Shown here: piece by piece, positions 1-32,150 of the stretch
Layout: each line of letters opens with the position of its first letter
How positions within the stretch are numbered: position 1 is the stretch's first letter
Source of the DNA: a virus
Virus record (IMG/VR): IMGVR_UViG_3300013306_000044
Span: 1 to 32,150 of that record
Length of the DNA: 32,150 bases
Reading direction: 5' to 3' (one strand)
The notes under the pieces: generated by a model
What the model saw: the letters and a program-made list of their open reading frames with translations, nothing else
Told to the model about the DNA's origin: nothing
The model's database searches: none
Position numbers and translations under genes: made by a program

Positions 1-22
1 GCCCAGTCTGTGTACGGTGCCA

Positions 23-196
23 TCACAGATCAGTCCCTTCAACGTCATTGATTGCCGAGGCGATGGCGTCCACTACGTCTTCGCCGTCCAGGTAGTCCTC
101 GCTGTCGCCAGCGCGGTAGTTGGCCACGATGGTCTTGATGGTGGTCAGAAGCTCGCGGTTCACCGCGTCATCCCAAGGCCCGAACCGCTGCGCCAT
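23..196 (-). CDS. Small hypothetical protein (57 aa)
   Basis: The function is not recognised. The start is ATG at 196-194, preceded on the minus strand by GGAGGG seven bases upstream. That site sits just inside the end of the upstream gene, whose stop codon is only two bases before this start, so the two are co-transcribed and probably translationally coupled. The protein is acidic in its second half (motif DYLDGEDVVDAI) and looks like a small soluble helical protein with no membrane segment. A longer reading in this frame extends to 454 but overlaps the better-supported upstream gene and is arginine/glycine-rich, typical of a shadow frame. It is the last gene of the leftward unit visible here; the unit may continue outside the window. 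Confidence 0.6.
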   Translation of the reverse strand: MAQRFGPWDDAVNRELLTTIKTIVANYRAGDSEDYLDGEDVVDAIASAINDVEGTDL

Positions 197-198
197 CT

Positions 199-555
199 CT
201 ACAGCCCTCCCTGATCCACGATGGCTGCAACCTTGTAGTCCCAGTCGATGCCGGCGTCCTTGCAGTCCTTGTTCTGCCCTGCGGCGTAGTCGATGGCATC
301 CTGCTGCTTCTCGAACGGCGAGATGAAATCGCCATCCCGGTCCACGACGCAGTAGCCGTAGACGATCAGCTCCTCGTCCTCCTCGGCCTTGGGCTGCTCC
401 ACTGCGAGGACCAGCCCTGTCTCGAACTCGCCCAGCGGGTGTTCCTTGACCCACTGCGTCAGCGTGTCCTGGCAGAAGTCCTTGGGGCCGGAGGCGATGA
501 GGGTGAGCCTCGGCGGGACCGAGGACTGGATGGCTGCGCGGTGTGTGTTGCTCAT
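199..555 (-). CDS. Hypothetical protein (118 aa)
   Basis: The function is unknown. The start ATG at 555-553 has an AGGGAG ribosome site five to six bases upstream. The protein has a mixed alpha/beta pattern with an acidic mid-region (KAEEDEELIVYGYCVVDRDG) followed by a segment that looks like a short beta-hairpin plus helix (SPFEKQQDAIDYAAGQNK). There is no signal peptide or membrane helix. It is the first gene of a two-gene leftward unit with the 57-aa gene, separated from the next leftward gene upstream by a strong hairpin terminator (678-721). Small proteins of this kind are common in actinophage accessory regions. Confidence 0.65.
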   Translation of the reverse strand: MSNTHRAAIQSSVPPRLTLIASGPKDFCQDTLTQWVKEHPLGEFETGLVLAVEQPKAEEDEELIVYGYCVVDRDGDFISPFEKQQDAIDYAAGQNKDCKDAGIDWDYKVAAIVDQGGL

Positions 556-677
556 TGGGTGCTCCCTGCTCGATGTGGTTGGTGGTGCCTTACCTCAGAC
601 AGTACACTCGCCCACGAGGGTGTGCAAGCTTTATTTTTTCGGTCCCGGTGTACCAACCTAGTGAGGCGCAGACAAAG

Positions 678-721
678 AGAAGCCCGCCAGCTGGTCTCTG
701 GGTGCCAGCGGGCGGGCTTCT
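678..721 (-). terminator. Intrinsic terminator for the leftward unit ending at 741
   Basis: An 11-bp arm (AGAAGCCCGCC, 678-688) pairs with 711-721. A single mismatch follows, then five more pairs (GCTGG/CCAGC) around a 10-nt loop. On the minus strand it is followed by a U-rich run (CTTTGTC after the TTCT of the stem). It lies 19 bases beyond the stop of the 217-aa gene and separates it from the 118-aa gene. Confidence 0.75.
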
Positions 722-740
722 CGGTATGTGGGGCTTGCTG

Positions 741-1394
741 TCAGGAGGCTGCCTCCAACCTCGCCATCAACAGGTCTGCCTGCTTGCTGATGAGCTCCGG
801 GTCCGTGGAGTCGTAGAAGGCCTTGTCGCCGTCCAGGAACTCGTTCTGCGGGCCGCAGATGAACCAGACACCGCCCCGACGCTCGCGCCGGACCAGTGTG
901 AGGTCATCGGAGATGTACCAGCCGGCAAGCTCGGGGTCCGAGTCCCGCAGCCACTTGACGTGGCCGAAGGCTGGCTGCTGGGCCTGAGCTGCTGCCTTGC
1001 GTTTCGATGCAGACTTCAGCAGCTCGACCGAGCTGTTCTCGTTCACGGTCTCGGGCAGCCGGCCCTCGGCGGCGAGGCGCTTGCGCAGGTCGTATATCCA
1101 GACCGTGTTGCGCGAGCCCAGCTGCCGTAGGACTTCCTGGCCGGACCAGCCGAGGCCTCCCTTGTCTTCGCTGGCCATGGCGTCCATGACGGCCCTGTCG
1201 CGGGCCTCCTGGAGCTCCTTTTTGTCCTTGGACCACTTATCAGCGAAGCTGGTGTTGAGGTTGATGTTCTCCAGCCGCAGGCGCTCTATCTCTGCGTTGT
1301 TTGCCTCAATCTGCTGGTCAACTGCCTTACGTGCTTTTGCTCTGTCAGCGGCGAACCCCCTCCACCTGTTGTGTAACTCGATCATGGTGCTCAT
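741..1394 (-). CDS. Coiled-coil protein with possible HTH (217 aa)
   Basis: Not a family I can name. Residues about 15-75 are a charged, heptad-like helix (a coiled coil). Residues 85-106 (GQEVLRQLGSRNTVWIYDLR) could form a helix-turn-helix, which would make a DNA-binding role possible. Residues 145-195 look beta-rich (GWYISDDLTLVRRE, GGVWFICGP). The start at 1394 is preceded by AGGAG eight bases upstream; a second ATG three codons in is less well placed. It is transcribed leftward alone, with a candidate -35/-10 pair at 1501-1528 and the 678-721 hairpin downstream. A DNA-binding protein next to a divergent control region would suit a phage regulator, but that is inference. Confidence 0.65.
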   Translation of the reverse strand: MSTMIELHNRWRGFAADRAKARKAVDQQIEANNAEIERLRLENINLNTSFADKWSKDKKELQEARDRAVMDAMASEDKGGLGWSGQEVLRQLGSRNTVWIYDLRKRLAAEGRLPETVNENSSVELLKSASKRKAAAQAQQPAFGHVKWLRDSDPELAGWYISDDLTLVRRERRGGVWFICGPQNEFLDGDKAFYDSTDPELISKQADLLMARLEAAS

Positions 1395-1500
1395 GCGAAC
1401 GGCTCCTTGTATCTGGTTGTGTGTGTGTGTGTGGTTACTCCTTGGTAGTGCTGTGTGTAGATACTTTCACAGCCGCACCAACTTATCAATGGTTTTCGCC

Positions 1501-1528
1501 ATTTCTAAATTAATATGGGCTGTGTCAA
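1501..1528 (-). promoter_or_regulatory. Candidate leftward promoter
   Basis: On the minus strand there is a perfect TTGACA (1528-1523). It is followed after 15-16 bases by TAGAAA or AGAAAT (1507-1501). It lies upstream of the 217-aa gene, in an AT-rich stretch of otherwise gene-free sequence between 1395 and 1594. The stretch also carries a (GT)n run near 1416-1431. The spacing is slightly short for a standard promoter. Confidence 0.4.
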
Positions 1529-1594
1529 TCCGTTTCATGGATAAGTAATCGGTTTTTTGCGGTTCCGTCGAATTTTTCAAGGGGGGTGTGCCTC

Positions 1595-1852
1595 CTAGTG
1601 AACGCCGCACTGCATGGTCTGGGCCATCTGGGCGTCGGAGAAACCGGCCTTTGAAGCCTTGCCCATTGCCTCATAGAGCACGGACTGCGCCTCGTAGAAC
1701 AGAGGGTTGTACTGCTCGGTGACTTTGACCCGGGCCGCGTCCATGGCCTCTCCGTACTCTGCCTGCACCTTCTCGAAGGCCTTGTGTGCCCGGTCCAGGT
1801 TGAGCAGGACGTTCTCATCCTGGACGGAGAAATCCGCCACCTCGCCGCTCAT
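1595..1852 (-). CDS. Hypothetical protein (85 aa)
   Basis: The function is unknown. It is predicted almost entirely helical, with alternating charged and alanine-rich segments (DRAHKAFEKVQAEYGEAMDA) and no membrane segment. Its ATG at 1852-1850 overlaps the TGA of the upstream gene in the ATGA arrangement, so the two are translationally coupled. It is the second and last gene of the leftward unit that starts at 2232. A longer frame at 1525-1818 on the same strand is a shadow. Confidence 0.65.
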   Translation of the reverse strand: MSGEVADFSVQDENVLLNLDRAHKAFEKVQAEYGEAMDAARVKVTEQYNPLFYEAQSVLYEAMGKASKAGFSDAQMAQTMQCGVH

Positions 1853-2232
1853 GCGCTGGCCACCTTCCGAATTGCCGAGCTGAGTGCATCGGAGAGCGGG
1901 GTGAAGTCGATGTCGTAGATGGCCTCCTCGGGCACACCCGATCGGAAGGCGAGGAATGCTGCGGCCTCCAGCTCGGCAGCCATTTCCTCCTCCTGTGTGG
2001 CCCAGCTCCTGCGGTCGGCCTCCTGCTTGTGGATCAGGGCCAGCCTACGGATCATCATGTCGTCAGCCAGTGCGTGCAAGTCCTGGACGATGATGCTGTG
2101 GCCGGCGTCCGGGCCGTCCGTGTTGTTCTGGGCCTGCAACTCGGCCTTCACATCCTGCTGCAACTGCTCGACGCTGGCGGTCTGGTAGCTCCCCCGCCGC
2201 CGGCTGTTGATGTCTACTACGCTCGCGGTCAT
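1849..2232 (-). CDS. Hypothetical helical protein (127 aa)
   Basis: The function is unknown. The start at ATG 2232-2230 has AGGAG five to six bases upstream. An upstream extension of the open frame to 2517 would run through the operator palindromes and a GC-rich hairpin, and is rejected. The protein is rich in Q/E/A helices (QLQQDVKAELQAQ, TQEEEMAAELEAAAFLAF) with an acidic C-terminal third (EEAIYDIDFTPLSD). It is the first gene of the leftward unit facing the divergent control region. Genes in this position in temperate phages often belong to the lysogeny-side transcript, but no HTH is visible here. Confidence 0.65.
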   Translation of the reverse strand: MTASVVDINSRRRGSYQTASVEQLQQDVKAELQAQNNTDGPDAGHSIIVQDLHALADDMMIRRLALIHKQEADRRSWATQEEEMAAELEAAAFLAFRSGVPEEAIYDIDFTPLSDALSSAIRKVASA

Positions 2233-2440
2233 TGAGACTCCTCGTGCTCGATGTGGATTGTCCCTGTAGCTTGCCACAGAAAAATACCTGCGTACATACC
2301 TATGAACAACATTCTTGTGATTCGAGTAGTGGCTACCTGGCCGGAATCGCCCGGAAATCGCCCCACATTTTTGCCGGCGGGGGTTCTTTACCCCCCTGGA
2401 GCCCTTCGGCGCCGGCGGGCTCCGGGCCGGCCGCCGGCCC

Positions 2441-2519
2441 TCGGTTGAAGCTTCAACCGAAATCGGGGCGATGGTTGAAGCTTCAACCCTCGCCGGCGCA
2501 CTTCGTTGAATCTTCAAGT
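2441..2519. promoter_or_regulatory. Three phased operator-like palindromes
   Basis: Site 1 (2443-2458) is the perfect palindrome GGTTGAAGCTTCAACC, extending to 20 bp at 2441-2460. Site 2 (2473-2488) is the identical 16-mer. Site 3 (2504-2519) keeps the core TTGAA-N2-TTCAA with diverged flanks. The centres are 30 and 31 bp apart, close to three helical turns, so dimers bound at all three would lie on one face of the DNA. Repressor operators in temperate phages are often arranged this way. No cognate repressor can be assigned from this window. Confidence 0.7.
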
Positions 2520-2608
2520 AAAGGCCTGCCTAATACCCACCTGGGATACCCGCGCGAATCTTTATGCACATGCGCGCAGTTGTGTAGGTAATTCGGTAAA
2601 ACTGCGTA

Positions 2609-2636
2609 TTGACATAGATAAAGCAGTGCATAACAG
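2609..2636 (+). promoter_or_regulatory. Candidate rightward early promoter
   Basis: A perfect TTGACA at 2609-2614 is followed by a 16-base spacer and TAACAG (2631-2636); CATAAC at 2629-2634 is an alternative. It lies about 90 bases downstream of the last operator site and 47 bases before the first rightward ATG at 2683. Confidence 0.45.
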
Positions 2637-2682
2637 TGGTCCCTACAACCACACGCGCAAACACAGGAAGCAGGAAAACAGA

Positions 2683-2856
2683 ATGTCTTTTCTCTCACTT
2701 GGCAAGACTCCCCAAGCTCCCGTTGTCGAAGCTGCAGATATGCACTGCGCTGCAGCATGGGGGATGACAGCTGCAGAATGGCAGTCGCTGACTGATCTGC
2801 AGCGTGTGGACTATCGGGACCGCGTGGCACACGCTCCCAATCTCCGCAGGGCATGA
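2683..2856 (+). CDS. Small hypothetical phage protein (57 aa)
   Basis: This is the first gene of the rightward unit. An upstream in-frame ATG at 2506 would start inside the third operator, so I take ATG 2683, which follows AGGAAGCAGGAAAACAG. The C-terminal half (AEWQSLTDLQRVDYRDRVAH) looks like a short helical domain of a type often seen repeated in small actinophage proteins. The function is unknown. Its TGA overlaps the ATG of the next micro-gene. The coding sequence is dense in CTGCAG words (2732, 2750, 2771, 2797), as is the whole block to about 6020. Confidence 0.6.
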   Translation: MSFLSLGKTPQAPVVEAADMHCAAAWGMTAAEWQSLTDLQRVDYRDRVAHAPNLRRA

Positions 2857-2996
2857 ACAGGGCCGCAGTCGAGCGCGCAGCAGCGCGCGACTATTGGAAC
2901 AGCCCACAGGTTGCCAGAATGTGCAGGCGCCTCGACTACCTACTAGCCTTCAGTGCAGCAGCTGCACTGATGGTGCTTGGATCACTGAATTTCTAA
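2853..2996 (+). CDS. Small single-pass membrane protein (47 aa)
   Basis: It starts at ATG 2853 in an ATGA overlap with the upstream stop and ends with TAA at 2994-2996. Residues 1-27 are positively charged and amphipathic (RAAVERAAARDYW, ending in RMCRRLD). Residues 28-47 are hydrophobic (LLAFSAAAALMVLGSL), giving a single membrane helix with a basic N-terminal side, expected cytoplasmic. The function is unknown. Tight coupling to the gene before it and the downstream gene 17 bases away make it likely to be translated. Small one-helix proteins in early actinophage regions are sometimes membrane-acting or exclusion factors, but nothing here proves that. Confidence 0.5.
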   Translation: MNRAAVERAAARDYWNSPQVARMCRRLDYLLAFSAAAALMVLGSLNF

Positions 2997-3013
2997 ACTG
3001 AAGGGCCGCAGCC

Positions 3014-3826
3014 ATGAATGATCTAACCAATATCGCAGTTGTTACCACTGACGAAGACTTTTCGGAACTGTACTGCAGCACCTGCGCAGCTGAACTGTTC
3101 ACAGGCGCCGCGAATAAGGAAGTGACGCCGCGCTACACATGGGAAGACAACGGGACAGACTCCCCGAACCACTGCCCAGAATGCGGCGTGCTGCTCGAAG
3201 AAGACCTAACCGATTTTGGCTATGACTACGTGCGCGAAGCAGTCCTAGAGCAGCTGCAGGAAGGCAACACGCTTGCACTCGATTCTGATTCTCCCGTGGG
3301 AGAGTGGCACGCACGCTGGGGAAGTGAGATAAACAACGGGGAAGACACTGACGAAATTCTCGACGCTGCAGCCGTGCTGCAGGGATACCTAGAGTGTCTG
3401 GTCTGGACAGGCACGCTCGACTTCATGACAGGGACCGCTGAACATGGCGGGGAGTGCCTGACTTCTGACGGCGTGCTCGATTCTGTGCTCGATGTCGAGT
3501 CACTGCGCGCTGACATAGTGGAGTCTGCCACTGCTGATGTTGACAACTTCCTAGAGCAGGTGGGGGAGTACCTGAAATACTGGGAACTTCCCGAATCACT
3601 GACAGCTTCGCAGCTTGGGCATGACTTCTGTCTCACACGGAACCATCACGGCGCCGGATTTTGGGACCGTGGTTATGGGGAGCTGGGAGCCTGGCTTACC
3701 CGCGTGTCGGAGGCCATGGGGAGTCAGTCACTCTATGGCGCCGTTGTGATGCTCGACGCGCGCAGTGAGTCACTCGAAAACTCGAATCTCGACCTTTCGA
3801 CTCTGACGTATCACTTGGAAGGCTAG
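3014..3826 (+). CDS. Hypothetical phage protein with N-terminal zinc-binding cysteines (270 aa)
   Basis: The start ATG 3014 is preceded by AAGGG ten bases upstream. The N-terminal part has two Cys pairs (CSTC near residue 21 and CPEC near residue 54), consistent with a four-cysteine zinc site. The middle is acidic. The C-terminal part carries a segment I associate with a widespread but uncharacterised phage protein family: GHDFCLTRNHHGAGFWDRG followed by an aromatic/glycine-rich tail. In that family the segment often occurs alone as a short protein; here it is attached to the zinc-binding N-terminus. The biochemical role is unknown. It is the largest gene in the 2683-5670 block. Confidence 0.65.
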   Translation: MNDLTNIAVVTTDEDFSELYCSTCAAELFTGAANKEVTPRYTWEDNGTDSPNHCPECGVLLEEDLTDFGYDYVREAVLEQLQEGNTLALDSDSPVGEWHARWGSEINNGEDTDEILDAAAVLQGYLECLVWTGTLDFMTGTAEHGGECLTSDGVLDSVLDVESLRADIVESATADVDNFLEQVGEYLKYWELPESLTASQLGHDFCLTRNHHGAGFWDRGYGELGAWLTRVSEAMGSQSLYGAVVMLDARSESLENSNLDLSTLTYHLEG

Positions 3827-3829
3827 AAC

Positions 3830-3904
3830 ATGCTTCCTAAGCTGCGTCATGTGGCCATGGCCTGTATTGCTGTCATCCTGTTTATGGCGCCGCTGATGGC
3901 CTAG
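3830..3904 (+). CDS. Possible membrane micro-peptide (24 aa)
   Basis: ATG 3830 follows GGAAGG by seven bases and lies just after the stop of the 270-aa gene. The 24-residue product has a short basic start (LPKLRH) and an uninterrupted hydrophobic stretch (ACIAVILFMAPLMA). This fits a very small membrane peptide or a signal-like leader. It is followed at once by a strong terminator (3927-3969). The placement and ribosome site support translation; its size makes the call uncertain. Confidence 0.35.
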   Translation: MLPKLRHVAMACIAVILFMAPLMA

Positions 3905-3926
3905 ACAGCTCCCTAACACTCCCCAC

Positions 3927-3969
3927 TTTTGGGCCCTGGTCATCTCCGACTAGGGCCCAAAATTTTTTT
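3927..3969 (+). terminator. Strong intrinsic terminator
   Basis: A perfect 11-bp stem (TTTTGGGCCCT at 3927-3937 with 3952-3962), a 14-nt loop, and a run of seven T at 3963-3969. It ends the first rightward unit that began at 2683. Confidence 0.85.
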
Positions 3970-4031
3970 AAGCACCTGCGCCGGCGCAGTCACCAAAAAA
4001 ATTTTTTGAGCCTGTTTTTGGGAAAAGTGGT

Positions 4032-4055
4032 TACACACTCGCCTAAAAGTGTGTA
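4032..4055. promoter_or_regulatory. 8-bp dyad, candidate operator/promoter
   Basis: TACACACT (4032-4039) and AGTGTGTA (4048-4055) form a perfect inverted repeat with an 8-bp spacer. It lies just upstream of the gene at 4099 and overlaps a possible -10 (TATTGT, 4054-4059). This is the expected position of a regulated promoter for the second rightward unit, after the 3927-3969 terminator. Confidence 0.4.
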
Positions 4056-4098
4056 TTGTCTTGCTTAGAGACAGCAGGCATGAAATAGGGAGCACACA

Positions 4099-4341
4099 AT
4101 GAATGCAGAGCAGGCCTTGAAAATCACGCTCGATACCATCAAGCTCGACGCCGTGCTTTTGGGGGAGCCTGTCAGCCTGAACAGAGTAACGTTTTGGTTG
4201 TCTGAGATTCGTTTTGGCATCAAGTGGACAGGGCCCACTTGGTCCCACTGTGTGCCGCGCGACATCATCAAGACAGCTGCAGCTATCGCAGAATCGAACC
4301 ACACGGCGCGCGAACTGCTCGCACTGTCTGAAGGGAAGTAG
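4099..4341 (+). CDS. Hypothetical protein (80 aa)
   Basis: The function is unknown. ATG 4099 has GGGAG seven bases upstream. The protein is a mixed helix/strand type (ALKITLDTIKLDAV; SLNRVTFWLSEIRFGIKW) with no membrane segment or Cys pairs. It is the first gene of the second rightward accessory unit (4099-5670), five bases upstream of the next gene. Confidence 0.6.
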   Translation: MNAEQALKITLDTIKLDAVLLGEPVSLNRVTFWLSEIRFGIKWTGPTWSHCVPRDIIKTAAAIAESNHTARELLALSEGK

Positions 4342-4346
4342 AGACC

Positions 4347-4556
4347 ATGGCATCACTTGTCGAGCACGTCAGAGCACAGGCAGCACACTACGGACAGAAT
4401 GGCCTGATGATCCACATGATGGCGCAGCAGGCACTTCTGAAGGCAGGCAGGGAGCACAGAGTTTTGGACATCACGGAAGAAGACGCAGCCATCATTGACG
4501 CCGAACTCGAACGGCGCCTAGGTGGTAAGCGCGTCAACGGTAAGCGCGTCAACTGA
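4347..4556 (+). CDS. Hypothetical protein with duplicated C-terminal tail (69 aa)
   Basis: The function is unknown. It is mostly helical (AQQALLKAG; EEDAAIIDAELERRL) and ends in a duplicated five-residue tail, GKRVN twice, encoded by a perfect 15-bp tandem repeat (4524-4553). The basic tail could bind nucleic acid, or it could simply be a recent slippage duplication. ATG 4347 follows AGGGAA. It is separated by 49 bases from the next start, with no terminator between. Confidence 0.6.
   Translation: MASLVEHVRAQAAHYGQNGLMIHMMAQQALLKAGREHRVLDITEEDAAIIDAELERRLGGKRVNGKRVN
4524..4553 (+). repeat. 15-bp perfect tandem repeat in the 69-aa gene
   Basis: GGTAAGCGCGTCAAC occurs twice in direct tandem, in frame, immediately before the stop codon. 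It duplicates five residues (GKRVN). Confidence 0.9.
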
Positions 4557-4605
4557 CAACCACAGCACCAAACACCAAACACCAGACACAGGAGACTTAG
4601 ACATC

Positions 4606-5052
4606 ATGGCTACACTGCTCGAAACACACGGCGCCGTTATCACTCTCGACCTGCTCCCTATTGGACAGGATCACTCGCCCATGGCCTTCCTGCACAAGTA
4701 CCAGGGACAATCCGCAGACTACGCGCTGCAGCATGGCGGGTACGGCGTCGAGCAGCGCGAAAACGTCATTCGCGGGTATATGGACTACCTGACCATCAAG
4801 GGACGTCGAGGCTACGGCGTCAATGGCTGGGTTGTTCGTTCCATTGAGAACCTGCAGGCATTGAGCCTGCAGGGAGAACCAGACTTCACAGCAGATAGCT
4901 ATTTCACCGAAAGAATCGCGCAGCCTGCGCTAAAGGCCATTCGGGAAGCACTGAACTACACTGACGGCGCGCTGTCTGCCATCAATGGGGAGCTTGACAG
5001 CTGGGTAGGTATCTGCGCAGCACGTTTTGGACTCGACCTCGAAGACATCTAA
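4606..5052 (+). CDS. Hypothetical protein (148 aa)
   Basis: The function is unknown. I take ATG 4606, preceded by AGGAG eleven bases upstream. The in-frame earlier start at 4522 overlaps the preceding gene and yields a low-complexity Ser/Thr leader, so it is rejected. The protein has a beta-rich N-terminus (GAVITLDLLPIG), a Tyr/Gly-rich centre (YALQHGGYGVEQRENVIRGY) and a helical C-terminal part (ALKAIREALNYTDGALSAI). There is no recognisable catalytic motif. It is conserved in style with its neighbours (CTGCAG-rich coding) and lies 39 bases before the next start. Confidence 0.6.
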   Translation: MATLLETHGAVITLDLLPIGQDHSPMAFLHKYQGQSADYALQHGGYGVEQRENVIRGYMDYLTIKGRRGYGVNGWVVRSIENLQALSLQGEPDFTADSYFTERIAQPALKAIREALNYTDGALSAINGELDSWVGICAARFGLDLEDI

Positions 5053-5091
5053 CAACCCTCCACTCACCGGCACACAGGAAGGCCAAACACC

Positions 5092-5451
5092 ATGGCACAG
5101 CTTGGCAAGTACAGCAGCGACAAAGACAACATTCTTCACTTCATGGCTACTTCTGATTGGGCGAACGATTCATTCGGGAACGTCGAGGCGCCCACAGGGT
5201 ATGTGTGGAGAATGACCAACACAGTCGAAGACGTGCAGCTGTCCAACACTGAACTTACTTCCCTGATTGGGGAGCAGCTGCAGGCCTACAGCATCGAGGA
5301 TGGGCAGCAGTTCCGCAGCTCCCTGGTGGGCAACTTCCTAATTGCTGAAGACTCGCAGGGTTTTGTGTCTGTTACGGAGTATCCCACTGCGGCTCTGCTC
5401 GAACAGGCTTACGACTCCCTGCAGGCTATCTATGAAGATTGGGAAGGCTAG
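5092..5451 (+). CDS. Hypothetical protein (119 aa)
   Basis: The function is unknown. ATG 5092 follows AGGAAGG by nine bases. The protein is acidic, with tryptophans at residues 23 and 39 and a helical C-terminus (LLEQAYDSLQAIYEDWEG). It has no Cys pairs or membrane helices. It is followed after three bases by the 71-aa gene, so the two are coupled. Confidence 0.6.
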   Translation: MAQLGKYSSDKDNILHFMATSDWANDSFGNVEAPTGYVWRMTNTVEDVQLSNTELTSLIGEQLQAYSIEDGQQFRSSLVGNFLIAEDSQGFVSVTEYPTAALLEQAYDSLQAIYEDWEG

Positions 5452-5454
5452 GCC

Positions 5455-5670
5455 ATGGCGCAGAAAATCAAGGCAGGCTCCCGTGTGTGGGTAGGCACTG
5501 CAGCAGCCTCGACTGTGGGCCCTGTGGTTCGGGACCGCCAATATGCAGGGACCGTGCTACGGCAGAATCCTTATGAGACTGCTTACTACCCTGTGCGCCT
5601 CGACCTCGACGGCAGCACGCGCGTAGTCAACGACTCGATGCTTCACAGCATGGCGGCGCCTAGCGACTAG
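5455..5670 (+). CDS. Small hypothetical protein, possible beta-barrel (71 aa)
   Basis: The function is unknown. ATG 5455 follows GGAAGG by seven bases. The sequence alternates short strands and turns (SRVWVGTAAAS, YAGTVLRQN, YPVRLDLDGSTRVV), the pattern of a small SH3/KOW-like barrel that could bind nucleic acid or protein; this is inference from pattern only. It is the last gene before the strong terminator at 5699-5734. Confidence 0.6.
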   Translation: MAQKIKAGSRVWVGTAAASTVGPVVRDRQYAGTVLRQNPYETAYYPVRLDLDGSTRVVNDSMLHSMAAPSD

Positions 5671-5698
5671 CCAACAACCACACAGACAGCAACCACAC

Positions 5699-5734
5699 AG
5701 CAGCGCTCCCCCAATCAGGGGAGCGCTGCTTTTC
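5699..5734 (+). terminator. Intrinsic terminator
   Basis: A perfect 13-bp stem (AGCAGCGCTCCCC at 5699-5711 with 5718-5730), a 6-nt loop, then TTTC (5731-5734). It ends the 4099-5670 unit. Confidence 0.85.
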
Positions 5735-6143
5735 TGTGTGCCTGCCCTGCTGTCCCTGCTGCGGCCCTGGCCTGTGTCCCTGCTCCCGTGCTTGGCACTG
5801 TGCAGCGCGCGTGCTGCGGCGCCTGTGTGGACAGCTGCGGCGCCTCCCATCAAGGGGAGCGCAGGCAGCAGGGGAGCACGGGAACTGCTGCCCATGGGCA
5901 GGGCCGCGACTGCTGCGCAGGCCTTCACAGACATGCAGACAGGCTGACTGCCTGGGAGCCCATGGGGAGCCTGCAGGGCCCTTACACAGGCCACGCAGGG
6001 GAGCGCAGGGCAGGCCTGCAGGCGTGCTGCGGGAGCTCCCCACGCAGTCGCGCGTGTCGAATGTGGACATGTATTACAAAGACGCGAATGTGTTTCAGAT
6101 AGGCCTGTCTGTGTGAGTCATTGTCTAATTTCTACACACTGAT

Positions 6144-6161
6144 ACACACGTCAGCGTGTGT
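6144..6161. repeat. Short dyad ACACACG/CGTGTGT
   Basis: ACACACG (6144-6150) and CGTGTGT (6155-6161) form a perfect 7-bp inverted repeat with a 4-nt centre. It may be an operator or a hairpin in the non-coding stretch. Confidence 0.5.
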
Positions 6162-6210
6162 GGAGCAGTCGAGGGACCGAAAACAGGCCCAAGAGACTAA
6201 GACGCTGCGG

Positions 6211-6269
6211 AAACAGGGCACTTTTGCAACACATGTGTACTGAACGTTACATATCTCCCTGCCCTGTTT
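6211..6269. repeat. 10-bp inverted repeat enclosing a 10-bp palindrome
   Basis: AAACAGGGCA (6211-6220) and TGCCCTGTTT (6260-6269) are perfect inverted arms separated by 39 bp. The spacer contains the palindrome ACACATGTGT (6229-6238). A nested dyad of this size in a gene-free, A+T-richer patch suggests a protein-binding or origin-type site. Confidence 0.55.
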
Positions 6270-6303
6270 GTACTGCCCTTTGTACCGTGCCGGCAGGGCC
6301 CTG

Positions 6304-6329
6304 GGCATATGCGTATGCATGCATATGCC
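6304..6329. repeat. 9-bp AT-rich inverted repeat
   Basis: GGCATATGC (6304-6312) and GCATATGCC (6321-6329) are perfect inverted arms around the 8-bp centre GTATGCAT. It is the most A+T-rich dyad of the region. Confidence 0.6.
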
Positions 6330-6561
6330 TATGTAATTTCATGCAGTCCTGTGCGTGTGTATGCAGGGGAGTCGAGGGCAGTTTCAGACTCCGAACCAAA
6401 AGTCAAGCACCCAACTGAATCAGTTTCGAGGCGCCGGCGAAGGCCGGAATGGGGCGCGGTTCGACATACTCTGACGGACCCATGTTTTTCCCCCATGAAC
6501 TCGTTCTGGTTTTGGCCGATCCCAAAAAATCGCGCGTGCATTTTTCGCCCAGGGGCGTCGG

Positions 6562-6576
6562 TGTAGAGTTCTCCCA
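6562..6576 (+). promoter_or_regulatory. -10 element giving a leaderless mRNA for the HTH gene
   Basis: TG (6562-6563) is followed directly by TAGAGT (6564-6569), then six bases, then ATG at 6576. With normal spacing transcription would begin at the A of the start codon. No ribosome site is present upstream (TTCTCCC), which fits leaderless translation. No convincing -35 is seen. Confidence 0.5.
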
Positions 6577-6914
6577 TGCCCTACAAATCAGAGAAGGCCG
6601 GCCCGATCCAGCCCGCCGATGACCGCCGCCGCAAGCTCACCGACGCCCAGCGCGAGGAGGTGCGCGAGCAGCACGCCCAGGGAGCCAGCCAGCGCCAGCT
6701 CGCCACCCACTTCGGCGTCTCGCGCCGGCTCATCGGCTTCATCCTGGACCCGGCCAAGGAAGCCGCCGCCAAGGCTGCCTACATCGAGCGCCGCAAGGAC
6801 GGGCGCTACTACGATCCGGCCAAGCACACCGAGCAGATACGCCGCCACCGCCGGCACAAGCACCAGCTGCTGAAAGAGGGCAAGCTGGGCGCGCGGGAGG
6901 ATGGGACCGAGTAA
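6576..6914 (+). CDS. HTH DNA-binding protein (112 aa)
   Basis: A resolvase/transposase-type helix-turn-helix spans residues about 20-58: a KLTDAQREEVREQHAQG-type first helix, then SQRQLATHFGVSRRLIGFI as turn and recognition helix. A very basic C-terminal half follows (RRHRRHKHQLLK). The protein should bind DNA, probably as a transcription regulator or recombination accessory factor. There is no catalytic domain. It is the first gene of the long early operon and appears to be made from a leaderless transcript, which is unusual among its neighbours. It is a candidate for the factor acting on the phage operators, but the HTH class does not prove this. Confidence 0.7.
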   Translation: MPYKSEKAGPIQPADDRRRKLTDAQREEVREQHAQGASQRQLATHFGVSRRLIGFILDPAKEAAAKAAYIERRKDGRYYDPAKHTEQIRRHRRHKHQLLKEGKLGAREDGTE

Positions 6915-7010
6915 AAGGGAAATTTCGCATTTCGGGCGCCCGGGGTCTTCCTTACTAGGTTGATGTGTATTACGCTGGTCCTACACACCCACACAACCAA
7001 GGAGCGAGCA

Positions 7011-7436
7011 ATGAGCATCGAGCACGTCAAGGCATTCCCCGCAGCGCAGGAGAAGCCCGAGCGCCCGGGGCCGGTAGTTACCGACGCCGACCGCTGGGCG
7101 AAGGACCGGGACCAGCCCCTCAAGGTCACCCTCAGCAGCTCGGCCAACATGTCCAGCACCCAGAACCTCACGCTGGCCGAGGCCACCTCCCTGCGGGACC
7201 AGCTCAATGACCGGCTCGGAGCGCCGGGTGCGCGGGCGACGGTCTCCAGCGATGAGGACACCATCGAGGCCCAGGTCATCCTCATTCTCGACGGCAAGGT
7301 GGTGGTCCAGGACATCCAGACCATCGCCAAGGGCTGCTACAGCCTGGACATCACGCTCAACCCCAAGGACTGCTGCACCGAACCGGCGCCGGCAACGGGC
7401 GGGCTCACGCGCGGAGACGGGCCGGCGTTCGCATGA
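7011..7436 (+). CDS. Hypothetical early protein (141 aa)
   Basis: The function is unknown. ATG 7011 follows AAGGAGCGAGCA, a good ribosome site; an earlier in-frame start at 6960 lacks one. The N-terminus is rich in P/E/D. The central part is beta-type (PLKVTLSSSANMSS; AEATSLRDQLNDRL; QVILILDGKVVVQD) and near the C-terminus there is an adjacent Cys-Cys pair (PKDCCTE). It reads as a small alpha/beta domain. The next gene starts in an ATGA overlap. Confidence 0.6.
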   Translation: MSIEHVKAFPAAQEKPERPGPVVTDADRWAKDRDQPLKVTLSSSANMSSTQNLTLAEATSLRDQLNDRLGAPGARATVSSDEDTIEAQVILILDGKVVVQDIQTIAKGCYSLDITLNPKDCCTEPAPATGGLTRGDGPAFA

Positions 7437-7777
7437 ACATCACCCGTGACAGCCCCCGTGAGGTCCACACCCACTCGCGCAGCATCGACTTCGAGGGCCG
7501 GGAGCCCGAGGCCTACAACGGCTACACCCACCACGGCAAGCTGTGGATTCCCACCCACGCCTACGCCGAATGGCGGCACGGCCAGCCCATCGAGCAGATC
7601 AGCGTCAACGGCAACATCCTGAAGAAGGACGGCACCCCTGGCCAGAACCGGGGCACCCAGCGGTACTGCACCCCGGCGCACCAGAGCTGGGACACCAAGT
7701 ACGGCCACAACGCCCCCGCATGGCTGCTCGAACTGTTCGCTGATTCCGCCCACACCACACAGGAGGCCGGCAAGTGA
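7433..7777 (+). CDS. Hypothetical early protein (114 aa)
   Basis: The function is unknown. The ATG at 7433 overlaps the upstream TGA. It is rich in His, Tyr, Trp and Gly (AYNGYTHHGKLWIPTHAYAE; APAWLLELFA), which suggests a compact soluble domain, possibly metal-binding through its many histidines. There is no Cys pair and no known catalytic motif. Its stop overlaps the GTG of the next gene. Confidence 0.6.
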   Translation: MNITRDSPREVHTHSRSIDFEGREPEAYNGYTHHGKLWIPTHAYAEWRHGQPIEQISVNGNILKKDGTPGQNRGTQRYCTPAHQSWDTKYGHNAPAWLLELFADSAHTTQEAGK

Positions 7778-8121
7778 TCCCCTACCAGCCGGACACCCAG
7801 TTCATGCGCGGCGAGGAGCAGGAAGCCCTCGTTGCCATCTTCAATGAGGCATACACCTACACCCCGGGCGTTCGCCTCAACCTGGCCAACCGCATCATCG
7901 CCGCCGGCTTCCACAGGACCGCGCCCCGCAAGGTCACCCGCACCCAGCTCTGGAGCTACTTCCTGGAGACCGTGCTGCTCGGCATCTGCGCCCACACGGT
8001 CTTCGGCGCCGGGCTGATGCTCGTGCACGGAGCGCTCGTGGCCCTGACCCTCGGCTCGCTGCTCACCTGGGTGGGCGGGCTCATCATCAACGCCGGCATC
8101 GACAAGGAGGCCCGGAAGTGA
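7774..8121 (+). CDS. Two-helix membrane protein (115 aa)
   Basis: GTG 7774 has AGGAGG seven bases upstream, placed inside the end of the preceding gene. The N-terminal 55 residues are soluble. Two hydrophobic segments follow (about 62-83, YFLETVLLGICAHTVFGAGL, and 86-108, GALVALTLGSLLTWVGGL) with a short basic tail (KEARK). It should sit in the cytoplasmic membrane with the N-terminus inside. Two-helix proteins can be holins, but holins are normally in the lysis cassette beyond the tail genes. An early membrane protein might instead act in superinfection exclusion. The function is undetermined. Confidence 0.6.
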   Translation: MIPYQPDTQFMRGEEQEALVAIFNEAYTYTPGVRLNLANRIIAAGFHRTAPRKVTRTQLWSYFLETVLLGICAHTVFGAGLMLVHGALVALTLGSLLTWVGGLIINAGIDKEARK

Positions 8122-8393
8122 CCGAGAACCCGCACATCTCCAACGCGCAGGACTGGCAGCACGGCGAGGAGCAGCCCTCGACCTTCGCTCTCCAGAACGC
8201 CCAGATCGAAGCCACCCTCGCCGTGGCCTGGGAGACTGCCCGGCTGGCCGATGAGCAGCGCACCGCCAACCTCATCGCCGTCGAGCAGGGCCAGTACGCC
8301 GCGTTCATGGGCGGGTGCCTCAACGAGGAGGGCCGCGTCATCTGGGAGAACGCAGGCGGGCAGTTGCTCGACCGGCTGGGCCTGCGGCCATGA
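8118..8393 (+). CDS. Hypothetical early protein (91 aa)
   Basis: The function is unknown. GTG 8118 follows AAGGAGG and overlaps the previous stop. The protein is helical and Ala/Gln/Glu-rich (QNAQIEATLAVAWETARLAD), with no Cys or membrane segment. It lies in the run of overlapped genes of the early operon. Confidence 0.55.
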   Translation: MTENPHISNAQDWQHGEEQPSTFALQNAQIEATLAVAWETARLADEQRTANLIAVEQGQYAAFMGGCLNEEGRVIWENAGGQLLDRLGLRP

Positions 8394-8527
8394 TGTCCGA
8401 GGGCCAGGTCCGCGTACTGCTGGCCACGCTGAAAGGCAACCTGGACAAAAGCGCGAACAACACCCAGGCGCTTGCCTTCTCCGGCGGGGTTGCAGCGCTG
8501 GAGATGGTGCTGGAGGAGAACCCATGA
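8390..8527 (+). CDS. Small hypothetical protein (45 aa)
   Basis: Two consecutive ATG codons (8390 and 8393) lie over the stop of the upstream gene; I take the first. The product is a short amphipathic protein (SEGQVRVLLATLKGNLDKSA; GVAALEMVLEENP) of unknown function. Its TGA overlaps the start of the next gene, which supports it as a real link in the coupled operon. Confidence 0.5.
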   Translation: MMSEGQVRVLLATLKGNLDKSANNTQALAFSGGVAALEMVLEENP

Positions 8528-9036
8528 GAGGGGATTCGGGGCCGTGGGCACAGCCGGAGCCGGAAGTCGGCGCCCCCGAGTCCCGCTACTGCAAGCGGTG
8601 CGATGTGGACCTGCCGAAGCACCGGGACCGCGAGCTCTGCAACGACTGCGAGGGGCTTGACCAGTTCCACCCGGGCGGCAGCCACGGCGGCGGGTTCCTT
8701 CCCGTCGATCCGGCCTATGAAGTCTTCCTCCACTTCGCCCGCCGCCCGAACGAGGACCGCACCATCGCCACGCTCGACGCGCTGAAGATGCCCTACCGCA
8801 CCTACACCGCGAAGAACGATCCGCTGGAGGTCGAGTACGCCAGGGGCCTCCCCTACGTGGGCGGCGACGGCGAGTACCCCATCGTGCTCATCACCTCCCA
8901 CGGCAAGCCCATCGAATGGTGGCGGGGCTTCGACCTCGCCGCACTCAACGCCATCCCCGCCGCGCGAGCGGCAGCAACCGCCCCACCCACCGAGGCCCAC
9001 CCAGGTGTGCCAACACACCAGGAGGACGCAGCGTGA
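8524..9036 (+). CDS. Zinc ribbon fused to a thioredoxin/NrdH-like domain without CxxC (170 aa)
   Basis: ATG 8524 overlaps the previous stop. Residues 23-42 form a four-cysteine zinc site (CKRC and CNDC). Residues about 66-145 resemble the glutaredoxin/NrdH fold: strand (YEVFLHF), helix (TIATLDALKMPYRTY), a probable cis-proline at 119 before a strand (YPIVLIT), and the closing GF plus helix (WWRGFDLAALNAI). Where NrdH has its CxxC redox pair, this protein has RRPNED, so it cannot do classical dithiol chemistry. The C-terminus is a Pro/Ala-rich tail. The role is unknown; it may bind a partner or nucleotide rather than act as a reductase. It sits just before the methyltransferase. Confidence 0.6.
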   Translation: MRGDSGPWAQPEPEVGAPESRYCKRCDVDLPKHRDRELCNDCEGLDQFHPGGSHGGGFLPVDPAYEVFLHFARRPNEDRTIATLDALKMPYRTYTAKNDPLEVEYARGLPYVGGDGEYPIVLITSHGKPIEWWRGFDLAALNAIPAARAAATAPPTEAHPGVPTHQEDAA

Positions 9037-9764
9037 CCCCCAAGATACTCGACCTGTTCTGCGGCGCCGGTGGCGCCGGAATGGGCTACAAGCAGGCAGG
9101 CTTCGCGCCCTACGGCGTGGACATCGAGCCGCAGCCGGACTACCCCGGGGCCTTCCACCAGGGGGACGCCATCATGGCGCTACAGCTCCTCATCGTAGGC
9201 AAGGGCATCGAGTTCACCCACCCGGACGGCACCGTCGAGGTGCTGACCCTGGCCGACATCGCCGGAATCCACGCGAGCCCGCCCTGCCAGGCGTCCAGCG
9301 CGCTGACCAAGGGCACCAACAAGGGCAAGGTTTACCTGAACCTCATCCCTGCCACCCGGTCTCTGCTGAAGCAGCAGGACAAGCCCACCGTGATCGAGAA
9401 CGTCCAGGGCTCAGACCTGCGCCGCGACTTCACTCTGTGCGGCGAGATGTTCGGGCTCGGCGTCCTCCGGCACAGGTACTTCGAGGTCTCTGGCTTCAAA
9501 ACGACGCCGATAGACCACCAGCCCCACCGGGGCCGCGTGGCAGGTTGGCGCCACGGTGAGTGGTTCGACGGGCCATATTTCGCTGTGTATGGCGACGGCG
9601 GCGGCAAGGGCAGTGTCGCCCAGTGGCAGGAGGCCATGGGCATCCACTGGACGGACAACCGGAAATCCATAGCGGAAGCGATTCCGCCTGCCTACACCCG
9701 CTTTTTGGGGAAGCAGATCATGCGGGAAATCACCGCCACTATCACAAAGGAGCAAGCAGCATGA
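9033..9764 (+). CDS. DNA (cytosine-5) methyltransferase (243 aa)
   Basis: This enzyme transfers a methyl group from S-adenosylmethionine to C5 of cytosine in a specific DNA sequence. Motif I (DLFCGAGGAGMGY, residues 7-19) binds SAM. Motif IV (PPCQ, 83-86) contains the catalytic Cys85. Motif VI is ENV (122-124), motif VIII is RHR (146-148), and the C-terminal AEAIPPAYTRFLGKQI corresponds to motif X. It is short for the family, so the target-recognition region between VIII and X is small. GTG 9033 has AGGAG eight bases upstream and overlaps the previous stop. No restriction endonuclease is nearby, so it is an orphan, probably protecting phage DNA from host restriction. Confidence 0.88.
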   Translation: MTPKILDLFCGAGGAGMGYKQAGFAPYGVDIEPQPDYPGAFHQGDAIMALQLLIVGKGIEFTHPDGTVEVLTLADIAGIHASPPCQASSALTKGTNKGKVYLNLIPATRSLLKQQDKPTVIENVQGSDLRRDFTLCGEMFGLGVLRHRYFEVSGFKTTPIDHQPHRGRVAGWRHGEWFDGPYFAVYGDGGGKGSVAQWQEAMGIHWTDNRKSIAEAIPPAYTRFLGKQIMREITATITKEQAA

Positions 9765-10024
9765 TCGGCACACCAGCCAAGACCTACATCCGAACCATCC
9801 CCAAGAGCGCCGGCTGGACACTTCCCAACGGCCTCACAGGGGTGGGCGAGCAGTTCTTCGAGCTCACCAACATCCCGTGGAAGGACCAACAGGCAATCCG
9901 CGAGGAGCTTGACGCCTTGGGCTTCTACGTCCAGGACATCCACTTCTCCGACCCCATGCCCATCCAGGTGGGCCTCGAAATCCGCCAGCGTTACGAAGCA
10001 GAGCAGAAGGAGCAGCAGAAATGA
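9761..10024 (+). CDS. Hypothetical early protein (87 aa)
   Basis: The function is unknown. ATG 9761 overlaps the methyltransferase stop and follows AAGGAG. It is a compact mixed alpha/beta protein (TYIRTIPKSAGWTLPNG; AIREELDALGFYVQDIHFS) ending in a charged helix (EIRQRYEAEQKEQQ). Being coupled to both neighbours, it may work with the methyltransferase or the phosphoesterase, but this is only context. Confidence 0.6.
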   Translation: MIGTPAKTYIRTIPKSAGWTLPNGLTGVGEQFFELTNIPWKDQQAIREELDALGFYVQDIHFSDPMPIQVGLEIRQRYEAEQKEQQK

Positions 10025-10461
10025 GCACGGGAATCGCTATCGTTTGGCCGGCATGGTTCCTCGGGAGCACCGATGAGCAGCTGCACTGTACGGCGCTGTT
10101 CCTCGGGGACACCGAGACCACCACCTTCCGCCGGGACCACATCGAGCGCGTTCTGCGCTGGATGGGTCCGAATCCCGGCCCCTGCCGCGTCACCGGCCCT
10201 GACCTGTTCGGCAGGGAGAAGAACGTCCCCGTTCTGACCATCGAGCACCCCGACCTTCAAAGCGAACATGACTGGCTGACCCGCCAGCTGCAGGCCTACG
10301 GCATCGTCAGCCCCTCGGAGTTCGGCTTCAACCCCCACGTCACCATCGCCAAGGAAGCGGCCAAGCCCTACTTCCCCCACTTCATCCAGCTGGAGTCCCC
10401 CGTGCTCTGGTGGGGCGATGACAGGCCGATCCACAGCAAGCACCAGAGGGCAGCCGCATGA
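10021..10461 (+). CDS. 2H phosphoesterase (LigT/2'-5' RNA ligase-like, 146 aa)
   Basis: Two HxT motifs mark the 2H superfamily: HCTALFLG at residues 22-29 and PHVTIAK at 105-111, with His22/Thr24 and His106/Thr108 as the predicted catalytic pairs. The family hydrolyses cyclic or 2'-5' phosphodiester bonds in RNA ends, tRNA-splicing products, or cyclic oligonucleotides. In phages, 2H enzymes include tRNA/RNA-end processing factors and the anti-CBASS nuclease Acb1. Length is normal for a single-domain 2H protein. It starts in an ATGA overlap and is followed by another, in the middle of the early operon, a suitable timing for an anti-defence enzyme. The substrate cannot be told from sequence. 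Confidence 0.78.
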   Translation: MSTGIAIVWPAWFLGSTDEQLHCTALFLGDTETTTFRRDHIERVLRWMGPNPGPCRVTGPDLFGREKNVPVLTIEHPDLQSEHDWLTRQLQAYGIVSPSEFGFNPHVTIAKEAAKPYFPHFIQLESPVLWWGDDRPIHSKHQRAAA

Positions 10462-10760
10462 GCGGCTTCCTGCAGGTAGTCCCCAGGGACGGCTTCATCA
10501 TCCACGCAGTCCCCGCCGACAGGCGGCGCTCCGGTCTTTGGGGCCAGTACATCTGGGGACCACCTGTTTGCAAGCGGATTCGGGGCCGTGACAACCAAGG
10601 CTTACCCAACCTCCGGCTCCAGTTCGCTGACTGGGCCAACGACAAGGAGACGGCCAAGCCCTTCAGCCGCAACCCGGAGGACTTCAACCTGACCAGCGGC
10701 TCCAGGCGCATCTGCGGGCACTGCGCCAAGCACATCACGGACCTGGAGGACCAGAAATGA
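10458..10760 (+). CDS. Hypothetical protein with C-terminal CxxC (100 aa)
   Basis: The function is unknown. It starts in an ATGA overlap with the 2H gene. The N-terminal part is beta-type and Trp/Gly-rich (RRSGLWGQYIWGPPVCKRIR). The C-terminal part has CGHC near residue 86; with Cys38 this could form part of a metal site. A basic character overall (RRR, KRIRGR) suggests nucleic-acid contact. Next gene overlaps. Confidence 0.55.
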   Translation: MSGFLQVVPRDGFIIHAVPADRRRSGLWGQYIWGPPVCKRIRGRDNQGLPNLRLQFADWANDKETAKPFSRNPEDFNLTSGSRRICGHCAKHITDLEDQK

Positions 10761-10897
10761 CCCTCCAGGACATCCTGAACGCGGTCCCAGCGCCCAAAGT
10801 GCTCACGATCCGGGACTTGGAAGACCTCGATGACGCCGGTTTGAGGGCTGTCCATGAGGCTTCAGGCCCTGTAAACTCGGGGAATGAAGCGGCTTAG
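10757..10897 (+). CDS. Small acidic hypothetical protein (46 aa)
   Basis: ATG 10757 overlaps the upstream TGA; the frame ends with TAG at 10895-10897. The product is acidic and helical (TIRDLEDLDDAGLRAVHEA). It is too short to classify. The start of the next gene lies inside its last codons (14-base overlap), continuing the coupled pattern. Confidence 0.5.
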   Translation: MTLQDILNAVPAPKVLTIRDLEDLDDAGLRAVHEASGPVNSGNEAA

Positions 10898-11222
10898 ACG
10901 GGGCGACACCACCCTCGAAATCGACGCGGGTGGTGTCCCTCGGGACGCAAGGGGCCACCGGACGGACAGATCGGCGGTCTACGCTGAGGGCAAGCGCCTC
11001 TGGCGTGACGATGAGCGCCGCTTCGCCCTCGGTGAGCGCGTCCGGGCCATCAAGGTGTGGCACCGGATGGAGCACGGCGAGTGTGGCACCATTATGGTGA
11101 TCGAGCAGTCCACCCAGCGCGACTACTACGTCCTCCCCGACAGCCTGTTCCGCCAGTTCATGCGAAAACGCTCCGGCGAGTTCCTGTCCCGGATGCCCGA
11201 ACACTACCTGGAGCCCGAATAG
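10884..11222 (+). CDS. Hypothetical basic protein (112 aa)
   Basis: The function is unknown. ATG 10884 lies in the end of the preceding gene, with GGGGA just upstream. The N-terminus is basic (KRLRRGDTTLEID). The middle is strand-rich (LGERVRAIKVWHRMEHGECG, TIMVIEQST, YYVLPDSLF), a small barrel-like pattern. It is the last gene of the early operon and is followed by the terminator at 11242-11282. Confidence 0.6.
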   Translation: MKRLRRGDTTLEIDAGGVPRDARGHRTDRSAVYAEGKRLWRDDERRFALGERVRAIKVWHRMEHGECGTIMVIEQSTQRDYYVLPDSLFRQFMRKRSGEFLSRMPEHYLEPE

Positions 11223-11241
11223 CGTAGCCTTGAAAGATAAC

Positions 11242-11282
11242 ACCAGCCCCCTCTGGCCTAGCCAAGGGGCTGGTTTTCTTTT
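11242..11282 (+). terminator. Terminator of the early operon
   Basis: ACCAGCCCC (11242-11250) pairs with GGGGCTGGT (11266-11274), followed by TTTCTTTT (11275-11282). It separates the rightward early operon from the convergent integrase gene. Confidence 0.8.
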
Positions 11283-11293
11283 GCCCTCAAAAA

Positions 11294-11343
11294 GTAGTCA
11301 GTTTGAAGGCAGCTACGTCCACAGATGCACTCAAACTGGCTAC
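11294..11343. other. attP: Candidate attP site for the serine integrase
   Basis: GTAGTCAGTTTGA (11294-11306) and TCAAACTGGCTAC (11331-11343) are 13-bp inverted arms with one mismatch, set so the whole is 50 bp, the usual size of a large-serine-integrase attP. Six of the twelve inner position pairs are also symmetric, so the dyad extends imperfectly toward a centre at 11318/11319 (sequence ACGTCC around it). It lies directly at the 3' end of the integrase gene and overlaps its stop codon, a typical place for attP. The crossover dinucleotide cannot be fixed by eye. Confidence 0.6.
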
Positions 11344-12740
11344 TCCCAGACCGCATGGACCGTGATGGCCCTCTTGCCGCCGGATGGCCCGTTTTCCCAG
11401 TCGTGGAGCTGGATTTTCGAGACCAGCCGGCTCAGAATCTCCCGTTTGACCCTCGCCGGCATTGCCGCCCAGGATTCCAGCAGCTGGGGCACGATCTGGG
11501 CCGGCTTCACGGTCGAGTTGACCTCCAGGAGCCTCAAACGCGCTTCCGCTGTCGATTTTTCCTCGGCCAGCTTGGCTTTCAGGCGCTCGTAGACCTCCGT
11601 GGAGACCTCGCCGTCGAGGTATTTGACCGTCAGGGTGTCGATCCGGGTCTGGTTTTTGGACAGATCGGAGCGCAACTGCCCCGCCTTGCGCTCCGTGCCG
11701 GAGGCCTTGGGAGGCTCGACGGCGGCGGCTTTGGAGTTGATTTCCGCCGCGATATGGCTCAACCATGCTAAAACGGCCTTCTCGACGTAGGGCGCCGACA
11801 CCGTGGTGGCCGTGTGGCTGCCCTTCTGCTGCGCCTTGGTGCAGACGTAGCGCATGTAGCGCACCCCGTTGGCCTTCTGGACCGTGGAGCCGCCCATGCT
11901 GCCTCCGCAGTGGCACCGCAGGAGCCCGGAGTAGGCGTAGTCGGAGGCCTCGGCGCGGGTCCGCGTGCTCCGGGAGTCACGGCGGGCGCGGTACTGCAGC
12001 CACTCGACCTCGGAGATGACCGCCTCGTGGGCGCCCCGGATAAGCTCGCCCTTGCTCCAGACGTACCCGGCGCCGAAGCCCCGGTCCAGAATCCTCCTCA
12101 GTGTGCCCAGGCCCCAGCCGGCTTCCGGCTCGAAGCCCTCGGAGACCGCGTAGGCTGCCAGCTCCTTGAACGTTGCCCCGGCAGTGAAGCGAAGGTAGAG
12201 CTCGCGCAGGACAGGGGCGCTGGCCTCGTCAGGGACATATCCGCCGGCCTTGGTGTAGGCGTAGCCGAAGCGCGGCAGCCCGTGGTGGGGCAGCCCGTTG
12301 CGCAGCCGGCGGGCGTGCGTCTCCCTCCAGGTGTCCCCGATCCTCTCCGACTCGAAGGCGGCGAACTCGGTGAGCATCCCGCGCGCGAGCCGTCCGGTGG
12401 CGGTGGACACGTCGATGGCCTCGGTGGCGCTCTCGATCCGCCCGCCGGCTGTCTCCACGCGGTCAGCGGCCACGGCCCAGTCGAGCCGGGAGCGACTGAG
12501 GCGGCTCCACTTCCAGAGCAGGATGACATCGGCCTGCTTGCCCTCCACCAGGTCCATGACGCGCTGGACGCCGGGACGGTTCCAGGTGCGCCCGGAGATG
12601 CCGGGGTCTGCCTCGACGGCCACCACGTCGTAGCCCTGCGAGACGGCATAGGTCCGGCAGGCCTGCTCTTGGAGCTCCAAGGAGATTGACTCCTCCTTGT
12701 AGGTGCTTTGGCGTAAATACAGGGCTGCGCGGGGCTTCAT
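11340..12740 (-). CDS. int: Large serine recombinase/integrase (466 aa)
   Basis: This enzyme integrates the phage at attB and, with a directionality factor, excises it. The resolvase domain comes first: YLRQS with catalytic Ser12, DPGISG (45-50), WSRLSRSRLD (78-87) with the conserved arginines, and FESER (129-133). The recombinase domain follows (LPHHGLPRFGY, 150-160), then a zinc ribbon with CHC (276-278) and Cys300, then a coiled-coil C-terminal region (about 340-420). Length is normal for the family. ATG 12740 has no ribosome site, but TAGAAT lies exactly six bases upstream, predicting a leaderless mRNA. It is transcribed against the early operon; its last codon and stop are inside the putative attP. 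No excisionase is recognised. Confidence 0.93.
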   Translation of the reverse strand: MKPRAALYLRQSTYKEESISLELQEQACRTYAVSQGYDVVAVEADPGISGRTWNRPGVQRVMDLVEGKQADVILLWKWSRLSRSRLDWAVAADRVETAGGRIESATEAIDVSTATGRLARGMLTEFAAFESERIGDTWRETHARRLRNGLPHHGLPRFGYAYTKAGGYVPDEASAPVLRELYLRFTAGATFKELAAYAVSEGFEPEAGWGLGTLRRILDRGFGAGYVWSKGELIRGAHEAVISEVEWLQYRARRDSRSTRTRAEASDYAYSGLLRCHCGGSMGGSTVQKANGVRYMRYVCTKAQQKGSHTATTVSAPYVEKAVLAWLSHIAAEINSKAAAVEPPKASGTERKAGQLRSDLSKNQTRIDTLTVKYLDGEVSTEVYERLKAKLAEEKSTAEARLRLLEVNSTVKPAQIVPQLLESWAAMPARVKREILSRLVSKIQLHDWENGPSGGKRAITVHAVWE

Positions 12741-12746
12741 GAGGCC

Positions 12747-12752
12747 ATTCTA
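12747..12752 (-). promoter_or_regulatory. -10 element of the integrase, leaderless
   Basis: On the minus strand TAGAAT (12752-12747) is followed by GGCCTC and then the integrase ATG. The six-base gap equals that at the HTH gene (6576) and the adaptor gene (20476), so transcription should begin at the start codon. No good -35 is seen. Confidence 0.5.
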
Positions 12753-12803
12753 AATCCGGCGTCAAGAGGGTCTTGCCCTTTATTTTGGTCTGGTGTAGGT
12801 TTG

Positions 12804-12817
12804 CTTTTACACACCGA
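12804..12817 (-). repeat. 14-mer of the int/terminase control pair (copy 1)
   Basis: On the minus strand this reads TCGGTGTGTAAAAG, identical to 13454-13467 on the plus strand. In both copies GTGTG plus two bases precede it. Copy 1 points toward the integrase, copy 2 toward the small terminase, so the two flank the RNA locus as an inverted pair. It may be a shared operator or activator site. Confidence 0.6.
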
Positions 12818-12837
12818 GGCACACGGAGGAGAGCAAG

Positions 12838-12933
12838 ATGGCGAAGACCAAAGAGCAGGCCACCCAGGAGGCTGCCGAAGTCTTCGCACACTGGCTCTCG
12901 ACTCCGACCGAGGAGGGCCGGCAAGCGGCCTAG
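12838..12933 (+). CDS. Micro-ORF (31 aa)
   Basis: ATG 12838 follows GGAGGAGAGCAAG, one of the best ribosome sites in the window. The frame ends with TAG at 12931-12933. The product is a short helix-forming peptide (KEQATQEAAEVFAHWLSTP) with no known relative. It lies between the divergent integrase start and the structured RNA locus, and would be the first element of the RNA transcript. It could be a real small protein or a translated leader. Confidence 0.5.
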   Translation: MAKTKEQATQEAAEVFAHWLSTPTEEGRQAA

Positions 12934-12941
12934 ACAGAATT

Positions 12942-13084
12942 GGCTGATTGTGAAAGATCAGCCGCAAGCAGTACCCGGGGTGACCGATCAAAAGGAGCTC
13001 CGGGGAAAGTCCACCGAAATTGTGAAACCCCGGCAAACCGAAGGTCGAGGCGAGTGCCCTAGTCGAGAAGGGGCTAGGTGGATG
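12942..13084 (+). ncRNA. Structured leader of the RNA locus
   Basis: No gene fits here. A 7-bp hairpin GGCTGAT/ATCAGCC (12942-12963) follows the micro-ORF stop. CCGGGG (13000-13005) can pair with CCCCGG (13028-13033). CCTAG (13058-13062) can pair with CTAGG (13074-13078), ending just before the tRNA-like body. It contains the repeated word GTCGAG (around 13045 and 13063). It probably forms part of the same transcript as the tRNA-like elements. Confidence 0.4.
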
Positions 13085-13153
13085 GGGGCCGTAGCTCAAT
13101 GGCAGAGCAAAGGGATGATCCCTTGGTTGTGGATTCGACTTCCACCGGCCCCA
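13085..13153 (+). tRNA. tRNA-like body with contracted anticodon arm (69 nt)
   Basis: The acceptor GGGGCCG (13085-13091) pairs perfectly with CGGCCCC (13146-13152); discriminator A13153; CCA not encoded. TA at positions 8-9; D-arm GCTC/GAGC with AATGGCA loop containing the GG pair; T-arm GTGGA/TCCAC with canonical loop TTCGACT. The anticodon arm is abnormal: AAGGG/CCCTT (13110-13124) closes a five-base loop ATGAT. Forcing a seven-base loop gives GATGATC (anticodon TGA) but needs A at position 33, an A-G mismatch and a missing position 26. The isotype is therefore not assigned. The body is otherwise fully tRNA-like, so recognition by tRNA enzymes is plausible. Confidence 0.65.
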
Positions 13154-13221
13154 CTAGAGCAGCATACGGGCGGTAACCAATCCGCCGTGATTGGCTCTAG
13201 CCGGAGGGCAGTAACCTCTGG
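13154..13221 (+). ncRNA. Two abutting hairpins between the tRNA-like bodies
   Basis: Hairpin A: CTAGAGC (13154-13160) pairs with GCTCTAG (13194-13200), enclosing GGCGG/CCGCC (13169-13173 with 13182-13186) and an 8-nt loop TAACCAAT. Hairpin B: CCGGAGG (13201-13207) pairs with CCTCTGG (13215-13221) around the 7-nt loop GCAGTAA. A begins at the base after the tRNA discriminator and B begins at the base after A, so the elements are stacked without gaps. Neither is a terminator. Confidence 0.6.
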
Positions 13222-13222
13222 A

Positions 13223-13340
13223 GAGGTGATGTGTCCCAGCGATGGTCGGCTTGGCTGGGTGCGGGAGCCGTAAACTCCCGCAGGCGTCGCACTGGCCCGT
13301 AAAGCCAGGAGGCGCAGTGGTTCAAATCCACCACACCTCA
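13223..13340 (+). tRNA. Oversized class-II tRNA-like cloverleaf (118 nt)
   Basis: GAGGTG, bulged A, TG (13223-13231) pairs with CACACCTC (13332-13339); discriminator A13340. The D-arm is CCCAGC/GCTGGG (13235-13259) with a 13-nt loop. The anticodon-type arm GCGGGAG/CTCCCGC has loop CCGTAAA (13268-13274), nominally GUA for Tyr but with C at position 33. The variable arm GCGTC-CTGGC/GCCAG-GGCGC (13284-13315) also ends in a CCGTAAA loop (13297-13303). The T-arm is GTGG/CCAC with canonical loop TTCAAAT. The 8+4 acceptor/T stacking, six-pair D stem and long variable arm recall selenocysteine-type or allo-tRNAs, but the anticodon does not. It could be a tyrosine tRNA relative or a mimic. Confidence 0.5.
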
Positions 13341-13396
13341 CGGGTTCCCATAACCCCCCATGAGAAGGACCGCAGGCCTATTCACCCTGCACAGCG

Positions 13397-13438
13397 AGGC
13401 CCCAGATGACTTCCACCATCTGGGGCCTTCCTGTTTTC
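13397..13438 (+). terminator. Terminator of the RNA locus
   Basis: AGGCCCCAGATG (13397-13408) pairs perfectly with CATCTGGGGCCT (13417-13428), followed by TCCTGTTTT. It ends transcription of the micro-ORF/tRNA-like unit before the packaging genes. Confidence 0.85.
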
Positions 13439-13453
13439 CACAGGCTGTGTGAA

Positions 13454-13467
13454 TCGGTGTGTAAAAG
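13454..13467 (+). repeat. 14-mer of the int/terminase control pair (copy 2)
   Basis: TCGGTGTGTAAAAG, identical to the minus-strand 12804-12817 copy, located 24-37 bases before the small terminase start. See copy 1. Confidence 0.6.
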
Positions 13468-13475
13468 TCTGGGTC

Positions 13476-13481
13476 TAGTAA
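13476..13481 (+). promoter_or_regulatory. Candidate -10 of the late operon
   Basis: TAGTAA at 13476-13481 lies nine bases before the ATG at 13491, with no ribosome site between (GCTATTGAC). Transcription would start within a few bases of the start codon, so this gene too may be almost leaderless. Lies next to the 14-mer repeat copy 2. Confidence 0.35.
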
Positions 13482-13490
13482 GCTATTGAC

Positions 13491-14036
13491 ATGGCCGATG
13501 ATCTGAATACAATGGACGCCTTCACGGCGAAAGTTGTCCCCCTGCGCACCAAGGGCTACTCCTTCGAGGAGATAGCCATGAAGACGGGCGCCGAGGTCGA
13601 AGAAGTGGTGACCGTCTGGAAAGAGTTCATCACCTCGCGCACGATCATGCCGCCCGAGGAGCAGGCAGTCCTCCAGGAACTGCGCCTGGAAGTGCTGCTC
13701 ACGCAGGTCAATGACCGCCTGCGCTTTGCCGACCGCGCCGAGGACTACGAGCTGGTCATCAAGCTGCTGCAGGAAATCGCCAAGCTGCAGGGCATCAACA
13801 AGGAGAACAAGCGCAACGCCGAGGACAAGCTGCTGGAGCTGACCCAAGCCCAGACGCAGCTCATCCTCCGGGCCATCTTCGCCATCTCCGCAGGAATGCA
13901 GGCGCACATCGAGCAGGTGCTGACCAGCAGCAAGACCATCAAGCAAATCCAGGGCCAGCTCACCGGCCCCGTCCTCCAAGAGCTGTTCACCACCGAGGCG
14001 CAGCGCGCCCTGACTGAGGGAGTAGAAGAAGCATGA
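13491..14036 (+). CDS. terS: Small terminase-like protein (181 aa)
   Basis: By position immediately before the large subunit and by make-up this is the DNA-recognition subunit of the packaging motor. Residues about 17-46 (LRTKGYSFEEIAMKTGAEVE) form a helix-turn-helix suited to pac/cos binding. The rest is long helices (ELRLEVLLTQVNDRLRFADR; LLELTQAQTQLILRAI) suited to forming the oligomeric ring. ATG 13491 is chosen because it follows the -10 and starts the HTH region properly. The next gene overlaps by ATGA. Small subunits diverge strongly, so the call rests on context and fold pattern. Confidence 0.7.
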   Translation: MADDLNTMDAFTAKVVPLRTKGYSFEEIAMKTGAEVEEVVTVWKEFITSRTIMPPEEQAVLQELRLEVLLTQVNDRLRFADRAEDYELVIKLLQEIAKLQGINKENKRNAEDKLLELTQAQTQLILRAIFAISAGMQAHIEQVLTSSKTIKQIQGQLTGPVLQELFTTEAQRALTEGVEEA

Positions 14037-14275
14037 GCGCCAAAGAGACCATCTACACCAAAGACGTGACCGACGTTCTGGACCTGTTCTATGACCGGGA
14101 CGGGCAGGAGCCTGACTGGGCCGCAGTGAAGACCCGGCTGTTCTCGGCCACGGACTCCCACTACACCCTCATCGTCAACCTGCTGAAGGCCGTCTGGGTG
14201 ATCTACGAGGACAGGGCCACATGGGAGACCGTGCTGGCAAAGCTGGAGCAGGAACGAGCAGATGAGCATTCTTGA
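14033..14275 (+). CDS. Small protein between the terminase subunits (80 aa)
   Basis: The function is unknown. ATG 14033 overlaps the small terminase stop, and the large terminase start at 14262 lies within its last codons. It is an acidic, mostly helical protein (VTDVLDLFYDRDG; LIVNLLKAVWVIYEDRATWE). Tight coupling on both sides suggests a part in packaging or an accessory for terminase assembly. Confidence 0.65.
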   Translation: MSAKETIYTKDVTDVLDLFYDRDGQEPDWAAVKTRLFSATDSHYTLIVNLLKAVWVIYEDRATWETVLAKLEQERADEHS

Positions 14276-15755
14276 TGCGATGAGGGCTGCCAGCGCCGAG
14301 CTGGAGCAGGCCGCCCTCAACGAGCGCTACAAGACCGACATCGCCCTCTGGGCCAAGGACAAGCTCGGCTACACGCTCTGGGCCAAGCAGATCGAGATTG
14401 CCCAGGCGCTGCTGAAGTACAAGCGCGTGGCGGTCAAGTCCGGCCACGGCGTCGGCAAGTCCTTTGTCGCGTCCATCATCGTGGCGTGGTGGGTGGACAC
14501 CCGCAAGGACTTGGACTCCATCGCGGTCACCACGGCGCCCACGCAGCCCCAGCTGGGCATCATCTGGGAGTACCTGCGCGACCACCGGATGAAGGGCAAG
14601 CTCCCGGGCGACATCTCCCTCGATGATGAGTGGAAGTCCGAGCTGCGGGTCAAGCGCGCCTTCGGGCGCAAGCCCTCGAACACCAACGAGCACGCCTTCC
14701 AGGGCATCCACCGCCGGCAGGGTGTGCTCGCGGTCCTCGATGAGTCCTGCGGTATCCCCGAGACCATCTTCACCGCCGTCTCGGCCATCACCACAGGCAA
14801 GTACGATGCCGCGCTGGCCATCGGCAACCCCGATGACGTGAACACCCCGTTCGGCGCCATCTGGAAGACCAACAACGACACCTGGCACAAAATCACGATC
14901 AACTCCTACGACTCCCCCAACGTCACGGGCGAGGACTTCCCGGAGGAGGCCTCCGGCGGTCTGGTGACGCTGCAGTGGATCGAGGACCGCAAGAAGGAGT
15001 GGGGCGAGGACTCCCCGCGCTTCCGCTCCAAGGTGCTGGGCGAGTTCTCGATGGACGGCACCAACGCGCTGTTCCCCGAGGGCACCCTGACCATGGGCCG
15101 CGTGACAGAGCTGGTCCACCGGCAGGACTCCAAGCCGCGCCTCGGCGTGGACGTGGCCCGCATGGGCGGCGACTACACGGTGGTCTACATCTACCAGGAC
15201 GGCGTGCTCCGATTCCTGGACAAGTGGAACAAGACCACCCTGACCGAGACCGCCGCGCGCGTGGTGACCTTGGCCCACGACAACTTTGTGGATGAGGTCA
15301 GGATCGACGGCGTGGGCATCGGTGCCGGCGTCTACGAGATGGTGACCAACAAGTCCGAGGGCCGCTTCGAGACCATCGGCATCATCGGCAACGCGGCCTC
15401 GGATGACAACGACAAATGGCTGAACCGCCGCGCCCAGATGTACGACACCCTGCGCGAGGACATGCTGAATGGCCGGGTGGATATTGATGAGGCGGACACC
15501 GAACTCATCAAGGAACTGGGCGATCTGGAATACCACTTCAAGAACACCCGGAGCGCCCTGCAGGTGGCGTCGAAAGAGGAAATCCGGGCCAAGACCGGCA
15601 AATCCCCTGACTACGCCGACGCCGCCGCCTATGCCCAGATGAACTTGGGCTTCGATCCGAAAAATGCCGTCCACAAGCTGGAGGCCGGCACGCAATTCGA
15701 GACCATGCCCGAGGATTTCCTGTTCGCCTACGAAACCAGCATTAGTCCTTACTGA
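14262..15755 (+). CDS. terL: Terminase large subunit (497 aa)
   Basis: This is the ATPase-nuclease that pumps DNA into the prohead and cuts it. Walker A is SGHGVGKS (residues 60-67) and Walker B is VLAVLDE (155-161) with catalytic Glu161. The ATP-coupling segment follows (AIGNPDD). The RNase H-like nuclease domain starts at LGVDVAR (294-300) with Asp297 and continues with Asp304 (GGDYTVVY), Asp349 (RIDGVG) and Asp450/Asp453 (KSPDYADA). Length is normal. It overlaps the small gene upstream by 14 bases. A long open frame on the other strand (14175-15821) is a composition artefact. Confidence 0.95.
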   Translation: MSILDAMRAASAELEQAALNERYKTDIALWAKDKLGYTLWAKQIEIAQALLKYKRVAVKSGHGVGKSFVASIIVAWWVDTRKDLDSIAVTTAPTQPQLGIIWEYLRDHRMKGKLPGDISLDDEWKSELRVKRAFGRKPSNTNEHAFQGIHRRQGVLAVLDESCGIPETIFTAVSAITTGKYDAALAIGNPDDVNTPFGAIWKTNNDTWHKITINSYDSPNVTGEDFPEEASGGLVTLQWIEDRKKEWGEDSPRFRSKVLGEFSMDGTNALFPEGTLTMGRVTELVHRQDSKPRLGVDVARMGGDYTVVYIYQDGVLRFLDKWNKTTLTETAARVVTLAHDNFVDEVRIDGVGIGAGVYEMVTNKSEGRFETIGIIGNAASDDNDKWLNRRAQMYDTLREDMLNGRVDIDEADTELIKELGDLEYHFKNTRSALQVASKEEIRAKTGKSPDYADAAAYAQMNLGFDPKNAVHKLEAGTQFETMPEDFLFAYETSISPY

Positions 15756-15793
15756 TTTGCTGTTTTGGTGCGCAAAAAGCAATAAAGCACCAG

Positions 15794-15805
15794 TTGATAG
15801 AATGG
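15794..15805 (+). promoter_or_regulatory. Extended -10 promoter before the portal gene
   Basis: TTGATAGAATGG (TG-A-TAGAAT, hexamer 15798-15803), with transcription expected near 15810. A perfect 8-bp dyad GAATGGAC/GTCCATTC (15800-15823) overlaps it. A GGTGC/GCACC hairpin precedes it (about 15772-15792). Leader of about 35 bases with a normal ribosome site (AGGAG). Confidence 0.5.
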
Positions 15806-15845
15806 ACTGAGTGCTGTCCATTCAGCCATTGACTTTAGGAGTTTC

Positions 15846-17477
15846 ATGTCCAGGAAACGCGCACCGCGCCAGCGAGTGGCAATGACATTCTCGGAGTCGG
15901 CTGGAACACCGATGGCCGAGCTGCTGGAAACGCAGGCAGCCAACGCCGCGCTGGCCGGCAAGGTGAACGAGCTGGCCGAGTCGCTGGCCGACGTGCAGCT
16001 CGCGCTGGACAACATCGGCTGGCGCCCGCTGGGCGAAGACGCGGACATGAACGAGCTCCCGCTGTCGGCCATCAAGGGCTACACCCAGGTCACTCGCGCG
16101 CTGGCGGTCATCAACCCCATCATCAAGCGCGGCCTCGCGGTGCGCCACGCCTACATCTGGGGCAACGGCATCAAGCTGGAGGGGCTGGAGAAGCAGACAG
16201 CGTTCGTCAAGTCTGCCGTCAACCAGAAGTACCTCCTCTCAGACAAGGCCCAGGAGGAGATGGAGAACTGCCTTGCCACGGACGGCAACTTCTTCCTGCT
16301 GGTGACCAAGCCCGGCCCCAAGTCCACCAACGGCTCTGTGGCCCGTGTGCCCATGCGCCAGATCACCGGCACGGTCTCCAACCCGGACAACTCCGAGGAA
16401 ATCTGGTTCTACAGGCGGGAGTGGAAGACCATCACCACCAAGGCCACCACGCTGGAGGAAGTGGAGAAGGAGAACGTCGAATACTACCCCGCCGTCGATT
16501 ACGACGCCGAGGAGTACGGCAGGCTTCCCCGGCAGTTCAAGGGCAAGAAGGTCAATCAGGACTCCCGCATCGCGGCGCACAGCGTCAACAAGCAGACCGG
16601 GTGGAAGTGGGGCGTCCCTGACCTCCTCAGCGTGATCTTCTGGGCCAAGGCCCACAAGGAGTTCCTGGAGTGCCAGGCCACGCTGGTGAAGGCCTACTCG
16701 CGGTTCGCCTGGAAGGTAGCCACGCCGACAGCGGCCAACGCCAAGGCAGCGGCCACCAAGGTCGGCTCCGCGCCGAGCACCGATCCGCTGACCGGCCAGC
16801 CCCAGTCCGTGGGCGCCACCGCCGTCACCGGCATGGGTTCCACCATCTCCTCGGTGGGCCGCACGGGCGGCTCCGTGGACTTCGAGGCCGGCCTGCCGCT
16901 GGCGGGCTACGTCGCCGCCGGCCTGAACGTGCCGCTCAACGAGCTGACCGCCGACGCCGGCAACGCCAACCGCGCCTCTGCCGAGACGCTGGGCAGCTCC
17001 AACGAGAAGGTCATGAGGGCTCGCCAGTCCGAGCACGTCATGTTCTTCGAGTCGATCTTCAACTACCTCGGCTTCGAGGTGAAGGTGTCCTTCGAGAAGA
17101 TCGAGGAGGAGGCCGTTTACCGCCAGATTCAGTCGATTGTCTCCCTGCTCCCGCTGAACCTGTTCGGTGACAAGGAGATGCGTGCTCTGGTCTGCAAGGT
17201 GCTCGATCTGGACTACGATCCCGAGAAGGTTCCGACCGAGGAGGAGCTGGGCAACCTGATCCTCGCGGCCAAGCAGGCAGAGAAGCAGGCCGAGCTGGCT
17301 GCCCAGCACGCAGAGAAGCTGGCCAAGGAAAACCCTGCCGGCGGCGTCCCGGGCAAGCCCGGACCTGCGGCCCTGCCGGCGGGCGGCAAGGCGCCGAAGG
17401 TCAAGAAGGACGCCTCCACCGCCCCCTCCAACGGCGACAACTCGTACCGCAAGGACGCGCAGCAGGCCAAGCGGTGA
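15846..17477 (+). CDS. Portal protein (543 aa)
   Basis: This is the dodecameric ring at the capsid vertex through which DNA enters and leaves. The gene directly follows the large terminase and precedes the protease, and its size is normal. The N-terminal 60 residues are variable and helical. The core includes a GNGIKLEGLE segment and the central TADAGNANRASAETLGSSNE stretch, which I read as the conserved stem/wing part. A long helix-rich tail follows (KQAEKQAELAAQHAEKLA) and ends in a Lys/Ser-rich disordered region. ATG 15846 has TAGGAG six bases upstream. A hairpin overlaps its stop codon. Confidence 0.88.
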   Translation: MSRKRAPRQRVAMTFSESAGTPMAELLETQAANAALAGKVNELAESLADVQLALDNIGWRPLGEDADMNELPLSAIKGYTQVTRALAVINPIIKRGLAVRHAYIWGNGIKLEGLEKQTAFVKSAVNQKYLLSDKAQEEMENCLATDGNFFLLVTKPGPKSTNGSVARVPMRQITGTVSNPDNSEEIWFYRREWKTITTKATTLEEVEKENVEYYPAVDYDAEEYGRLPRQFKGKKVNQDSRIAAHSVNKQTGWKWGVPDLLSVIFWAKAHKEFLECQATLVKAYSRFAWKVATPTAANAKAAATKVGSAPSTDPLTGQPQSVGATAVTGMGSTISSVGRTGGSVDFEAGLPLAGYVAAGLNVPLNELTADAGNANRASAETLGSSNEKVMRARQSEHVMFFESIFNYLGFEVKVSFEKIEEEAVYRQIQSIVSLLPLNLFGDKEMRALVCKVLDLDYDPEKVPTEEELGNLILAAKQAEKQAELAAQHAEKLAKENPAGGVPGKPGPAALPAGGKAPKVKKDASTAPSNGDNSYRKDAQQAKR

Positions 17478-17500
17478 GCGCCGGGAAGTAGGGCGCTCAC
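17474..17500 (+). terminator. Hairpin at the end of the portal gene
   Basis: GTGAGCGCC (17474-17482) pairs perfectly with GGCGCTCAC (17492-17500) around a 9-nt loop, overlapping the portal stop codon. The following TGCCTTGGTGTTT is only weakly T-rich, so this is a partial terminator or an mRNA 3'-end stabiliser. Confidence 0.5.
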
Positions 17501-17539
17501 TGCCTTGGTGTTTATTCCAAGAGCCCCAGAAAATCAAAC

Positions 17540-17550
17540 TGGTAATATGG
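17540..17550 (+). promoter_or_regulatory. Extended -10 promoter before the protease gene
   Basis: TG-G-TAATAT-GG: TG at 17540-17541, TAATAT at 17543-17548, a near-consensus extended -10. Start expected near 17555, with GGAG in the leader before ATG 17573. Confidence 0.55.
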
Positions 17551-17572
17551 AATAGACGAATGGAGATTCCCA

Positions 17573-18514
17573 ATGACTGTTACAGAAATCAGCGAGGCGC
17601 GGAAACTACAGCCCGCTGAACTGACAGGCAAAACCTGGCGCATCAAAATCATCGAAGGCGACCGTCAGGGCACCTCGGCCTATTACCCCAAAGAGGTAGT
17701 AGAGGCCGGGAAGCATTTGTTCGGCAAGGGCGTCCGCAGCTTCAAGAACCACCCTTCCGCCGATGAAAAGTGGAATCGCCCCGAGCGCAGCATTGACGAC
17801 ATCGTTGGCTACCTTTCCGAGTCCGCCGAATACGACGGCAAGGATTTGTGGGCCAACCTCACGATTGTCGAGTCCGAGCGCGAGCGCATCAAGGAATTGG
17901 CCGAGGCCGGCCTGATTGACATTTCGATCCGGGCTGCCGGCGAAATGGTTGAAGGCACCAACGGCATGGAGCTGAAGAAATTTGTCGCCGTGCATTCGGT
18001 GGACATCGTGACCCAGGGCGGGGCCGGTGGCCAGTTTGGCGAAATGCTGGAATCCGCCCGCAACCAGATTTCTGCATCCGAGAGTGGTGCAGAGCCCCTA
18101 GAAGAAAAGGAACCCATCAAGATGGACAAGGAACTCGAAGCGGCTCTGAGCGCTCTCATCGAGACGACGAACAAGACCGCCGAAGCAGTCAACACCCTGG
18201 TCGAGGCCAAGACCAAGGAAGACGCCGACAAGGAGGCAGCCCTGGTGGAAGCCCAGAAGGCCGGGGAGCCCAAGGCACCGTCCGCAGCCGAGATTGCCGG
18301 CGCGCTGGTCGAGGCCGAGCTGCCCAAGGCAGCCCACGCCAAGGTCATCGCAGCTGTGGAATCCGGGACCGAACTCGCGGAAGCCATTTCCGCCGAGAAG
18401 AAGTACCTGGAAACCATCGTTGAGGAATCCGGCAAGGAATTTCGGGGCAACGGCTCCGAGGAACTTCAGGAAGCAGCAGGCGCCAAAATCGGCGCCACCA
18501 TGTTCGGTGACTAA
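17573..18514 (+). CDS. Capsid maturation protease with scaffold-like tail (313 aa)
   Basis: It cleaves scaffold and capsid arms during head maturation. The N-terminal 160 residues fit the HK97-type prohead serine protease: His60 in KNHPSA, Ser118 in DISIRAAG, and a second His in VAVHSVDIV (141). From about residue 165 the protein becomes Glu/Ala/Lys-rich and helical (LEAALSALIETTNKTAEAV and following), like a scaffolding domain. This suggests the protease and scaffold are one polypeptide, as in several actinophages with no separate scaffold gene; none is seen here before the capsid gene. ATG 17573 follows GGAG. Confidence 0.82.
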   Translation: MTVTEISEARKLQPAELTGKTWRIKIIEGDRQGTSAYYPKEVVEAGKHLFGKGVRSFKNHPSADEKWNRPERSIDDIVGYLSESAEYDGKDLWANLTIVESERERIKELAEAGLIDISIRAAGEMVEGTNGMELKKFVAVHSVDIVTQGGAGGQFGEMLESARNQISASESGAEPLEEKEPIKMDKELEAALSALIETTNKTAEAVNTLVEAKTKEDADKEAALVEAQKAGEPKAPSAAEIAGALVEAELPKAAHAKVIAAVESGTELAEAISAEKKYLETIVEESGKEFRGNGSEELQEAAGAKIGATMFGD

Positions 18515-18568
18515 CTAGGTGGTGGTCTGAATCTCGTCCGCTGCAGACGGCTTTCGGGCAATGCAGTA

Positions 18569-18618
18569 GGCCGGGTTGTGTGCCTCATGAAGGATTTCAC
18601 GGGCACACAATCTCGGCC
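18569..18618 (+). terminator. Hairpin between protease and decoration genes
   Basis: TTGTGTGCC (18576-18584) pairs with GGCACACAA (18602-18610). An outer GGCCG/CGGCC closes the structure across an internal loop. The T-run (CTTTTTT) is about 20 bases further on, so it may be a terminator or a processed RNA structure. The surrounding 18515-18692 has no gene. Confidence 0.5.
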
Positions 18619-18653
18619 ACGCTTTACTCAATTACTCTTTTTTCCAAATGCCG

Positions 18654-18659
18654 TACACT
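18654..18659 (+). promoter_or_regulatory. Weak -10 before the decoration gene
   Basis: CGTACACTAG (TACACT at 18654-18659) resembles TGTACTAT upstream of 20405. A leader of about 27 bases contains GAAAGG before ATG 18693. Confidence 0.3.
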
Positions 18660-18692
18660 AGTAAATAGGTACGGCTACCGAAAGGCGTCACA

Positions 18693-19109
18693 ATGAAGAA
18701 CTCAGTTTTCAAGGAAGCGGATTACATTTCCCTTCCGGTGCCCACGGGCACCAAGTCCGGTGTCCCGCTGCGCATCGGCATCCTCAACGCAGTCACCGTT
18801 ACCGCTGAGGCCTCCGTCACGGAGACCATCACCCTCGGTGCCGGCGCCTCCCTCACCCAGCCTTCCGGCTCTGCCTCCGGCAACGAGCCCGGCTTCGCTT
18901 CCGTTGCTCTGAAGGGCTCCGCGCTCCTGACGGTCACCGGAGCCACGACTGTCGGTGGTCCGGTCTACATCAAGGCCGACAACACCCTGACCACGACCCT
19001 TGCCGCCGGCTCGAAGCTGTTTGGCGTGGCCCTCCGCGTCAAGACCGCTCCGGCTGGCCCGGTGCTGGTCAAGATTCTCAACAACGGCATCGCCGCAGAC
19101 GCGGCATAA
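18693..19109 (+). CDS. Head decoration / capsid-stabilising protein (138 aa)
   Basis: The position just before the major capsid gene and the all-beta, Gly/Ala/Thr/Val-rich sequence fit a capsid decoration protein of the DUF2190-like type. Repeated short strands and turns appear (RIGILNAVTVTAEA; VGGPVYIKADNTLTTTLAAG; KLFGVALRVKT; GPVLVKIL). Such proteins coat the outer capsid surface as trimers and stabilise filled heads. ATG 18693 has GAAAGG seven bases upstream. Eleven bases separate it from the capsid gene, so the two are co-translated. Confidence 0.72.
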   Translation: MKNSVFKEADYISLPVPTGTKSGVPLRIGILNAVTVTAEASVTETITLGAGASLTQPSGSASGNEPGFASVALKGSALLTVTGATTVGGPVYIKADNTLTTTLAAGSKLFGVALRVKTAPAGPVLVKILNNGIAADAA

Positions 19110-19120
19110 GGAAGGCTGAA

Positions 19121-20287
19121 ATGACTATCCAGAACGTTGCAGAAGCCGGCAAGGTTTTCGGCGCTGCACTCAACGGCGACCGCACCGCGCAGGGCCGCGT
19201 CAAGGCCCTCGTGGACGGCACCGCGTACATCACGGAATCCTTCTCCAGCTCGGACCTCGCCGCCGCGTTCGGCATCGGCGTCTCCCAGAAGCTCAAAGCT
19301 CAGTACGCCCAGCGCGTGCAGACGTGGAAGGACTTCGCCGTCGAACTGAAGTTCAACGACTTCAAGCCGCAGTGGTTCCGCGAGTTCAACTTCGATGACA
19401 ACACCAACCTGGACGAGAACGGCGGCGCCAAGACCAAGCCGCAGTCCCTCCCCCGCGTCCCTGAAGGCACGGAGTACCCCTCCTTCGGCTTCACCACCTC
19501 CGCGTCGGGCATCATGCTCTACAAGGAAGGCGCGCGGTTCCCGTTCACCTGGGAAATGGTCATCAACGATGAGTGGAACCTCATCAAGTCCATCCCCACC
19601 AAGATGCTGGAGCTTGCCTCCAACACTGAGGACACGGAAGCCTACGGCATCCTCGCCTCGGCTGGTGGCCCGAACTCCGCGACGTTCTCTGCCGGCAACG
19701 GCAACCTGAACGCTGGCAGCCTGTTCGACAAGCAGTACAAGCTGTCGCTGGACTCCCTGGCTCTCGCCAAGAAGGCCATCCGTGCCCGCAAGGTCAACGG
19801 ACGCTTTGTGACGGTCCCCAAGTTCCGCCTCATCGTTCCGACCTCCATGAAGGATCAGGCCGAATACCTGCTCTCCGTCAAGGAACTGACGATCCGCAAC
19901 GCGAACAACACCAGCGAAATCAAGGCCGGCACCACCAACTCCGACGTGGCTCTGACCGCGACGGACTGGCTGCAGCAGATCGACCAGACCGGCAACGCGG
20001 CCACCACCTGGTACCTGGTGCCGGATGGCGGCAAGGACGGCACCCGCGATTCCATCGGTGTCGCCTTCCTGCAGAACCACGAGGCTCCCGAGCTTCGCAT
20101 CTCCGGCACGGGTGGCAACTACCTCGGTGGCGGCGCTGTTCCGGGCACTGAAGGTTCGCTGCTGAACGACACGGGCGAGTACCGCGTCCGCCACGTTGTG
20201 GCCGGCGCGTTCCTCAACGGTCAGGGCCTGCTGGCCTCCACTGGCGCCGAGGCTACCGCAGCCCCGAGCCAGTACATCGTCCCCTAG
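19121..20287 (+). CDS. Major capsid protein (388 aa)
   Basis: The main shell subunit. It follows the decoration gene and precedes the neck genes; its length is normal for the HK97 fold. The N-terminal about 60 residues are helical and may be the arm removed by the protease. The body shows the typical alternation of long helix (MLELASNTEDTEAYGILAS) and long strands, with a C-terminal A-domain segment (GTGGNYLGGGAVPGT, EYRVRHVVAGAFLNG). Codon use is highly biased to C-ending codons, expected for a very highly expressed gene. Followed by two terminator-type hairpins. Confidence 0.88.
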   Translation: MTIQNVAEAGKVFGAALNGDRTAQGRVKALVDGTAYITESFSSSDLAAAFGIGVSQKLKAQYAQRVQTWKDFAVELKFNDFKPQWFREFNFDDNTNLDENGGAKTKPQSLPRVPEGTEYPSFGFTTSASGIMLYKEGARFPFTWEMVINDEWNLIKSIPTKMLELASNTEDTEAYGILASAGGPNSATFSAGNGNLNAGSLFDKQYKLSLDSLALAKKAIRARKVNGRFVTVPKFRLIVPTSMKDQAEYLLSVKELTIRNANNTSEIKAGTTNSDVALTATDWLQQIDQTGNAATTWYLVPDGGKDGTRDSIGVAFLQNHEAPELRISGTGGNYLGGGAVPGTEGSLLNDTGEYRVRHVVAGAFLNGQGLLASTGAEATAAPSQYIVP

Positions 20288-20297
20288 TTCTGACCGA

Positions 20298-20335
20298 AGA
20301 AGCCCCGCCGGTGTTTATCGCCTGGCGGGGCTTCT
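20298..20335 (+). terminator. Terminator after the major capsid gene
   Basis: AGAAGCCCCGCC (20298-20309) pairs perfectly with GGCGGGGCTTCT (20324-20335) around a 14-nt loop. A T-run is missing, but the position 10 bases after the capsid stop suggests partial termination to let the capsid mRNA be made in excess. Confidence 0.7.
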
Positions 20336-20361
20336 GCCATTCCCGGCCAAATTCAGAATGC

Positions 20362-20369
20362 TGTACTAT
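20362..20369 (+). promoter_or_regulatory. -10 element between two terminators
   Basis: TG plus TACTAT (20362-20369) would start transcription near 20376, giving an RNA of about 78 nt that ends at the 20405-20454 terminator. Confidence 0.4.
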
Positions 20370-20375
20370 TGAATT

Positions 20376-20454
20376 GTGGTGCTACTCCTCCGGTAGTGTG
20401 GTGGACGGCCCCGGCTTTTATCGGCTGCTCCCCGGTAATAGCCGGGGCCGTTTT
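20376..20454 (+). ncRNA. Possible small RNA between capsid and adaptor genes
   Basis: Bounded by a -10 element (20362-20369) and a terminator. Its 5' part forms GCTAC/GTAGT around a loop TCCTCCG. That loop is the complement of a strong Shine-Dalgarno sequence, so it could pair with GGAGGA-type sites. No ORF with a ribosome site lies within. The alternative is simply a leader with an attenuator. Confidence 0.3.
20405..20454 (+). terminator. Second terminator before the adaptor gene
   Basis: ACGGCCCCGGCT (20405-20416) pairs perfectly with AGCCGGGGCCGT (20440-20451), followed by TTT. It isolates the neck genes from the capsid transcript. Confidence 0.8.
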
Positions 20455-20463
20455 GCATTCCGG

Positions 20464-20476
20464 TAGAATTGGTCTA
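20464..20476 (+). promoter_or_regulatory. -10 element, leaderless start of the adaptor gene
   Basis: GGTAGAATTGG: TAGAAT at 20464-20469, six bases before ATG 20476, so transcription should start at the start codon. No ribosome site is possible between. Confidence 0.55.
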
Positions 20477-20913
20477 TGGCTGAAGACGCAAATCCCCTGG
20501 ACCCAGAGACACCTGTTGGGCAGGTGCGTCTCCTCATTTCTGACACGCAGCTCCGGCGCGATCCGATGAACCCCACGGCGCCCGGCGAGTATTACTTCTC
20601 GGACGCATTCATCACCGGCTACCTTTCCATCAATTCAGGAAATGTATTTCATGCCGCCGCCGACGCGATCACGGCCCTCGCGGCAAATGAGGCCATGGTC
20701 TCCAAGAAAATCCGCAAGGAGAATCTGCAGACCGATGGCCCCGCCGTGGCCAACGCCATGCGCCTGCTCGCGCAAGACCTCCGCGCCCGGGGCAACCGGG
20801 TCCAGGAGACTTCGGACGCGGCTGACGGCACGTTCCTCGTTGTGGACTTCTCTGACCCGGTGACCCCGTTCGATCAGTTCGAGGCAATCCACGGGGGCTC
20901 GCTGTGGGCTTAG
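20476..20913 (+). CDS. Head-to-tail adaptor protein (145 aa)
   Basis: First neck protein, by position after the capsid gene. The sequence begins with a short acidic segment, then VGQVRLLISDT and helices rich in Ala (AAADAITALAANEAMVSKK), matching the helical head-tail connector of HK97 gp6/SPP1 gp15 type that docks on the portal ring. ATG 20476 is read from a leaderless transcript. The next gene overlaps it by ten bases, starting at GTG 20904. Confidence 0.72.
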   Translation: MAEDANPLDPETPVGQVRLLISDTQLRRDPMNPTAPGEYYFSDAFITGYLSINSGNVFHAAADAITALAANEAMVSKKIRKENLQTDGPAVANAMRLLAQDLRARGNRVQETSDAADGTFLVVDFSDPVTPFDQFEAIHGGSLWA

Positions 20914-21368
20914 GAACATCCGTCTTCCCGGACGGGTGGGCCGAGCACCATATGCCCGTCATCAACTCGGCCATGACTGGCCGGGTGAAGATCGAGCGCG
21001 TGAGCGCCACCACGGCCAAGTGGAACCAAGCCATCGGCGCCTACGAGGGTGGTGTGCCCCAGCTGCTGTATCTGGGCCGGGCCAACATTGACCGCATCGC
21101 CCGCCCCACGCGCCGCGAGTTCGTATCGGACGCAGCGGACAACCAGATGACCCAGCTGATGCTGCCCTTCGATGGCAACGAGGCCGAGCCGGCGCCGGCA
21201 GACCTGCGCTGGCAGTCCAACGACATGGTGACCATCCTGGCCACCGACTCCGAGGGCAACGACATGATCCTGGGCGAGCGGCTGTTTGTCCGTGGCTGGT
21301 TCGGCGCCACGGAGGACTGGGCCTACGTCCTGCACTGCGGCTTCAACGCCAAGCAGGACGGCGCATAA
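20904..21368 (+). CDS. Head closure / stopper protein (154 aa)
   Basis: Second neck protein. GTG 20904 lies within the end of the adaptor gene; a later ATG (20952) is possible but would remove the conserved-looking start. The protein is beta-rich (GRVKIERVSATTAKWN; PQLLYLGRANIDRIARP; DMILGERLFVRGWFG), the pattern of the stopper barrel that plugs the portal until the tail joins. I recall related actinophage proteins filed as a domain of unknown function in this position. Its TAA overlaps the next ATG. Confidence 0.68.
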   Translation: MGLGTSVFPDGWAEHHMPVINSAMTGRVKIERVSATTAKWNQAIGAYEGGVPQLLYLGRANIDRIARPTRREFVSDAADNQMTQLMLPFDGNEAEPAPADLRWQSNDMVTILATDSEGNDMILGERLFVRGWFGATEDWAYVLHCGFNAKQDGA

Positions 21369-21778
21369 TGGCCGGGCTCCTCGGGCACAAGGCGCTGACA
21401 GATGGGCTGTTCCAGCACGTCCTGCAGGCCGAGAAGGGCATGATGGCCGATGTCGAGGAAGCAGCGCTGGAGGCCGGAGTCGCGGGCCTCGAAGCAGCGC
21501 GGTGGACCATCGACAACACGCCCTCCTCGCTCTCCCCCGGGAAGCCGAACCGCAACTGGACCTTCCAGATGAACCAGGCCCTCGATGTCGATGTGCGCCG
21601 CAACGGCAACACCACCACCATCCGGGTGGGCTGGCTCCGCATCAAGGAGAAATACTTCCTGATCCAGAACGACGGCGGGAACCTCGGGGAGAAGGTCATC
21701 ACCCCGATGAACGCCCTCATGAACGGACAGCACGCCATCAAAGACACACTGAAAGGCTGGGGCATCAAAGTCCAATGA
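21368..21778 (+). CDS. Neck / tail-completion protein (136 aa)
   Basis: Third neck protein, HK97 gp10-like by position and pattern. N-terminal amphipathic helices (FQHVLQAEKGMMADVEEAAL) are followed by a strand-rich part (LDVDVRRNGNTTTIRVGW) with an Asn/Gly-rich turn before a final helix. ATG 21368 lies in a TAATG overlap with the gene before; its TGA overlaps the next ATG. Confidence 0.7.
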   Translation: MAGLLGHKALTDGLFQHVLQAEKGMMADVEEAALEAGVAGLEAARWTIDNTPSSLSPGKPNRNWTFQMNQALDVDVRRNGNTTTIRVGWLRIKEKYFLIQNDGGNLGEKVITPMNALMNGQHAIKDTLKGWGIKVQ

Positions 21779-22203
21779 CCATCAACCCATACACCTCCCA
21801 GCAGGAAATTCTGGCCCACTTCCGCACCCTCCCCTTCATCGAAGTCTTCGAGGGCAGTGTGCCGGACGGCGCAGCCATACCGATGGACGCCTACGGCAAG
21901 ATCAAGCCGCACCTCGTGGTGGCCTTCGCCGGCCTGACCAAGCCGCCCAAGAAGGTCAACGGCATCATCGGCGCCACCGAGGATTCCTTCATCCAGGGGT
22001 TCTCCACCTACGGCATCGCCGGGGATGATGACGCGGCGCGGCAGGTGCATTCCATCGCGTGGGGAAAGATCATCGGATTCGAGCCGGCGCATTGCGGCGA
22101 GGTTGGCCCGGCATTTTTCGCCGGCATCGGGGAGATTTCTACTCTCGGGCAGCCGACGCGCTTTTCCGCCACACAGTCCTACCGTTACCTGATAAACCCT
22201 TAG
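21775..22203 (+). CDS. Tail terminator protein (142 aa)
   Basis: It caps the growing tail tube and joins it to the head. The order (adaptor, stopper, completion, terminator, tube) and size match. Sequence: N-terminal helix (SQQEILAHFRTLPFIEVFEG), then strands (KPHLVVAFAGLTKPP; FIQGFSTYGIAGD), as in the lambda gpU-type fold. ATG 21775 overlaps the previous TGA. The gene is followed by a 54-base gap holding a -10 element. Confidence 0.7.
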   Translation: MTINPYTSQQEILAHFRTLPFIEVFEGSVPDGAAIPMDAYGKIKPHLVVAFAGLTKPPKKVNGIIGATEDSFIQGFSTYGIAGDDDAARQVHSIAWGKIIGFEPAHCGEVGPAFFAGIGEISTLGQPTRFSATQSYRYLINP

Positions 22204-22224
22204 CCCAGCACGGAATTGCCTTGC

Positions 22225-22235
22225 TGATAAACTGG
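22225..22235 (+). promoter_or_regulatory. Extended -10 before the tail genes
   Basis: TGATAAACTGG (TG-A-TAAACT) matches the late-promoter pattern TGATAGAATGG at eight of eleven positions or better. Transcription expected near 22240; leader contains TTGGAG before GTG 22258. Confidence 0.4.
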
Positions 22236-22257
22236 AATAAAGCGATTGGAGTTTAGC

Positions 22258-22488
22258 GTGTCTGAAAGCCTGACAGTCATTGCAAAGCACAACAAGACGA
22301 AACTGGTGCAGGTAGTCCCGCGCACCTACCTGGAAATCTATCCTGACCTTCAGGAGGTTTCCGAGGCGTCGATGGTGCAGCGCCAGCGAGGCATCGAAAA
22401 GAAAATGTTCGGGGAATACATCACCCCGGCACACAAGTCCGAGGCGGCTCCCAAGCCTTCTGAGGCAGAAAAGGAAGGTGGCAACTAA
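22258..22488 (+). CDS. Small structural-region protein (76 aa)
   Basis: The function is unknown. I use GTG 22258, with TGGAG seven bases upstream; a TTG at 22246 in frame lacks a ribosome site. The sequence is basic at the start (AKHNKTKLVQVVPRTYLE) and Ala/Glu/Lys-rich at the end (KSEAAPKPSEAEKEGG), a flexible tail. It ends just before the first tail-tube gene. Small proteins of this type between the tail terminator and tube gene are frequent in actinophages. Confidence 0.6.
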   Translation: MSESLTVIAKHNKTKLVQVVPRTYLEIYPDLQEVSEASMVQRQRGIEKKMFGEYITPAHKSEAAPKPSEAEKEGGN

Positions 22489-22983
22489 ATGGGCAAGCTC
22501 ATTTCTGGCAAGACGCTTATTCACTTCATCGAAGACCCGGACTACGATCCTCTGGCTCCGTCCCTGGCACTGTTCACGGCAGCCACCGACATCTCGTGCT
22601 CCATCGGTTCCGGCTACACGCTGAACCCCACCAAGTCGGACGTGAACACCAAGCGGACCATCTGCGAGGATGCCGAGTCCGAGACCCCGGTGCGGTACAA
22701 CTACGAGGCGGCTCTGACCTTCTTCCGCGAAGGCGATCTGGCCGAGACCGCTTCCGCGTTCGCTCGCGCGTTCGGCTTCTTCAAGAACGGACGCCGGACG
22801 GGCTACCTCGTGCGGCGCTCGGCCATCTCCCGCTCGGTCCCGCTGGCCGTGGGCCAGATCGTGGACAGCTTCAAGGTCACCGCCGATGAGCCCCAGGACA
22901 CCATTGATGATGACCTGATCCAGTTTTCCACCAAGTTCCTGCAGCAGGGCCGCATGGAACTCGACAAAGCCCTCGTGGCGTAA
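22489..22983 (+). CDS. Tail tube-like protein, paralog 1 (164 aa)
   Basis: Likely tail tube subunit or a close relative. It shares with the next gene the pattern SGYTLNPTKSDVNTKRT...EDAESETP...YEAALTFFRE, which pairs with TGYTLKMSDSNTDNSKT...EDEGNVETP...YEGKLQFFRD. This is the beta-strand/turn signature of the tube fold. ATG 22489 directly follows the TAA of the previous gene, with GGAAGG upstream. The second paralog is slightly longer; which one builds the tube is not decided. Confidence 0.7.
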   Translation: MGKLISGKTLIHFIEDPDYDPLAPSLALFTAATDISCSIGSGYTLNPTKSDVNTKRTICEDAESETPVRYNYEAALTFFREGDLAETASAFARAFGFFKNGRRTGYLVRRSAISRSVPLAVGQIVDSFKVTADEPQDTIDDDLIQFSTKFLQQGRMELDKALVA

Positions 22984-22996
22984 GGAGTCCTGAACA

Positions 22997-23530
22997 ATGT
23001 CTTCACACAAGATGGTCAACCAGAAGCGCATCGCGGTCTTCTGGATTCCCGAGCTGGGCCTGACTGACGGCGAGAACCCCAGCGCCGCACAGATCAACGC
23101 CGGCACCCGCGTCTCCCCCGCGCTCGTCACCGGCTACACGCTGAAGATGAGCGATTCCAACACGGACAACTCCAAGACCGTCGAGGATGAGGGCAACGTC
23201 GAGACCCCGACGCTGAAGAACTACGAAGGCAAGTTGCAGTTCTTCCGCGATGAGCTGGGCACCGGCACCCAGCTGCTCCCGGTTCCGGCCACGGTCTTCA
23301 CCACGGTCCTGAACCTGTTCAAGGTGCCCTACGTCACCGGCTGGCTGGTCTCGCGCTACGGCCCCAAGGCCGACGTGCCGGTGGCTGAAGGCGACATCGT
23401 TTCGACGTTCAAGTTCAAGAACGACATCTACCGGACCATCGAAGGTGACGCGGGAGAGACCCCCGTGATGATCGAGGTGGAGTTCCTGAAGGCTGGCGAG
23501 GCTTATCCCAACGTCACCTGCGTTGCCTAG
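22997..23530 (+). CDS. Major tail protein, paralog 2 (177 aa)
   Basis: Probable major tail tube subunit. The strand-turn pattern is that of the phage tube fold (VSPALVTGYTLKMSDSNT; LKNYEGKLQFFRDELG; GWLVSRYGPKADVPVAEG; STFKFKNDIYRTIEGD). It precedes the chaperone genes, as the tube gene normally does. Start ATG 22997 follows AAGGAG. It is paralogous to the 164-aa gene just before it. Confidence 0.78.
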   Translation: MSSHKMVNQKRIAVFWIPELGLTDGENPSAAQINAGTRVSPALVTGYTLKMSDSNTDNSKTVEDEGNVETPTLKNYEGKLQFFRDELGTGTQLLPVPATVFTTVLNLFKVPYVTGWLVSRYGPKADVPVAEGDIVSTFKFKNDIYRTIEGDAGETPVMIEVEFLKAGEAYPNVTCVA

Positions 23531-23545
23531 TCCTTACTAGGTAGT

Positions 23546-23558
23546 TTGATAGTATTGG
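23546..23558 (+). promoter_or_regulatory. Extended -10 before the tail chaperone
   Basis: TTGATAGTATTGG (TG-A-TAGTAT, hexamer 23550-23555). Transcription expected near 23562, inside the dyad described at 23556-23585. Confidence 0.5.
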
Positions 23559-23585
23559 CCTCATACCTACCAAGGTATGGGGCCA
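23556..23585. terminator. 13-bp dyad overlapping the chaperone promoter
   Basis: TGGCCTCATACCT (23556-23568) pairs with AGGTATGGGGCCA (23573-23585), one T-G pair, 4-nt loop, followed by CTACTATTTTC. It may end the tail-tube mRNA, or act as a DNA operator over the promoter start. Confidence 0.55.
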
Positions 23586-23611
23586 CTACTATTTTCAGGA
23601 GCACCGTCCGA

Positions 23612-24370
23612 ATGAGCATTGAAGCAGCAGCAGAAATCGCAGAAGGTCTGAAGTCCGAGAAGTCCTTCGACGCCCGCAGGGCCGTCACCGGGGCCACCTA
23701 CCCGCAGGACAAGATCGACGTGTACTCGGACGCCAAGCTGGCGCACGAGCTGAACATCGCCGTCCACGACGCGGCGCAGGCGCGCTTCCTGGCGGACTCC
23801 ATCAAGGAGCGCTTCGCCAAGCAGAAGCGCGAGGAGGCCGCAGCCGATCAGGGCGTGGAGGCCGAGCCCTACGATGGCGACGGCACCGAGGCCCCCGACT
23901 ACGCCGAGGCCAACGCGGCAGCCGAGGAGCTGGAGGCCAAGGTGCCCGGCCTGCTCGAAGCCCTCCAGGGCACCGTGCTGACCTTCCACCTCCGAGGGCT
24001 CGCCCCCGCGCAGTGGCGGCTCATCCACAAGAAGTGGCGCAAGGAAATCAAGCCGCCGGCCCGGAAGAACTTCCCCAACACCGAAGACGGTGAGGAGGAG
24101 TACGAGCTGGAGGTCCACGAGCGGAACATCGAGCGCAACGACTCGGTGAACCATGACACCATCGCCTCGGCCATCACCAAGGTGGTCCGCAAGCACGACG
24201 GCGCCGAGGACACCAACGTCTGGAAGGTCGATGATGTCAAGCACATCTTCGACACCTACCTGGAGTCCGAGTACGACAAGATCAAGAACCTCGTGCAGCA
24301 GCTGACCTTCGCCAACAATCTGTTCCACATCGCGGTCGAGCAGGACGCAGATTTTTTGTCGAGGCCCTAA
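23612..24370 (+). CDS. Tail assembly chaperone, short form (252 aa)
   Basis: It corresponds to lambda gpG: it coats the tape measure during tail assembly and is absent from the virion. ATG 23612 has AGGAG ten bases upstream; an open start at 23546 lies in the promoter and is rejected. N-terminal helices are followed by an acidic linker (about residues 95-115) and a second helical domain (TIASAITKVVRKHDG; HIFDTYLESEYDKIKNL). The slippery TTTTTTG (24352-24358) lies 12 bases before its stop, allowing a -1 shift into the extension. The location between tube and tape measure genes is diagnostic. Confidence 0.82.
   Translation: MSIEAAAEIAEGLKSEKSFDARRAVTGATYPQDKIDVYSDAKLAHELNIAVHDAAQARFLADSIKERFAKQKREEAAADQGVEAEPYDGDGTEAPDYAEANAAAEELEAKVPGLLEALQGTVLTFHLRGLAPAQWRLIHKKWRKEIKPPARKNFPNTEDGEEEYELEVHERNIERNDSVNHDTIASAITKVVRKHDGAEDTNVWKVDDVKHIFDTYLESEYDKIKNLVQQLTFANNLFHIAVEQDADFLSRP
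24352..24358 (+). other. Programmed -1 frameshift site
   Basis: T-TTT-TTG in the zero frame, a heptamer of the X-XXY-YYZ type. After slipping one base back, the ribosome reads TTT TTT GTC GAG GCC and passes the TAA at 24368-24370, joining the frame of the 24400-24816 ORF. The fused product would be about 401 residues. Confidence 0.82.
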
Positions 24371-24816
24371 CTTGGCCGAGGAACCGCGAGTACGTCTCGA
24401 TGGTTCTCACGGCCAAGGAATGGGGCTGGTCACCAACGGCAGTCATCCGGCAGGCGAAAGACCCTCGCAAGCCTCACCCGGCTGACTACAACTTCGCCCA
24501 CGCGGTGGAAACACTGCTGGCCGAGAAATGCCAGCAGTGTGGTGTGCCCAGCTGGTGGGCGTACTCCTCCAGTTCTGAGATTGAGTACAAGCTGAAGACC
24601 ATCACCTGCTTCGGCTGCCAGCACAAGGAGACCTCCGGGCCGGAGCACAAGGACCGGAAGCCCGGGGAATCCCAGGTGGTCTACGCTGTGCCGGCTGAGG
24701 ATGTGGCCGAGAAGCTACCCTCCCGCAGGGACTACTTCGAGCGCTTGGCCAAGGAGCACGCAGCCGAGCATGAGCGCGAGATGAAGCGTCGGGCCAAGGA
24801 AACCGGCCAGCAGTAA
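24358..24816 (+). CDS. Tail assembly chaperone extension (gpT part of gpGT) with zinc ribbon
   Basis: It is read only as the C-terminal part after the -1 shift. The first internal ATG (24400) has no ribosome site. The junction gives FFVEALTWPRNREYVSMVL, whose aromatic/basic start is usual for the gpT part. Further on is a four-cysteine zinc site, CQQC (residues 44-47 from ATG 24400) and CFGC (70-73), then a charged helical tail rich in Glu, Arg and Lys. Zinc ribbons occur in some gpT domains; here it may bind the tape measure or tube protein. It is followed by the terminator at 24820. Confidence 0.78.
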   Translation, partial: VEALTWPRNREYVSMVLTAKEWGWSPTAVIRQAKDPRKPHPADYNFAHAVETLLAEKCQQCGVPSWWAYSSSSEIEYKLKTITCFGCQHKETSGPEHKDRKPGESQVVYAVPAEDVAEKLPSRRDYFERLAKEHAAEHEREMKRRAKETGQQ

Positions 24817-24819
24817 GAG

Positions 24820-24866
24820 AAGCACCAATCCCCACATCTGTAGGGATTGGTGCTTTACTCTTTTTC
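24820..24866 (+). terminator. Terminator before the tape measure gene
   Basis: AAGCACCAATCCC (24820-24832) pairs perfectly with GGGATTGGTGCTT (24843-24855), loop of 10, then TACTCTTTTTC. A strong terminator. Confidence 0.85.
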
Positions 24867-24889
24867 TCCAGATTTGTAAATAGCCAAAC

Positions 24890-24900
24890 TGATAGAATGG
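24890..24900 (+). promoter_or_regulatory. Extended -10 before the tape measure gene
   Basis: TG-A-TAGAAT-GG (hexamer 24893-24898), identical to the site upstream of the portal. Transcription expected near 24905, leader about 26 bases. Confidence 0.55.
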
Positions 24901-24930
24901 CAACAGAATCTAGGGAATTGGTGGTGAATT

Positions 24931-27900
24931 GTGGCTGGTGCGTTTGACGCCAAAGTGGAAATCTCCACCAAGGATGCCAGGGACGGTCTGGTTGCTCTCC
25001 GCAAGGAGGTCAAGAACACAGGCGAACAGCTCAAAGAGCTTGATGGCATCATCAAGGCCGGCAAGCAGAACATCGTTCTCATTGCCCAGCAGTTCACCAA
25101 GCTCGTGGCGACCCAGCGCACGGCTGCTGCCGCCACCAAGGAGACCGCGCAGGCGGACATCGCAGCCGCCCGCGCTGCAGGTATCCGCAACACAGCTGAC
25201 GCCAAGGTGGGCGAGACGCTGGCGCGCAAGGCCAACCAGGAAGCACAGGCTGGCCGCGCGACGGCACAGGCCGGGCTCGCCACCGCGCGCACCGCCGAGT
25301 CCACCACGCGCGCCACGTTGGCCACAGAGCGCCACGCCACGGCCACCCAGCGGGCTGCCGCCGCGCAGACCAACATGCACGATTCGATGTCCAACTCGCG
25401 CTACCTGATGTACGACGTTGGGGCCACCTACGGTGTCATCTCGGCTGGCCTGCTGGCGATCCCGGCTGCCACCGCCGCCGTCTCTGCCGCGTACCAGAAG
25501 GACTTCGCTCAGGTCATTCGCGTCAACGAGGAGTTCCAGCAGTCCTCGAAAGAAGCGACCGCCATGAAGGACTCGCTCAAAGACCTGGCCACGGACATGC
25601 CGGTGGCCTTCGATGACCTCACCCGCATCACCCAGCTCGGCGCCCAGATGGGTGTGGCCAACGACAAGCTGGCAGCCTTCACCGAGACCACGGCCAAGTT
25701 TGTGGCCGTCACCGGCATCTCGGCTGATACCGGAGCCACCCTGTTCGGGCGCATGGAGACCTCCTTCAGCGAGGACGTGCAGAAATTCCCGGACTTCTTC
25801 GAGCGGGTTGGCGCAGCCATCGCCTACGTCGGAGCCAAGACCGTGGCGACTGATCCCGAAATCGCCGCCATGCTGAACCAGATCGGCCCCCTGGGCGCCG
25901 CCGCCGGCATGAGCGCATCTGAGGTCACCGGCCTCTCGGCTGCCCTCGCCTCTGTCCGCGTCCGCCCGGAACTTGCCCGAGGCGCGCTGACCAAGGTGTT
26001 CGCCAACATCAACCGTGACGTGGCCGAGGGCTCACCCCGGCTGGAGAAGTACGGCAAGCTGTTGGGCATCACGGGCGATCAGGCTGCCACCCTGTGGAAG
26101 ACCGACTCCTCCAAGTTCTTCACGGACATGATTGCAGGGCTGAACACCACCCTGCAGAAGAACGGCGAGCTGACCACCACGCTCGATGACCTCGGCATCA
26201 AGGAACTCCGCGTCTCGGACGCCCTGACCAAGCTCGCTGTCGGCAACGACGTGCTGGTGAAGTCCATGGGCTACGCCAACGAGGGCTTCAAAGAGGGCAC
26301 CGCCCTGAACGAGATGTCGAAGCCGGTCTTCGAGACCATCGTTGCCCACCTGACCGAAATGTCCAACGCCTGGAAGAACCTCGGGGACACCCTCGGCGGC
26401 GGGGCGCTGGCCCCTCTGGGCCTGTTCGTGGACATGGCGAAGAACGTGGCCATCGGGCTCCGGTCTATCTCCGAGAACGCTGACGGGAGCATCACCCCCA
26501 TCGGGAAGCTGCTCCAGGTGCTGATGGCCATTGCCTCGGTGACGGCACTGTTCCTCAGCTTCAAGGCCGCGCAGGCTTTCGTGATGGCCGGCATGATCGG
26601 CTTCCAGCAGGCTGCCGCTCGCGGCATGGGCGGCGGGCTGGCGCTGGGCAACCAGGTACGCACGCTGGCCCAGACCATGCTCATCGCCAAGGGCGCCACC
26701 GAGCAGCAGTCCCGCGCCTTGCTGGAGCAGGTGGGCGCTAACCGCGCGCTGATGATTGCCTCCACCACCACCTCGGCCCAGCTGCGCTCCGGCGCCGCCG
26801 GCTCCTTCGGTGTCCTCGCAACCTCAACCGGCAGGGCCACGGGCGGCATCAAGGGCGCCGGCTCCGCGCTGCTGGGCATGGCGGGTGGCCCCATCGGTAT
26901 CGCTGTCGGCGCGCTGGCCGTGCTGGTAGGCGGATTCATCAACGCCTCGATTGAGGCCGAGCAGGCAGGCAAGTCCATTGCCGATGCCATGCAGCAGGGT
27001 GCGGACGCGGGACGCCGCTCCGTCGCGGAGGCGCTGAACAACCGCAAGGTCCAGCTCTCCATCACCGAGGGCGACATCGCCTTCCACAAGCTCGGCCAGA
27101 GCGTCACCGAGGTGGCGCGCTCGGTGGACGTGAACTTCAACGACATCGTGGACGCCGTTGCCGGCGGCACCGACTCAGCTGAGAAGTTCAAGGCCAAGAT
27201 GGAGGAGCTGAAGGGCAAGGCCGGCTTCGACAAGTTCAAGACCGACGCCTACGGCTGGCTGGGCCGCGTGGCCACGGAAATGGCCAACTCGGAAAGCACC
27301 GCTGCCAAGGGACTGAAGGACGTAGCGGCAGCTGCCCCGCTGGCCGGCAAGGGCGTCAACGACGCGGCAAGCGAGTTCGAGGACGGCGCCACGGACATCG
27401 ACAAGATGACCGATGCCCTGAAGGCACTCAACGATGAGGTCTTCGGCACCATCAACTCCGAGGCTGCCCTGCAGTCGGCCCTCGCCAACATCGGTGAGGG
27501 GCTGCAGAAGTCGCAGTCGTACTCCCCCATGTCCGAGGGCGGGCGCGATAACATCCAGAACTTCCAGGATGCACTGAGCAAGGCGAGGGACTACTACAAC
27601 CAGCTGAAGGAAACCGATCAGCTGTCTGCGCAGGAAGCGGCGCAGGGCTACGCAGATTTCGTGCAGGGCCTCGTCAAGGAAATCCGCGCCTACGGCGGGG
27701 ACACCTCCTACGTCGAGCAGCTGGCCGAGCAGACCCGCGCCAAGTTCGAGGCCATCATCGGAGGCAGCCCGGTCAGTGTGCCCGTGACCGTGGATCAGGC
27801 GCAGGTTGTCAGCTCGACCACCAACTCCATGAACCTGGTCAAGAACTGGCTCGCATCCAACGGCGACATCAGCGTCAAGCTCGGCGTCAACTCCACCGAT

Positions 27901-29700
27901 CTGGAGACACAGCTCGATGTCCTCGTGAACGCGCTGGTCCAGATCACCGGAATGCCCTACGACGTGGTGATGGACGCCGTGACCAACCCTGCCTCCGACA
28001 AGGCGAGGGAAATTGAAAACCTCCTGCTGGCGATCACCAACGACACCTATGTGGCTCCGGTGGACGCTGACACCAGCGCTGCCATCGCCAACGTCCAGAA
28101 CTTTGTTGCCTACGCCCGCACCGAGCTGGCACACCTGCAGACGGAGATGAACGGCGGCGTCGGCCTCGCTGACGGCGAGGGCTCGATGAGCCCGGCCCAG
28201 AAGGCCCAGTACGGCCAGATCACCGCCACGGCGGCGGTGCCCCGGGCTGTCAAGGCTCCGGTGCAGGTACGGCCCGCCATTCCCTCCACGCCCATGCGCG
28301 GCATCGCTGACGGCTACAACAAAGCAGCCGACGCAGCCAAGAAGGCCGGCAAGTCCGCCAAGGATGCAGCCAAGGACATCGCGGACGGAATTGACGACGC
28401 GGTGCAGGCAGCGGAGGACTACGGCAACCGCCTGAAGACCGCGCTGATGTCTGCCTACAACCAGCAGTACGGGCTGACCAAGGCCACCGACGATTACCAC
28501 TCCGCGCTCAACGCCATCGCCAAAAAGCGCGAGGATGAAATCAAGCAGGTGGCTGACCTGCGGGACAAGGTGCGCGAGCTGAACGATGAGCGCGACAAGG
28601 AGCTCATCTCAGCCAACAAGGCCAAGATCGAGCAGGGCATCTCGATGAAGTACGGCGAGGTGGACCGGGCTGCCGACTACGGCCAGCAGGCCCAGGAGTC
28701 CCTGAACAACGCTGCCGCGAAGCAGAAGGAAATCGACGCCTCCAACAAGGAAGCGGCGACGGTACAGGCTGGCATTGGACTGCTCACCGGCTACTCGGAT
28801 GCGGCCATCGCCAACCGCGAGGCGCTGCGCAACCTCGAAACCAAGGTCATCGACATGATTGGCGCCTACGCTGCCGCCGGTCACACCACCGATGAGGTCC
28901 GCCGGTACGCACAGGGCCTGACGGCCCAGTACCAGATCGACGCGGGGCAGCTGGGTCTCAACAAGGCTGCCGTGGGCAACCTGCAGGGCTCACTCGAACG
29001 CTACATCGGCGTCGTCAACGCGGTGCCCCGGGTCAAGCCCACGACGGTTACCGCTGACACCGGGCAGGCCTCGGGAGCCATCGGCGGGGTTCAGGCGCAG
29101 ATGGACCGGGCAGGCCGGGGTGTGGTGATCCCTGTTGCGGCTGACACAAGCTCCTTCGACGCACACGTTGCGAGGGCGATTGCCCGCGCCGAGGCGAACC
29201 TGCAGATCACGCTGAAAGACCCTGCAGGCACGGGCTCCTCCATCGGCGGTCGGCAGAACGGCAGCCTGCGCGGCGGCGCCTACACGGGCGGCCTCGCCGG
29301 CAAGGCCATGCGGGGCTTCTACGGCGGCGGGCAGGTTCCCGGCCGCTCCCCGAGCGACCCCACCGTGGATAACCTCATGGCCAGCGTGGACGGCAAGGGC
29401 CTGATCGGGATTCGCTCGCGCGAGTTCATCCAGCCCGAGCCTGCCGTGGACTACTACGGCCTCGACTTCATGAATGCGATCCGCACCATGAGCCTGCCCA
29501 AGTTCAGCATGGGCGGCTCACCCTCCGGCGCGGGCGGCGGGGCCGGCTCGATCCGCGACTCCGTGGTGGAGCTCGGCGCGGCCACCCTGTCGGCCATGGC
29601 CGAGATGCGTCAGGAAATCAAGCTGTTCACCGAGAACCGCGTCATCGCGGAATCCGCCAACGCCGGCAACCGGCAACTTGCTGCAGAAGGACAACGCTAA
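24931..29700 (+). CDS. Tape measure protein (1589 aa)
   Basis: It sets tail length and is ejected ahead of the DNA. It starts at GTG 24931 with AGGGA and GGTG upstream. Residues about 1-155 are Ala-rich coiled coil. From residue 160 (MYDVGATYGVISAGLLAIPA) it matches the TP901-type tape measure core, including the conserved QLGAQMG and ETTAKFVAVTG segments. Hydrophobic segments lie near 527-558 and 646-675, expected to enter the membrane during ejection. Long helical repeats follow to about 1380. The C-terminus is Gly-rich with the usual end pattern (GFYGGGQVPGRSPSDPTVDN). Its length suggests a tail of the order of 240 nm by the usual 1.5 Å per residue rule. Confidence 0.95.
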   Translation: MAGAFDAKVEISTKDARDGLVALRKEVKNTGEQLKELDGIIKAGKQNIVLIAQQFTKLVATQRTAAAATKETAQADIAAARAAGIRNTADAKVGETLARKANQEAQAGRATAQAGLATARTAESTTRATLATERHATATQRAAAAQTNMHDSMSNSRYLMYDVGATYGVISAGLLAIPAATAAVSAAYQKDFAQVIRVNEEFQQSSKEATAMKDSLKDLATDMPVAFDDLTRITQLGAQMGVANDKLAAFTETTAKFVAVTGISADTGATLFGRMETSFSEDVQKFPDFFERVGAAIAYVGAKTVATDPEIAAMLNQIGPLGAAAGMSASEVTGLSAALASVRVRPELARGALTKVFANINRDVAEGSPRLEKYGKLLGITGDQAATLWKTDSSKFFTDMIAGLNTTLQKNGELTTTLDDLGIKELRVSDALTKLAVGNDVLVKSMGYANEGFKEGTALNEMSKPVFETIVAHLTEMSNAWKNLGDTLGGGALAPLGLFVDMAKNVAIGLRSISENADGSITPIGKLLQVLMAIASVTALFLSFKAAQAFVMAGMIGFQQAAARGMGGGLALGNQVRTLAQTMLIAKGATEQQSRALLEQVGANRALMIASTTTSAQLRSGAAGSFGVLATSTGRATGGIKGAGSALLGMAGGPIGIAVGALAVLVGGFINASIEAEQAGKSIADAMQQGADAGRRSVAEALNNRKVQLSITEGDIAFHKLGQSVTEVARSVDVNFNDIVDAVAGGTDSAEKFKAKMEELKGKAGFDKFKTDAYGWLGRVATEMANSESTAAKGLKDVAAAAPLAGKGVNDAASEFEDGATDIDKMTDALKALNDEVFGTINSEAALQSALANIGEGLQKSQSYSPMSEGGRDNIQNFQDALSKARDYYNQLKETDQLSAQEAAQGYADFVQGLVKEIRAYGGDTSYVEQLAEQTRAKFEAIIGGSPVSVPVTVDQAQVVSSTTNSMNLVKNWLASNGDISVKLGVNSTDLETQLDVLVNALVQITGMPYDVVMDAVTNPASDKAREIENLLLAITNDTYVAPVDADTSAAIANVQNFVAYARTELAHLQTEMNGGVGLADGEGSMSPAQKAQYGQITATAAVPRAVKAPVQVRPAIPSTPMRGIADGYNKAADAAKKAGKSAKDAAKDIADGIDDAVQAAEDYGNRLKTALMSAYNQQYGLTKATDDYHSALNAIAKKREDEIKQVADLRDKVRELNDERDKELISANKAKIEQGISMKYGEVDRAADYGQQAQESLNNAAAKQKEIDASNKEAATVQAGIGLLTGYSDAAIANREALRNLETKVIDMIGAYAAAGHTTDEVRRYAQGLTAQYQIDAGQLGLNKAAVGNLQGSLERYIGVVNAVPRVKPTTVTADTGQASGAIGGVQAQMDRAGRGVVIPVAADTSSFDAHVARAIARAEANLQITLKDPAGTGSSIGGRQNGSLRGGAYTGGLAGKAMRGFYGGGQVPGRSPSDPTVDNLMASVDGKGLIGIRSREFIQPEPAVDYYGLDFMNAIRTMSLPKFSMGGSPSGAGGGAGSIRDSVVELGAATLSAMAEMRQEIKLFTENRVIAESANAGNRQLAAEGQR

Positions 29701-30527
29701 TGACCGCCAAGACCATGCTGTTCGGCCCGCTCGGAAGAATGCTGCCGATTCCCTACCCCGAGGCGGGGATGGGATGGGACCACGGACGGGACATTGAGGA
29801 GACCACTCTGGTATCCGGCGGACGCCACGTTTATGAGGCGCCCACGCCCTACCTCCGCTACAAGCTGGAGTACAAGGCCGGGACCACTGACCTGCAGAAC
29901 CTCGTGGACATCTACACCGGGGTCTATGGCAGGGGTCCGTACTACCTCGTGGACTTCAACTACTCTGCCGGCAACATCCTGCCGACACGCTGGGCCTCGG
30001 CCTACATGCTGCGCCACGTCGCGGGCGCCTGGGCTGCCCCTGTTGGTGTCCCCAGCGCCGTGGCGCTCTCGGGTGAGGCGGTGACCTTCAGCAACCTCGG
30101 GCAGTTCCCGGACACCGGCATCCCCCAGATCATCGCCACGGTGCCGGGCCAGCCCGCATACCTGCGCCTCTGGGGTGCGCGTACCGGGAGCGGCGCCGTC
30201 CGGGTCTCACTGCTGAACGCGGCCACCAACCTCTGGACCTCCCCAGTCTCCTGTGTGCCAGGCACTTCGCCCGGCCCGGTGGCGATCATCTCTGCCGCCG
30301 AGGGCGCGGCCAACACCTACAGCGCGATCAAGCTGGAGCTCTACGTTCCCTCCGGCTCGACCCTGACGCTGGACCACATCAACCTCACCGGCTCGACGGG
30401 CGATTCCACCCGGTTGCCGGGCAAGGGCGTCGGAGCTGTGTCATTTACTGAAAATCTCACAGGAAATATACAGACAAAGAGGTTTGATAGAATTGGGCTA
30501 TCGCTCGGCCTTGTTGAGGTCGAATAG
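29700..30527 (+). CDS. Distal tail protein-like minor tail protein (275 aa)
   Basis: First tail-tip gene, in a TAATG overlap with the tape measure. N-terminal residues 1-100 are strand-rich (LRYKLEYKAGTTDLQNLVDI; GPYYLVDFNYSAGN) as in Dit-type hub proteins, and the C-terminal half (residues about 100-250) looks like a beta-sandwich of the carbohydrate-binding type (PGQPAYLRLWGARTGSG; SGSTLTLDHINLTGS). It would form the tail-tip ring, with the extra domain possibly contacting the host surface. A -10 element for the next gene lies inside its last codons. Confidence 0.72.
   Translation: MTAKTMLFGPLGRMLPIPYPEAGMGWDHGRDIEETTLVSGGRHVYEAPTPYLRYKLEYKAGTTDLQNLVDIYTGVYGRGPYYLVDFNYSAGNILPTRWASAYMLRHVAGAWAAPVGVPSAVALSGEAVTFSNLGQFPDTGIPQIIATVPGQPAYLRLWGARTGSGAVRVSLLNAATNLWTSPVSCVPGTSPGPVAIISAAEGAANTYSAIKLELYVPSGSTLTLDHINLTGSTGDSTRLPGKGVGAVSFTENLTGNIQTKRFDRIGLSLGLVEVE
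30484..30496 (+). promoter_or_regulatory. Extended -10 inside the end of the distal tail gene
   Basis: TTTGATAGAATTGG (TG-A-TAGAAT, hexamer 30488-30493), the best match to the group. Start expected near 30500, leader about 46 bases with AAGGAG before ATG 30546. Confidence 0.55.
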
Positions 30528-30545
30528 CTTCAAGGAGAACATCGC

Positions 30546-30887
30546 ATGGCAATTCAGACCTCAACGCAGAAGAACAGCCTCGCCAGCGCCTACGGCACGG
30601 CGGCGGCATACGGCGCCCTGTTCACCACGGCTCCGGGTGGCTCCGCTGGCACCGAGGTTACGGGCGGTTCCCCTGCCTACGCCCGCAAGGCGCTGACCTG
30701 GGGCGCTCCCTCGGGCGGCGTCATTACGGCTACGGCCACCTTCGACGTACCGGCCTGCACCGTTGTCGGAACGGGTGTCTACTCGGCAGCGACGGGCGGC
30801 ACTTACCTCGACGGCAACACCGTGACCTCTCAGACCTTCTCCACGCAGGACACCGTGACGGTCACGTTCACCTTCACCGAGAGCTAA
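30546..30887 (+). CDS. Small minor tail protein (113 aa)
   Basis: A Gly/Ala/Thr/Ser-rich, all-beta protein (AYGTAAAYGALFTTAPGGSA; ARKALTWGAPSGGVITATAT; QDTVTVTFTFTES). I recognise the pattern as that of a short tail-fibre-like protein found among the tail genes of many actinophages. It has ATG 30546 with AAGGAG eight bases upstream and its own promoter, so it may be made in higher copy than neighbouring tail proteins. Role on the tail is not known in detail. Confidence 0.72.
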   Translation: MAIQTSTQKNSLASAYGTAAAYGALFTTAPGGSAGTEVTGGSPAYARKALTWGAPSGGVITATATFDVPACTVVGTGVYSAATGGTYLDGNTVTSQTFSTQDTVTVTFTFTES

Positions 30888-30908
30888 ACCTTCCCGACAC
30901 CCAAAACC

Positions 30909-30934
30909 GTGGCGGGGCCTTAGTGCCCCGCCAC
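30909..30934 (+). terminator. Hairpin after the small minor tail gene
   Basis: GTGGCGGGGC (30909-30918) pairs perfectly with GCCCCGCCAC (30925-30934), loop of 6. Only a weak T-run follows (TCCTGTACTT), so termination may be partial. TACTTA just after it resembles a -10. Confidence 0.6.
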
Positions 30935-30962
30935 TCCTGTACTTAGGGAAGGAACCACCCCC

Positions 30963-32150
30963 GTGGCAGCTCGCACTAACCTGATGACCAACCCCTCATT
31001 CGAGGTGGACCTCACAGGTGTCACGCCCGACTACGGCACCTCCGGTGCGGGCTCGCTGACGCGCCCCGCCTCGGGGGCTTTTGCAGGCAACTCCTTTGCC
31101 CGCATGACGTGGACGACGGGCTCTAGTGCGCTGAGCGGTGGCATGGTGCTGGCAACCACCTCCACCGTACCCGCAGGGTCTATCACGGCATCTGTCATGG
31201 TCCGTGTGAACGTGGCACAGAGACTGCGCCTCAGCATGGGTGGCAGTCTCAACACGCCCACCGGCCCAGCTGTGGATGTCCCGGCGAATACCTGGACGAA
31301 GCTCACCTTCACAGCCAGCGCCGTGGGCGGCACGGGCTACAGCTTGGTGGTACTCCCGAACGCAGGCGGCTACGGACGCAACTGGTCCATCGGCAACACC
31401 CTCGATGTTGACGCGGCCATTCTCGAAGTCGGTGCGGGGGGCGAGTTCTTCGATGGTTCAACGACCGCGACAGGCTTCCGCTACGTGTGGGACGGGGCAG
31501 CCAACGCCTCCACATCCACTGAGACACTGCCTGTCGATGTCAGGCACACCTACACCGCAGCCCCCGGCGCTGTAGCGAACCCGGCGGTTGCCGTCACCGA
31601 TACACCCGCACCCGGCGACGTGCTTGTCCTCCTCGTAGCCACTGGCGGCGTGTCCGCCAGCATCTCAGCAGTCACAGGCTGTGGCGCGACATGGAGCCGG
31701 GTGCCGTCAGCAATCTCGACCAACGGCGTCCTTGATGTCTGGGTTGGCGTTGGGGCAACAGCCAGCGGAACCATCACGACTACGGGAACTGCGGTTGCCC
31801 GCAGCCTCTTTGTGGCGATGGCGAACGGCGTCACGGCCACAGCTGTCGGTGTGACCGCCTCGGGTACAGGCCTCCAGTCCTCCCCGGCGCAGACGGCAGG
31901 GCCGGGGCAGATTGTCTTCGGCATGTCCTACAGCACCGACGCGGCCAGCACCGTCACGGCCACAACCCCGTCTGCTGGGTGGTCAGAGACAGACCTCATG
32001 CTCGCGGCCAGCGCCTACTCAGCGAACGTTTACCGCGTCCCCACTGCCTCCGAGTCGCACACCTTCTCGGTCCAGCGCCCGAGCGGCACGGGGTACATAT
32101 CCCAGCTGGTGTTGGGCGGGACACGTACCAACCTGTTCACCCACCCTTCC
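30963..32150 (+). CDS. Minor tail protein with repeated beta modules (partial, 396+ aa)
   Basis: Open from GTG 30963 to the window edge without a stop. GGAAGG lies ten bases upstream. The sequence is all-beta and Ala/Thr/Gly/Val-rich. It begins with ARTNLMTNPSFE, followed by a carbohydrate-binding-like sandwich (about residues 1-180: FARMTWTT, SITASVMVRVN, FDGSTTATGFRYVWDG). A second, different beta module (PAVAVTDTPAPGDVLVLLVA and following) covers about 190-385. At the very edge the start motif recurs as TRTNLFTHPS, so a second copy of the first module begins beyond the window. A role in host-surface binding is likely. Confidence 0.75.
   Translation, partial: MAARTNLMTNPSFEVDLTGVTPDYGTSGAGSLTRPASGAFAGNSFARMTWTTGSSALSGGMVLATTSTVPAGSITASVMVRVNVAQRLRLSMGGSLNTPTGPAVDVPANTWTKLTFTASAVGGTGYSLVVLPNAGGYGRNWSIGNTLDVDAAILEVGAGGEFFDGSTTATGFRYVWDGAANASTSTETLPVDVRHTYTAAPGAVANPAVAVTDTPAPGDVLVLLVATGGVSASISAVTGCGATWSRVPSAISTNGVLDVWVGVGATASGTITTTGTAVARSLFVAMANGVTATAVGVTASGTGLQSSPAQTAGPGQIVFGMSYSTDAASTVTATTPSAGWSETDLMLAASAYSANVYRVPTASESHTFSVQRPSGTGYISQLVLGGTRTNLFTHPS

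Follow-up and report, generated by a model that had tools for sequence, protein, structure and literature searches.

Soil metatranscriptomes, from forest and peat, have yielded polycistrons of irregular allo-tRNA-like molecules that show 8/4 stacks and five-stem junctions (Mukai et al. 2017, reviewed in PMC7609411), and E. coli synthetases did not charge these irregular soil molecules (PMC7609411). Phage tRNAs are known to counter tRNA-targeting defenses (van den Berg 2023, PMC10264068; PMC11555353), and anticodon-loop mutations that avoid nucleases are frequent among them (PMC10264068). In the best-studied case, where tRNA-Tyr counters retron-Eco7, rescue depends on the anticodon and stem-loops being intact, pointing to replacement and not a decoy (PMC11555353). 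A pseudo-tRNA lies inside GOLLD RNA in a Mycobacterium strain (PMC6582537).

The locus described here, in a 32,150-nucleotide stretch of viral DNA from IMG/VR (the window), most closely resembles the soil polycistrons. As the review describes them, the likeness lies in irregular tRNA clusters, 8/4 acceptor/T stacks, extra-stem junctions and soil origin; however, the review ties the soil polycistrons to no phage, whereas the phage arrays occupy a defined locus with a putative promoter, a leader and exchangeable slots, and many of their cassettes are 7/5 and one-armed. With the defense-evading phage tRNAs the arrays share both a phage-borne tRNA locus and altered anticodon loops, but those tRNAs are meant to decode and most array cassettes cannot. 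GOLLD is comparable as a large phage RNA within tRNA clusters; neither the window nor its relatives hold a GOLLD match at the gathering threshold, and GOLLD and other ornate RNAs of Rfam were rejected for want of a match. No description of such arrays in phages was found in the literature searched, which is weak evidence of absence.

Attention was drawn to the locus by a 118-nt tRNA-like cloverleaf noticed in a sequence-only reading. This element is not isolated: it is the second of two exchangeable tRNA-like cassettes in a single unit, which runs from a putative promoter through a 31-codon micro-ORF, a structured leader, cassette 1, spacer hairpins and cassette 2 to a putative terminator. The features of the region are as follows.

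11,340–12,740, minus strand: gene for an integrase-like large serine recombinase, pointing away from the array (Pfam hits: Resolvase at 2.9e-30, Zn_ribbon_recom and Recombinase).
12,773–12,801, plus strand: promoter-like TTGCCC-N17-TAGGTT; TTGMNN-N16-18-TANNYT followed by CACA precedes the array in 11 relatives.
12,838–12,933, plus strand: 31-codon micro-ORF MAKTKEQATQEAAEVFAHWLSTPTEEGRQAA; a similar micro-ORF with an AA-stop end precedes the leader in 12 relatives among those listed.
12,942–12,963, plus strand: predicted leader hairpin GGCTGATT..GATCAGCC, from sequence and folds.
12,972–13,084, plus strand: structured leader, identified by covariation, with an internal loop GTGACCGAT..AGGA and a hairpin GCCCTA..GGGGC (13,056–13,074).
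13,085–13,153, plus strand: cassette 1, a tRNA-like whose acceptor, D and T arms are canonical and whose 6-bp anticodon-type arm is closed by the triloop TGA (Rfam tRNA, 56.3 bits; fold).
13,154–13,200, plus strand: spacer hairpin CTAGAGC..GGCTCTAG, common to many arrays.
13,201–13,221, plus strand: predicted spacer hairpin CCGGAGG-GCAGTAA-CCTCTGG, also in relatives.
13,223–13,340, plus strand: cassette 2, the 118-nt five-arm tRNA-like element (fold z −3.8; a homologue occupies slot 1 in one relative).
13,342–13,356, plus strand: tail hairpin GGGTTCCCATAACCC, present in relatives too.
13,396–13,429, plus strand: candidate intrinsic terminator, from a terminator scan (13-pair stem, then a T-rich tail).
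14,262–15,755, plus strand: terminase large subunit gene, used for phage placement (43% identity to Arthrobacter phage terminases).

Given the divergent recombinase upstream of the array, the phage may be temperate. The promoter-like sequence scores under the threshold of the consensus scan. A separate, strong sigma-70-like match (TTGACA-16-TACAAT, 13,486–13,513) overlaps the beginning of the gene for a DNA-binding protein, immediately ahead of the terminase. In most arrays a micro-ORF of 26–34 codons and the form MA..KEQAIQEAA...WLS/T...AA-stop stands ahead of the leader. The leader itself covaries: 94.4% of cells are paired over 18 pairs, five of which show double changes, the covariation score was reached by 0 of 500 shuffles, and slide controls all collapse. 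In one relative (L002), cassette 1 differs by a single base, a G-C to G-U change in the triloop arm that keeps the pair.

For the 118-nt element, the predicted five-arm tRNA-like fold with its 8/4 acceptor/T stack is supported. All five arms appear in both the minimum free-energy and the centroid structures, and the minimum-energy fold (−57.9 kcal/mol, z −3.8; 0 of 200 dinucleotide shuffles equally stable) is the cloverleaf originally drawn and no competing one. The sizes proposed for the acceptor (8 bp; 13,223–13,228 and 13,230–13,231, with A13229 bulged), the D stem (6 bp; 13,235–13,240/13,254–13,259) and the T stem (4 bp, loop TTCAAAT) stand, while the anticodon-type stem (13,260–13,267/13,275–13,282) has 8 bp and not 7, and the variable arm does have 10 pairs, split 5+5 by an internal loop. 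The letters bear out the same heptamer, CCGTAAA, in the anticodon-type loop (13,268–13,274) and the variable-arm loop (13,297–13,303), the only two copies in the window, as well as the C at position 33: the anticodon-type loop has seven nucleotides and C33 in place of U33. Under a plain base-composition model a heptamer would recur among about nine loops with a chance of about 0.3%; the true chance is higher because TAA also ends several neighboring frame loops. CCGTAAA is one base off CUGUAAA, the loop usually found in bacterial tRNA-Tyr.

Covariance searches with the Rfam tRNA and tRNA-Sec models reached neither gathering threshold. Ordinary tRNA identity was rejected on finding no RF00005 match at gathering, and ARAGORN made no call on the element. 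The best clan match by cmscan was tRNA-Sec (RF01852), where 22.1 bits against a gathering threshold of 47 leads to rejection of membership. The likeness to tRNA-Sec and allo-tRNAs that had been suggested survives in the 8/4 stack and 6-bp D stem. With tRNA-Sec the element has in common the long acceptor/T stack, the 6-bp D stem and the long variable arm, but tRNA-Sec has a UCA anticodon and the CCGTAAA loop contains no UCA; with allo-tRNAs it shares a 12-bp acceptor branch of the 8/4 or 9/3 kind, here 8 (bulged) + 4 bp. The T loop, TTCAAAT, and A73 are those of a canonical tRNA, on a 4-bp T stem. As to SerRS or AlaRS identity, the element combines a long variable arm with discriminator A and a G-C pair at 3:70.

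The only distinct homologue of the element is carried, in slot 1, by a phage (L004) whose terminase large subunit is 96% identical to the window's. The two elements are 77% identical, whereas their flanks are 91–94% identical, and the homologue keeps five arms. Compensatory change in related phages had been proposed as a check on the fold, and the changes in shared stems all keep pairing: of 33 shared pairs, 29 are unchanged, one differs on both sides (A-T to G-C) and three on one side only. In simulation, every pair survives five random substitutions in 0.05% of trials, rising to 1.8% under a strong transition bias. The element's own covariation is thin because the 118-nt family consists of only two distinct sequences; a wider pattern search returned 35 stretches, of which only the two known types are related, the others inspected resembling chance and many being ordinary tRNAs. 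Like the window's element, the homologue falls short of the tRNA-Sec model (19.6 bits against 47). Its terminal loops are different: the anticodon-type arm ends in CGC-TTA-GCG, the variable arm ends in a 4-nt loop, and CCGTAAA is absent. The idea of a conserved two-headed anticodon display is thus rejected, as the display is missing from the sole distinct homologue, and the repeated heptamer is lineage-specific.

The unit or close variants of it occur in 16 related viral arrays. A group of metagenomic phages has terminases 71–100% identical to the window's, and in three further phages the figure is 52–53%. Between arrays, cassettes change slot and sequence while flanks stay 91–94% identical. 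Ordinary tRNAs are a minority across the 16 arrays (Trp in L004; Gln and an Asn-like in L061; normal tRNAs in L063–L065, the relatives with 52% terminases), and the cassettes are otherwise irregular. Among 38 extracted cassettes, most retain the tRNA top half of acceptor, T arm and discriminator A: all seven acceptor pairs form in 20, all five T-stem pairs in 22 (fixed register), and the discriminator is A in 33. The anticodon half takes many forms, including triloops, tetraloops, 8–11-nt loops, a single hairpin (60-nt molecules) and long extra arms (112-, 118- and 142-nt); the anticodon-type loops are mostly other than 7 nt with U33, and only about four cassettes could present a normal anticodon. 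Some cassettes fold poorly. Compensatory changes, the T stem included, are seen in the family of 60-nt one-armed cassettes; 96.1% of its cells are paired, and 3 of 500 shuffles reach its covariation score.

In the larger related records searched, tRNA matches above threshold fall at this locus only. A spacer-hairpin search recovered mostly known arrays and a 142-nt tRNA-like (CGGCTGATAG...CAAGCCGA), with several extra arms, upstream of position 10,353 in L114, a phage with 53% terminase identity; two further hits, L115 and L116, looked chance-like on inspection. Five other relatives (L015–L018 and L066) have no tRNA-likes; in the corresponding place upstream of their terminase genes lies another conserved stretch that looks structured (GGTGGTGAACAGGCCGGACGTACCGCC...). 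In bacterial genomes, the leader pattern search found none and terminase relatives gave none confirmed; direct DNA search of phage records with the window region gave no match.

Cultured relatives were reached through the leader, which matches Arthrobacter phage Bridgette (E 5e-10); direct DNA search of phage records reached Bridgette from one array only (L019). At one slot, ten phages of A. globiformis B-2979, Bridgette among them, carry different irregular cassettes, mostly unannotated; the cultured Arthrobacter globiformis phages with irregular cassettes are Bridgettevirus. The T stem is CAGAG/CTCTG in RootBeer and CAGGG/CCCTG in GlobiWarming, a compensatory change. Since phages of a single host strain differ here, the cassettes are poorly explained as codon supply to different hosts. 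The nearest Rfam family to the Bridgette cassette is mascRNA/menRNA (RF01684), at 21.5 bits and below the gathering threshold of 42.5; both are compact, with an acceptor, a T arm and one hairpin, but mascRNA/menRNA is eukaryotic and the likeness is one of shape only. The annotated tRNA-Gly of Eileen and ChuckDuck has an anticodon-type loop of 9 nt. In Bauer (L111, 681–758), a phage of the same host, a tRNA-His is annotated as "likely contains intron," and an extended hairpin with a GAAA cap can be drawn for its anticodon arm. Annotated genes 69 and 70 of Bridgette (L101, 1501–1883) overlap the leader and the tRNA-like, and both may be spurious ORFs.

The reading we favor, at a probability of roughly 0.4, places the 118-nt element, as one cassette, in a phage array of irregular tRNA mimics, most of them non-decoding, that are matured by the host and most likely serve as decoys. 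Promoter and terminator would yield a single transcript that includes the micro-ORF and structured leader. The acceptor/T half of a tRNA is the part recognized by RNase P, RNase Z, the CCA-adding enzyme and EF-Tu. Host maturation is proposed because the conserved half of the cassettes is the half those enzymes read; RNase P, RNase Z and the CCA-adding enzyme would probably excise and finish each one. The products would resemble tRNA to acceptor/T binders, with no normal decoding expected from an anticodon half that is reduced, enlarged or without U33. As most cassettes have no usable anticodon, they would probably imitate or decoy host tRNAs, occupying or surviving factors of the host or of rival phages that attack tRNA. 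Such an arms race would account for the quick exchange of cassettes and for their hypervariable lower half, and the 118-nt cassette, showing a near-tRNA-Tyr loop twice, is perhaps a lineage-specific lure. A decoy role would fit both the rapid turnover and the reported anti-defense phage tRNAs; we offer that step as a hypothesis because the published examples rely on decoding, and ordinary tRNAs in some arrays count against it. A bolder version, which we regard as doubtful, makes the locus an RNA counter-defense bank comparable to RNA anti-CRISPRs, in which a fixed top half would pass host maturation while the lower halves, evolving freely, would serve as baits or blocks, each for a different protein of the host or a rival phage that acts on tRNA.

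The constant top half beneath which hairpins and loops are hypervariable, and the giant inserted arms of the 112-, 118- and 142-nt elements, could also point to tRNA-scaffolded small RNAs, with the acceptor/T half kept for processing and stability and the variable hairpins as the working part, pairing with mRNA or binding a ligand or protein; some families, however, keep central stems and change loops only, and we consider this rather unlikely. We think it unlikely, too, that the cassettes are functionless tRNA genes, decaying and shuffled by recombination. Cassettes that move between slots, the poor folding of some and the ordinary tRNAs held at the same place in relatives would all fit such debris, but the shared-stem changes between the window and its homologue break no pair, the one-armed families show compensatory changes, the leader covaries, and a unit with putative promoter and terminator persists across many phages.

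The cassettes might instead be charged by host synthetases and used off the ribosome, or titrate a synthetase or EF-Tu, without decoding. Conservation of the acceptor/T half and discriminator A would suit such a role, as would G1-C72, A73, the long variable arm and GUA in the 118-nt cassette, which are cues for bacterial TyrRS. Against it, GUA is missing from the homologue in L004, no tRNA-related partner enzyme was found among the window proteins tested, and irregular soil allo-tRNAs went uncharged by E. coli synthetases (PMC7609411); we judge it improbable. Replacement tRNAs that still decode, such as a Tyr tRNA resistant to anticodon nucleases, would explain CCGTAAA within a 7-nt loop and would have precedent in phage tRNAs often mutated in the anticodon loop to evade nucleases (PMC10264068). 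C33, the 118-nt length, a loop that is not conserved in L004, and the triloops, tetraloops or 8–11-nt loops of most cassettes make this very improbable.

The 118-nt cassette belongs to a fast-changing set of tRNA look-alikes in soil phages, cultured Arthrobacter phages among them. Standard tRNA finders and annotators overlook or mislabel most of these cassettes, as with Bridgette gp69/70 and the "tRNA-Gly" of Eileen and ChuckDuck. The cultured phages have a single host strain in common and carry different cassettes, which makes the decoy, scaffold and debris hypotheses directly testable. Together, the soil actinophages and the cultured phages give RNAs resembling the irregular soil tRNA polycistrons a concrete genomic home.
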